From the NCBI GenBank assembly GCA_963931925.1, contig OZ007582.1, forward strand, positions 36,523,339 through 36,587,338: 64,000 nucleotides of DNA, read 5' to 3'. The position numbers were made by a program, and so were the translations under genes. Below the pieces are notes generated by a model that did no database searches, was not told the origin of the DNA, and saw nothing but the letters and a program-made list of their open reading frames with translations. Source of the stretch: Onchidella celtica. Its lineage: Eukaryota; Mollusca; Gastropoda; Systellommatophora; Onchidiidae. Positions 1 to 64,000 of this stretch are shown here, one piece after another. How positions within the stretch are numbered: position 1 is the stretch's first letter; the number at the start of each line of letters is the position of its first letter.

Positions 1-195
1 GGAAGGGGGGGGGGGGTATTTTTTTTTTCTAACGGATGATGTTTTTGTGACACAAGACTTGTGGTGATATTTTCTCCCCTGTATGATTCCACTTTTGCAT
101 CCCATAGGCGACTCAAATAAATCCATTGATTGATTTTTTTTTTTAAAATTTTAATGTATTTACTCATCGTGTTTTCTCCTGACCGTCTTCCACAG

Positions 196-358
196 GTCCG
201 AGTTTGCGGCGATCGTGGTGGATAAGTTACCCCAGGTGTTCGTGGTGAAGTACTTGGGCCACCGACAGGTGACCGGTGTATGCGGGCTCCACCACGTCAG
301 AAAACCGGTGGATGAGATGGTGAAAAATGTCCGGTCTAAGATTGAGGACAAAGAAGAG
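196..358 (+). CDS. PTB/PID-domain protein, penultimate coding exon
   Basis: The exon follows a CTTCCACAG acceptor and begins one base into the frame (1 + 54 codons). It encodes SEFAAIVVDKLPQVFVVKYLG and a Glu/Lys-rich end, the first strands and helix of a PTB fold. It stops at GAAGAG followed by donor GTAAAT at 359; reading through the donor soon becomes low-complexity. Earlier exons lie upstream of the window. Confidence 0.72.
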
Positions 359-1541
359 GTAAATGGTAGAGTGAATGAGATCCCTCTTGAAACAAGAGGC
401 GCTCGGGGCGTGGGAAATGGGGGGAGGGGGGGGGTCTACAGCTGTTCTGGGGTCTGGGGATCGATTTGGTGATGGACGTTTTTAGAGGGAGACGGACACT
501 AATTACAAAGCCAAACAGAAAATACTGAGTTTTTTTCATTGTTCAGCTGTAGCTTTCTGTGTGCAATACTATAAGATAAGATAAGATATAACGTTATTAT
601 CCTGTTTCAAGGAAATTTGTTGTCACAGCAGCAGTAATAGTACAAATACAATATCTAAGACCTCCAGGCCTTTAACGCACACCGCACATTGCTCACACAA
701 CATTACCAAGAAGTAAGAACATTGCTCCCACACACACACACACACTGTAAGAACAATCCATTAGGAAAAACTAACAGCATACTACATCAGGAAACACTGC
801 TACTTCGAATTGCGGATGGCAGAAAAGATCGTCTATAGCGCTCTCTGTTTGTTTTTAAATATAGTATTCGCCCACTTCTTTGGGATCGGACTATCTGATG
901 GAACAAGGGGTGGGAGCAATCATTTAGAACTGGTTTTAGTTTCTGTTTGCACGAATGCACAAATAACACATCAAAGTTCACGCATTCACTATTAGTTAGA
1001 TGGCAAGCTTTTTTGATAATAATAGGTCCCCCTAGCAACAGTTCTTGGTTATAACGGAGATGAAATTTCAGGCGTTTCTAAATATGGCTCTGGTTAACTC
1101 AGTCATGAAAGCTCAATTGTTCCTTAGCATCAAAGAAAATCTCCGGCCTGTGGATTTACCCAATCACAAAATCTCGGGATCATGTAAATCTAAGAAATTG
1201 TGCAAAAAAATGGCGGCAAAGCAACATTCAGTTTTCGAGAAAATTTGCAAGAAACGGAGGACACGAATTTCTAAATGCACTTTGGAAATTCTCATTCTGG
1301 TGGGAACTGAAGGCATTTTAACAGTATAAACAAATCGCGAAAGATTTTCCTTCTTTATAATTATATTATTCCATTCACGTTCTGTGAACCAGATACCAAA
1401 GAATTGTTTTGTGAAAACTTCAAGAGCAGGGTGAATATTTTATTACCATGGTTTTGATCTTAATATTTTTTGTTTCATTGAAATGCAGTTTTCTATAACA
1501 AATTATTAATTTTGTGAACTTTTTTTTTTCACTTTCTGTAG

Positions 1542-1925
1542 GTGGAACTGCCCCTTCTCTACGTTGTGGTTTCCCCCAAGGGCTTGGACCTTCGAGAACA
1601 CAAGAAGAATAAAGTTAAAGATTTGGCACCTCTAGGAATGATGCCCATTGACTTCATATCGTACGGTGTCCAGGACATCAAATACTGGCGTGTCTTCACC
1701 TGCATCGTCGTACGGGAGCTCTCCAGTCGCACGCGGGTGGCCACCTGCCACGCCTTCCTCTGCGATTCCTCCCACAACGGCCGTAAGATGGCGCTGGCTT
1801 TGGGCGCAGCCTTTAGCATGTACTCCAGGAAACTCAAAACGGAAGGCAAGGTGCATAATTTCCAGATTGAGTTACGGCCCCCTGATCAGCTCGCAGATGC
1901 TCTGGACGCAGAATGGGAGGCGTGA
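1542..1925 (+). CDS. PTB/PID-domain protein, terminal coding exon
   Basis: The exon starts directly after TTTCTGTAG and reads VELPLLYVVVSPKGLDLREH onward in phase 0 with the preceding exon. It carries the central strands (a WRVFTCIVVREL segment, then CHAFLCDSS) and the long C-terminal helix of the PTB fold, and ends in TGA at 1923-1925 after PDQLADALDAEWEA. It is clearly richer in GC than the surrounding DNA, as expected for coding sequence. Function beyond the fold is not identifiable. Confidence 0.78.
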   Translation: MELPLLYVVVSPKGLDLREHKKNKVKDLAPLGMMPIDFISYGVQDIKYWRVFTCIVVRELSSRTRVATCHAFLCDSSHNGRKMALALGAAFSMYSRKLKTEGKVHNFQIELRPPDQLADALDAEWEA

Positions 1926-1974
1926 TGAGGGATAGAATCACCAAGTCTGACAACAAAGCCAGTAAATTTTTCTG

Positions 1975-2275
1975 GAATATTCACGAAGTGTAACATTTTT
2001 ATCTTCGTCATAAACCATGAATCTTCATGATCGTCTCTGAGACCATTCATGACGTCATCTCCTTTTCCAGTCAGTTTATGGAACTTCCACAAAGTATAAC
2101 ATTTTTATCTTTGTCATAAACTAATAATCTTCATGACTGTCTCTGAGACCATACATGACACCTTGTCTCCTTTTTCCAGTTTATGGAACGTTCATGAAGT
2201 ATAACATTTTAGTTTTCGTCATTGACCAAGCATCTCATGGTCATCTCTGAGACCACCCATAACCTCATCTCCATC
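1975..2275 (+). repeat. Three tandem ~105-bp repeats just downstream of the PTB gene stop
   Basis: Three diverged copies begin near 1981, 2082 and 2190. Each contains GTATAACATTTT (or GTGTAACATTTTT), a TCTCTGAGACCA core and CATCTCC or GTCTCC; the first two end in CAGTTTATGGAAC or a close form. They probably lie in the 3' UTR. The first copy contains a full TGACGTCA palindrome that the other two lack. Confidence 0.75.
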
Positions 2276-4158
2276 ATCAGATTGTCATCTTTCTTGACGT
2301 GAGAAGACCCGAGTGACGTTACTGTTGAAGACTTCAGTCAAATTGTGGTCTCCCGTGTGATTTTATTCATAATCCAATTATTGGTCTCGCCATTGAAGTT
2401 CGTGTGAGGTCTGGAAGTTGTCTAAACGCCAGTTCTCGCATGTCACATTTCAGTCATCCCTGTAAAGCTGATATAGCTAGCGTCCTCGGGGTCGCCAAAC
2501 CTTGAGTTCCTTCATTTGGCTCCTAAGTCACTCATATAATGCTAACAGATAAACTTGGCATCAGTAAATCTTGAGTTCCAGTGTATAGCAAGCATTTCAT
2601 CCCTAAATTGCTGATTAAACGAACGATTAATCATGGGGTCGACAGATTGTCTGGTCCTTCGAATGGCATCTCTAGCGTTTCTATACTGCAGATTAAACAA
2701 GCAGTTTTCAAATTCCAACAAAAACATCCAATTCCTGTTAATGGCATTTCTTCCAGCTTGATATTACTGACAAACCAAGAAATCTTGAAATTGGTAAACT
2801 TTGAGTTTCTAGATTGATTATCATCTATTGGATCCCTTATTTTGCTAAGAATTCAAGAGGTTTATCTATAGCAAAGTTCGGATAGCTGCCTTTTGCATCA
2901 ATTTGCTGGTAAATGGCTGACAGACCAGGGATGGGCTTGATGGCTAGTAGGCACCGAATTGCTGTTTCAAATACAGGACGGTGGACGTGCGCCACCGGAA
3001 CACTGATTACTTCAGAGACTTTGTCCTGGCTGCTGCTAGGAGCTGAAGCAGTTCCACCATTGATCATTCCATGACATTATCTGTGACAGCCTGAAGGACA
3101 AGCATAGGGTTTATCAGTCAGACTCAAATAATGTTTGCCTTACAAATTGCAATGAAAAAAACAAACAGAACGCGCTGGCAGTCTGTGTCGAGAGAAGTAA
3201 AAAAGAAACATGCCGACCAGCGCTGCGCTGTGGCGACGACGTGTCTGCTCCAGTTGTAACTGGGCTGCAATGACACTAAGGCAAATTTCCCAAATGGGAT
3301 TAAAGAAGTATACAAGTACAAATTATACAAATTCAAATAATTTTCCTTGATACCCAATTAATTGTAGAAGTGTATTTGCTTCTGTATTTGTTCTTTCATT
3401 TTTGATGGCAGAGTAGAAAAGCAGGGAGCTTACAGGATGTGTGATAAGGAAGTCTTTAACCCAACGCAAAACCAAACGTGTATACAATAGTTTTTATTGC
3501 CGTTGTTTTTAATTCATGTATTGCATTTGTGTAAAGTATATTATATGCTTTGACTATTGTAGACATATTAGATTCTGCTGGGTTTTTATTATAATTTATT
3601 ATGATTATTATTATTATTGTTGTTATTATTATTATATGTGTCGCCAAAATTCAAATGTAAACTGTCATGCAATGCTTGGACGTATTTTTAAAAAATGAAA
3701 AAAGTCAAGTTTTGTAGGATTAAAAGAAACCAAACCATTTGGTGGGGATGGGGGGGAGGCTGGCACATTAAGGGTTAATCATTTACAAAGACATGGTACT
3801 TTAATGTAATGTTTAGAGGATGATTGTAATATATAACAATAAATAATCAATATTATGGAAATATTTGGGGGACTGGGGACCAGTTGGAATATCTGGTGAA
3901 CAATTTGTAAGGTTTTTACCATGGATGTCGTGACCAATGCTGCCGATCTTTGGGATTTTTTCCCCAAATTTTGGGATTTTATGGCTTACATTTTGGGGGT
4001 CTTGGTATTTTTTTTTTTTCTTTTTAACAGATCTTGGGATTTTTCAGGCTATTGTAAACTCTATATTTTGCTATTGTTTCTTTGCAAATAAGAGAAAAAA
4101 CCAACCACCAAATTGTCCTTCTAGTTCCGACTTAAAATGTAAAAACAAAGCCAAATGT
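2276..4158. other. Non-coding stretch, probable 3' UTR then intergenic
   Basis: No convincing exon. It contains an AATAAA at 3839-3844, a degenerate ATT-rich microsatellite near 3590-3640, and a SINE-like fragment at 3228-3350 listed separately. Open frames here are short and low-complexity. Confidence 0.5.
3228..3350 (+). repeat. Dispersed SINE-like fragment, family with copy at 46150
   Basis: Contains GTGTCTGCTCCAGTTGTA, then GACACTAAGGCAAATTTCCC and AAATGGGATTAAAG. A copy in the same orientation with about 80 percent identity lies at 46150-46232. Short dispersed units ending in this kind of tail suggest a SINE or LINE 3' end; the family name is not known to me. Confidence 0.55.
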
Positions 4159-4159
4159 C

Positions 4160-4344
4160 TAAAGCTGTGTTTTCATGTATACGGAAACGAAAACGGCAAC
4201 GGAAACGTCAAAAACCCTTCAAGTGGTGAAATAGAAAGAATGTTTCCGCACGCCGTTTCCGTACACATGGAAACACTCTTTCTTTTTACTACATGATGGA
4301 TTTTTGGCCGTTTCCGTTTCCGTACACATGAGAACCCAGCTTTA
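4160..4344. mobile_element. MITE-like element with TIRs and TA flanks
   Basis: Left end AAGCTGTGTTTTCATGTATA is inverted at the right end (reverse complement reads AAGCTGGGTTCTCATGTGTA). Both arms continue into GGAAACG/GGCCGTTTCC repeats. Each end abuts a TA dinucleotide, compatible with a TA target duplication. About 181 bp, non-coding. Confidence 0.7.
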
Positions 4345-4724
4345 GGGGGCAGTCTGAGATTGCCTGTATGAGAGGATCTTTTACATGGGCTGGGAGGTAA
4401 TCACTGCACTACTAATGGGTTAATTTCAATGTGTAACAGAATTTGGAAATTTAAATGTATTTTTTCGTGTTGGGCAAAAAAGATCTTGGGATGTTTTACC
4501 AGATCATGGGATATTTTTTTTTTTTGTTTATACAAGATTCTTGGGATTTTTGAACAGCTTCACCGGCAAAGCTGTTTGTGACACTCGCGAAAAAAAAATG
4601 TGAAGAGTTCAATTTTTGTGGTGGTTAAGTGAAACAAAAGAAAGTGCAAAACTTGGCTTCCATAAAAAAATTGTTTGATGTGTGAACTGATGTATCCATG
4701 ATTTTAAGTATGATAGACAGTGTG

Positions 4725-5015
4725 GCAGGTGTCAGAATGCAAGCTATGCTCATGAAGGTGTCAGAAGGCAAGCTATGCTCTTACAGGTGTCAGAAGGCAA
4801 GCTATGCTCTTGCAGGTGTCAGAAGGCAAGCTATGCTCTTGCAGGTGTCAGAATGCAAGCTATGCTCATGCAGGTGTCAGAATGCAAGCTATGCTCTTGC
4901 AGGTGTCAGAAGACAAGCTATGCTCTTGCAGGTGTCAGAATGCAAGCTATGCTCATGAAGGTGTCAGAATGCAAGCTATGCTCATGCAGGTGTCAGAATG
5001 CAAGCTATGCTCATG
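4725..5015 (+). repeat. 29-bp minisatellite, about 10 copies
   Basis: Unit approximately GGTGTCAGAAKGCAAGCTAT followed by GCTCWTGMA. Copies differ at a few fixed positions (G/T in AAGGC or AATGC, CTCTTGCAG or CTCATGAAG). Because 29 is not a multiple of 3, all three forward frames stay open and give the same Cys-rich peptide cyclically; this is a repeat artefact, not a gene. Confidence 0.92.
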
Positions 5016-5037
5016 ATGTATAGATAAGTCAATTAAT

Positions 5038-5444
5038 TTGTGTAGCTGCCCGACAAAATGAGGCACATTTCGGCACTACCCGATTCAAGAAAATCGCTAA
5101 AAGACATCATAGGGTCAACTTTATCGCTTTAGCGTTTTCATTATTTTTGAAAAGTTTAACCTCTTTGCTATTCCTTTTCCAAATGATAACCCTGTTTGAG
5201 AAGGGTCAAAACTGACTTTCAATCGAGTCATCATCAATAATTTTGACTAAAAACTGAAACTTTAAAGGTGTTTTTCTCAAAACTGTGTTTGTGTCACGTC
5301 CTGTCTTTGATAGACCATATCTGCTCTGCTAATTAAATTACAGCAGAATTTTGTTTAGGACTTTGAATAACCTATTTGGTGATACCAATATCTCCATGCC
5401 ACCAAAATGCATTGAGTGCCTCATTTTGTCGGGCGGCTATACAT
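5038..5444 (+). mobile_element. ~407-bp TIR element, copy 1
   Basis: Ends are inverted repeats of about 28 bp: TGTGTAGCTGCCCGACAAAA on the left and GTGCCTCATTTTGTCGGGCG near the right end. A second copy lies in inverted orientation at 63055-63480 and aligns over its whole length. No coding capacity; a non-autonomous DNA transposon. Confidence 0.85.
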
Positions 5445-5569
5445 TAAACTTTGTTATTTCATTTCTATGGATGTTCAAACTGGGAATATTATAGAGTCTA
5501 CGTATTTATCTCTGCGATGTGTCTCATGGATATGTATGTTAATATCTCCTTCATGAATGAACACTGTGT

Positions 5570-5695
5570 TTATGTACATGTGCGTATATATATGTGTGTG
5601 TGTCGAGCTGAGGAGTGGATGTCTGCATGTGTGTGTGTGTGAGTGTGTGCATGTATGAACTTGTGTATGTATGTGTCTATGTGTGTGTATGCACA
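5570..5695. repeat. TG-rich microsatellite
   Basis: Imperfect TG/TATG repeats with a TGTGTGTGTGTGAGTGTG core. Confidence 0.8.
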
Positions 5696-6282
5696 CATGG
5701 CCACCATAGAACAAGAGTGTGCCATCCCATATTTTTGCTATTTTCCAAATTGGTTCTATAAATGAGACATTCACTCAATCTTGCTAAAAATATCTGTTGT
5801 ATTCCTGTTTTTGATTGGTGGATATCTTTAACACGAAATTTTTGCTTTAACAAGTCATTAAAATCTTCTTTAGCAAAGAGTACAGCTCTGATTTTCTCAA
5901 AACATAGCAAATGTGGGGGTAGACAGCTCTTGTTCTGTGGCGACCGTGTAATATTTATATACCAATTTATCTATGTTTATAACTCAGTTAAGCATTGCTT
6001 TGTTGGCATCTTGGTCTGTTATTATGATGCCAGAGTCAGGTCAGGGACACCAAGGAAGAATTAAATTCAGAAACATTTGCCTTTTGTTATTGTTATTCTT
6101 CTTCTTGTTTTCTCGTTGTTATTGTTGCAGGGGCGTGTCTACGGAAAATAGCGCCTATAACAACCACTGAAACTGTGCCCCTATCCAAATAATAACTTTT
6201 GAGAGAACTTTTGCCATAATATCAGTTCAAACAATAGAAGTGAAACTATTAATCTTTTAATTAACAATTTGTCCTACTGCAT

Positions 6283-6987
6283 GAAATTATGGGTGCGTAA
6301 GGTTTCTCCACCCGTCCATTGTTCTCGGTTGCGTCATAAAAAATACTGTAAGGTTTCTCCACCCAAACCATCGTCGAATATTTATTATATCTCAAGAACG
6401 AGTAAGTGAATGTGAATGACTACAAAACATTTTCCCTCTGTCTGGGGACCGTCAACCTAACCCTAACATTATTATAAACTATTTTTCAATAGTTATTTAT
6501 ATGTCGAAAAGGAGAAATATAATCGAGTATCAACGAACACGGTATATCGATACTTGGGTGGAGAAACCTTGATTCAGGACTTTCAACATTTCAGATGTTA
6601 CGTCACGGTGGAGAAACCTTGATTCAGGACTTTCAACATTTCAGATGTTACGTCACGGTGGAGAAACCTTGATTCAGGACTTTCAACATTTCAGATGTTA
6701 CGTCACGGTGGAGAAACCTTGATTCAGGACTTTCAACATTTCAGATGTTACGTCACGGTGGAGAAACCTTGATTCAGGACTTTCAACATTTCAGATGTTA
6801 CGTCACGGTGGAGAAACCTTGATTCAGGACTTTCAACATTTCAGATGTTACGTCACGGTGGAGAAACCTTGATTCAGGACTTTCAACATTTCAGATGTTA
6901 CGTCACGGTGGAGAAACCTTGATTCAGGACTTTCAACATTTCAGATGTTACGTCACGGTGGAGAAACCTTGAGACCCCGAAATTATG
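6283..6987. mobile_element. 687-bp TIR element with 9-bp target duplication and internal minisatellite
   Basis: The 9-mer GAAATTATG occurs at 6283-6291 and again at 6979-6987, immediately outside inverted ends containing AAGGTTTCTCCACC (left, 6300s) and GGTGGAGAAACCTT (right, 6957-6971). A second inverted AAGGTTTCTCCACCC copy lies at about 6348-6362. A 9-bp duplication with imperfect TIRs is the pattern of Mutator-like or related DNA transposons, but the superfamily is not certain. The right half consists of identical 50-bp units. No transposase frame is seen. Confidence 0.7.
6557..6971 (+). repeat. 50-bp minisatellite, 8 identical copies plus a partial
   Basis: Units start at 6557 and repeat every 50 bp to 6956, followed by 15 bp of a ninth. 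The unit runs GGTGGAGAAACCTTGATTCA ... CATTTCAGATGTTACGTCAC. I find no mismatch among the eight units. Each contains GTTACGTCAC, similar to a CRE/ATF bZIP site. Confidence 0.97.
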
Positions 6988-9454
6988 CCCGTGCCTTCTT
7001 TGCATGTGAAGGAAATCCTCTTTTCACTTACCGAGGATAGGTTGGTGGGCTTTAACCCTTTGCGTGCCCCACACATTTCCACTCATATGCCGGGTGCAGT
7101 AGACGACAAAACAAGAAAATCTAAAACATTACACACCATAAATCCCACGTTTTCAAAATACACTCAAATGACGCAAGTATGTACGGTAAATAGCTGGGAA
7201 ATATAAAACAAATCATAATTCGGGAATTGACTCCATATCATCATCATACCATGTCTGTCTGACCTTGGAAACGCCACTGGCCTGTCGTTGTTCATATCAT
7301 TATAATTATTGCAGATGTTGCTTCTTGTCACTTCCTGTTGTTATTGTTGTTGTTGTTGTTGGCAGCGTCTTGGTGGAAAAAAAATGTATGGATCACGTGA
7401 CGCAAGCAGGCTATTATTGCTTTGCTGCTGCAGCTGTTGACAGGAATGTCCAGTTCTGGATGTCAGCCCGACCTGTGGGTCACGAATAAGTGATGATGTG
7501 CCTGGGGTATAAATTGATGAAATTTAAATAACACACACAGAAACACAGAAATACTTTGGAGTTGCCACAAGGCTTGGAACAAAGATAAAATAATGCGACG
7601 CCCCCCCCCCCCCCAAAGTTGCATTTTGCAAGGCCCCATGTTAGAGACTCTAAACAGTGCTGACAGAGTTCCGCAGATCCGCGAATACCCGGAATTTCGG
7701 AAGGTCCAGTCATGGGCGTTGAAATATCGGTTTCCTCAATATCCCTCTACAATCAAATACATTGTGTCTTGAACAGAATAATTATTGTAATCAATGAAAG
7801 CGATTTTAAGATAACCCGTTAATCGCAGATTAAAACAGCAAGAACTGGCAGCCCGAGAGAACCAGTACAATAAATCACAAGAGAGTTGGAAAGGAAAACT
7901 AATAAATATCCCACTAAGGGTTGGCTAATCTTTGCCTGCTGTGTTATTGCTGTTGTTGTTGCAGTTGTCGTCGTTGTTGCTTTTTGTGACTATTATCCTT
8001 TATGTTGTGGGAGAGGAGTATACAGACGTATTTTTGTTTTCTTTTGCTTCATATTTCATAGGTTGACTGGTAAAAGTGGTATATAATGTACATTGGTTGA
8101 TGGGCTCTGTAATACAGTAAGGTGATTAATTGATCTAAAGGTCTATACGTCACAAATTACTTTTGAGTGGTTGCTCAGTTGTCTTGGGAGTGATTTAATC
8201 AATACGAGTGAGATTCTAATATGCATTTTCAACGACTGGATATGGCGAATTGTCTGCTTGATCAACGAACTGGTTGGAATAATTATGTAACCAAATAATT
8301 TATTGTCTCAAATACATGTTCGTAATGCTGGTGGTGTACTGAATGAAGTCTTTTATGTCTCGGTTTCAGCGTGTGCTTTCTTTTTTTGTGTGTTTCGCGC
8401 AGTTTCGGCAGCCTGTAGCAAACATCTTATGAAGAAAAAGTAGTGGCGGGAGTAATTCATTGTGGTGTAATTTTGGCTTCTTTTTTTTTTTCCTTTTGCA
8501 CGGCTCTACAGCCTAAGTAACAGTTTCAAAAATTGTAAAATTAATTTTCTTAAGTGTCAACTAACCCAGGCCAACCTCTTTTCTATCGACCGATTGTGAT
8601 GATTCAAGTTTCAGGTATTTTTAAATAAAAAGTTGTAAAAAATATATAATAAAATGATCTTTGTTTTGGCTCCTTGTAGTAAGCCCATCGCACTGGAAGC
8701 GATATTAATACGCGTGCACTTCCGTGCGCACAATTTCCCTATCAGAAATGAGTGTGTAGTGCGCAGGAGCGCATGAAATCTGTGGTAAGACCAGAGAGTA
8801 TAGATTTAGATCTATACTCTCTGGTAAGACTGTAGAATATGTGAAGCTTTGTAGACCAAAAACAGAGAGAGAGATTCAACGGTGGGTTTACAGGTTTATC
8901 CCGGATAATGTCAGGTACTTCATCTAGTTTTCTTAAAAATAATCTTGATGTATTTATAATTTTTTTACAATGCCCAAAGAAGCAAACTCAAATCAAGCTT
9001 CAGTCTTACAAATTTAGAAAAAAAAAATCAGTTCCATATATTTTAGTGTGAAATATTACCGTATGCAAAATTTGAAATAAGTCCAATTGACAGTTTTCGA
9101 GAAAATCGATGTTGTTGATCCAACTTATTCTAGAAAAGATGCATCATATAGTAGACTTTTTTTCCTTTAATTTTCAAGTTTTTAGTTTATTGTAGGCCTG
9201 ACGGCCAATTCAAAATACACAGAAGAATCATGTAAACAATCTTTGAAAACATTAAAAACAAACAAACAAACAAAGCACTGATTGGACCAGCTTCAATGGA
9301 TTTGTTATAATCAGTGAAACCGTTTCCTCATGTCATGATAACAAAATAATGTTACTATTGTTACCAAAGCCCTCTTTAAAAAACAGTTCAGTGAAGGAGA
9401 CATGGAACATCCTCCTTCTGCAAAACGCCGAGTGTGCTGGACACTATGACTCAG
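6988..9454. other. Intergenic stretch without recognisable genes
   Basis: Contains GTT microsatellites (about 7330-7370 and 7940-7980), a C14 tract near 7601 and a perfect hairpin at 8790-8825 listed separately. No exon-like frame with family similarity was seen. Confidence 0.5.
8790..8825. repeat. Perfect 16-bp-stem palindrome
   Basis: ACCAGAGAGTATAGAT at 8790-8805, a 4-base TTAG loop, then the exact reverse complement ATCTATACTCTCTGGT at 8810-8825. The octamer GGTAAGAC is directly repeated at 8784-8791 and 8823-8830, overlapping the outer stem. Confidence 0.95.
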
Positions 9455-9896
9455 TAAGGGGACGTTCGAATATAATCTTACACCTTTTTGGGGACTTTTT
9501 GACCCCCCCTCCCTTATTACACTTTTCTTACATTTGCTGCTCTCCCCCCCCCCCCCCTCCCGCACCATCCCGTAATAATACAATAATACATGTAATAATT
9601 ATACATTGCACACGTACTCTTTCTTACAAATGAGGGAAAAATGAGACTCATGTCAAAGTCAATGTCAAAATTGCCTTAAATTAGTTATCATCAACAAAGG
9701 GGTTTTTCATCATGTCAAAGATATTTCTAAAAATAGGGGCATCTGCATTCTCACCTCACAAAAGTGTAATATTACATTGGTTCAAGACCCCACCCCCCCC
9801 CCCCCAACCTCCTTTCTTACACTTTTCTTACAGGAGCCAAACACCCCCACCCCCACCCCCCTCCGAGGCGTAAGATTATATTTGGACGTCCCCTAA
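9455..9896. mobile_element. PIF/Harbinger-like MITE with TAA duplication
   Basis: Inverted ends GGGGACGTTCGAATATAATC at 9458 and, at the right, the complement reading GGGGACGTCCAAATATAATC. Both ends are bordered by TAA (9455-9457 and 9894-9896). GGGG-starting TIRs with a 3-bp TAA/TWA duplication match PIF/Harbinger elements. The interior is C-rich with TTCTTACACTTTTCTTACA-type direct repeats and is non-coding. Confidence 0.75.
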
Positions 9897-10144
9897 TGAT
9901 GAGCTTGCCTTTTCTGATTTCTTCTTACTGCGTATGTGATTTTTTTCCCCATGAAAAATGTCAAATATCAAGTGTTTTTTTTTTGCGAGTGTAATGTGTG
10001 GGTGTAGAGCATTTAATTTCATGTTTATTTCAGTTTTATGCTGGAAGAAAGTACGCGGAATACATTTTTCAGTCGTGGAATATTTTGTATACTGGTTATA
10101 CTGAAATAAACAATCAAAACAGGACATGAAATGGCCATTTTCAC

Positions 10145-10245
10145 TGACTTTGTTATTATTGTTGTTGTTGTTGTTGTTGTCGTTTTTATTGTTGTTGTTT
10201 TTCTTCTCCATCTTCCTCTTCTTTTTCTTCTTCCACTTGTTGTCA
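10145..10245. repeat. TTG/TTC microsatellite
   Basis: TTGTTGTTGTTGTTGTTGTC followed by TTCTTC-rich sequence. It creates spurious Leu/Phe-rich (+) and Asn/Lys-rich (-) open frames. Confidence 0.9.
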
Positions 10246-10841
10246 CTCTTTTCCTTCATGTTCTTTTTCTCGAAAAATGTTAAATGTTGCCAATTTTTTT
10301 TTTTACTGAATTAAAAATGAAATAATGGACACGCATGTCAGAAATAAAGCAGCAAGAATACAATACATTTTAAAGGGTGGAAATGAATTCAGAAATAAAA
10401 AATAATTTTCCACAAAGGACGCGAGATTTCGGTCACCAGGCTGCACTCCTTGGTGAACTCTGTCGCCAAAGGGGAGTTCCCTAACACGAAGGTGCGCACC
10501 ATAAATGAACACAACTTTCTGCACACCATGGATGGTAGGAGAGGCAGGAAGGCAATGTGGCCATGGTGGTGTACAACAGCGCAGAGAAAACTCCACAAAA
10601 TCAACAAGAAAAAGGAAAAGAAGATAATATGAAGATGCTGCAGTAAACACTAAACAAACCCAACAGAATGTTTTGAATGTTGATCAAGCCTTAATTTACC
10701 TTTCAAAGAACTTCGGTGACTAAAGATGGTATCTCGAATGTAGATCTAGAACTTGTATGGTGTAAGTAAGAGCTGTTTTGCATAGATCTGTTTCCTTATT
10801 ACTATTCGTCTACTTAGAATGACAAGATTCTAATTTCCTTC

Positions 10842-11041
10842 CATCAACTTTTGAGATATTGATGACTCAAGTTTCATGTGCTCAAAGCTTTTGGAGATAA
10901 GACAGACTTTTCGCTTCTTTTTTAGTAATACGTACAAATCACACACCGAATCCACTCGACACTTTGATACACAGTGGGGAACGCCAATAAAAGTAGTGTG
11001 TAGTTCAGCGAAAAAGTGGAGATAGAAACATATCATTTTAA
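10842..11041. repeat. Dispersed repeat, copy also at 29302
   Basis: Shares CAAATCACACACCGAATCCA, GATACTTTGA/CACTTTGATACACA and GGAGATAGAA with 29302-29463 in the same orientation, with an extra insertion here around 10978-11010. An old transposon remnant of unknown family. Confidence 0.6.
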
Positions 11042-11280
11042 GGTTACGTATTGCTGGCCTATCACGAAAACTCACCAGTGTAAAGTATTGGATTTCACAG
11101 GTGATAATAATTTTTTTTATTTTAAAAAAAAACGTTTAACTTGAAATGCATTTCTTGCCATAGATGACATAAATCTATTTCATTTTCTTGATAAATTTGA
11201 AGCCTTCGAAGCTGAATATTTTCACTGCTCAACGGTAGTGGCATGTAGCAGGCTTGTGCCAATAGGCAACTGACGGCCCA

Positions 11281-11444
11281 TTGCACTCCTAAGCATGGGG
11301 GCTATCAAATAATAATTATTATAGAAAAAGAAATGCGCCAATAGGAAAATGTTATAATCCAGTACAAGTCACAATGGCATAAATGATAAGAAAAGAAACA
11401 GTTTTTTCTGAATATCTCAAAAGTGACAAAAATGACTTATGCCA
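11281..11444 (+). repeat. Dispersed repeat, inverted partner at 14473
   Basis: Contains GGGGGCTATCAAATAATAAT, CGCCAATAGGAAAATGTTAT and AAACAGTTTTTTCTGAATAT. The reverse complement of 14473-14636 aligns across the whole block at roughly 80 percent identity. Confidence 0.8.
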
Positions 11445-12216
11445 TTAGTGTTGAGTAATGACGATGTTTTAAGCTCGTTCCCAAAATTTTACTCAACAAG
11501 TTTTTTGTTCACATGAAATAAACATACTTATTTGAAAAATAAAACGTACATTCAATCAATAGAGAGAAATAAGATAAAATTCCCCCAACAGTTCATAGAA
11601 TACCTCAGATGTTCTTTGGTACGCTCGGCTTGCGATAGATTAAAACCATTCTGTGCCCATTATGTTTAGCTAAAAGCCTTCATCAAGCCAAAAACAAAGC
11701 TGTCGACATCACGACCTTAGTTCTTGTGTGTTCCAATTCCACTTTTTGCACAACTGAGAACTTCGTCGTTAAACATAATTTGCGGCTTCAGAACTACGAC
11801 AAAAGTTAGAATAAATCGGAACTGTGAGACAGCTTGATAAGTGCCACAACGCATTTTAAACAAGTGTCAAAGTGCGCATTTGTTATATCTCTTCTGCGTA
11901 CTAAAAGATCTCCAGTTTTTTTTTCAGAAAATAGAGATAGAACAAACAAAACTAAAGTCCACCTATTTTTACACATATTTTGCCCATGTTAAATTTTTGT
12001 GTTGCTGTTAAAGATAAAGAGATCATTCATAGTTTATTTCTTCCTGTAAAACACCTAGAATGTACTCAACTCCTTTAAAACTAAAGTGTTGTAGAGAGAA
12101 TTGAATAAAGATTAAAGAAAACTAGAACTGCAAAGGTTCAGAGTAAAAATACAGGTTCTACTCCATCGACACACAGAGACTATGGTGTGCTCGAGCCTCA
12201 AGCGTCCGTACACTCT

Positions 12217-12610
12217 AACCTAGTGTTTCTCAACCGTCTTTAGACCCACGCCCCACTTCAATATTCATAATAAAAAAAACAATACGTGTGCTATAAAGGA
12301 TGGCATTTATATAGCGCATATCCATTGCCATTAGAAATGCTCTACGCGCTTTACAGAAGCTCTCTCACTTGCTCTTTCTTTCTCTCACCCTCTCTCTCTC
12401 TCACTCTCTCTACCTCTCTCTATCTCTCTCTATCTCAGAGCTATGAGCGAACAAAGTTAGTTTGTGCATAAGCATTAAAGTCGTATTCTGTGAAGGTCGA
12501 TGTTTCAAGCCGAGCTAAATAAGGAAACCATCACCACGACATGATCAAGCCACAGTTTATCTATACACTTAAGTTAAAATACACGATGAAATTAAGATTT
12601 ATCGGCTCCT
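12217..12610 (+). mobile_element. hAT-like remnant interrupted by a reversed SINE-like tail
   Basis: Starts with CTAGTGTTTCTCAACC, the kind of end seen in hAT MITEs. It aligns with 54452-54690 (GTGTTTCTCAAGCC, CCACTTCAAT, AAAGTTAGT, CACAGTTTATCT, TAAGTTAAAATAC, GAAATTAAGATTT in order). The 54-kb copy lacks the 12280-12440 stretch, which here contains a reversed GCGCTATATAAATG-type tail plus a CT microsatellite, so that part looks like a later insertion. Confidence 0.65.
12292..12440 (-). mobile_element. SINE-like tail plus CT/GA microsatellite, reversed
   Basis: On the minus strand it reads GA-rich repeat, then TGTAAAGCGCGTAGAGCATT, then ATGCGCTATATAAATGCCAT. The same arrangement (GA repeat, GTAAAGCGCCTAGAGCAAAC, GGCGCTATATAAATGATCGC) is at 17225-17411 on the plus strand. 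Confidence 0.7.
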
Positions 12611-14472
12611 GCGCGCTTAGGCAAAAATGTGAAAAGGTTCATTTGATGTCCGAGATAGTTTTCTGTTCTTTCTGTAAATAAACGGTGGAAAAGGAAAAAA
12701 AAGGTACAATGTCCTGCCATCATGTCACGTAGCTACGTCACGAGCGATAAACGTCCCAAAAACATGTCAATCAGTGTCTGGACTATAAATGTCGCCCGTC
12801 TCAAGGTCTATTGCATCTGTCTCCGCTCCTGCGTCTGTCACTTGGAGAGAAAACCAGATTCATAGCTCATTTTTTGTACAGAAATTTACGAACGCGTTTT
12901 ATTTTTGCGAGGGGGAAGGGGGGGGGGGCAGGTGTGCATTACAATATGTGAAAATAAAACTGTCACTTGCCAGTTCCTGACGGTAATTACATGTAATTAT
13001 GTTTTTTTATATCCCATCAACGTGTAGGATTGACACGATGTCTGTGGATTAACATTATGTATAATTAGTTGTCCCATGTCCGTGATAATAATGACAGCCG
13101 TAATAACTGTATAATAGTAATGATCATAATGATTATTAATGAAAATTATGATAAGGAAAAGTACTGGCCCGTCCCTGGCTGGAAACAAGACAGGGTCCAC
13201 GGGGCATCTCAAGATGTCGTACTTTAGAGGTTCCCAATAGGGAGTCAATGTACATACGCCCAGGGGGGAAATTTCGCCAAATCTCGGGGATTTGGGAGGG
13301 GGGGGGGGTAGGAAGCTTTACCTCACGACATTGTCTTTCGATGCGACCCCGGAAAGTTGGATGTCACTGAAAAACTCAATGTCGTGATGTCACCATCCAA
13401 CCAATCGGCAGATGAAAATCGGCCAGTGATCTCTCCTGGATTTTGACAGCGCTTTGCCAACTGTGTCATCTTAGGATTAAAGAATTGTGGCAATTTTAAT
13501 TTTCTTCTGTTTTGTTTTTTCACCTGGCAATCAAGTTTAAGATATTTGAGTAGAGCAATATTGATGGCAGGTCAATAGATCGACATGTTACTGTCATGGA
13601 GCCAGAGGGGAACATGTAAGCACCTGAAACTTCGTGATCATTCCATCAAGAATTATGAAAATTGGTGTACTGCTTCAGTTTTTTGATGATGACTGTCACC
13701 TTTCGCCTTCACCTAGGCCATGTCCATCCACTGCAGGATGTAGCCCTCGGACAATGACTTCCATTCCTTTCTGTCTGATGTTTTTCTCATCCATGTTGTC
13801 CCCCCCCCCCCACCCCCCGTCTCTCTTTTTAATACCAAGATTTGAAGTCGTCACCAGGTTTTCCAACCTATTGTGGCTCTAGGTTTTACGGCCTATCTTT
13901 CATCATTGTCTGGATTTGGCCTGCTATCGTCGCCCTTCCACGATGGCTTACATGGATAAAACTGGATAAAATTCATAAAATTTTACATGTTTCATTCACC
14001 TTTTTTTTTTTACCACAACATAAGAGACATATTTTCGACCAGTAGAGTCGAAAAGTGTGACCGGAACTTGATTTCTGCTCCTCTCTAATGTGTAAACATT
14101 GCCGGCCGGAAGTCAATTTTATCACATCTGTGTATTCGGCAAAGAATTGTGGTACAATGCACAATGATCTATTAGTCTTTGTATCGAATCCAAGTGTTGT
14201 TATTAATGTGACCTGAATGTAGATATACAACTGAGCTTGGTGCAAGGAAACTTAGCAAAATTTATTTTGCTCAGGTCGTCTAGAATTGACAAAAGACCAG
14301 GCCGCTACGCCTGGTATGCGGAAAGACTTGTCAGATACATTCAAGGCGTGCCCAGCTGTGACGCAAATGCCTGGGATTTATGAAGCGGCTCTGTCTTTTT
14401 TTTAGGCATTATTTTGCAGCATGGAATGGCGGATGGGAAAATCATAATATCGACACTGCTCTGGGCTAATGA

Positions 14473-14636
14473 CAGAAGACATTTTTGACACTTTTGAGAT
14501 ATTCAGAAAAAAACTGTTTCTTTTCCTGCCATTTGGTGACTGATGTCATTATGATTCTATTGGATTATGACATGTTCCTATTGGCACGTTTCTTTCTTCT
14601 ATAATATAATCTGATAGCCCTCACGCTCAGCAGTGC
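14473..14636 (-). repeat. Dispersed repeat, inverted copy of 11281-11444
   Basis: Reverse complement carries GAGGGCTATCAGATTATATT, GTGCCAATAGGAACATGTCA and AAACAGTTTTTTTCTGAATA, matching 11281-11444 in order. The pair could form a long inverted repeat with 3 kb between the arms. Confidence 0.8.
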
Positions 14637-15256
14637 AGTGAACCGTCTTTTGACTTTTGACATTAAGTCTGACATCTGCAATTATCATAGGGTATTGACG
14701 ATATTATTTTCTGTTGAGTGTTTCGCTTGTGCCGATCAAATCAATGCAGCCACGTTGCTTTCAAAATGTCTTCCTCTCGCCCTCTCCTCCAACTTCCCCT
14801 TCCTCTCTCTCCCCACTTCCAGCGTACACCATGAACTGTTCGCAAACAGATAATAATTTATAGTCGTAAATGAATACCAGCTCTTGTTGTGGGTTTTACC
14901 CGTGCTTAATGTCCCCCTCTGAAATGAGATCCTTCTACCCCCAACCCCCTTCCCGAAGTTCTTGCGGTGTATTACCTTTACGCAAACAGATGATAAATTA
15001 TATTCCTCAAAGCAAAATGCCAGTTTATTGTGTGTTTTATCCAAATGTAATGAAAAAATAATACCACGCTCAGGTTGGGCTGTCACTACTGAATGAAGCT
15101 TCCGTAATTAATACAAAGACCCAATGTTCTGTGTGAGTGTGTATGAGTGTTTGTTTATTTGTGCGTGTGTTTTGTTTATTACTTGAATATCAATATTGCA
15201 CTCATCATTGTTTACACCCCAGCCAATGCCGTTGCTTAGCGACAACAAACGCTGCA

Positions 15257-15352
15257 ATGGCGTCGATCTTCGTTGGAGATCTTGCAAGTGACGTCACGGA
15301 AGCTGACCTACATCAGAAATTCTCATCTATCGGAACGGTTGTGTCCGTGAAG
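15257..15352 (+). CDS. PABPC-like: PABP-like, exon encoding start and first half of RRM1
   Basis: The first ATG of MASIFVGDLASDVTEADLHQ is at 15257; standard PABPs have the very similar short N-terminus leading into RNP2. Upstream in-frame sequence is low-complexity intergenic, so this start is preferred. The exon ends at GTCCGTGAAG with donor GTAAAG at 15353, phase 0. Confidence 0.88.
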
Positions 15353-15692
15353 GTAAAGAACATTGTCACTTCTTTCGACCTTCTTCTCAATAATTCAATA
15401 ATGCATTGTTTAAGCAGTGTCTGACGCGGGACCTAACAATGTAAGTCTTGAAAACTGCGAGAAAAGGTTGATATGTTGTACCAGGACTGTATTTGTGCAT
15501 TGAATCTGTTTGAAACAATTAATGGATTTTTCATACTCAATATCTGTGATTTTTTGACATACTACAGATGAACGTTTTCAACATTTAGTCTCACACAAAA
15601 GTAATCAGAACCCCCAAAATCATTATTTTTCTCCGCTTCTGTCATTCTCTGCCCCCCCCCCCTCCCTTCTTCCTTTTTTCTCATATTCTTTC

Positions 15693-16040
15693 TTTCTTTC
15701 TGGATGGATGGATGAATGGATGGATGAATGGATGGATGAATGGATGGATGAATGGATGGATGAATGGATGGATGAATGGATGGATGAATGGATGGATGAA
15801 TGGATGGATGAATGGATGGATCAATGGATGGGTGGGTGGATGGATGGATGGATGGATGGTTGGATGGATGGATGGGTGGATGGGTGGATGGGTGGATGGA
15901 TGGGTGGATGAGTGGGTGGGTAAATGGATGGATGAGTGGATGGATGGATGGATGAGTGGGTGGATGGATGGATGGACGAACGGGCTAAAAGTCGGTCGGA
16001 CAGACCGATGGATGGATTGATCGATGAGTGGATTGGTGGA
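15693..16040 (+). repeat. GATG-based microsatellite (12-bp GGATGGATGAAT core)
   Basis: About 350 bp of GGATGGATGAAT units, then GGATGGGT variants, in the first intron of the PABP-like gene. It produces spurious Trp/Met/Asp-rich frames. Confidence 0.97.
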
Positions 16041-16287
16041 TGAGATAGATGAGATAGAGGCATAAACTGAAAACTGAAATAGCTAGACAGACACCGGTAC
16101 AGAATGATAGAAATACGGACTGTCACATGAATTAATCAACTGATGGATGCATGGTTGGATAGACAGAGTAAATAAGAGACGGTTGCGACTGAATGCACTG
16201 AAAGACAACTTCAGTTACCAATAATCCAATCGGTATACAAGATTTCCCCACACATATCGATCGTTGTTGGATGTTTTCTCTCTCCAG

Positions 16288-16357
16288 GTGTGCAGAGACA
16301 GTGAAAGTGGAACATCACTGGGATATGGCTATGTTGCGTATCAGGACTCCGAAGACG
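16288..16357 (+). CDS. PABPC-like: PABP-like, exon encoding RRM1 RNP1
   Basis: Acceptor TCTCTCTCCAG. The exon reads VCRDSESGTSLGYGYVAYQD and so on; the conserved RNP1 aromatic positions are present as Y-G-Y-V-A-Y. It ends one base into a codon at GAAGACG followed by GTAAAA. Confidence 0.87.
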
Positions 16358-16540
16358 GTAAAACTGAACATGTTCCGGTCATTTTAGAGCCAACAGCGGC
16401 ACTTAGAGAGTCGTAGCAGATTAATAGTTTACAAAGTGTTCTCCATTCTGGTCTGATCAATATTAATAAAAAAAGAAAAACAACAACAGACAGTAGGACT
16501 CGAAAGTTACTTTGGGATTTTAAAATGCAGCACAAAAGAG

Positions 16541-16600
16541 AGAGAGAGAGAGAGAGGGTGTGTGTGAGGGAGCGAGAGAGAGAGAAAGAGAGAAGGAGGA
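16541..16600 (+). repeat. GA/GT microsatellite
   Basis: GAGAGAGAGAGAGAGAGAGG followed by TGTGTGTGAG and more GAGA, in the second intron. Confidence 0.9.
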
Positions 16601-16868
16601 GGGAGTGGGTATCTTGCAAAGCCTCACTTTCACAGCACATAAATAATTACATAAATGAATAGATAAGTAGATAAATAAATTAATAAATACTTTTTTGAAA
16701 AATGAGTCATGAACATACAGTATTTTAAAAAAAATTATTAATTAATATTTTGTTATAGGGGGGAGGAGGGGGGGGGGCTGAGGGTCTCATAATTATGGTG
16801 ACCGCAGCTTTAAAAGGGGTCACGAGTCCCCCCCCCCCCCAAAATAAAGATAAATAGGCCCTGAATTA

Positions 16869-16916
16869 ACACACACACGCACTCACTAACACACACACAC
16901 ACACACACACACACAG
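16869..16916. repeat. AC microsatellite
   Basis: ACACACACGCACTCACTAAC then an uninterrupted run of AC dinucleotides, in the second intron. Confidence 0.95.
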
Positions 16917-17224
16917 CCACTTCTTCTTCTTCTTTCGTTTTTCCGCCATAAATCTGGGAAATCCCATTTTCAGGATGTACCAAGTGAGGAACTGATACGC
17001 TGGGCTACATTGTTATGGGGAATCATGTTGAATTGAAATTAAAATTTATAGATTAAAATTGATCCCTATCACAACCCTCATCCCCCCCCCCCCCCTCACA
17101 ATATCACCAACAAAAATTTATAATTCATTATCAAATAAATATTAATTTATATTCACATACTATTATAATACTTTAGAATACAAGTTGTGAGTTGTGAACT
17201 GCGCCTAACAGGCTGCCTTACAAT

Positions 17225-17411
17225 TTGCTCTGAGACAGAGAGAGGTAGAGAGAGTGAGAGAGAGAGAGAGAGAGAGGGTGAGAGAAATAAAGAGAGAGTG
17301 AGAGAGATGCAAATCGAGAGAACGAGACTTTCTGTAAAGCGCCTAGAGCAAACTCGTTTGGATTGGGCGCTATATAAATGATCGCCATTATTATTATTAC
17401 TATTATTATTT
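17225..17411 (+). mobile_element. SINE-like tail plus GA microsatellite
   Basis: GA repeat, then GTAAAGCGCCTAGAGCAAAC, GGCGCTATATAAATGATCGC and an ATT-repeat end. The same arrangement is reversed at 12292-12440. Such GCGCTATATAAAT plus ATT tails are widespread 3' ends of animal SINEs. It ends less than 50 bp before the exon at 17459. Confidence 0.7.
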
Positions 17412-17458
17412 ATTGTCATTTTTCTCTTCGTTTGTTTTTTTGTTTACGTTACGATCAG

Positions 17459-17649
17459 CGGCGATGGCGGTGGAAAAGTTCAACTTTGACCTCATGCATA
17501 ATCAGAGCATCTGTGTAAGGATGGCTGACAAGGCCAACTTGTGTCATCTCGTGCAGGGCAATGTGTTTGTGAAAAACTTGGACCGGAGCGTGGATTCCGG
17601 CATGCTCTACAAGGCTTTCTCTTCCTTCGGAAACATCTTGTCCTGCAAG
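17459..17649 (+). CDS. PABPC-like: PABP-like, end of RRM1 and first half of RRM2
   Basis: Begins after ACGATCAG with CG completing the Ala codon, reading [20 protein letters not shown] (the DAERALDTMNFDVI region of PABP), then [20 protein letters not shown] and [11 protein letters not shown], matching PABP RRM2. The RRM1-RRM2 linker is diverged: the usual basic SQRDPSLRKSG-type stretch is replaced by [13 protein letters not shown]. Donor GTCAGT at 17650. Confidence 0.88.
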
Positions 17650-17724
17650 GTCAGTCGGGGGGCAAATCGAGCTGTGTTTTGCTATTATTGTTGTATGGGC
17701 CGGATCGGATTAAGATCTATAGAG

Positions 17725-18151
17725 GCCCTAAGCCAGGGGTGCTCAACCAGACGATCGCGATCTACAGGTCGATCTTCAAGTGCTTGGCAGTCGATCATGG
17801 GATGAATGTAGCACACCCGTGAGGTATATATATATTTTATTTGTCTTTGTATTTGGCGGGTTGTTTTTCTTGGATGTGGCGGGTTTGTGTTAGTTTTTTC
17901 TTCTTTTGTCCTTGTGAATGTGGCGGATTGAAAATAAAACATGTGGCAGGACTGCAAAAGTTTACCCGGCAACACTGAAACTGCCATTATGGGTGCGAGA
18001 TAATCGACATTTACCGGTATCGACTAATTTCGAGTAGATCAGAGGCCAATCTTGTTTCAGGGCTTCGCCAGACTGGTAGATTTCCAAAGGCTGGGAAATG
18101 TAAAAGTAGATCCTATGTCACAAAAGGTTGAGCACCCCAGCCTGCCCCAAG
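17725..18151. mobile_element. hAT-like MITE in a PABP intron
   Basis: Left end CCAGGGGTGCTCAACC and right end GGTTGAGCACCCCAG are inverted repeats of hAT type. Flanking octamers GCCCTAAG (17725-17732) and GCCCCAAG (18144-18151) differ by one base, as expected of an aged 8-bp target duplication. The start continues into GATCGCGATCTACAGGTCGA, a motif familiar in hAT elements. Confidence 0.78.
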
Positions 18152-18258
18152 CACTTAAAAGATTTTGGTGTCCCCATATACTGGATAGGTAATTCAAAAT
18201 ATAAACAAAAATGCATTGATAGATTTAAGTACAAAAAAGCGAGTCATATTTTATACTA

Positions 18259-18458
18259 NNNNNNNNNNNNNNNNNNNNNNNNNNNNNNNNNNNNNNNNNN
18301 NNNNNNNNNNNNNNNNNNNNNNNNNNNNNNNNNNNNNNNNNNNNNNNNNNNNNNNNNNNNNNNNNNNNNNNNNNNNNNNNNNNNNNNNNNNNNNNNNNNN
18401 NNNNNNNNNNNNNNNNNNNNNNNNNNNNNNNNNNNNNNNNNNNNNNNNNNNNNNNNNN
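18259..18458. other. 200-N assembly gap
   Basis: Exactly 200 ambiguous bases, so probably a placeholder of unknown true length. It falls where PABP exons for the second half of RRM2 and first half of RRM3 (about 100 residues) are expected. Confidence 0.99.
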
Positions 18459-18625
18459 CCTTTTGTTGATGGCTTTTTGTATACGTGAATGATGGGGGGG
18501 GGGGTGCACGGAGGAGAGGGGGGCTCAGATTATGATCAAAGTTTTGAAATTGGCTAAGAAACAAAAACAAGAACAAACAAAAATAGTATTGCAAACTCCT
18601 AAGTACTGAAACTCTATTGTCCTAG

Positions 18626-19580
18626 GCTATCGAAATGTTGAACGGCAAAGACGTGGACGGCCGGATTCTGTTTGCCGGGCCGGCTATGAAGAAGGCAGGG
18701 AGGAAACATCAAGCCCTGCAGCTTTCGCAACAGCAGCAACAACATCAGCTGCAGCAACAACAACAACAACAATTACAACAACAACAACAGCAACACGAAG
18801 CCGAGGAAATTACCATCGAAGAGAGTATCATTGTGGAGCAACAAAGCTGCCGGCAACACCAACCACCACCGCATTATCAGCAGCATCAACAACAGCAACA
18901 GAATGACGAAACCCAAAAGTGTCCAGCTTTTCCCGGCCATGCCCCTTCCTACACGTCACCAGCAACACCACATGAACCAACATCACCAATCACATCTGCA
19001 GTCGAACGGTTCCCAAACCTCGCCAGGAGGTGTCCAATTCCCCAGCATAACCAACACCCACGCCCAGAATTCGGAGACCAATCGGATCTGCCAATTGCCC
19101 CAAATTCGTCCAAACTTGCAGAATTATCTCCAACAGCCGCAACAGCAAGTCCAAGAACCACCTCAGCAACAGCAACAACAACAGCATCAGTCCCACCACA
19201 ATCACCATCATCAACCTGCACATCATCCTCATCCTCCATCTCGACATCATCATCATAATCACCATCATCAACAACAACAACAACAACAAAATCTTGTCAC
19301 TCCGGAAGAACAAAAAGAACACCAGGAAGAGACCCAGAAAGACCACGAACAACAACAACGGATTCAGCAGCAACTGGAACAACAACAAACACAACTGCAG
19401 CCGCTCCAGCCACCATCACAACAGCAGCATCTTCCTACTACTACTACTACCATCAGCGGCACAGCAGCGACCACCGTGCCCCAGGGAGTCAACTTGTACG
19501 TGAAACATCTTGATGATGATGTGGATGACACCATTCTGAAGGGAATGTTCTCCAAATTTGGAGAAGTCATCAGTGCTAAG
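18626..19580 (+). CDS. PABPC-like: PABP-like, RRM3 end, Gln/His-rich insert, RRM4 start (frame change inside)
   Basis: Acceptor TTGTCCTAG. The 5' end reads AIEMLNGKDVDGRILFAGPA, the last strand of RRM3, then long CAG/CAA-encoded Gln runs. The 3' end reads QGVNLYVKHLDDDVDDTILK and FSKFGEVISAK of RRM4 before donor GTATTT. The two ends are in different frames: exon length is 955, and the frame of the start runs to a TAA at 19256 while the frame of the end is open from at least 18831. A one-base excess (or two-base loss) between about 18831 and 19258 is required; the change of amino-acid character suggests about 18900-18930. Between lies Gln-, His- and Ser/Thr/Pro-rich low-complexity sequence. 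Standard PABPs have only a short RRM3-RRM4 linker. Confidence 0.82.
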
Positions 19581-19616
19581 GTATTTGGTCTGTGCACTAA
19601 AGTGAAGTGACTGGTG

Positions 19617-20395
19617 GGTTTTTCTGGTAGGGCATCCAGCTGCCCTGTGAGTGATTGTTGGGTGTTTCTGGTAGGGCATCCATCTGTCCTGTGAGTGATT
19701 GGTGGGTGTTTCTGGTAGGGCATCCGTTTGTCCTGTGAGTGATTGGTGTGTGTTTCTGGTAGGGCATCCATCTGTCCTGTGAGTGATTGGTATGTGTTTT
19801 TGGTAGGGCATCCATTTGTCCTGTGAGTGATTGGTGGGTGTTTCTGATAGGGCATCCATTTGTCCTGTGAGTGATTGGTGTGTGTTTCTGGTAGAGCATC
19901 CATTTGTCCTGTGAGTGACTGGTGTGTGTTTCTGGTAGGGCATCCATCTGTCCTGTGACTGACTGGTGGCTGGGTGTTTCTGGTAGGGCATCCATTTATC
20001 CTGTGAGTGATTCGTGGGTGTTTCTGGTAGAGCATCCATCTGTCCTGTGAGTGATTGGTGGGTGTTTCTGGTAGGGCATCCATCTGTCCTTTGAGTGATT
20101 GGTGGCTGGGTGTTATTGGTAGGGCATCCATCTCTCCTGTGAGTGATTGGTGGCTGGGTGTTTCTGGTAGGGCATCTATCTGTCCTGTGAGTGATTGGTG
20201 GGTGTTTCTGGTAGGGCATCCATCTGTTCTGTGAGTGATTGGTGTGTGTTTCTGGTAGGGCATCCATCTGTCCTGTGAGTGATTGGTGGATGGGTGTTTG
20301 TGGTAGGACATCCATCTGTCCTGTGAGTGATTGGTGGGTGGGTGTTTCTGGTAGTGCATCCATCTGTCCTATGTTGGATTGGTGGACAGGTGTTT
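19617..20395 (+). repeat. 44-48-bp minisatellite, about 17 copies, in a PABP intron
   Basis: Unit approximately GTTTCTGGTAGGGCATCCAT, CTGTCCTGTGAGTGATTGGT, GGGT. Period is mostly 44 with 48-bp variants carrying an extra GGCT. The array fills nearly the whole intron 19581-20441. All three reverse frames stay open for about 300 codons with a repetitive DALPETHTNHSQ-type peptide; not credible as a gene. Confidence 0.95.
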
Positions 20396-20441
20396 CGAAG
20401 ATAATTTCTATTTGTAACTCTCTTTCCCCTTTTTTCCTAAG

Positions 20442-22013
20442 GTAATGATGGAAGGTGAAAAATCACGTGGTTTTGGATTTGTTTGCTTTGCCCGAGCCGA
20501 GGACGCGGCTCGTGCAACTAGGGACATGCGCAGAAAGGTAGATGATATCAACAAGAAACCGCTGTACGTTGCACCTGCGCAGAGGAAAGAAGAGAGACAA
20601 GCGTTCTTCCGGGAGAAACTGAAGTCTCGACATTGCGACACACACGCTGGCGATGTGGAGACTGCGCAAAGACTGATGACGTCATTAGAAACCAATAAAG
20701 AAAACGAACGGCTTGAAACGTCAGAACTGGGCCACTTGGTTCTGAATCTTCCCGGAGGTGACAGTACAAACACATCCTGCAAACCAGAGCCTCATACCAA
20801 CGGAAACACCCATTTCCCCGAATCTAACCGAAATGTAGAGATCGTTAACCCTCTTCCGTTTGATTCCAGACAAGTGGAAAATCGAAGCAACCGGTGCCCG
20901 AATGTTGCTACTAACCACAGATCTTTTTCCAAACGAAGCAATTTGTTCAATTTCGAATGCTTTAACGTGGAGAATCTACGAACGCCTTTGATCAAACCGA
21001 CACGATTGTCGGCCGAAGAATTCAGACCCTCGTCCCCTTCTCGAAATGAGGCTGAGTTAACTTATTGGTGTCCCTTGTATCTCGGAGAGAATAAAGATCA
21101 GTTTTATGAAGTAACACATTTATCTAACGGTATGACCCCTGTCCATCCTCCCAGAGCCTCGGAAACATATAAGCATCTCAATGAAATCCCAGATCCCCAA
21201 AGAGACAATCCAAATACTCCTTGGAAAGCCGTCGAATCTGAAGAATTCAGTCTAAAAAATTGCGGTGAGATCAGCAATTGTAAGAAAACTGTAGAAATTG
21301 TGAAACATATATCTCCTATTGGATGCAAGCCGCACCCTTTGGAGATCGAGAATGTTGTACCAGATGTAAGAACCGCCCAGGAAAAGCCACGACCAACTCA
21401 CAACTACAACCTCCGGCCGAGACCCGCCAACCGATCGGCACCATCATCTTCCGACAGCAATGGAGATTGCAGTCCTTGTATTCTGCTGAAGTCCTCCAAA
21501 CCATCAGGTGAAAATGTTTGTTTTTCTGGATCCACACAAAACATTCCGAGCTGTTTCGCACTGAAACGAGATCTTTCATCTTTCGATACTCTGTATGACC
21601 CACTGAACGCCATCCCTTTCTCTCGCAGTACAATTTCTGACAACGCCGTGTCTTCAAGGAGTGTTGTCTCACAGGGCTCCGCCTTCTTTTCCAAAAGCAC
21701 GGCGTTTTCCGACACGGAATCATACACCGTAGCCAATGACCAATCAGCGTTCCCCGTCACGTTGAGGCGTGGCTTCGCCAGTAATGAATCATTAATGTCC
21801 CTGGATCCCCTGCGAAGCATCCGCAGTCGGAACGGAAGTCTTTGCTCTGATTTTGGCCTTCGGCGATCCCCGCACCTGAAGCGTCGCAGTGACACCTGTT
21901 ATGACATGGATACTGATGACGTCAGTTCCGCTGTGGGCAGTCATTGGCGGGCTAAGAGACGAATGGTGGCGCTGCCTCCCCAACATCCGGGAGCAGCTGA
22001 GATTTACATTGAG
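20442..22013 (+). CDS. PABPC-like: PABP-like, RRM4 RNP1 and long RRM4-MLLE linker
   Basis: Acceptor TTTTTCCTAAG. Reads [20 protein letters not shown] and then [20 protein letters not shown], a very close match to PABP RRM4 and its C-terminal helix. From about residue 75 on, the remaining roughly 450 codons are an Asn/Ser/Arg-rich, low-conservation linker without the Pro/Met/Gln-rich composition of the usual PABP linker. Clear non-repeat coding composition supports real protein. Donor GTGAGG at 22014 follows EIYIE; continuing past it gives only a short AT-rich tail and a stop. Confidence 0.87.
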
Positions 22014-22198
22014 GTGAGGCGAATGTTAGCAGCCTGTAAATATATGTTTTGTTCATCACTTACAGTATCTCCCTGCATTCAATTAAATTAATTAAAATCC
22101 CGTGAAGCTGCAAGAGGAGAAAGGGGAGGATGAAGGTTTTCATCCATTTCAGAGTTGGTGTACAGCATTTATTGTGCGTTTTTCCCTGATTCCAACCA

Positions 22199-22345
22199 AA
22201 GTCAAAATATGGTTAAAAGACAAAGTTGTATATAGCGAAAGCCTCGCGTAAGAAATAATACCGAAGCGATACATTAAAAAACAAAGAGGCTTCGCTATAA
22301 TAATATACAACTTTTTTTTCTTTTCGCCATATTTTGACTCTGCTT
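22199..22345. mobile_element. Hairpin MITE-like inverted repeat
   Basis: Left arm AGTCAAAATATGG ... AAAGTTGTATATAGCGAA and AGCCTC; right arm GAGGCTTCGCTATA ... TATACAACTTTTTTT ... CCATATTTTGACT. The short loop contains AAGAAATAATACCGAAGCGA, a motif repeated at 47180-47390. Confidence 0.75.
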
Positions 22346-23047
22346 TAAGCCTTGCTGCAACACCACAATTTGTGGTGTTTTTTTTTGGGGGGGGGGGGGG
22401 GGGTTGTAATATTTTGTCTGATTCCAACCAGTATCATGGCGCCCCTGAAACAGGTTAAATCTCTGTCTCAAAATGTTTTGTGTCATGGCAAATAATTCAT
22501 AACTTTAGAGATGCCCATAAAAATTATGTTTCATTGAGTTTTGGAAATAGACCCTCCCATCCCAAACGCGATTAATGTGCTGGGTACAGGATGAAATCCT
22601 CCAAACATATTCAAAAGACTCACAAGGTGATCGCTCCGGCTCTGTCGGAAGTTTTTTGTTTTTTTTTTCATATAATTATCAACAAATTATTTTTCACGAG
22701 CAACATTTATTTATAATTTTTTGCATCCATCTGAGCATTTAAAGTCTGTTTTAAATGCCCTTGATTTTTAAAAAAAATTATTATATTGTGTTTGGATGAG
22801 GTAATCTATGCGGGGACACTTAAGAATGAATGTTCTTTGTTTGTTGCCATCATTTCAAATGCAAACTTACAGACGGCCTTGAGAGTTTAGGAGGGCGAGC
22901 TTGGGCAGAAATTGAAGAAAAAAAAGAATTTAAACAAAAATAATTCAAAAATGGACGTCTTTCATCTGGCCAGTGTGAGCGTCGAAGACGTATACTCCTT
23001 GCTTGTGATTTTCTCCCTTCACGGTCTTTTCTCTATCCCCTCCCCAG

Positions 23048-23223
23048 GCCAGACCCCCGTCCCCTTCACTGAGGATTCCTGGTCAAGGGGACATCAGTTT
23101 AAGATCGCTGTCCAGCTGGCCTATAGATCGACAAAAAGAAATCCTGGCCGTGCCCATGAAAACTCAGATCACTGCATTACTGGAGGAACTGGTGGCTCAA
23201 GGCGTTACTCTAGAACAGGAAAG
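23048..23223 (+). CDS. PABPC-like: PABP-like, linker end and MLLE approach helix
   Basis: Starts after TATCCCCTCCCCAG at GCC, phase 0 with the previous exon, reading ARPPSPSLRIPGQGDISLRS and then KEILAVPMKTQITALLEELV. It ends with AG at 23222-23223 before GTGGGT, to be completed by T of the next exon (Ser). The alternative open frame over the same bases gives unstructured sequence and does not join the next exon in phase. Confidence 0.75.
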
Positions 23224-23389
23224 GTGGGTACTCTGATAGGGGGGTGTGTTGGAAGCCACGCTCTATGTTAATGGCTCCTAACCAGGGAGATATTTTTCCG
23301 TGGGTGAACATTTTGGGATTTCAAGAGAGGAAATACGTGTACTGCACACTGCATGGCTGCGGTGTCAATGTCTTCTTTGTCTGTGCTGG

Positions 23390-23515
23390 TTGCAATGATG
23401 AATGTCTCCATTGTGTGTGATCACGAGATGGTTTGCAATGATGAATGTCTCCATTGTATGTGATCACGTGATGGTTGCAGTGACGAATACTTTCATTGTC
23501 TGTGATGGGCGGATG
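23390..23515 (+). repeat. ~42-bp tandem repeat, three copies
   Basis: GGTTGCAATGATGAATGTCT and CCATTGTNTGTGATCACG repeated at about 23388, 23430 and 23473 in the intron after the exon ending 23223; later degenerate GATGGTTGCAGTGA copies occur at 23656 and 23846. Confidence 0.75.
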
Positions 23516-23544
23516 GTTTGTGGGTGCTTCTGGTAGTGTCTCCT

Positions 23545-23650
23545 TCTCTCCTATCATTCTGTTATATTCTGTCTGTCGTCTTGCTTCTTCCTTGCACAAT
23601 GTGATCGTCATCCTGTCGATGCGCCTTTTCTCCAAACTTAAACTCAAAAC
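23545..23650 (+). repeat. Dispersed SINE-like unit, copy 1
   Basis: CCTATCATTCTGTTATATTC, TGTCTGTCGTCTTGCTTCTT, CCTTGCACAAT, CGTCATCCTGTCGATG, then CTTTTCTCCAAACTTAAACT. Related copies at 23730-23835, 27553-27660 and 44263-44352 all have the same orientation. Confidence 0.75.
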
Positions 23651-23729
23651 TCTGTGATGGTTGCAGTGATGAATGTCTTTATCAGCTGTGGTGGCCGGAT
23701 GGTTTGCAGATGCATCAGGTAGTGTCTCC

Positions 23730-23835
23730 ATCTATCCTATCATTCTGTTATCTCTGTCTGTCGTCTTTTTACTTCCTAGCACAATTGTCTGTTCTCGTGT
23801 CCATGTGCTTTCTCCAAATTCAAACTGAAACCGCT
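23730..23835 (+). repeat. Dispersed SINE-like unit, copy 2
   Basis: Same order of motifs as 23545-23650: ATCCTATCATTCTGTTATCT, CTGTCTGTCGTC, CTTCCTAGCACAAT, TGTGCTTTCTCCAAATTCAA. Confidence 0.75.
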
Positions 23836-23889
23836 GAATGTCTGTGATGGTTGCAGTGACGTAACTATGTCATTGTCTGTCACCAACAG

Positions 23890-24043
23890 TTGGTATAAAG
23901 ACGTGGGTTTGCTTGCTGAGTTGTTGGTCAGAAGAAACTGGACAGTGGCCGCCCTGTCTGACCGGCTGATGGCAATGGTGATGGAGATGGACGTTGCAGA
24001 GGTTATCAACTTGTTACAGTCCAGGCACTGTCTGCTGTACTTG
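23890..24043 (+). CDS. PABPC-like: PABP-like, MLLE (PABC) domain core
   Basis: Acceptor GTCACCAACAG. Reads WYKDVGLLAELLVRRNWTVA and then ALSDRLMAMVMEMDVAEVIN, LLQS. This aligns with the PABP MLLE domain (EQKQMLGERLFPLIQ ... [21 protein letters not shown]). The signature MLLE tetrapeptide is replaced by MVME, and the preceding KITG by DRLMA. The domain normally binds PAM2 motifs. Donor GTGGGT at 24044. Confidence 0.85.
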
Positions 24044-24651
24044 GTGGGTAACACGCATTGGTCTGAGAACTTCCCACAGTCTGTGAGGTTCATATCTTAC
24101 TATAACGGAGCTAGAAGGTGAACATTGAGGCACCTAAAACTTTGAGACCAAGTAACACAAAAGTTATGAAACCTCGCACACTGCCTTAAGTTGACGATGA
24201 TTTACGTGGACACATCCATTTTTGGACAATATTCAGTCTTTGTTATTATTTATTTACAGTTTGAGCTGTAAAAAAAAAAAAAAAAAGCAACACTTTTTCG
24301 TGAAGTAAATTTGAAAAGTATGATGGGAAATTTCGTTCTTCATCTCTCTTCACACATGGCTGGTCGAAAATACCTAGATCTAGAGCTTGGTGCAAAAGAT
24401 TCTGCAAGATAAATCTTGCATACGTCGGCTAGTTAGACTTACCCCTTTCACGTCAAATACCCCTCGTAGACCAAAAGCTTGTGCTGTTGTTTTTCCTGTT
24501 CATTTCTGATTCAAACTAATGTTTGTTTGTTGTTTCTTAAGCAACATTTGTAAGATTTGTTGTTTTTGGGGGGGGGGGGTGGTGGGGGGGGGGGTGTCAT
24601 GTGACCATAATCAAGTACTTTCTTTCCCCTTTGTGCCCCTTTGTTCACCAG

Positions 24652-24810
24652 ATATCGGAGGGCTTGAAGCAGCTTCAAAACTTCGTGGATAAGGACACCG
24701 TGAATTTCGATAAACAAGAATTGATGACACCTGATGGCGACCACCCGATACCTGACCCGGAACCACTAAGTCAAGAATCGATTAACAACAAGGACGATCA
24801 TCCCAACTAA
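24652..24810 (+). CDS. PABPC-like: PABP-like, terminal exon (last MLLE helix and acidic tail)
   Basis: Acceptor TTTGTTCACCAG. Reads ISEGLKQLQNFVDKDTVNFD, equivalent to the final MLLE helix (KVDEAVAVLQAH in PABPC1), then an acidic Pro/Asp/Glu-rich tail ending in TAA at 24808-24810. Phase 0 with the previous exon. Confidence 0.85.
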   Translation: MSEGLKQLQNFVDKDTVNFDKQELMTPDGDHPIPDPEPLSQESINNKDDHPN

Positions 24811-25107
24811 TGTGCAAAATAATATACCGCCTATAATCAACCTACCAATTTGACACTAAAAAATTCTCCGAACACGTCATGGAAAAATAATCACTGCCAG
24901 TTCAGTGAGAAAGTCGGATGTCACAGTCGTCTGGGATAGTTAAACCATCATGGTATGAGAAGTTTGAGACTGGAAGCTAGGGCAGATACCATATTTTCGC
25001 TCTCACAATCAAGGTACCATTTTCTGAGCATCTAGTCTAGAGATTCCGTTAAAACCCACACATTCAGCTGTGCATAGTTAAATCTGAGGCTCACCAAATT
25101 TCTCGTA
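24811..25107. other. Probable 3' UTR of the PABP-like gene
   Basis: AT-rich non-coding sequence after the stop; no clear AATAAA within this stretch and no repeat seen. Confidence 0.4.
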
Positions 25108-25470
25108 GATTAAAAACGACCAGAAACTACTCCACATTTGGTCTAAAACGAGGAAGCTCCTCATTTGGTCTAAAACGAGGAAGCTCCTCATTTGGTCTAA
25201 AACGAGGAAGCTCCTTTACATTTGGTCTAAAATGAGGAAGCTCCTCTACATTTGGTCTAAAACGCGGAAGCTCCTCTACATTTGGTCTAAAACGAGGAAG
25301 CTCTTCTATATTATTTTGGTCTAAAACAATGGAGCTCCTCTATATTTGGTCTAACACGATGGCGCTCCTCTACATTTGGTCTCAAACAATGAAGTTTCTT
25401 TACATTATTATCTAAAATGAGGAAATCCCTCTACATTTAGTCCAAAACACTGACCTCAACCACTTTTGGT
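25108..25470 (+). repeat. ~30-bp minisatellite, about 11-12 copies
   Basis: Unit CATTTGGTCTAAAACGAGGA followed by AGCTCCTCTA. The first copies lack a few bases and the last few are strongly diverged (for example AACAATGGAGCTCC, AAATGAGGAAATCC), so the array decays toward the 3' side. Confidence 0.93.
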
Positions 25471-25792
25471 CAAAAACGTGGAAAGTCCAGGATGGGGTGG
25501 GGGTGGGGGACGAAAGTGGGGGGTATAAAAATGTATTCTTTTCCCTGTGGATAACTTGGGGGGAAAAGGGGGAGGGGGGGGGGGAGGGGTATTCGAACTC
25601 GAAAACTGCATCTATTGTTTGAAGTCGTCCAGTTAGGTGGAAAATTCACTGCGACTGCCATCGGACTTGACACTCAAGGGTCTGCAAGTCGTCACCTGGG
25701 CCGAGTCCAAGTCTGTCGTGCATGGCCATAGTGCGGGTCTAAGTTCAAGTATTAGGACACTTAGCCACGGACCAAGTGATGACCCATTGTGT

Positions 25793-25978
25793 GCTATGGC
25801 ACGCCGGTCGTGTATACACGCGAGAGGATGATGCGCTAATGAACGCGCCCACTGAACCCAAATGAAGCTTTTTGCACACTTGCCCACACGCATTAATTCG
25901 TTGGGTTCAATTTTTTGTCCAGTTCATACACGTGTCGTCATCTCGCGCGTTTGTACGACCAGTGTGCCATGGCCTTCA
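25793..25978. repeat. Imperfect inverted repeat
   Basis: GCTATGGCACGCCGGTCGTG and ACACGCGAGAGGATGATG are matched in reverse complement by GGCCATGGCACACTGGTCGT and CGCGAGATGACGACACGTG from 25930-25978. Possibly the core of an old MITE. Confidence 0.55.
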
Positions 25979-26800
25979 CCTTTAGAAGACAGTAAAGGTG
26001 GGCCGTGCCCATCGCCTTGATGTATGTACCCAAAACGTCAGTCTGCCACCAGAGTGCTTCGTTCACACTACGAAAGAATATCGCACAAGCATTTACGACA
26101 CCTAGAAATATCGAATGTAAAGATAATTTGACTCCCACACTACGATTACCTTTAAACACGCGTTTGTTTGTTTTTTTTTAACCTACTCATTGTGATTTAT
26201 ATCCCATAATTTTTCTATATTGCTACAAAAGTTATATACCTAACATAAATATGTAATTTAATGTGATATATATAAGCTATATTTATACCGTGGAAGAGAA
26301 TTTGTAATTAGTAGCCTGCATAATTATTCCTATGTGAACTACATTTTGAAACACGTTGCCATTATTTCTTTATGCAGTAAGGATGGAGGAAAAAAAAAAA
26401 AACAACAACAGATGAAAACATGAGAATTTTGAACTTATATTCGTTTGAGTGGTCATTTCTGAATGTTTGCACGTTTTTGTTTTTTGTTTTTGAAAAGGGG
26501 GGGGGGGTTTGCTTTAACTCTTTCATTGCTGGCTGCGTAAAATAAGAACAGCATCGTGTCGCAAGGACCATAGACAGCATTTTTTGGCTGGTGATTTTAC
26601 ATAATAAGCTTGTACTGTTAAATTTTCATTCATAATTTTTTGGTGCGATAAGATCTCAATGGGATATAAACCATTCACGTAAGTATAAAAAATCATAGTT
26701 TTCGTGACACTAGCAATGAAAGGGGATCGTGACACTAGCAGTATCAGTGAAAGGGACCAACTACTTCCCCAACTGGGCCCTAAGCCTAAGGGAGATATAA

Positions 26801-27392
26801 GGGGTATCATACTAAGCCCGATCAGACACAGTCAGATGCTGGCAGCAAAATGTGTTGTGTGTCTGTGTTTTATTCTGCTCGTAACCTCGAGGTCATGGCA
26901 GCCAGCTGGGAAGTCTGTCTTGGCGTAATGCCGTGGGTCGTCAGAGCTTCGTTGACGCCACTTCTCCAAGTCTTCCTTGGTCTTAATTCTGGAACTGTAT
27001 CCAGAGAATCGCATGTTGGATGAACGAAGGACCGGCTGGTAGATCGGCCTTCGCAAGAGGTGTCCAAACTATTTCTTACCCTCTGCTGCTCTATGTGCCG
27101 ATGGACTTATGTAGTTCCCACCATTAATTTTTCTCTGATCTTTGCATTTCTGATCCTGTCGCATCTGGTCTTGTTGACGGCTCTTCGCTCTCTAGAAGTT
27201 TGGTCAGCGTCCAGGTTTGGACCAGCAAAAAGTACACTAGAAAAATAATGGCAGAGGCTGACTGTGTCTGACCGGGCTTAATATTGATAGTGTCTTACCA
27301 GATTTACTAAGAAAATACAGGAAATTATGGTATGCACTTCTTGTCTGCCAGCATCTGACTGTGTCTGACCGGGCTTAGTATGATATCACCCT
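26801..27392. mobile_element. ~590-bp element with ~45-bp TIRs
   Basis: Left arm 26801-26845 (TATCATACTAAGCCCGATCA, GACACAGTCAGATGCTGGCA) is repeated inverted at 27345-27392 (TGCCAGCATCTGACTGTGTC, TGACCGGGCTTAGTATGATA) with two or three differences. A third partial inverted copy of the arm (GGCTGACTGTGTCTGACCGG) lies inside at 27254-27280. The interior has short minus-strand open frames of 65-75 codons with no recognised family. Confidence 0.8.
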
Positions 27393-27552
27393 AAGGCCAG
27401 GCGCAAATGAGTTTCCTTCTTTTTTAGTTACTAGTCCGGGAAACGATCCTTATCCATCTGCTCATCTTTCCATCAAATCGTCGATTATACTAGTTTTATT
27501 TTTTCTCTCCTCACCAAGTTCTTTATATCCGTCAATTTGTGTGTCGGGCCTT

Positions 27553-27660
27553 CTGTCCTTTCATTCTGCTACATTCTGTCTGTCGTCTTGTTCCTTCCTG
27601 GCACAATAGGCCTATGGCCGTCATCATGTCCACGTGCTTTCTCTTAACTCAAACTCAAAT
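27553..27660 (+). repeat. Dispersed SINE-like unit, copy 3
   Basis: CATTCTGCTACATTCTGTCT, GTCGTCTTGTTCCTTCCTGG, CACAATAGGCC, CGTCATCATGTCCACG, TGCTTTCTCTTAACTCAAAC. It is followed directly by a degenerate ATCC/CATC microsatellite (27660-27865). Confidence 0.8.
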
Positions 27661-27865
27661 CCATCCATACATCCATCCGTCGATCAATTCATCCATCAAA
27701 CAATTCATCTATCCATTCATCATTCCAATCATACATCCACATATAAATCCATCAGTCCATCCACCCGTTAAGAGACTCTTCATTACTTTTCTCTTTCAAC
27801 CTTAAAATCTACCCATCAATGACCCATTCACCAACACAAGTTTCCATCCATCTCTCTATCATTTA
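27660..27865 (+). repeat. Degenerate CATC-type microsatellite
   Basis: ATCCATCCATACATCCATCC and diverged continuations, probably grown from the tail of the preceding SINE-like unit. Confidence 0.75.
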
Positions 27866-30800
27866 TCAGTTCACCGAATAAACCTCCCATAATAGCCACA
27901 CTTATTCTCAGATATCTTCCCCCCCCCCAAAAAAAATATTTAAAAATTCTCTGAAATGATTGCTCAGAAAGCCACAAAAACAACCACAACAACAACGAAA
28001 TCTTCTGAAATGATTACCCAGAATACCGGTATAACAAAAATTTTCTGAAATTAATGTTTACCCAGTGGAAAATAACAAAATTTCACTGAAACGCTTCGTG
28101 GAAAACTAAGTACGTGTAGTGCGCTTTTTTTTCAGAGTTGATTGTTCGCTACACCAGATCGTTTCCTTTTTTCTTTAAATGTCAACATGAGAATAAAATA
28201 ATCATCCTCAAATAAGAAGAGACAGTCGTGAAATTACTTATCACTCCTGAAAAAAAAGAAAAAAAAAGAAAGGCAATTGAAAAAAACAACAAACAAACAC
28301 CGAAACTGGGGCAGAGGGGTTATTCCCATTTGAGTGTCTGCTTGTTAGTGAGTAGGTGATGATGAAAGAGTGAGCGCACAAGAAGGAGAAACTGATGAGG
28401 GGCTGAAAAAAAAACCAAAAAAAACAACACAACAGAATGAATGATCGATGATGCAGGACAAAGAGAACAAATTATTGAATGATGGCATGGAAGTGGGGAA
28501 GGAAGGAAGGAAGGAAGGAAGGAATGGAACAGTGGATACAAATGGACGGGGGGGGGGGGGGGGCTTAAAAGTAAGTGAGTGAAAGTTTGCGAAAGTTTAC
28601 GTGTAATGGGACTAAAATGAAATAACATCTGTAGATCCGCTGATTACGACATCGCACCAATGTCGGTTTGATCTTGGGAATCCGCCCTTGGGACAATCCT
28701 ACCAACCTTACAGAAATCCTATACAAATCTATGTCGGATTGACATAGGGATTCTGGCTGGGGCACGGCCATAAGAATGGTGAATTGTACATGTTAGAACC
28801 ACGAGTTTCCGAAACTCAAAGTCACATTTTACATAAAGTATTTTACTGTTTTTCATTACATACATGATTTATCTATTGCTTAGCTCCCAAACAACCGAGT
28901 TTGACGCAAAAACATAAATCAAACCAATCTTTTGACTTCGTTACCGGTACCATAACTGACTGAAAAGTGCGCTTACACCGTCCAGACAGACCCCCTCCCG
29001 CTTGTGTTCATGTCTTTCTTTATGGAGGATCTCTGCCCTTGGCATTTGCACATCATGGTCATCATCGAAAAGGATGTGCGAACGCCATCAGTAGATCCTC
29101 CTCCCCCCCCCCCCCAACACCCCACTCGCCAAGGATAATTTATTTGAGTGGGTTAAAAATGAATATTTCATATATGCCTGGTTTTATCAAACAAAATCAA
29201 GTACCATGGCGGGCCGGATGAACTGACGTCGCGGGCCGCAGGTTTGGTGACTCCTACCTTACAATAACAAGGTTTTAACTCCTTTCCATTAACTTTTTAG
29301 ACCCTCCGTCAACTTTTTAGAAATCGAGGATTGAAGTTTCATGTGATCATAGTGCTTAGACAAACGACTTTATTCTTTTTAGAAGTAGTTACCTACAAAT
29401 TACACACCGAATTCGCTTGATACTTTGACACACAAACTGGAGATAGAACCTTGTCATTCTAAGAGGACAATTAGTCATTAAAATTTGCTTTTGATGCAAA
29501 CATTTCGAGGGCCAGATTAAGAAACTTTCGGGCTCCCCCAGGGCCTGCCAATGCTCGGACTGAACCCACTTTCTAAGGCCATGTTTCTTCCCCCCTGTAA
29601 TTAGCATCCAGCGAAGTGAATAACAATAAACCGTGTCATTGGTTACTCGTTCATGTCATGACGACACTGAGTTGTTTTCGCGATTATCTCATGTTTCAGT
29701 GTAAAACACGTTCCCGCGTTCATGATTTTCAACTTTCAACTCACTCTCGCTGCGTGCGCTTGCAGCGACTGCTGTCTATTGTTAATTGTTATTCTAGACA
29801 TTTATAATGAGTTGGACCTTCGCTGACAGCAGACGTGAGAAACACAGATGTCACTTTGCTTTCTGTCGTCGAGCCTGGCGCAAACATTTTCACACGAGTT
29901 TGCAGACTTTCAAATTTCTTCACACCACACTGGAAACACAGCAGAACTGAAGGTAAGCCCGAAAGTTCATTAGAATCTGAAACTGCAATATTTTTTAGTT
30001 CTTGCTGCCAGCAAAACAACAAAAAATGCCATTTTGTTGATGTTTTGCTTTAAAGAATTCACGTTTCATATAAATCAATATGCGTCCACTTGGGATACAT
30101 GATGATACATGACAAGGTATGCTCCAGTAAAACACGGAGAGCAGAGATCATGGCCTGATTTTAACCTTTTGCAGCTGAAGTTCCACTGCACGGATAGTTC
30201 ATGGGGTGTTTGCCACATGATTGTGACATTTTGCCGATTTTTGAGGTTTTGTTATGAAAATGATTCGCTCACTCCTAATTTCATTATTATATCGATCTGT
30301 CTTTCCGATCAGTTAAAAACTTTTCGAGGCATGTGTTTTTCACAAATCTTCAAAGTTTTGATCAATTTCGTGAAAAGACAAAAGATGCACATACAATTAT
30401 AATGGCAAATACCCGACGGTTTGGTAGGTTGTTCATCACTCAAGGGTGGGCATATCAGTACGGTAGCTCACGTCATTCTTTGCCCTAACCAATGCCTTGT
30501 CACTTTTGCATTTACTTGATAGATCTAGGTAATTTTTTGGGAGGAGTACCTTACTCGAGCGCCACTTTTTGATAAAAAACCCTGTATATTTTTTCGGTAC
30601 TTATTAATTTTGTTAGTTTATCCAATTGTCATTGGAAAAAAAGCAATGTTGGGGGCGTGAGGGTCTAGTCAGTTTGTATCAATGGACTGTAGTCAGATTG
30701 ACTACTCAGGCGAAAAGGGGCTGGGGTAGTTGTGTTAGTTTCTGGTCTTTGGCGCTCGAGTACGGAACTCCTTCCAATTTTTTAAGGGGAGGGGTTCCTG

Positions 30801-31482
30801 TGCAGTTGAGACTGGCAGCAAGATAGGACAAGGACGCGACAAATACCCCCCCCCCCCCTTCCACCTCCTTTCCTGAGTCTTTCAGCTTGAACTGCATTTT
30901 TTGTCACTTGATATATATTTATAGGAATGTGGAGCAAAAGTGAGATTATTTTTTGACAGTGTAAGATAATATAAAATAAAAAAAAGTACCAAATCCGGCA
31001 GGCAAACTACAGTGGTGATATTACCCAGTGAACAGTCCCTTTTGTTTCTTATTTGCATAATTTCCTGTTTTTAAACCTCTTTCCACACCAAAATATTTGT
31101 CATAATAAAAAAAACTAAGAAACATTCGAAAGGAGTTCTGTACGTCCCACCCACCCAGTCAAGACAATTTGTGTCTAATCCTACACAACCCAGTCCTAAA
31201 CCTATTCCCACTCCTAACATACCCGTCACACTTTCAACTGAAAAACAAAGGAAAATTTAGGAATTGTTAAAGTTCAAACTGGTGGGATGTACATAAAGTA
31301 TAGAACTGTTTCTAGACAGACATGTACCTGCAGCACATGCTTCACAAGTCGCTGGAGCTAATCCAGGCATAATATAATATTCTTTCAAAAGTTAACACAT
31401 TTAATAGAAAAGAAATCAATTTCATGAATTTGTATGCTTTGAATAGCCTTGATGCTAATGTTCACACGTTTGTTCATTCCAG
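27866..31482. other. Intergenic stretch without recognisable genes
   Basis: Contains a GGAA microsatellite (28498-28523), G and C tracts (about 28548, 29103, 30847), a hAT-like end GCGGGCCGCAGGTTTGGTGA near 29231, and the dispersed repeat at 29302-29463. No exon with family similarity was recognised. Confidence 0.5.
29302..29463. repeat. Dispersed repeat, copy of 10842-11041
   Basis: AAATTACACACCGAATTCGC, TTGATACTTTGACACACA and GGAGATAGAACCTTGTCATT correspond in order to the 10.9-kb copy. Confidence 0.6.
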
Positions 31483-33753
31483 GTGCCACATTAGGATTGT
31501 CTGAAATGTTTGGCATGATCAAGTACCAAGTTCAGAAGAAAACAAATGCATGAACTAACAGGCTCTGAAGAAAACTGGTATATCAAACTCACAAGCTCTG
31601 AAGAAAACTGGTGCATCAACTCACAAGCTCTGAAGAAAACTAATACATCAAGACACAAGCTCTGAAGAAAACTGGTACATCAAGACACAAGCTCTGAAGA
31701 AAACTGGTACATCAAGACACAAGCTGTGAAGAAAACTAATACATCAAGACACAAGCTCTGAAGAAAACTAATACATCAAGACACACGCTCTGAAGAAAAC
31801 TAATACATCAAGACACAAGCTCTGAAGAAAACGGGTACATCAAGACACAAGCTCTGAAGAAAACTGGTACATCAAGTCACAAGCTCTGGAGAAAACAGAT
31901 ACATCAAATCACAAGCTCTGAAGAAAATTAATATAGCAAGTCACAAGCACTGAAGACAACTCAATTCAAAAGCTCTGAAGAAAACTGATGTACACCAATT
32001 CAAAAGCTCTGAAGAAAACTGATGTAAACCAACTCACAAGCTCTGATAAAAAAAAAATCTGATATATCAAGTCACAGGCTCTACAAAAACAGATACGTCA
32101 AGTAACAGGCTCTGAAGAAAAATGATACATGAAGTCAAAAGCTCAGTGATACATCAAGTCACAAGATCTGAAGAAAACTGATACATCAAGTCACAAGCTC
32201 GGGGGAAAACAGATACATCAAGTCACAAGCTCTGAAGAAAACTGATAGATCATGTCACAAGCTCTGGAGAAAACAGATACATCAAGTCACAAGCTCTGAA
32301 GAAAACTGATACATCAAGTCACAAGCTCTGAAGAAAACTGATACATCAAGTCACAAGCTCTGAAGAAAAGTGTGATATATCAAGTCACAAGCTTGGGGGA
32401 AAACAGATACATCAAGTCACAAACTCTGAAGAAAACTGATACATCAGGTCACAAGCTCTGAAGAAAACTGATACATCATGTCACAAGCTCTGAAGAAAAC
32501 TGATACATCAGGTCACAAGCTCTAAAGAAAACTGATACATCATGCCACAAGCTTTGAAGAAAAGTGATACATCAGGTCACAAGCTTTGAAGAAAAGTGAT
32601 ACATCAAGTCACAAATTCTGAAGAAAACTGATACATCAAGTCACAAGCTCTGAAGAAAACAGATACATCATGTCACAAGCTCTGAAGAAAACTGATACAT
32701 CAGGTCACAAGCTCTGAAGAAAAGTGTGATATATCAAGTCACAAGCTTGGGGGAAAACAGATACATCAAGTCACAAGCTCTGAAGAAAACTGATACATCA
32801 AGTCAAAAGCTCTGAAGAAAACTGATACATCAGGTCACAAGCTTTGAAGAAAACTGATACATCAATTCACAAGCTCTGAAGAAAACTGATACATCATGTC
32901 ACAAGCTCTGAAGAAAACTGATACATCAGTTCACAAGCTCTGGAGAAAATAGATACATCAAGTCACAAGCTCTGAAGAAAACTGATACATCAGGTCACAA
33001 GCTCTGAAGAAAAGTGATACATCAAGTCACAAGCTCTGAAGAAAAGTGATACATCAAGTCACAAGCTCTGAAGAAAAGTGATACATCAAGTCACAAGCTC
33101 TGAAGAAAAGTGATACATCAAGTCACAAGCTCTGAAGAAAAGTGATACATCAAGTCACAAGCTCTGAAGAAAAGTGATACATCAAGTCACAAGCTCTGGA
33201 GAAAAGACATCAAGTCACAAACTCTGGAGAAAAGACATCAAGTCACAAGCCCCGGAGAAAAACACAAGTCACAAGCTCCAGAGAAATAAAATACATCAAG
33301 CCACACACTCTGGAAGAAAGACAAGTCACAGGGTGAAAAAACACATCAGGTCACAGACTCTGGAGAAATGCACATCAAGTCACAAGATCCCGAGATTGCA
33401 GATAGACCAGGCCACAAGCTTGTGGTTAGCTTGTGTTTGACGGACAGGCCTATCATTCACATGGATCTGATTCACCTTTGGCTTCTGCACTGCAAGCACC
33501 ATGAAGAAAAGACTAGTACAGTTTCCTGGCAACACAAAGACAGCACTGTCAACTTATGGCAGAATTGCATCCATTCGAGACCTGTGTGCACCCAAAAAAG
33601 GTTAAACCACAATGGCAGACACACAGAAGAGATGACTATGACCACATTGTCATTGTCAGATTTGGCAGAGTCGACTAGCAACAAACAGTGGTTGACAGAG
33701 CTTGACTGCGAAAGTCTGATCTCAAGAGACAACCAGTAGACCAAATGTTAAAG
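31483..33753 (+). other. Exon-like block A1 containing the 32-bp array
   Basis: Begins after acceptor-like TTTGTTCATTCCAG and ends at ATGTTAAAG followed by a strong donor GTAAGC at 33754. Its last 350 bp (from about 33480) are a diverged copy of block A2 (35116-35533): both have a CAC/GCCATGAAAA start, AAAGACAGCACT, TTATGGCAGAA, ACACAGAAGAGATGACTATG and CAAATGTTAAAG/GTTGAAAG before the donor. Frames are not conserved between copies, so non-coding is more likely. Confidence 0.35.
31545..33400 (+). repeat. 32-bp minisatellite, about 55 copies
   Basis: Unit AAGTCACAAGCTCTGAAGAA followed by AACTGATACATC. Copies vary at fixed positions (AGTG or CTGA, CAGG or CAAG or CATG, GGGGGAAAACAG variants), with higher-order similarity (the GCTTGGGGGAAAACAGATAC variant recurs at about 32190, 32390 and 32745). 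Outer copies are most diverged. Confidence 0.95.
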
Positions 33754-34643
33754 GTAAGCACTTTCTTTTGATGCCTGTTCAGGGTATCATTTCATAGTTT
33801 TATGACCTAGTGATTGCATTGTTTTATATCACACTTATTTATTTATGCTGTTAGCCTATATGACAGTATATGCAAGTAGTAGCTAAATGAGAGTCAGATA
33901 TTTGACGAGTGTCCGGCCGCTTTAAAGTCCAATTCTTGCAGATTTACATTTTCTGGTTGATAGGGTGGGAAATAGGACTAGGGATAAAATTAAATTGTTT
34001 AGTGTTAGGCTACCAGGGTGTCCAGGGAAATAGGAAATTGCTCAGTTTTTAAATTGTTTGGAAAAGTCGGATTTTGGTTGGATAAGAACACGTGTAGTCG
34101 GGAAAAAAAATGGAAATTGGGGCAAAAAATGCTCAAATTAGCCCTAGGCCTACACTAAACTGCGAAAGTGGAAAAGTACGCCCGGAAATAAGAATAATAG
34201 ACCGAGTACTTCCGGTATTTAGATTGCCGCTTCCTACTTCCAACCCATAGTCTGTGTATTATATCTATGCTCCAACCTGGCGATTTTGAGCAGTGTGTAG
34301 ATTTCTCACCAGATCTAATAGACTGAGTTCACTGACACGAAACTGGGTCTGTTGAATATCTTACTATTCAGCATGGAGAGATGGTAGAGTCTAGTTTACT
34401 TTTCCAGAATATTCCACACACTCTGTTTCAGAAATGTTTATAATAGCCGTTGGAATTGCTAGCTCTTCAAAATTAGAATATAAAGGTAACCTGATCAATC
34501 TGATCTTGTAAAATTGATCAAGTTGTTAATGTCATGCACTTTTCACAGGTTATTCATTTTTATGTGAATCGCAGTGAATGCACTGAGAATGTCAATTTAG
34601 GATTTGTTCAGGAATAAAGTGAACTTGCTTTGTTTTGTTTCAG

Positions 34644-34830
34644 GTGTCTTAGTCTGGGCATACTGATCTCCAGCAGTGTTGAAACTGTTCTCCAATATGT
34701 GGCAGTCCAAGCTATTATCTTTTGCATTCATTAGTCAGCTCACCTGGCTGTGATGTCGTGTGAACGCTGGAATATTTCTTGACACCTGAACAATTCCATA
34801 TCTCCAGAATCCATGGCGAAACGATCAGCA
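34644..34830 (+). other. Exon-like block B1
   Basis: Follows TGTTTTGTTTCAG; contains ACTGATCTCCAGCAGTGTTG and ends AAACGATCAGCA before donor GTGAGTAC. After the donor both B blocks continue with AGATCTAGATCTTTTA. Homologous to B2 at 36041-36249. All three frames contain stops. Confidence 0.35.
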
Positions 34831-35115
34831 GTGAGTACAAGGCATTTTCAAGATCTAGATCTTTTATTTTTATTTATTGTATGAATATTTGCTGCATATG
34901 GATCAGAACTTAATACTTGTGGATGGAAAGTGTTCCAAAACACATGACTGAAACTGCCTGTATAAAATTTAATAGCATTTTGACCATGCACTGTAAAATA
35001 TTTAAATCTTATTTAGGTCACAATACAACATACGTTGTACTGTTTTGTCATACTCTTGCTATACATCATTTTTTGCAGAGTAATGAAAATCTCCAACATT
35101 CAACATCTTTTGCAG

Positions 35116-35533
35116 ACCTGAATTGCTGTGAGTGCCATGAAAACAAGAGACCAGAACTACAAATTTCCTTTTAAGGCAAAGACAGCACTAATGCCAATTT
35201 ATGGCAGAACAGCATCCATGCAAGATCTTGAAGGGATTGTGGCTGACGGACATCAATTGCAAGTGCTCATGAGGAAAAAATGCTGTCCCCGTAATCAAAA
35301 TCTGCTGCCAATGTCTGCTGTATGTCAGTTGCAGACAGCACCAGCCCACTCCCATTGTCATCAACTTTGGCCACACCCAAAAAGGGCCAAAAGTCACTGG
35401 CGGACACAGAAGAGATGACTATGATGATACTGTCCTTGTCAGATATGGCAGACTCAGCTGGCAACAAACAGTACTGATGGCGCTTGATTGTGAAAGTCTG
35501 GTATCTCATGTGAAGTGGGCCAAATGTTGAAAG
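35116..35533 (+). other. Exon-like block A2
   Basis: Follows CATCTTTTGCAG; ends GTTGAAAG before donor GTAAAC. Homologous to the end of A1. The two copies share about 70 percent identity by eye, with indels that break any common frame. Confidence 0.35.
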
Positions 35534-36040
35534 GTAAACACGTTTTTTATGTCTATTTGGTCACCATCCCTAAAACTGCAGTGACTGGTTTTGACTACTT
35601 TTCTGTTTTCAGGAGAAGCAAAAAACTTTCATTTCAGCACTTCTGGTGTACATTGTTCATTCATAACATACCAGCAGCTATAAGGTAGATTTTGGTAGAA
35701 TTGTATCGCAGGTTTTTATAATTCATTTTGTCTGATGTCAACTTTGTCTAGTTTATCTTTGAAATGGTTAATGGCACAAGAATCTGCTACATGAATCTGA
35801 ATTTATTGTTCTGTTAAATATAATAAAAAATTTCTGATCCCCATTGGAACTGATGGCTCTTCAAAATTAACATAAACTAACCTGATGAGTCCGATTTGGT
35901 AAAATTGATCAAGTTGTGAATGTTATGCATTTTTCACAAGTTGTCTATTTTTGTGTGAATTACAGTGAATGTAGATGGGAGTGAGAGTTTAGATTCTCTT
36001 TCAGGAAGAAATAATGTTTACTTGTTTTGTTTTGTTGCAG

Positions 36041-36249
36041 GTATTTTGTAGACATGGCCCACTGATCTCCAGCAGTGTTGAAACTTCAACCTGCATGAAA
36101 CTGTTGAAATTCTGATCTCCAACATGTGACAGTCCAGGCTGATCTGACCTTTTGCCATTCATCAGACACTTGGCTGTTACATTTGAACAATGCTACATCT
36201 CAAGGATCACCGGCGGCGAGGACGACGACGACGACGACGACAACGAGCA
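36041..36249 (+). other. Exon-like block B2
   Basis: Follows TTTTGTTTTGTTGCAG; contains ACTGATCTCCAGCAGTGTTG and a GACGACGAC run, ending ACGAGCA before donor GTGAGTAC. Part of the following sequence (36361-36490) is yet another copy of the B end whose donor site reads CTGAGTAC, that is, lost. Confidence 0.35.
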
Positions 36250-36690
36250 GTGAGTACAACGCATCTTCAGATCTAGATCTTTTACTTTTATTGTTTATTG
36301 CATTGTGTGAACATTTGCGCCATATGGATGAGAACTTGGCTGTGACATCAGTCGTATACTGAAATATTTCTTGACACCTGAACAATTCCCACATCTTTAG
36401 AATCACCGATGACGAGCATCAGCACTGAGTACAAAGCATTTTCAAGCTCTAGATCTTTTATTGTTTATTGTATGAATATTTGCTGCATATGAATTAGAAC
36501 GTAAACTTACAGATGGAAAGTGTATCAGAACATTAGTGAAACAGCCTGTATAGAACTGAATGGCAGTCCTACATATATTATATATATATATGTACGATGA
36601 AGTTATACCCCTCGAAATTTTTGCTCATATTTTAGGTTTCTAAACCATATACTATTTTCTCATCCTTCAACTATACATCATTTGTCGCAG

Positions 36691-36770
36691 TGGAAGGAAA
36701 GACTTAACATTCAATATCTTTTGTGGACTAGAATTTAGCTGTGACAATCATCAAAGTACACATGGGTCAA
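36691..36770 (+). other. Exon-like block A3, partial
   Basis: Follows CATTTGTCGCAG; AACATTCAATATCTTTTGTG then GAATTTAGCTGTGAC match the A2 acceptor region, but here the expected TTTTGCAG reads TTTTGTGG, so the acceptor equivalent is broken. No donor found. Confidence 0.25.
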
Positions 36771-38892
36771 ACAAGACCTAATGTATGTTTAATGCCCCCC
36801 ATAATTCACTGCTTGGTCATTGTTCCAACCTCACTTTTGCTGTGTTCCAGCATGGATTAAACTGTTTAGATGATCAAATTGAAGTAAACATCCTGCTGAA
36901 TGACTGAAGTGGAAATGTTAAAATATTCATATACTATGAAAATAAGCAAGTTGGTCAGTCTTATTAGTATTACATGGTTCTCATTTCCATGGAATTTTGG
37001 AGAAAAATGCCAGTATAGGAAGTGGTGAATATATATTTTTGGCTCAGATTCAAATGTAATTTGGAGGGTATTGTGCATTACTCAGTGATTACAGATAACT
37101 GAATTGCTATATATGCAAGTACAGAATTCAAAGAACAGAATAGAACGTAATAGATGTTTATAGGTAAAAGTGTAAAGGGATTTAAAGTGAATAAATAGAT
37201 CGGAAAGAAAATAAAAATGTATGATGGTATGTAGATAAACAAGTAAATACACAGCTGTTTTACAGACCGTCATGGGGATTAAACCCAACTGAAGTCTTTT
37301 GTATCCCAGAATTGTCCAGTACTGAATTGTGCGTTGTTGGCCGTTCTTGAACCCTTTAGGCCTTTTATCAGCTGACCGGTTTTAGAGTTCAGTTTTTAAG
37401 CAACTGGAATTATATTCTTTATTTCACAAGTTACGTGTGTTTGATCCAGACAGTCATAAATGAATATTGAATGGATAGAAGAAAAGAAAAAGCAAAACAA
37501 ATAAAGAAGAGACAATATTTATCAACCAGAGGAGAAGATATGGTGGATATTATTGAAGTGTAGTGGTTTGTAGATCAGACTGGGAGAGATTTTACTGTCA
37601 CTGATCGCTGTGCAAGGGAATTAGTGTCACGATGGCTGTGCAAGGGAACTTTCTTATGTAATTCTTTTTTTTTTTTCATTCTGAAAGTTTACTTTTAATG
37701 GACAGTATTTTGACCTAATATGATGTAGTATAAGAGCAAAATTGCGAAAGAAGACACAGTATAGCATGCAGTAGGTATTCCAAACGGACTTTTCAAAATG
37801 GAAGTTAAGCTGTTTCATTGGATAGAACTTTTTATTCTGAACATTTTGGTACCAAAATTTTTACTATTTAAGTACATCTTCAAAATTGAAGAAGTTATGC
37901 AATTTGTAATTGTCAGTAGTTTCGCCTCGTTTCACAGTATGTGAGAAACCATTGTCGGTGAGCTGTAATTTAAGAAGAAAACATCATAGGACATTCAAAG
38001 TTTGACACAACAGTCTCCGTATAACAAAGAGTAAAATCAGTTTTTATGGGGAGAATTCAAACATTGCCAATAGTTTTTATGAGCAAAACAGTGGCTTTGG
38101 AGCAAATGTTGCAAAATTTATAAAGGGAGACCAAAAAAAAATGAAATTTTGGCCATTTTAAAAAAATCATTAAAAAATGAACTTGCCTCCAAAAATAAAA
38201 TGACATCTAAGATTAATTGGAATCACAAGAGCTATCATCATAACAGGATATGTAGTGCCTTAAATATCCACAATGTCAAATACATTTGAATATCATGTCA
38301 GCTAAAAATTTTAATAAACTTGACAACTTGAAGATCCCCTAGACCACCTACAACATTTACTGAAGTTTATTAAACCAAAGAAAATGGACACACAAATATT
38401 GTAGCGGCAATTTGGTGGGAAAATAAATAAAATTGATCTTTATAGATTGACAAATAATATTATGTAACAACCATTTGATTAATAATTATGGGCATTAACA
38501 AAGATGCTGTATCTTTTATAAGTGAGATGCTTTCTATCTATGTCACTATTGTTAATATTAACAGTAACTTTTAATGACGAATTGACCCAAAAAAAATGTG
38601 AACAAAGTAAGTTTTAACAAACGCATTTGCTTTCTATAAGGTTGAGCAGAAGGCGAAAATCTGACCTCAGATTAGATCCCGTGCCTGACCCGGTCAATGG
38701 ATCATAGTGAAATTTTGGTAATTTCTGTAAAAATGGATATTCTTTCCAATAAAACACGTAGGATGCCAGAAATTTCATTGTTTCTTTTTATCATGAAGTG
38801 ACAAATTTTCAAAATGTCCTTGTTTACTGTGACTAGATCGGGTTGATAAAATTTATACCATTGTGAAGGGCAGCCTCTTCCTACTTTCATAT
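36771..38892. other. Non-coding AT-rich stretch
   Basis: No exon, repeat array or inverted element stands out apart from a TA run near 36575. Confidence 0.45.
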
Positions 38893-40530
38893 TTTTCATC
38901 TGGGAGACAAGAAACATTATTAATTTGAATAGCAGGTCTTAGCTGCAAAAAAACAAATCAGTTCAAATGAAAGGTGGCATAGACATAAATGAAAATGAGA
39001 ACGAGCTTTTGATAAGTGAGTCAATATTTAAGTGACCAAGAGTATGATGGGCATCAGTGTAACTTCAGACTGTTAAATTTGTTTTTCATGAGAGACAGGA
39101 AGTCCGTTTTACCTTCAGGTCTATATGTTTAGGAGAGCATAGAGTGAATAATTGACAGAGAAAAGATTTTTGCAAAGAAAATTCATTGTTTTAAAACCGA
39201 TGAATTCAGGTGGGGTGCATAGTTCCATTTTTTTTAAAAAAATTCTCTTTTGTCAACAGATGCACTCAAAAAGTATATAGTATGACCACAGTAACATTTC
39301 CCAGTGTTTGGATCCACAGCTTTGGCTGTTTTAATTTTTAAATTTTTCATATTTGGACTAGACGTGTATACCAGATTTATCATTGTAAAATGCAGATTTT
39401 GAAAACTGAAAGAGTTGTCACATGTCCTGATAAGTGTAGGAGCTATAGCAAATGTAAAGTCTCTTTATTGTGTCAGATCAATGGATGCTTCAGACTTGTC
39501 AGATTTTTAAAAAGAAAATTAAAAATTCTACATTCTAGGCCTCTCCAAAAGTGCTTTTTGTTATCATGAAAATAATTGTAAGCTGTATTTTTCTTCCATT
39601 ATTTACAATCTTTCTTTTTAGGACAAAGAAACTTTGGACACTTAATATGACACTTATGATAGACTCAAGAATAAAAATTCTGAAATGCAGTTAATGGTCC
39701 AATTGTCTTTTTCAAATTGGAATGTTGAAGTCTTATCATTTTTTTGGTTTTCAGATTTTGATTTGTTTGAAAATATTTTGATATTCATTTGATTTAATCT
39801 GACAAGCCTTGCAGCTCCCATCGCTACTAGATGATGATGATAGTACAATCTGCCCTCATTGGCCGAAACTGGGCGGTCACATCTTAGGGTCCTGTAAAAA
39901 TTGAATTTTTGCTGTTTCAATTCTAATATGATCATTTAATTGTAATCAAATGTATCATACAGTCAGAATGGGGCAGTCTTTCTCAAATTGTCCTTCATGC
40001 TTGGTGTGATTGCATAATTTACATGCAGAACACAAGTGACTGCTAGGAATTGGAACAGAAAGTAACTAAATTTTTGCAGGACTCTATACCCAGTACCCGT
40101 GGGGCAAGAAACATCCATTAAGACCAAAGACTCCTGTGAAAACCATCTGAATGTGCCCCAGGGGCCTTTTAAAGTAACAAGGAGTTAAAACCAGTTATAC
40201 AAGTAATCGTATAAAACCTAAACATGGTCAAATCTGATTTTTTCAAGCCTTTTCATGGAAAACAGTAGTAAGTCATGTCTTAGACGTTATTTGCTCTCTT
40301 AAGTTTGGTCAGAGTTTGAAAAGCAAATTAGATTCAGGAGAACCAAAATCAACAGACCACTAAATGAAATAGCATGATAGAATTAAAAATTCTTGACTGT
40401 TTCGTTGGGACGAAAAATACCATTAAATTTTAAATTTCTGCAAAAAACTTGTTTTTGGGTTAACATTTAAAGTCCGGACTTTAGTGTACGAGTGTCACTG
40501 TAGACCTCTCTGTTACTGTTTGCTAGTTTT
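38893..40530 (+). repeat. Tandem duplication, unit 1 (~1.65 kb)
   Basis: Begins with CATCTGGGAGA and aligns to 40670-42352. For example AGTATGATGGGCATCAGTGT is at 39041 here and 40801 there (offset 1760). General identity is roughly 80-85 percent with many small indels, but 39812-39887 is identical to 41553-41628. Confidence 0.9.
39812..39887. promoter_or_regulatory. Highly conserved core of the 1.7-kb duplication, copy 1
   Basis: 76 bp from GCAGCTCCCATCGCTACTAG to GGGCGGTCACATCTTAGG are identical in the two units, although most of the unit differs by 15 percent or more. It includes ATTGG (inverted CCAAT) and GGGCGG (GC box) 12 bp apart and is richer in GC than its surroundings. Promoter or enhancer identity is inference. 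Confidence 0.3.
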
Positions 40531-40669
40531 GCTTTTCTGTATCGACGAGGAGATGATTGCACAAAATGTGAGATTTAAGACAATAAAAACCGTGAATTAC
40601 TGGATTAAATGTACAAAAAATTAGGATTTATTAATTGTGAAAATACGACTTTCAACTCTGAATATCTAG

Positions 40670-42352
40670 TCATCTGGGAGAAAAAGGTATCACAGGCCTG
40701 AATAAGTCTCAATTGGGCAAAACTAATCAGTGCCAATGAAAGGTGGTAGAGAGTAAAATGCATGAGCTTTTTGATAAAATGGTCAGTATTAGTGTCCAAG
40801 AGTATGATGGGCATCAGTGTAACTTCACACTATTAAATTTTTTTTTCATGAAAGACAGGAAGTCCATTTCTCCATTTCTCAGGTTTACGAGTTTGGGAGA
40901 TCATGGACTGAATAATGGACAGAAAAAAAGATTCCAAAAAAATTCATATTTTTTAAAAGTGATGTATTCAGGTGGGATGCATAGATTTTTTCTTTTTTGT
41001 TTTTAAAATGTCGATTTGTCGCTAAAGAGATGCACTCTAAAGTATATAGTATGACCACACTAACATTTCTATATCTGGATCCACAACCTCAGCCCTCATT
41101 TTCAAAATTTTCATACGAGGACAAGAGGTGAATAATGTCTTAAACCTTTCATACCAGATTTATCATGGTAATACAGATTTTGCAAAGTGAAAGAGTAGAG
41201 ATGTCACATTTCTTGATAAGAGTAGGAGCTGTAGCATTCTAAACAACCTCTTTATGTCAGATCAATGGATGCTTCAGACTTGTCAGATTCTTAAAAAATA
41301 AGTTTCTAGATTCGAGGTCATTCCAAAAGTCCTAAAATTGTAAGTTGTATTTTCCTCCCAAATTTAAAATCTTTGTCGTTAGGAAAATGAAATTTCGGGC
41401 ACTTGACACTTATGATAGACTCAAGAATAAAAATTTTGAAACGCAGTTAATGGTCTACTTGAATGTTGAAGTCTATCATTTTTTTGGTTTTCAGATTTTG
41501 ATTTATTTAAAAGTTTCTGATATTCATTTGATTTAATCTGACAAGTGTTGCAGCTCCCATCGCTACTAGATGATGATGATAGTACAATCTGCCCTCATTG
41601 GCCGAAACTGGGCGGTCACATCTTAGGATTCTGTAAAAATTGAATTTTTGCTGTTTCAATTCTAAAATGATCATTTAATTGTAATCAAATGTATCATACA
41701 GTCGGAATGGGGCAGCCTTTCTCAAGTTGTCCTTCATGCTTGGTGTAATTGCAGTTACATGCAGAACACAAGTGACTGTTATGAATTGGAACAGAAAGTA
41801 ACTGAATTTTTGCAGGACTCTATACCCAGTACCCGTGGGGCAAGAAACATCCATTAAGACCAAAGACTCCTTTGAAAACCACCTGAAAATTGTGCCCCAG
41901 GGGTCTTCCAAATTACAATACCCGTGGGGCAAGAAACATCCATTAAGACCAAAGACTCCTTTGAAAACCACCTGAAAATTGTGCCCCAGGGGTCTTCCAA
42001 ATTAACAAGGAGTTAAAACCAGTAATACAAAGTAAACAGTTTAAAACGTAAACATGGTGACCTCTTTTTTCAAGCCTTTTCATGGAAAACAGTAGCAAGT
42101 CATCTTAAACGTTATTTGCTCACTTAAGTTTGGTCAGTTTGAAAAGCAAATTGGTGTCAATAGAACCTTAATCAATAGAACACTAAATGAAATATTAAAA
42201 CAGAATTAAAAATTCGTGGCTATCGCATAGGGATGAAAAACACTATTACATTTTTAAATTGGCTGCAGACTTTTTGAAGTTTTTAGTTTTGCATTTAAAA
42301 TAGCATTTCAGTGTAAGAGTGTCACTGGTGACTCCTCTGTTAGTGTTACTGG
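40670..42352 (+). repeat. Tandem duplication, unit 2 (~1.68 kb)
   Basis: Second copy of 38893-40530. It also has its own internal 89-bp duplication (41829-41917 and 41918-42006, with CCCGTGGGGCAAGAAACATC). Confidence 0.9.
41553..41628. promoter_or_regulatory. Highly conserved core of the 1.7-kb duplication, copy 2
   Basis: Same sequence as 39812-39887, including the CCTCATTGGCCGAAACTGGG part. Confidence 0.3.
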
Positions 42353-42556
42353 TCCCTTGACTAGGAATAATTGTGAAGATGTTGTACTGATGAATACACC
42401 AAATCTTTCTGTCAGTGTCAATCAAGTGCCAATGCCTGGGTTTCAGATAACTTTTTTTGGGGTCCATTCAGTAAAGTATTACTTTTCAGTTTAAATATTT
42501 CAGATTTCACAGTTAGGAAGTGGCATCGGGTTGGTTTTTTTTGTTTGTTTTGTTTT

Positions 42557-42830
42557 TGTTGATTGTATGTCATGCAGTAAATCAGATATTAGCCAGGAAA
42601 AAGGTTTTCAGTCGAGTGTGGGTAAACTTTCTGATCTCAGAATTGTCCTGGTAGGTTTGCAGCATCAATACTGAAAAGTTTTAGTAAAATGGTAATTTGT
42701 GGATTGCACGTCAGACAGTAATCCATGTATGGCAGTCAGAAAAATGGTTTGGTCTTCCGCAGTTAAACTTTCTGATCTCGGAATTCTCTTGATAGATTTG
42801 CAGTATTGGTCCTGATAGGTTTTTCTAACA
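42557..42830 (+). repeat. ~138-bp tandem doublet
   Basis: AAACTTTCTGATCTCAGAAT and GATAGATTTGCAG/GTAGGTTTGCAG occur in both halves; about 70 percent identity. Confidence 0.65.
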
Positions 42831-45430
42831 TTGTATAAAACCTGAATTTAAATGTACAGCTCAGCCACTGTCACTTTGACAGCAGAGCATTGTGAAATTA
42901 AGGTATAGGTGTTTTGGTTGAAATCATTGATTTAGATTGAGGCTTTCGTGATAACAAGTCTTCCTCTTGCTGACTCCAGGTTCTCACTTCAGTGTTTTAT
43001 TCTTGCTTTGATCTTTTGAGGTTCACATTCAAAATTTCCGTGGATCACCGAAGAGGTCTGATTGTCCAGTAAGGTATCCTTTTCTGATTCTGGTCGTGTA
43101 TGTTGTTTCCTGATTCCATCTTGACCTGTTTTGCATGCAGGGTGTAACAAACGTGACAAACACTGCTTATTTTTTTCTTTCAGTGTTTTCCCTTTCCTTT
43201 ATTCATCCTGCCTCTCTTTCCTTTCTTCCTTTTTTTTTTTTGTTGTTTTATTCGTATGGTGCTTTTTGCAGCATATGGTACAATTCTTTTGTATAATTCT
43301 TTTGCTGCTTATAGCACAATTCTCTTGTGTGGGTACAATTGTTTCTGCATACATTAGTTCTTCTCATTCTTTCACGCTTTATCTGTCCCTTTTCTTTGTC
43401 TTTCTTGTTTTCACTTTTTTTTTCACTTTTCATTCTATCTTGTATTCTTTTGAGTATTTTCATGATTAGTATCATTGTTACTACATTTTAGTAGTAGTGG
43501 TTAGGAAATGTTGCCTTACTTTGTTACATCCTGTCTGTACGTAGCTTAGGAAACGAGACCTTGACTGGCCATAGAATGGGGAGCTTGTAAGGAAGTCACT
43601 GTGTGGACAGAGATACCCTGATCTTGCATCTATCAGAGGGATCCAGACCTGGACCTTCGGTGATAATGGGTGGTCGTGAAAGTAGCATCTACCTCAAGTG
43701 AATAGAATGAAACTGGTGGACATGTTACTGTTCTGCTTACAATAGCCATTTCGCTGTGCAGGGTTTTGCTCCATCTGTCAAAATTTATGCCACATCTGAC
43801 AATGACAATTGTTTGGCGTAGTTTGAAAGCTAGGATGAGGGGAAGAGTTGCTATCTAAGTCTTAATTTCAATTAAAGTCTGGCTCTTTTGTCATCACTCA
43901 TTTGGGAAACATTTTATTTATTTAGATATTTAGCATTATTTGAAGTCGGTTTTCAGTGTAAAGCTATGTTCAGTTGCTAGTTTGTTGTTTGTATACTGTG
44001 AAAAGTTTATAAAGAGATCAGATTTTAGGAACTGATTACATAAGTTTGGCTTCAGAAAGGTCTTTGGTATGGTGTAAATATACCATTCCAGAAGAGACAG
44101 GAAGATTTCGAATGGTTACATGGTACTGTCTGGTTAGTGTCAGGTATTAAGTCTTGGCTGATAGGTTTTGGAATTTCCTGGAAAATGGATGCTTTTTCTT
44201 TCTTTCCAACTATTGGATCAGTATCTCTTTCTTTTTCTTTCACATCTCTGCTAGGGTCTTCTTCTGTGTATCATTCTGTCGGACAGCTTGCTTCTTCTTG
44301 GCACAATACTACTGCCTTTATCGTATTGACATGCTTTCTTCAAACACGGATTTTCTTTTTTTCTCTTCCTTAATTCCATTAAACCAATAGTGATCTTGTC
44401 TTAAGACTTTGCTGTGAAGTTGATTTACCCCACCCCCTATCATCGCAATAGTAAAATGTAAAGATTGTATAGATTATAAAGGTAAACTTGAGAAGTCGTG
44501 TCTTATCTTTAATGAATTTTGTGAATAAAAATCTAGTTGTGATTGGGCCTGTCAGAGCAGCTTTGTAATTTAAACACAGTGAATGTTTGTTCAGTGTCTG
44601 AAATTACATGAATATTTAGTGCTCCATCTTTGTTTCAGCATTGGCCAGTCACAAGATTTGAATGTTCCAGTAAAGGGCTTGGACAGTTTGATCATGCAGG
44701 GAGCATTTAAGTGGGTTAAATCTGTGTCAGCTGAGAGACAGGAAAGAAATGCATGAAGAATTCAAGCCCTTTATCCACACCACTAACACTTGCATGAATG
44801 CATGCAGCCCCACTCAATTGATACTCACCTGTTCATGGCAATTTGCCATCATGGAACTTCAAATCTTGTGACTGGTGTAATACTGGAACATTACAGTGAG
44901 CCTCGCTTATCCAATCTCAAAATATGACCAGATTTTTGGTAAATTTGGAAGTTGCTCTTTAGGTATATTTGGAATTTTGTGCATGTCTGTTTGTAAATTT
45001 GGAACTGGGTTCTGTTTTCCTTATTACTAAGGTGGGAGGGGGATTCACAAACTTTTTTCCCCTGAATTTGGAACTCCTTTTGGGAGGAAGGGGATTGGGG
45101 TGGAATTTCAAAATCCTTTTTTTTTTAATTGAAGACATGGTATCTCAAGTAATTACGATAAAACTGTTAAAAATTTAGAGGAAAGATCTTTCAACTTTAA
45201 AAATCGAAAAACACTGAATTTTCAACCCAAAAAAAATTACTTTTGTTGATTTTGTACATTATAAATACTGAAACCCTTAGTGAATTCGTTACTGAAATGG
45301 CAACTTCACAACTCTTTTCTTCCTTCCCGTCGCTCTTTGTTTTTTTGCCATCATTTATTTTTCCTTCAAATTTTTTTCTTCTGTTCATCCCACATCCTAC
45401 CGGTCTATTATTCTTCTTTCGTCGGTGATA
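42831..45430. other. Non-coding stretch
   Basis: Pyrimidine-rich sequence around 43160-43450, one dispersed SINE-like unit at 44263-44352, and AT-rich sequence; no exon recognised. Confidence 0.45.
44263..44352 (+). repeat. Dispersed SINE-like unit, copy 4
   Basis: TCATTCTGTCGGACAGCTTG, CTTCTTCTTGGCACAATACT, CGTATTGACATGCTTTCTTC correspond to the units at 23545, 23730 and 27553. Confidence 0.65.
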
Positions 45431-45915
45431 TGGTACACAATTCTTTAGCCGCATCTGTCACATATGGTACAATGCTTTTGCTGCATACGGTATAATTCTT
45501 TTGCTGCATATGGTACAATTCTCTCGTTGCATATTCTCGGGCTGCATATCATACAATTTTGAGGCACATAGTACACATTCCTTTCATTCTTTCTCTTTCC
45601 TTTGCCACACATGGTGCAATTCTTCAACTGCATATGGTACAGTTCTTTAGCTGCATGTGGTAAAATTTCATTTCTCGAGTACAGTACAATTTTTTGCTGC
45701 TTTTGGTAAATTTCTTTTGAGCACAGTACAATTCTTTTGCTGCTTTTGGTGGATTTCTTTCGTTGAGCACAGTACAATTCTTTTGCTGCTTTTGGTAAAT
45801 TTCTTTCGTTGAGCGTAGTACAATTCTTTTGCTGCTTTTGGTAAATTTCTTTCATTGAGCACAGTACAATTCTTTTGCTACCTTTGGTAAAAATTTTTTG
45901 CTGCATATGGATAAG
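45430..45915 (+). repeat. Irregular minisatellite with TACAATTCTTTTGCTGC motif
   Basis: Units of about 20-25 bp (GCATATGGTACAATTCTTTT) up to about 45660, then a 42-46-bp unit (GAGCACAGTACAATTCTTTT, GCTGCTTTTGGTAAATTTCT, TTCGTT) in four copies to 45870. A small seed of the same motif is at 43260-43325. Open minus frames here are repeat artefacts. Confidence 0.85.
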
Positions 45916-46149
45916 ATTGCTTTCAGTGGGATGTTTGAACGCGAAATTTCATGTAATCTGAGATAAGTTAAAGTATCAGTAAAGATAGGGAGAAGCACCA
46001 CCTGTGTGGTCAATGGAGCTGTAGGGTTTGAAGCTCTTTAAACTGGTAAACAATAAGCTATGTGTAATTTAAAAATTTTCCTTTTAGACCAGGTTTTTTT
46101 TTTTTTAGGAGAAACTGAAGTCAACTGCAGTTTGAAAGTGCTGAGACAA

Positions 46150-46232
46150 AGAAAGACTTGTCTGCTCCAGTTGTATCAGGGCTCCAGTGACACTTAAGGC
46201 AAATTTCCCAAATGCGATTAAAGTTTACAAAA
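46150..46232 (+). repeat. Dispersed SINE-like fragment, copy of 3228-3350
   Basis: TTGTCTGCTCCAGTTGTATC, GACACTTAAGGCAAATTTCC, CAAATGCGATTAAAG. Confidence 0.55.
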
Positions 46233-46309
46233 TACAAAACAATGCAGAATAATGTATTTGGAAAAAGTGTCAGTAATTTAAGCTACATAAGGAAAAGTTG
46301 AAGGGGGGA

Positions 46310-46778
46310 GGGGGATATATTTTTTAACAAAATCTGACCATGCTTAAATGAATGACTCGCAAAATAGAAAAAGACATGGATCAAAGTGAAAACTGCTTAA
46401 AAATGTTTTTGGTGACAGTCTACAATCAACACTTATAGTGGTATTGACATTATTTAAACCAGTATTATAATGGCATTTGTAGGCAAGAACTTGGATTTAC
46501 TGAAATGGATTTACTTATATCAAAGATCACCTTTCTTTGGGGGGGGGGGGGGGGGGGATGTTAAATATTGTGTTAAGGATTCATTCATATTTTTCAACAA
46601 ACTCTGACCATGCTTAGACGAATAACTCACAAAATAAAGACATGGATCAAAGTCAAAACTGGGCTTGAAAATGAGGTTTCCGGTGAGAAAGTCTATAATC
46701 AACATTTTAGAGTGGTATTGTCATTATTTCAACCAGTATTATAATGGCATTTGTAGGCAAGAACTTGGATTTACTGAG
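46310..46778 (+). repeat. ~190-bp doublet (46310-46502 and 46590-46778)
   Basis: Both copies contain TCTGACCATGCTTA, AGACATGGATCAAAGT, and ATAATGGCATTTGTAGGCAA then GAACTTGGATTTACTGA. A G17 tract at about 46540 lies between them. Confidence 0.88.
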
Positions 46779-47169
46779 AGTTGATTGTTACTGTGGTTAA
46801 TTAGGACATCTACACAGTGTTTCAGATAACTACACACCTTTCTTGAAAAATACATGTAGATCACAAATTCCATTATTTAGGCCATACGCCCCACAATTAA
46901 TAAATTTGTAACTATCATTGCAAATGTTTACCAACTGAATATAAACACCTGTAAATGGTTGTCTTAGGGAAAGTGAATATTAAGGAGTAAAAATACGCAT
47001 AATGACATTTTGAGGATGGATTGTTGGAGTCATTCACCAGATTAAGTGTTCATATTTTGCTGCCCATCGGAAACAATAGTAAAGTGCATAATTTTTACTA
47101 GTGGCAGTGAAGAGGTTAAAAGAATGTTAAAATTGCTACAGGATAAGTCAACATATAAGAAAAAAAAAG

Positions 47170-47425
47170 GTGTAGGTAGCAAAGCCTCTCTTAAGAAATA
47201 ATACCAAAAAAAAAAAATAATGCAATAAAACGCCTAGGAAATGGGAGAGTAAGAAATAATACCAAAACTTTACACTAAAACGCAAACGGAAAGGAAAGTA
47301 AAAAATAATACCAGAACAATACAATAAAAGGAAAAGGGGCTTAAGAATCAAAACGATACAATAAAATGTAAAGGAAAGAGGGCCTAAGAAATATCAATCC
47401 GATCCAATAAAATGCAAAGGATAAG
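47170..47425 (+). repeat. ~50-bp degenerate repeat, about 5 copies
   Basis: AAGAAATAATACCAAAA and ACAATAAAACGCAAAGGAAA variants. The AAGAAATAATACC motif also sits in the hairpin at 22199-22345. Confidence 0.75.
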
Positions 47426-47779
47426 TATGGAGATTATACATCCAGCCTATGCTTGTCATTTCATATGATGGTTAAGTTCAGGTGCATTACAACAGGATAA
47501 AGATCTGCACCATCCATTCGCAAAAGAACTTCTAATAAGTGGTTTTAATTGTATAAAGTGGCATTGTAAGTGATTTGTTTTTAACCCGTAATGATTATTC
47601 TGGTTTTAGGGCAGTTAATGGTATCAGATATCAAGTAGCTAAAAGTGACACTCTCTTCCTTCTATTGTCTTAATCAAGAGAAAAGGTTAGGGTTTTTTTC
47701 ATTTTTGGAATCTTTCACATGGAAAATTTGGTACAGAATTTACAGTGGGAATGTCAGCGACCATATTTCTCAATTATGT

Positions 47780-48027
47780 ATGTACATTATTTTGTTGCAT
47801 ACTCCAGCATTATTTCCATATCCTGAAGACATTGTCATTTTCACCACATCATGAACCGAGAGGACTGTGGTTAATGGATTAAAAACGTTTAGTAAAGTGA
47901 AAAGTTTAATTACATCAGTCTCGACTAACTACATGTTCATAACATACTCCAGCTTTATTTCCATGTACTGAAGAGATTGTCATTTTCAGCTTATAAACTG
48001 AGATTGTGGTTAATGGTTTAGAAATGT
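47780..48027 (+). repeat. ~100-bp doublet
   Basis: CATACTCCAGCATTATTTCC, TGAAGACATTGTCATTTTCA and TGTGGTTAATGG recur about 150 bp later with several changes. Confidence 0.65.
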
Positions 48028-48243
48028 TGAAGACAAGGTCTTTTGTATCTTTTAACTATAACAGTCTCAACTGACTGCATGTTCACTGGTCTATATAAAA
48101 AAAAAAAAAAAAAAGAATTTAGCACAGTATATTCGGATTAGGATCAACGTGAGGTGTAGAACAGTAGGTTAGTTCTATGCTTTTGTCGTAGGCAGACAAA
48201 GGTTAGTGCACTGGTCCACCGTTAAGTGTAGGTACTGACAGTT

Positions 48244-48780
48244 TTTTTGGTCATATGTATAATATAGTGTATAAATTCTAAAATGTAAAGCATGTATGTT
48301 CACTGGCATGTTTTACAAATGAATCCATACATTATATTCTGGTTGTGTGTAACATATGAGGTTCTAGTCAGTTCTATGCCATAGTGTATAAATTCTAAAA
48401 TGTAAAGCATGTATGTTCACTGGTGTGCTTTACAAATGAATCCATACATTATATTCTGGTTGGGTGTAACAAATGAGGTTCTAGTCAGTTCTATGCTTGT
48501 TATACGGAGAAGGTTAGTGCATTGGTCCATTGTTTGGTATAGATAAGTCTTGACTTTAGCGTATGTTTATGGTCCATTGTTAAGTACAGGTACTGACATA
48601 GTTAAGTTTTTCCGGTGATAAGTATAATATAGTGTATAAATTCTAGAATGTAAAGCATGTATGTTCACTGGTGTGCTTTACAAATGAATCCATACATTAT
48701 ATTCTGGTTGGGGGTAACATGATATGAGGCTCTAGTCAGTTCTATGCTTGTTATATGAAGAGGGTTAGTGCATTGGTCCA
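48244..48780 (+). repeat. Three related ~120-240-bp units, likely relatives of the 306-bp satellite
   Basis: AGTGTATAAATTCTAAAATG, TAAAGCATGTATGTTCACTG and AATCCATACATTATATTCTG recur at about 48265, 48382 and 48630. The TATAATATRGTGTATAAATTCT part is shared with the 306-bp satellite that follows. Confidence 0.8.
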
Positions 48781-48816
48781 TTGTTTAGTATCGATAGGTA
48801 TTGATTTTAATGTAAG

Positions 48817-51470
48817 TTTATGGCCTTTTTTTGCAAAGTTCTTTTGCGGCACATGGTTGTTCTTTTGGTGCACATATGGGTATAATATGGTGTATAAATT
48901 CTATAAAATGTAACATCGCTGGTGCTTCGGCTTAAAAGTGAATATGTAACATCTTTTCTGGGGTAATTTAAAAATGAATTTATACAGCATACTATATTCA
49001 TATTGGCATTAATAAGATATGGGATGTATTAATGATACTTGAAAATGTTTATTGCATGTTTATTGATACCTGTAGGACATTAGAAATATGCTGTGTGTGG
49101 CTGTTTGAGAGATTTATTTCCATGGGCTATCATGTTGTAAAGTTCTTTAGCGGCACATGGTTAAGTTCTTTTGGTGCACATATGGGTATAATATGGTGTA
49201 TAAATTCTATAAAATGTAACATCGCTGGTGCTTCGGCTTAAAAATTAATACGTAACATCTTTTCCGGGGTAATTTAAAAATGAATTTATACAGCATACCA
49301 TATTCATATTTGCATTAATAAGATATGGGATGTATTAATGATACTTGAAGATGTTTATTGCATGTTTATTGATACCTGTAGGACGTTAGAAATATGCTGT
49401 GTGTGGCTGTTTGAGAGATTTATTTCCATGGGCCATCATATTGTAAAGTTCTTTAGCGGCACATGGTTAAGTTCTTTTGGTGCACATATGGGTATAATAT
49501 GGTGTATAAATTCTATAAAATGTAACATCGCTGGTGCTTCGGCTTAAATATGAATATGTAACATCTTTTCTGGTGCAATTTGAAAATGAATTTATACAGC
49601 ATACTATATTCATATTGGCATTAATAAGATATGGGATGTATTAATGATACTTGAAGATGTTTATTGCATGTTTATTGATACCTGTAGGACGTTAGAAATA
49701 TGCTGTGTGTGGCTGTTTGAGAGATTTATTTCCATGGGCCATCATATTGTAAAGTTCTTTTGCGGCACATGGTTAAGTTCTTTTGGTGCACATATGGGTA
49801 TAATATGGTGTATAAATTCTATAAAATGTAACATCGCTGGTGCTTCGGCTTAAATATGAATATGTAACATCTTTTCTGGTGCAATTTAAAAATGAATTTA
49901 TACAGCATACTATATTCATATTGGCATTAATAAGATATGGGATGTATTAATGATACTTGAAGATGTTTATTGCATGTTTATTGATACCTGTAGGACGTTA
50001 GAAATATGCTGTGTGTGGCTGTTTGAGAGATTTATTTCCATGGGCCATCATATTGTAAAGTTCTTTTGCGGCACATGGTTAAGTTCTTTTGGTGCACATA
50101 TGGGTATAATATGGTGTATAAATTCTATAAAATGTAACATCGCTGGTGCTTCGGCTTAAATATGAATATGTAACATCTTTTCTGGTGCAATTTAAAAATG
50201 AATTTATACAGCATACTATATTCATATTGGCATTAATAAGATATGGGATGTATTAATGATACTTGAAGATGTTTATTGCATGTTTATTGATACCTGTAGG
50301 ACGTTAGAAATATGCTGTGTGTGGCTGTTTGAGAGATTTATTTCCATGGGCCATCATATTGTAAAGTTCTTTTGCGGCACATGGTTAAGTTCTTTTGGTG
50401 CACATATGGGTATAATATGGTGTATAAATTCTATAAAATGTAACATCGCTGGTGCTTCGGCTTAAAAATTAATATGTAACATCTTTTCCGGGGTAATTTA
50501 AAAATGAATTTATACAGCATACCATATTCATATTTGCATTAATAAGATATGGGATGTATTAATGATACTTGAAGATGTTTATTGCATGTTTATTGATACC
50601 TGTAGGACGTTAGAAATATGCTGTGTGTGGCTGTATTTCCATGGGCCATCATATTGTAAAGTTCTTTTGCGGCACATGGTTGAAGTTCTTTTTGGTGCAC
50701 ATATGGGTATAATATGGTGTATAAATTCTAGAAAATGTAACATCGTTGGTGCTTCGGCTTAAATATGAATATGTAACATCTTTTCTGGTGCAATTTGAAA
50801 ATGAATTTATACAGCATAATATATTCATATTGGCATTAATAAGATATTGGATGTATTAATGATACTTGAAGATGTTTATTGCATGTTTATTGATACCTGT
50901 AGGACATTAAAAATATGCTGTGTGTGGCTGTTCGAGAGATTTATTTCCATGGGCTATCATGTTGTAAAGTTCTTTTGCGGCACATGGTTAAGTTCTTTTG
51001 GTGCACATATGGGTATAATATGGTGTATAAATTCTATAAAATGTAACATCGCTGGTGCTTCGGCTTAAAAATGAATATGTAACATCTTTTCTGGGGTAAT
51101 TTAAAAATGAATTTATACAGCATACTATATTCATATTGGCATTAATAAGATATGGGATGTATTAATGATACTTGATGTTTATTGCATGTTTATTGATACC
51201 TGTAGGACATTATAGAAATATGCTGTGTGTGGCTGTTTGAGAGATTTATTTCCATGGGCTATCATGTTGTAAAGTTCTTTTGTGGCACATGGTTAAGTTC
51301 TTTTGGTGCACATATGGGTATAATATGATGTATAAATTCTAGAAAATGTAACATCGCTGGTGCTTCGTCTTAAAAATGAACATGTAAGATCTTTTGTGGG
51401 CTAATTTCAAAATGAATTTATACAGTATACTATATTCATATTGGCATTAATAAGATAATGGATGTGTCAG
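48817..51470 (+). repeat. 306-bp satellite array, about 8.7 copies
   Basis: GATGTATTAATGATACTTGA occurs at about 49023, 49329, 49635, 49941, 50247, 50553, 50850 and 51156, that is every 306 bp except two shortened units. Central copies differ by only a few bases; the edge copies are more diverged. Since 306 is a multiple of 3, the same 69-codon frame (starting MILEDVYCMFIDTCRTLEIC) reappears in each central copy, but one copy has a 9-bp-scale change, the frames never join, and there is no sign of a shared promoter, so I do not call it a gene. Confidence 0.95.
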
Positions 51471-52722
51471 TGATAATTGCAAGTAATTTTTGTCTGTTTT
51501 TGTTTCATGTGAACATGGGAATGTTTTTTTTCCATGTCATTTTCTTTGTCTATTTTTTTTTACCTTTCTTTCTTTTTCTCTTACAATCAAAATGTTCAAA
51601 TTCTTCTCTTTCTTTCTGAACCAGTTTGAATTTCATACTAATATTGTTGTGGTCAGTTCTGAAGGTGTTTACTATCTCTCAGATGATATAGAACTTTAGG
51701 AACATGTTGCTCTTTTGTTCTGCATTGATAATGGATGAATGTTAGTTTGATTGGACGAGACTCAGTTGGTTTGCATTCTGCGAGTTGTCATAAAACTTCT
51801 TTTTGATACAAATGCTGAGCTGAAGTATTTTTAGCTGATTTACTTTTTGCTAAGCCATGGAATATGTGCCATGCATATTGTTTTCAAATCTTCCAATTGA
51901 TGAAAATGTCAAATATATCTTTATATACAGTCTACACAGTATGAAAACTAATTATCTTCCGTTGGTATGCAGTGAAATTAAATTCCTCCTTTGTCAGGAT
52001 CAGAAACTTGGTTGTTCATATGAAACAGGAGAAAAATTGAGACAGTGATGTCCATAAGTTTTTGTGAACTGTCTTGAATTTGTTTACATTGCTATACTTT
52101 GAAATATGTGCCAGATGTAATAGGTGTTGCACAGTATATTTGAAGTGAGAAGCTGTAGCTTTGCATGTAATATAAAATTATACATTATGTCACTACGAAG
52201 CTCAAATCCCTTCTGTTGGTGTCCAGTTAAATTTAACTTTTTTTTTCTTTCCTTCACTGTCCAGATACTCAGACTATGGAGTAAGTAGTTATATTTAGCA
52301 GGAGAAATTTTGAGAATAGATTTCATATATTAACTGACTTAACTTCAGAATGTATGGGGAACTATCTCTTGTGTAGTACAAATGTGTGGGTGAAAGTTAC
52401 ATGTTATGAGTGGTCACTGCTACTCCCATGTTAAGGAAGGAGAGACAGAGAAAGTGAGTGGGTGCGGGTGTAGGTAGGTTGGGGGGTGGGGCATTATTTG
52501 ATGTATTGTAAAATTTCTTTTTGATGCAAATGCTCAGGTGATAGAACTTGAAATTGGGTCTGTTTGTGTGTGTGGGCTGGCGGGGGGGTGGGGTTGTGAG
52601 TGTAAATAAAGATTGGGGTTGGGGCGCTCGCGCGGTGGGGTGTTGCGAGTGTTATGAAATTTTGGGGGGGGGGGGGGGGCATCAATGTTATAGTTCTTCT
52701 TTAAAATGAGAATTTATTTTGT

Positions 52723-53245
52723 TTGAAAGTGACCTGCGAATATGCAATTCAAATACTTTTTCTGTTACTGTGGAATGAAATGTGAAGGGGAAATCATTTT
52801 TCACTTTTGAGTAACAGAAATTGTATTTGGAGATCATCTGAACAGGTCATTTTCTTCATGGTAAAGATTTAGCATTATTATTCAGTGTTAGGATTGGGAA
52901 TTGTTTGAGGAAAAACAGGTAGTGGGTTTTTATATATTTTCTAAGTACAGCGTGTAAGTATGAATTGTGTGTGTGGGGGGGGAGAAGAAATTTTTTTGGT
53001 TATTGGTATTGCTCTTCCTTTTTAATTAGAAGTCATTTTATTTGGAATTGACTTGTGAATATGCAATTCAAATACTTTTCCTGTTACTGTGGAATGAAAT
53101 GTGAAGGGGGAAATCATTTTTCACTTTTGAGTAACAGAAATTGTATTTGGAGATCATCTGAACAGGTCATTTTCTTCATGGTAAAGATTTAACATTATTA
53201 TTCAGTGTTAAGATTGGGAATGGTTTGAGGAAAAAACAGGCGGTG
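52723..53245 (+). repeat. ~205-bp doublet (52723-52935 and 53042-53245)
   Basis: AATATGCAATTCAAATACTT, ACTGTGGAATGAAATGTGAA and TTGTATTTGGAGATCATCTG are in both copies; more than 90 percent identical by eye. Confidence 0.92.
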
Positions 53246-54451
53246 GGTTTTTTTATAGTTGGTTTGTAGTTTGTGTGTATGTAAGAGTTTGTGTGAATGT
53301 GAATGTATGCATGTGTGAGCGAGAGATCTATGTAAATACATGGAATATTGACTTGGTGTGTATGGGGGTGGAGTCGGGGGCGTCTGTCAGGTTCTTGCTT
53401 GTGTTTGACCCTTTCATTGCCAATGCTGTAAAACTGATTTTTTGTACTTGCGGTGAGGCATAGATCCTATAAATGCTTACTTCTGTGATTGAAATAGTTG
53501 TGCCTGTTTGTACGGCCAAACACTCGTCAGAAAAATGCTAATTGTGGTCATGTAGACTTGAAGTTGTTCACATTAAATTTAGTGAACCAGCACTGAAAGG
53601 GTTAGGACTTCTTGTTGAGGCAAATGTTCATGCGAAATACTTTGAATGTTTACTTCGCCATACTTTGTGTAACACATAATGACTAGCACATGTACCAATG
53701 TTTCAATTGATAAACTATAAATGCAGACCTGTCAGTATGAAAGATAAAATCTCTTCTGTTTCTGGACAGTGAAATTTAGCATTTTTTTCCCTTTTCTTCA
53801 ATGTCAAGACTAGAAACTTTGAGGTTCATGTGATACAGGAGGTTGGATTTCATGTAAATTTATGACTTTAACTCTAGAAAATGTCGTGCACACCGTAAAT
53901 TTACGATGCAAAAATGTGTGAAAGATGTAGTGAGAGATCTGTTAATCTTATCAATGTCAGTAGTTATTACTAACTTAATTCACTTTTCAGTGATAGTTCA
54001 TTTGAAAAGGCAGCTTTTTTTTTTTCGATGTTAAAATCTTTTTCATTGGTAAATTTCATTGTTAAAAGTAATGTTTGGATGAAAATAGAGGCTGTGGCTC
54101 TCTGTGGGCATGTGTGTGAGTGGATGAACAAGAGAGTGAGAAACAACGTAATAATCTACTAATAAATTTTGCTATATTGTTTCTCTTTAGTTTTGTTCTC
54201 ACATTGTTCATGAAAAGTATAAATAAAATGCTTTCAATGGCAGCATCTTGGTTTCTTTGTTCTTCTTGAGTGGTAACTGTTCACTTCAGTGGATGTTTTG
54301 TGACAATCATTGTTGCATTAATAAATCGTACATTGTTCATGTGTGAGCATCAGTGTATGCATGTACAATACAAATGTCTAAAAAATACAAACACATAAAA
54401 CTTTTTGATGATCTGTGGTGTGCAACAAGATAATTCAGAAAATCACCATTT

Positions 54452-54765
54452 AGATCAGTGTTTCTCAAGCCTTGTTGTCCCGTGACCCACTTCAATTTTT
54501 AAAAAAACCAAAAAACTTGACCCGCCATGCTCAGATAAAGTTAGTATAAATTATAGTACTTTTAAAAACAAGTCATGCATTTAAGTTCGATGATTTAATC
54601 CGAGTTTGACAAAGGAAACCATAAACACAGTTTATCTGTATGGCTAAGTTAAAATACTGTGAAATTAAGATTTCTATTAATTCTATGACAAATCCCCACT
54701 CCTCATTCTGAAGTCCCATGCCCCACCAAAATATTGCCACACCCCACAAGTGGGAATCAGACAAT
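54452..54765 (+). mobile_element. hAT-like remnant, relative of 12217-12610
   Basis: Starts CAGTGTTTCTCAAGCC and continues GTGACCCACTTCAATTTTTA; shared motifs with the 12-kb copy are listed there. It ends with CCACACCCCACAAGTGGGAA and lacks a clear matching right TIR. Confidence 0.6.
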
Positions 54766-55166
54766 AAGGGTTAAGGTAAAAAAATTATTTAGGCTTACTA
54801 TTGACAGCACAAGATCAAACACTTTTCATCTTATCTTTAAACTTAAATCGCTCAAGTCACAGTAATAGTTTAGTCTGTGCCACAAAATTTAGTCATTTAA
54901 TGCATAGGCTGTGTCTGTTGGCATCTAGTATGTCTGTGGCTTTAAAGCCGGCCCATATGACGAACCAACAAAGTAAGAAGACTTGTGCAAAGGCTAGTTC
55001 AATAAATTGATCGCCGACATACCGACACATATTATTAATAATTTATTGCTATGAAACGACAATATTGACCCAATACGAGCGAGGGCATCAACCTCGAGGG
55101 GAAGTCACTCTCTTGCATCAAAAACAAAGTTCACTTTTGCTTCCCTCGTCTTTCCAACCTGTTGAA

Positions 55167-55194
55167 ATGGCCATGGCAAAGAAAGAACGAACCG
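55167..55194 (+). CDS. IAH1: IAH1 exon 1 (N-terminus)
   Basis: ATG at 55167 gives MAMAKKERT plus one base before donor GTAAAA at 55195; that base joined to AA at 58300 makes Glu, so the phase fits. A second ATG follows two codons later. The short polar N-terminus is expected from the family. I chose it on phase and position only, so it is less certain than the others. Confidence 0.6.
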
Positions 55195-55611
55195 GTAAAA
55201 AGAGTTATTTTTGCAGAATGAAACTTGCAAAAACATTTATTTTTCTGTGACTTGCACACATCCTTTTCATTGGAATAGCGTCTCTATGTTGTACTAGTTT
55301 AGGCTGCCATTATCCGCCTACATTATCCGCGGGCACTGCCCAGGTTTATCCGCCAAGTCTGCGGCCAACATTTTCGGCGGATACTGCTTGGGTATATCCG
55401 CAGGTATTGGTGTTAATTCCAAAAAAGAACCCACCAAAAAACTGGATTTATTCCCTGTGGTGGCTGTGGTTGGATAAAAAAGAAATTACCAAACAGATTG
55501 ATTGCTGATAAAAAGACTTACTATTAAATAGGCCTACTATGAATATGATCAAGCATTCCATGTCTGGATCTAGAATCTAGTTCTAGAATCTAGGTCTAGA
55601 TCTAGATCTGA

Positions 55612-55735
55612 TCTACATGAAAAAATCCCAAAATTCCAACATGCTTGCACTGTCGGAGATTTGAACCCTGGTACCTTCAGCATGAGAGGCCAGCACTCGC
55701 CTCTTGACCACCGTGTCCCTGTGATTCAATTCATT
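55612..55735 (-). mobile_element. tRNA-derived SINE fragment
   Basis: On the minus strand (about 55719 to 55652) GGGACACGGTGGTCAAGAGG is followed by CTCATGCTGAAGG and GGTTCAAATCTCCG, an A-box-like and a B-box-like pair spaced as in a tRNA, then a short tail GGAATTTTGGGATTTTTTCA. The cloverleaf is imperfect, so a SINE head rather than a functional tRNA. It lies in IAH1 intron 1. Confidence 0.7.
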
Positions 55736-56991
55736 ATCAGGCATGATAAGGCATAGCACTTTTTTTTTAGCAGCGAATGTTTGAGTTTGAAATGTAAGCC
55801 GATCAAATACAAAGCAAACCACATGGACAGCGGTAATATGGTCATCGCATATCAGCAAGGGTCAGCGTGACCCAGATAAGATTCCCTGTGAGTAAGATCG
55901 GTCAGTGGGCTTAATGCGTAGTGTGCGTCTGGGGGATTAAAAATAATATGTAGATCTAGAAAAGTTGTAGCTGGCAAAGTCCAACGTGAGAAGCAAACAA
56001 CAATAAAACCATACACATACATACAGTATTCTATGATAATGAATGACAGTAAAAGAAAAGTAGTCTATTACTATTACTATAATTAGTATTAATTAGTTTT
56101 CAGTCAGGAACTAAAATAAACGAAGTTTCAATAACAATGGAAAGTTGATTTGGGACAGGAATTTGCCGAAAATGGATAAACTTCCAATGCTGTATTTGGT
56201 CAGTCTACCCAGAATTCAAATCATATATTTTTGTATGTTTGTCTTTGTTTTTAGGTAGTCCAAACTGCCCCACCAATGAGGCGAAATCCCGTTTTGGCAA
56301 AATTTTAGGCCAACATTACAAGGCTACTAAGTACTGCTGTGTGTTAATTGTAAAGCGGCATGCATTACATCAAAATAAAGTTCAGTTCTTCTTCTGACAA
56401 AATATACTATATTTTGTATTGTTTCATGTGTGTAGCTGTGTGTTTTTATTGCTTGAACAGGACATAAGTCTTCTTGCCATTTTTGCCCTGAGCTGCGCGT
56501 GCTGATTTGACCCCTCATAACAAAGGATCGCAGAGCGTCGCACTGATGTAGCACACGTTTGAAAACTCACACAGAAGGCCAGATAAATGAGCTTTAATTA
56601 AATGTATTTTTCATTGTGTTTTGAGTAGAAATTCCTTTAAAAATCACTTGTTGAAAAGTTGATGACCGAGAAACTGGCGGAAACTTAATAGATCAGGATC
56701 AAAATTATACGCAAATGAACCTCAGCTTTTGTATTATAAGGGTATGCCAAGATCAGACAAGGGGCATGTTCCGGCCCACTGCACCGACTGTTTTTATAGA
56801 CCCACCCAATGCCTAATTTCGTCATTTTGTCCGACATTCAGTGCTAAGTCAATGGTGACACGGTTGGCCTTCTTGTCAATTAAAAAAAAAAACCAAACAT
56901 TATTTTTGCCTCCCTTGTAAGAGTCCACAAAAAATTGAGGTCGGATGAAGGTTGATGACTGAAAAAGGTAAAATGAGATGCTTGTACCAAG

Positions 56992-57568
56992 TACAGTAGT
57001 CTCCGCCTAAGAACCCGGTCAACGGGAGACAGAAAAAGCGGGTTCTTAGGCGGACCGGGCTCTTAGGCGGATACAACACGAGGCCCAGTGATACCATGTG
57101 TAATAACCACATACAGCCGTCAGTACTGTACATGTGCCATGCAAACCAAGCGCGTGGTCAATTACGTATAAAATTCTGCCCCTCGAGTCAGACAACATTA
57201 GATGTTAGGTAATGACTATGCTAATTTAGTCTAGGAGTGGCCTGCTTGCACACGAAAGACGTAACTGGGCTATATCCTTTGTGCGGTTCGCCTCCCCCTG
57301 CCTTCCCTCCACCTGTTCTCTTTCACTGTACTGTGTGGCTTTGTTCTATTCCGTCAACTTGAAAGAGAATTTTGTGTTTAATATCGAAATTTTACGTAAA
57401 AGCGTGCTTGTCTCACGGTCACATGCCGGGTTCTTAGGCGGATTTTTCGTTTCAGAGCGAGTTCTTACGCATGTAAATTATAGTGAAAAAATTCGGTTTC
57501 GCGGCAACAGCGGGTTCTAAGGCGGATCGGGTTCTTAGGCGGCGAGTTCTTAGACGGAGACTACTGTA
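56992..57568. mobile_element. pogo/Tigger-like MITE with TA duplication
   Basis: Ends CAGTAGTCTCCGCCTAAGAA at 56994 and, at the right, TTCTTAGACGGAGACTACTG ending 57566; both flanked by TA. CAGTAGTC-type TIRs with TA duplication are characteristic of Tigger/pogo elements. Inside, GCGGGTTCTTAGGCGGA-type motifs occur about six times, all in one orientation. It lies in IAH1 intron 1. Confidence 0.85.
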
Positions 57569-58299
57569 TTACATGTTAGCATCCCTCGAAAAAAAAAAAA
57601 AATGAATATATTGTACACCCCCTTGCCATGGAAACTGAGAATTTTCAATGCTGTGACATCATCATTTTTAAGACAGCCAAAGTTGGGCTGTCGTGCAATT
57701 TGGGAAAGGTAGCAAATTCGAGGTGTTTTTTCACTTTTGAAAATGCCGTAACTTTAAGCCAAAATAATAAATTTGTTATTAGAATTCTTAGAAAAGCTAG
57801 CTCCATCAGATTTGACAATAAATGGTGAGATAATGATTAAAAGTAAAAATCAGTTTGGACTACCTGTTGTTATTCACATAGACAGTGTGAAGTTATTGAA
57901 CTTTTGCCAAGAAAATGATGTGTACTTTTTTCTCATTTAAGTGCCTTTCACTGTCATAACCTCACCAGAGGGTTCACATGTTTACATACTAGATGATTGT
58001 GCAGTGTTACCATAGGTCTCCTGTTGTCTCCAACACCTTCATAATTATTACCAAATTCTTTTCTCTGAATCCTTCTTGCTTTTCTGTCCTTTCATCATCA
58101 TCATATCCTGAAAGTTGATTCCACATTTTGAACTGGCCAAAGTGTGAAGGTGTTTCATCTTTAAGATGTAAAGTTGTATCACACTCACAGGCTGTGTTAT
58201 GAGAATTTTTGCAGCATAGGCTGTCCATGTGTAATTTGCAGGCTTCTGTATGTTAATTTATTAAAACTTTGAAAACTTCTTTTTTGTGTGTGTGTGCAG

Positions 58300-58376
58300 A
58301 AAAGGAAATCTTGGAGGAGAGCTGGCCAGGTTGTGACTGGGCAAAAATTTATCTTTTTGGTGACTCCTTGACCCAA
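58300..58376 (+). CDS. IAH1: IAH1 exon 2 (GDSL block I)
   Basis: After GTGTGTGTGCAG the exon reads KEILEESWPGCDWAKIYLFG then DSLTQ, matching LFGDSITQ of the human protein, with nucleophile Ser. It ends phase 0 before GTAAGT at 58377. Confidence 0.92.
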
Positions 58377-58956
58377 GTAAGTTGATTGCACTTCAAATGG
58401 ATATTGATCCTTAGATAACGATATAATTAATCATCATAATGTTTGCGGTGGTACGGATGGGATGGTAAAACTAAAAAATTCCATGTATACTTGCCACTCA
58501 AATTATACATAAGATAAGTCCACTGCCTGTGAAGTGTCATTTTCTTTGTATTAATAATATGGCTGATATGGCACAAACCGTGAAAGTCCAGAAAGGTCAG
58601 CTCTAGTTGACAACTTTTACTTTACACTAATACAAGGCTTTGTGAATCCAAGGTTTTACCCATTTCTCTTTTGCCACCTTTTGACTTTGATATATGTGGG
58701 ATCTTACAGTTTATCAGATCTCAGTTAGTCATTTAATGTTTAAAGTATTTTATTAAAGTTAGTGTTTGATGTAATTATATAGTAGTACAATAATAAATAT
58801 CAGCATGCTGCATCAGAAATGCCAAAGTCTTCTTTCACCTTTTAATTTTCGTGCTTTTATGTGAAAAACCAATCTTATTCTTACTTGAAAATTTGAAACA
58901 AAACTTTTAAGTTTAAGTTTTTCTTTTTGGAAATTTTACTTTGTTGAGTAGATTTT

Positions 58957-59097
58957 AGATCATGGAAGTGCAAGGTACTACTGTCACTGATATATCAGGC
59001 CAGTTAGTCCCAAGCAATGATTTAGGCAGATCATGGAAGTGCAAGGTACTACTGTCACTGATCTCAGGCCAGTTAGTCCCAAGCAATGATTTAGGCA
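58957..59097 (+). repeat. ~70-bp doublet in IAH1 intron 2
   Basis: AGATCATGGAAGTGCAAGGT, ACTACTGTCACTGAT and CAGGCCAGTTAGTCCCAAGC are repeated once almost exactly; the first copy has a 3-base TAT insertion. Confidence 0.93.
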
Positions 59098-59523
59098 TTT
59101 ATCAGATGAGCATGACCAGATCATCTCCATTTCCCAAAACTGTACAATCACTTTTGGCTACTTTTTCAGCAGGAGCATAGACTTTTATTTCATCACAGCT
59201 GATCTACTTACGCTATTCATTCAATTATTTTTTGGCTTAGGAGTCTGTAACTAGTGTAAGTACAACCAAGATCATTCATTGCAGTTTTGAATGTTGTTGA
59301 AAATATATATGAAAACTGATTTTTTGAATGTTAGAGTAACCACAGCCCCGGGGAACAGTGACAGTATCAAGGGGTGCCTGCACAAACACCGTAACTCGAA
59401 AATTTTCATTTTTTTTTGTTTTTTTGTTTGTATATTCAATTTCGCCTTGGTAAGTACTACATTTTGACATGATGAGAATTCCATTATCGAATTAATGTTA
59501 TGATGTTAATTTGTGTCTTACAG

Positions 59524-59579
59524 TATTGCTTCAGCAAAGACGGGTGCTGGGGAACTCTACTAGCTGACCATGTTCAGAG
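59524..59579 (+). CDS. IAH1: IAH1 exon 3 (block II)
   Basis: After GTGTCTTACAG: YCFSKDGCWGTLLADHVQ plus AG. Human has FSFQQGGWGASLADRL here; the residue before Trp is Cys instead of Gly, while the following Gly that supports the oxyanion hole is kept. Donor GTAGGA. Confidence 0.92.
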
Positions 59580-60678
59580 GTAGGAAGAACAGAATTCATG
59601 ACAACAGTATGCTGGCCCAATCATTAAACTACACAAATGTTTATAAATGTGAAACCGCTGAGATGACACATTTTTTGTGTGCCTTCTAAGCCATATTGCT
59701 GAAATCAGCTGAAAAGAAATTAGTATTTTAGGAAGGAAAATCTTTGTTTCTGGAGGACCTGGCCATGAGGCTGTTGGCCCTAAGTAATTATTATAGAAAC
59801 AAGGAAAAAACTTGTACAGTGTGTTTAGAAAATGCTCATGTTTACAAAATTTCATGTTAAATTCCCCTTATTTAAATGAGTTATTGACAAGTTATTGGAA
59901 CCAGCCATAGATTGATGTTCTCTCCCCAGCATATATGGCATTATTTGCCAGTAACACTGAATGTTTTTAGAAGTGTTTCATTTGCTTAATTCGTCTTTGT
60001 TTATACCTATCAGCCAAAGAAAGTTTTGTTTTCGTAACCACTGATGTCCGCCTCAGATCTCCAGTACCCAGAGCCTTTATCTGTGGTTAACAGGCTTAGA
60101 GATGTTACTTACAGTTGTACAGCAAAACTCACATAGAAAATTGTGAAAAAATATCTTTAGTTTGACAAGCAGTATCAGCAGGGGAAGTGTAGAATATCTC
60201 TCTTAAATATGCAAACATTAACTCTTTAGGTCCCAGGAGTAAGAAATAAGAACGCATTTTAAAATATGGGCATGTCTGAAATACATTTTAGCTGTAATTG
60301 CACTGTCTATTGTTTCTTCAGATTGATTCTTATACATGCCTTTAGAAAAATCACAAGAATATTATGTTAGATAAGCAACCTTTGTGGCCATGCAATGTAT
60401 TGTTCTCTGGTAAAGGGGAATAAAAAGCCATAATTCTGTGCATGAAGATTGTCTCATTTATGGCACTCTGGCTTCTGAAACTTGAAAGGTAAAATCGCCC
60501 TGGCAAAATGATGCATGTCTGTGATCCCTAGGTAACATTGAGGAAGTAAATGAAGGAATGGACTATGATGCTCGCTCCATCTCACAGGCTCGAACATGTT
60601 AAAAAAATTAATACTAATAATAGGAATAGCAAGAAAAAGTTTTTGGGTGTTTCTAACTTCAGCATCTTTTTCCGGCAG

Positions 60679-60892
60679 GCGTTGCGATGTCCAGGCTCGA
60701 GGCTTCAGTGGTTACAACACTCGCTGGTGTAGAGAAGTTTTACCCTGCATTTCCATGGAATATGACAATGTTGTTGCCTTTACAATATTCCTGGGTGCTA
60801 ACGACGCCAATAACTTTGAGCTCAATCCTCGCCAGCACGTTCCACTGGAAGAATACAGAGAGAACTTGATGGGAATTGTGAAAGATGTTATG
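60679..60892 (+). CDS. IAH1: IAH1 exon 4 (RGFSGYNTRW, GANDA block)
   Basis: After TTTCCGGCAG: RRCDVQARGFSGYNTRWCRE, then VVAFTIFLGANDANNFELNP and PRQHVPLEEYRENLMGIV. The catalytic Asn of block III is present. It ends after KDVM before GTGATT, phase 0; reading on gives a CTT repeat-encoded Leu run, so the donor is preferred. Confidence 0.94.
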
Positions 60893-62795
60893 GTGATTCT
60901 TCTTCTTCTTCTTCTTGGTCTTAACTTACTAAGCCCTGAGGCCTCCACCAGTTATATACCATGGGCTTTTCAATGGTAGTTTTAAAAATTGATTTAAAAA
61001 AAGTTTTATACATTTTTACATCGAATTTGAAATTCTTATAGAAAAGGGATGTGTTTTTGAAATACACATGCATTTGAGACCCAGACATATCTTTGTCATG
61101 TTTATTGTTTACCTTGTTTACCAGCAAGATCAAACATTGTGAACACATTCCTGGCATTTCCGCCTGGGAGCACTAGCAGCCATTTTGACACGGTTCCAGA
61201 AAAAATTCACGTAAATTCACCTATTGTTTGAAATTGAACGAAACCAAAATACCTTAAAGGGAAATGACTTTGGAATAATGTGACATGGACGAAAATCACA
61301 CATGGTGGTATTTTGCAGGGAAATTGCTTCCGAAGTCTGAAAAGGGAAGGGATGCGGTGTGCATCGTTAAGCTTTGTGCGAGAGGTCTCGCAACTGTTGC
61401 AATGTTCGAGCTTAGTGAACTAAGTATTTCCTTTTCTTTTTTCCTTTTCTTTATCTGTTTATTTCCAGATCGACACGTGAACCACATCATTTCTTGAAAA
61501 GTCTTGTGAACTTTTTTATTTCCTTCTGAGTTTTGAAGGTTTTTCAATTCTTTTTCATGTTGCAAGTGAATTTGACGCAGTAAATAATACAGTATTTGTT
61601 CTTTATGTTGTTTAAGGTACAGGGGTGTAAATCTTTCAGATTTTTTCATTTTTTTTAATTTTGAGGGTAAATTCCTAGATCTAGAGCTAAACCTATCCTT
61701 ATTTTTAGTTATTTCAGGTTGTTTTTTTTTTTTTGTCTTTATTCACTGATGATATATTTTATTTTTTCAACAGTAACAAATCGAAACCTAAAAACTATGA
61801 ATAAAAACAGTTAATTTCACAACTACATTAATACTATCGTCACGACATTTGTTTTCTATTTGTACCCCAGCGGACGAGTTTCCTTCTGTCGTTAGTCCGA
61901 GAATCTCCGAGGTTTCAGAGAAAAATTCTCTGACCCACGAAAATAGCCTAGGCCTAGCCAAGCGGGGAAATATGCGGCCCCTGGTGTTTCATGTTCAGAG
62001 AATTTTTTCAAATGTCATTTACATCCCTGGGTATTGTGATGGACACATTTAGTGGAGCCTATGGGAAGCCATCATGATGGCGATGAGATTTTCCCATTTC
62101 GTACACTTTTGTAGAGCAGTGAAAGGGGCCAAATTTGGGATGAGCAGATTCCTAACCATTTTTATATTAAGTGATTTACTTTAGACTGCGCTAGAGAAAA
62201 TTTAGATGAATTTATACTTTTGTTTTTGAGTGAACATAGCTGTCAAAATGTTGAAGAGTCAAAATGTTTGTGACTTTACGTTTACTGAGGAGTCGTTAGA
62301 AATGGTTTTATGTGAAAGTTCAGAAGAGAAAACTGCAGTTTTAGTTGACAAAGATGAATCTGAAAGTGATTGAGTTGAGAATTTTAATTTTTGGCAGAAA
62401 GGGAGGGTAACTTCGACAGCTTATTATGAAACCCCCTTCAAACAGTGAGTTTGAGATACATCAATAAAAAGACGGAAGAATGACCTTTCATTTGCTGTAT
62501 AACATATTAGCCAAATGTAAATCTGGACAGTACATGGGGAATTTTTATTAAAATGGTATGAAAGCTGCTTATAAAGGAAGCTGGCTGGGCCTAAAAGCTG
62601 CAAAGGCAATAAGTTAATAACTTTAAATGTTGTGTATCAAGTTACATTCAAAGATTAGATGGTTCGGCAAGGAGTAGTAAAGTTAAAAGATGGTCCTATC
62701 TTCCACATTTTGTGTTATTATGTATGGAAAACTGGCCGTGACTCAATATCAAGAGAATTTACACTTTTTTGCGTTTTTGTTGTTTTCTTCCACAG

Positions 62796-62883
62796 GATCA
62801 GGGTATAAGAAGAGAATCCATCATACTGATTACACCCCCTGCATTTGATGCAGTTGCCTGGGGCGAGGAATGCAAGAAGAAGG
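62796..62883 (+). CDS. IAH1: IAH1 exon 5
   Basis: After TTTTCTTCCACAG: DQGIRRESIILITPPAFDAV and AWGEECKKK, matching VILITPTPLCETAWEEQC of human IAH1. It ends one base into a codon before a weak donor GTTAGA at 62884. Following exons are not in the window or were not recognised. Confidence 0.9.
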
Positions 62884-63054
62884 GTTAGATGCCACTTTCT
62901 AAAGCCTGTCTATCTTTTTGGAAAGGGGAGGAGATAGGAAGGGGCCTGACAATGAAATATTGCTTCCGATGATTAATTGCTTCACATGAGTAAACTGCCA
63001 TACAGTGGTGACAGTATTCACATCATGCTGAGATGCATAGTATAGAATATATCA

Positions 63055-63480
63055 TATGTGTAGCCGCCAGACAAAATGAGGCACTCACTTCATTTTGGTG
63101 GTATGGAGATATTGGTATCACCAAATAGGTTATTTAAAGTCATATCTTTTGGTAAAAAAAATTTTGCTGTAATTTAATTAGCAGAGAAGATAAGGCCTAT
63201 CAAAGATAGAAAATGACAGAACCACAGTTTTGAGGAAAACGCTTTTAAAGTTTCAGTTTTTAGTCAAAATTATTGATGGTGACTCGATTCAAGTTAGTTT
63301 TGAGGCATTTACCCCTCTCAAAAAGGATTATCATTTGGGAAAGAAATACTATAGAGATTAAACTTTTCAAAAATACTGAAAATGCAAAATAGATGAAATT
63401 GATCCTAAGATGCCTTTTAACGATTTTCTCGAATCAGGCAGTGTCGAAATGTGCCTCATTTTGTCAGGTGGCTACACATA
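63055..63480 (-). mobile_element. ~425-bp TIR element, copy 2 (inverted relative to 5038-5444)
   Basis: Ends TGTGTAGCCGCCAGACAAAA and TTTTGTCAGGTGGCTACACA are inverted repeats. The interior reads as the reverse complement of the 5.0-kb element (for example CGATTTTCTCGAATC here versus GATTCAAGAAAATCG there). Confidence 0.87.
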
Positions 63481-63488
63481 TGACCCTT

Positions 63489-64000
63489 GAAATGTTTCTT
63501 GTAGATGTTCTATTCTATGTGTTTTTGAAGGCAGGAAATTGACTGATTTCCAGATGTTGTCTGAGACTGAGATTAAAGATCTTATCAAAAACTCACCATC
63601 CAAATCATGTGAATTAGACCCATTTCCGATGACATTTGTGAAATTATATCTTGATGAGTTATTGCCATCCATTACTCATGTAATCAATGTTTCTCTGAGA
63701 ACTGGTGTTGTACCAGATTCTTTCAAACAGGCAATTGTAAAACCTTTGACCAAAAAAGCTGGGCTCGACGTAAACAATGTGAAAAATTATAGGCCTGTGT
63801 CAAACTTACCAATTGTGTCCAAGATCCTTGAAAAATCAGCGTTGAGGCAAATCATGGAGCACATTGAAATAAATAACTTGAATGAGATATTCCAGTCGGC
63901 ATACAAAAAGGGCCACAGTACTGAGACTGCTATCCTCAGAGTAGTGAATGATATTCTTCTAGAGTTCGATAACAAAAGAGTATGTATTCTTGTACTTCTG
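63489..64000 (+). mobile_element. LINE reverse transcriptase fragment (jockey/CR1-like), runs off the window
   Basis: An open frame from about 63491 encodes the N-terminal half of a non-LTR retrotransposon reverse transcriptase: a KSCELDPFPMTFVK-type segment, VVPDSFKQAIVKPL, then NYRPVSNLPIVSKILEK and FQSAYKKGHSTETAILRV, all hallmark motifs of jockey/CR1-like enzymes. The frame is preceded by a stop at 63488 and no endonuclease domain precedes it, so it is 5'-truncated or inserted next to the MITE. The catalytic YADD/FADD box would lie beyond 64000. Confidence 0.9.

Follow-up and report, generated by a model that had tools for sequence, protein, structure and literature searches.

A divergent cytoplasmic PABP paralog in Onchidella celtica, probably maintained as a protein-coding gene, with a Q/H-rich spacer between RRM3 and RRM4

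The layout of PABP is very conserved. In PMC6547884 the helix after RRM4 is given as the sole conserved part of the Pab1 linker, and PMC5780489 maps the multimerisation of PABPC1 to a linker stretch around Trp437. For the MLLE domain, 18 residues that contact PAM2 are named in PMC2854688. Ataxin-2 is reported to be a polyglutamine protein that binds PABP. No mollusc PABP with an insert between RRM3 and RRM4 was found in the open-access literature, among the matches listed and as judged by titles and openings of abstracts.

Here we analysed a window of 64,000 nucleotides, meaning the whole stretch of DNA under study, from the genome of Onchidella celtica (1.14 Gb, 43 contigs). This genome gave 33 matches to PF14830, the mollusc haemocyanin family, in keeping with a mollusc. 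On its plus strand, at 15257-24810, we found an eight-exon PABP-like gene with consistent splice sites. All donors of the joined gene model are GT (7/7) and all acceptors AG (7/7), and the gene's own seven introns have donor scores of 3 to 6 on an ad hoc scale of 7. The features are as follows, in window coordinates.

15257-15352, plus strand: exon 1, coding for the first half of RRM1 from the start codon on (MASIFVGDL...VVSVK)
16288-16357, plus strand: exon 2, central part of RRM1; its phase-1 end coincides in position with that of the canonical exon
17459-17649, plus strand: exon 3, which completes RRM1 and continues through the RRM1-RRM2 linker into the first half of RRM2; like its canonical counterpart it closes in phase 0, with ...NILSCK
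18259-18458, no strand: 200 consecutive N separating exon 3 from exon 4, at the expected place of three canonical exons
18626-19580, plus strand: exon 4, 955 nt (3k+1), RRM3 tail, Q/H-rich insert and first half of RRM4
18707-19481, plus strand: Q/H-rich RRM3-RRM4 spacer, 775 nt, in which the reading frame of Q/H changes once
19606-20385, no strand: 44-bp minisatellite, occupying most of intron 4
20442-22013, plus strand: exon 5, 524 open codons that cover the remaining half of RRM4, the beginning of the post-RRM4 helix and a linker of about 460 residues
23048-23223, plus strand: exon 6, coding for the N-terminal portion of the MLLE-derived region (IPGQGDISL...QKEIL)
23890-24043, plus strand: exon 7, which holds the core of that region (LSDRLMAMVMEMDVAEVINLLQS)
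24652-24810, plus strand: exon 8, which ends the gene with the last MLLE helix, a tail and the stop codon

Seven of the eight exons have a fitting reading frame and phases; exon 4 is the exception, and the expected exons are missing at the gap. On the minus strand (19367-20462) the minisatellite of intron 4 gives rise to two antisense open frames, 334 and 348 codons long, a trap for gene finders. Just 3' of the gene there is a 30-bp tandem repeat of about 11 copies (25123-25448).

Compared with PABPC1, Pab1 and the canonical PABPC of the same genome, the window gene has the same order of RRMs and several of the intron positions and phases, and it shares RRM1, the first half of RRM2, the RRM3 tail, RRM4, the start of the post-RRM4 helix and a C-terminal MLLE-derived region. 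It is unlike them in its Q/H-rich spacer of about 258 codons and its Ser-rich linker of about 460 residues, in that KITGMLLE has become RLMAMVME and in that the WSQRDPS segment is replaced. With Ataxin-2 it shares polyglutamine in the poly(A) RNP world; the paralog differs in having no LSm domain by Pfam and in carrying its Q tract inside the PABP descendant itself.

Based on the sequence-only reading the gene had been called a PABP paralog, and this was borne out by an exon-by-exon comparison with the canonical PABPC, which lies on another chromosome and runs from the MASLYVGDL start to the stop at C13:43331241-43350367 (last exon C13:43350302-43350367). Four intron positions are common to both genes in place and phase, namely a phase-1 intron within RRM1 and phase-0 introns after SCK, after TSAK/ISAK and inside MLLE, the last being located before VEEAVAVLQ / ISEGLKQLQ. 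The phase-0 acceptor 5' of exon 4, before AVNTLNG / AIEMLNG, is also the same in the canonical gene. The window gene has further introns, located in RRM1 and the MLLE region. Because the introns are shared, the paralog arose through DNA-level duplication, and a retrocopy origin is ruled out. Both RRM homology and shared gene structure identify the gene as a cytoplasmic PABP by descent.

The identity to the genome's own PABPC was 60/119 aligned residues across RRM1 plus the first half of RRM2 and 56/92 across RRM4, and the closest PDB sequence matches of exons 1-3 and of RRM4 were PABPs. Against the PABP1 of PDB 1cvj (RRM1 and half of RRM2) the canonical copy scored 259 bits and the paralog 126 bits. 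Across the genome an RRM4 query gave five matches, two in the window and three on C13 (PABPC and its partial copy); exons 1-3 as query gave three matches in the window, two on C13 and five weaker loci with unrelated-looking RRMs. The partial copy of PABPC lies in tandem at C13:43354285-43358720 and extends from the RRM3 tail to MLLE. Five pieces of it were aligned and are 85-94% identical at the DNA level; its RRM3-RRM4 exon contains two stops, and no RRM1/RRM2 exon of it was found in the 40 kb covered.

Over 210 codons we measured a dN of 0.43 and a pS of 0.84 between the window gene and the canonical PABPC, with synonymous sites saturated; these figures take in the canonical branch as well. 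At the fourfold sites of conserved residues, 33/48 differed from the canonical gene. Synonymous saturation at this dN favours a long-maintained gene rather than an old pseudogene. Our reading is that the locus is probably an old, divergent cytoplasmic PABP paralog that arose as a DNA-level duplicate and has been maintained as a protein-coding gene.

The RRM content was determined by profile search. Exons 1-3 joined matched RRM_1 of Pfam with an E value of 1.6e-25 in two stretches, and the second-frame part of exon 4 together with the start of exon 5 matched it with 4.7e-13; the search for both RRM and MLLE that had been proposed earlier recovered RRMs but no MLLE. RRM1 and RRM4 are whole, RRM2 is represented by its first half and RRM3 by its tail (AIEMLNGKDVDGRILFAG), which begins at 18626. 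RRM4 begins at 19482 (QGVNLYVK) and its second half opens the exon at 20442-22013. The rest falls at the N gap: the 200 N at 18259-18458 sit inside the stretch 17650-18625, where the three canonical exons for the second half of RRM2 and most of RRM3 were sought. That search recovered none of them, its two matches (E 47 and 32) being at the level of chance. The domains that had been described as read directly from the sequence were found as far as the RRM3 tail and RRM4 are concerned, but a frame break interrupts the insert and the gap covers part of RRM2 and RRM3. A genome-wide RRM_1 scan returned at least 90 matches, none of them in the window (150 of 230 candidates scored), and the absence of the locus from the matches of the RRM_1 and MLLE genome scans shows its splitting and divergence.

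Three expected exons that were not found, an exon 4 of 3k+1 length without a single open frame and a degenerate MLLE would all suit a young pseudogene, that is a once-working paralog which lost its RRM2/RRM3 exons and suffered a frameshift in exon 4. However, the missing exons coincide with the N gap, the remaining seven exons have open frames, agreeing phases and GT/AG splice sites, and the low dN at synonymous saturation points to long constraint. We consider such a pseudogene unlikely.

The RRM3-tail/RRM4-start exon measures 955 nt in the window gene, its canonical counterpart 234 nt. Between the RRM3 tail and QGVNLYVK the spacer has 775 nt, or about 258 codons, in place of 19 residues in the canonical protein, so that RRM3 and RRM4 are not adjacent as in the PABPC architecture, unless the spacer is partly intronic. 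Q made up 83/242 residues (34%) and H 30/242 (12%), counted on residues pooled from two frames. An insert of about 270 Q/H-rich residues had been proposed from the sequence; its size and composition agree with our measurement, but it is not one open frame. The frame of the RRM3 tail stops at 19256-19258, RRM4 lies in another frame that is open at 18690-19607, and no single frame links the two across exon 4. The two Q/H-rich halves are in different frames, with the switch at about 18905-18955 as placed by eye, and the explanation must be sought in an error of the assembly, a small intron or a real lesion. Most likely the break is a one-base assembly error or an allele rather than the normal state; programmed frameshifting is not a reading that we adopt.

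Stop-free stretches like those of the Q/H halves, which measure 292 and 618 nt, occurred in 1262/5000 and 187/5000 Markov shuffles, counting any of the three frames, and the openness of the insert alone is therefore a weak sign of coding. Its coding status is argued by its position, since the same exon has RRM3 on one side of it and RRM4 on the other, an arrangement that the canonical gene shares. The Q/H frames did not stand out by codon usage, higher scores being frequent in other frames, and the scores gave no placement of the frame break in exon 4; the training set comprised 1135 codons including this gene's own exons, with 2/8 canonical chunks dropped for stops. The charge-hydropathy values of the two insert halves (-0.455 and -0.339) fall on the disordered side of the boundary line.

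Among the matches listed for exon 4 in the genome (171 matches; 40/565 candidates scored), there was no second full copy by which the frame could be settled. A repeat-derived exon copied elsewhere was rejected, as the full-length match among those listed was exon 4 itself; the others were partial, mostly CAA- or CAH-like repeats at query positions 102-170 and about 500-800. It had been stated earlier that RRM3 and RRM4 pieces belonging to separate genes would refute the sequence-only reading. This is not favoured, because, just as in the canonical gene, both parts lie within one exon-like stretch that contains no strong splice site.

Splicing-out of part of the Q/H insert is possible on the sequence. 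Within exon 4, 80 GT-AG pairs of 3k+1 length keep both RRM parts and an open frame, so that a small intron could restore the frame and shorten the Q/H stretch; one candidate, 18919-19045 (127 nt), retains both Q-rich ends. The donors of these pairs are weak, though, the best of the 80 scoring 3/7 and the 127-nt candidate 2/7, compared to 3 to 6 for the gene's own donors, a difference that is narrow at the low end. Moreover, the removed stretch is itself H/Q-rich in the RRM4 frame, and the canonical exon has no intron here. A partly intronic insert is in our view quite unlikely. With the assembly gap and the break in the reading frame at the insert, the full protein of the maintained paralog that we favour is a predicted one.

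Exon 5 is open over 524 codons, and a stop-free stretch of its 1572 nt was reached in 0/5000 Markov shuffles; its flat GC content per codon position (0.51/0.47/0.47) counts against a maintained coding gene. The start of the post-RRM4 helix is kept (AQRKEERQA in the paralog, AQRKEDRRA in the canonical protein). The linker that follows had been estimated at about 450 residues with an unusual composition, and both points held: we measured 460 residues, Ser-rich, with S 12.8%, P 8.5%, Q 2.0% and M 1.1%, compared to P 14.7%, Q 11.0% and M 5.9% in the canonical linker, for which the sample was 136 residues from two exons with borders placed by eye. The linker Trp region described in PMC5780489 was not recognisable in the paralog's three linker Trp contexts when compared with the canonical ARGPWAPGVRP.

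With a charge-hydropathy value of 0.004 the linker is borderline and disorder is not clear; RRM1-2 gave +0.226. AlphaFold2 run on exon 5 as a single sequence predicted helices at residues 19-37, 45-61 and 72-84 only, with a mean pLDDT of 34.6 and 481/524 residues below 50. The low pLDDT of this model neither proves nor excludes disorder. A linker common to another gene was rejected, as the genome search gave one match, the linker itself.

The MLLE at the C terminus that had been assumed earlier was not confirmed as a clear one. Pfam gave no MLLE at E<=1 for the last three exons, phmmer reached only E 0.39, and a genome-wide MLLE scan returned seven matches, none in the window. The descent from MLLE was recognised by weak similarity together with a shared intron: the joint score of the last three exons against the genome's own MLLE was reached in 0/5000 shuffles (exon 6 alone 0/5000, exon 7 1/5000, exon 8 1973/5000, which equals chance), hhalign to MLLE gave E 1.3e-4 at a probability of 54% (four-row alignment, Neff 1.4), and the intron before exon 8 sits at the canonical MLLE intron place. 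Compared to MLLE (PF00658), the paralog is alike in local similarity in the order of parts and in this one common intron; it differs in being below Pfam detection and in having 33 additional residues between the two matching parts. Taken by its sequence, the region is a strongly decayed descendant of MLLE and not a clear MLLE. Elsewhere in the genome, at C11:29580431-29585346, four MLLE-like exons lie on one strand within less than 5 kb and possibly encode one multi-MLLE protein; 1/4 scored above the Pfam cut-off.

In the KITGMLLE motif, RLMAMVME in the paralog, 2/8 residues are kept. Four of the 18 PAM2 contacts named in PMC2854688 are kept (Met584, Glu587, Glu609 and Leu614) and 14/18 are changed, including Gly563, Phe567, Gly579 and Thr582. 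The residue numbers were transferred by us and these counts depend on the alignment; exon 6 has two possible alignments, putting Lys or Thr at Phe567. On this comparison the paralog has probably lost its PAM2 partners.

The RNP-like cores of RRM1, the RRM2 start and RRM4 are retained, and the paralog may still bind RNA. The canonical segment WSQRDPSLRKSG between RRM1 and RRM2, which we take to contact RNA, is replaced in the paralog. Its poly(A) affinity is uncertain because of this replacement and the presumed RNA contact. An ordinary PABPC1-like PABP, in which Q/H expansion and linker change were neutral drift and function stayed the same, would agree with the retained cores and with the generally fast evolution of disordered regions. 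It does not agree with the 14/18 altered PAM2-contact residues and the replaced WSQRDPSLRKSG, and we judge it very unlikely.

At the level of the gene, exon 4 has grown, the linker has been replaced and MLLE has decayed, two long low-complexity segments being added; the RNA-holding parts are largely kept and the partner-holding parts changed. In a maintained paralog of this kind, RRM1, RRM2 and RRM4 would still bind RNA, probably A-rich. The RRM4 end would be loosely tethered via a disordered Q/H-rich spacer rather than follow directly after RRM3, and with the canonical linker Trp region lost, regular stacking on the tail should be weaker. The altered MLLE would no longer recruit PAM2 proteins (eRF3, Paip1/2, PAN3, GW182), and the paralog could sit on RNA while lacking the customary PABP partners, perhaps only in certain tissues or stages. 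A more speculative and rather unlikely extension is that PAM2 docking was swapped for Q/H-rich and Ser-rich assembly segments, the protein coating A-rich RNA and driving a putative granule; condensate or granule behaviour had been suggested from the polyglutamine in the sequence-only reading. If true, such a granule would form without the usual translation and decay partners. If a paralog with a split between RRM3 and RRM4 and a lost PAM2 pocket is indeed maintained, it would offer a natural test of which PABP features are important for tail binding, stacking, deadenylation and partner recruitment.

Three further open frames in the window had weak Pfam matches below the cut-off: 1542-1922 to PTB/PID (PF14719, E 5.8e-5), 60569-60976 to GDSL lipase (PF00657, E 7.6e-4) and 63491-64000, cut by the window end, to reverse transcriptase (PF00078, E 1.4e-4).
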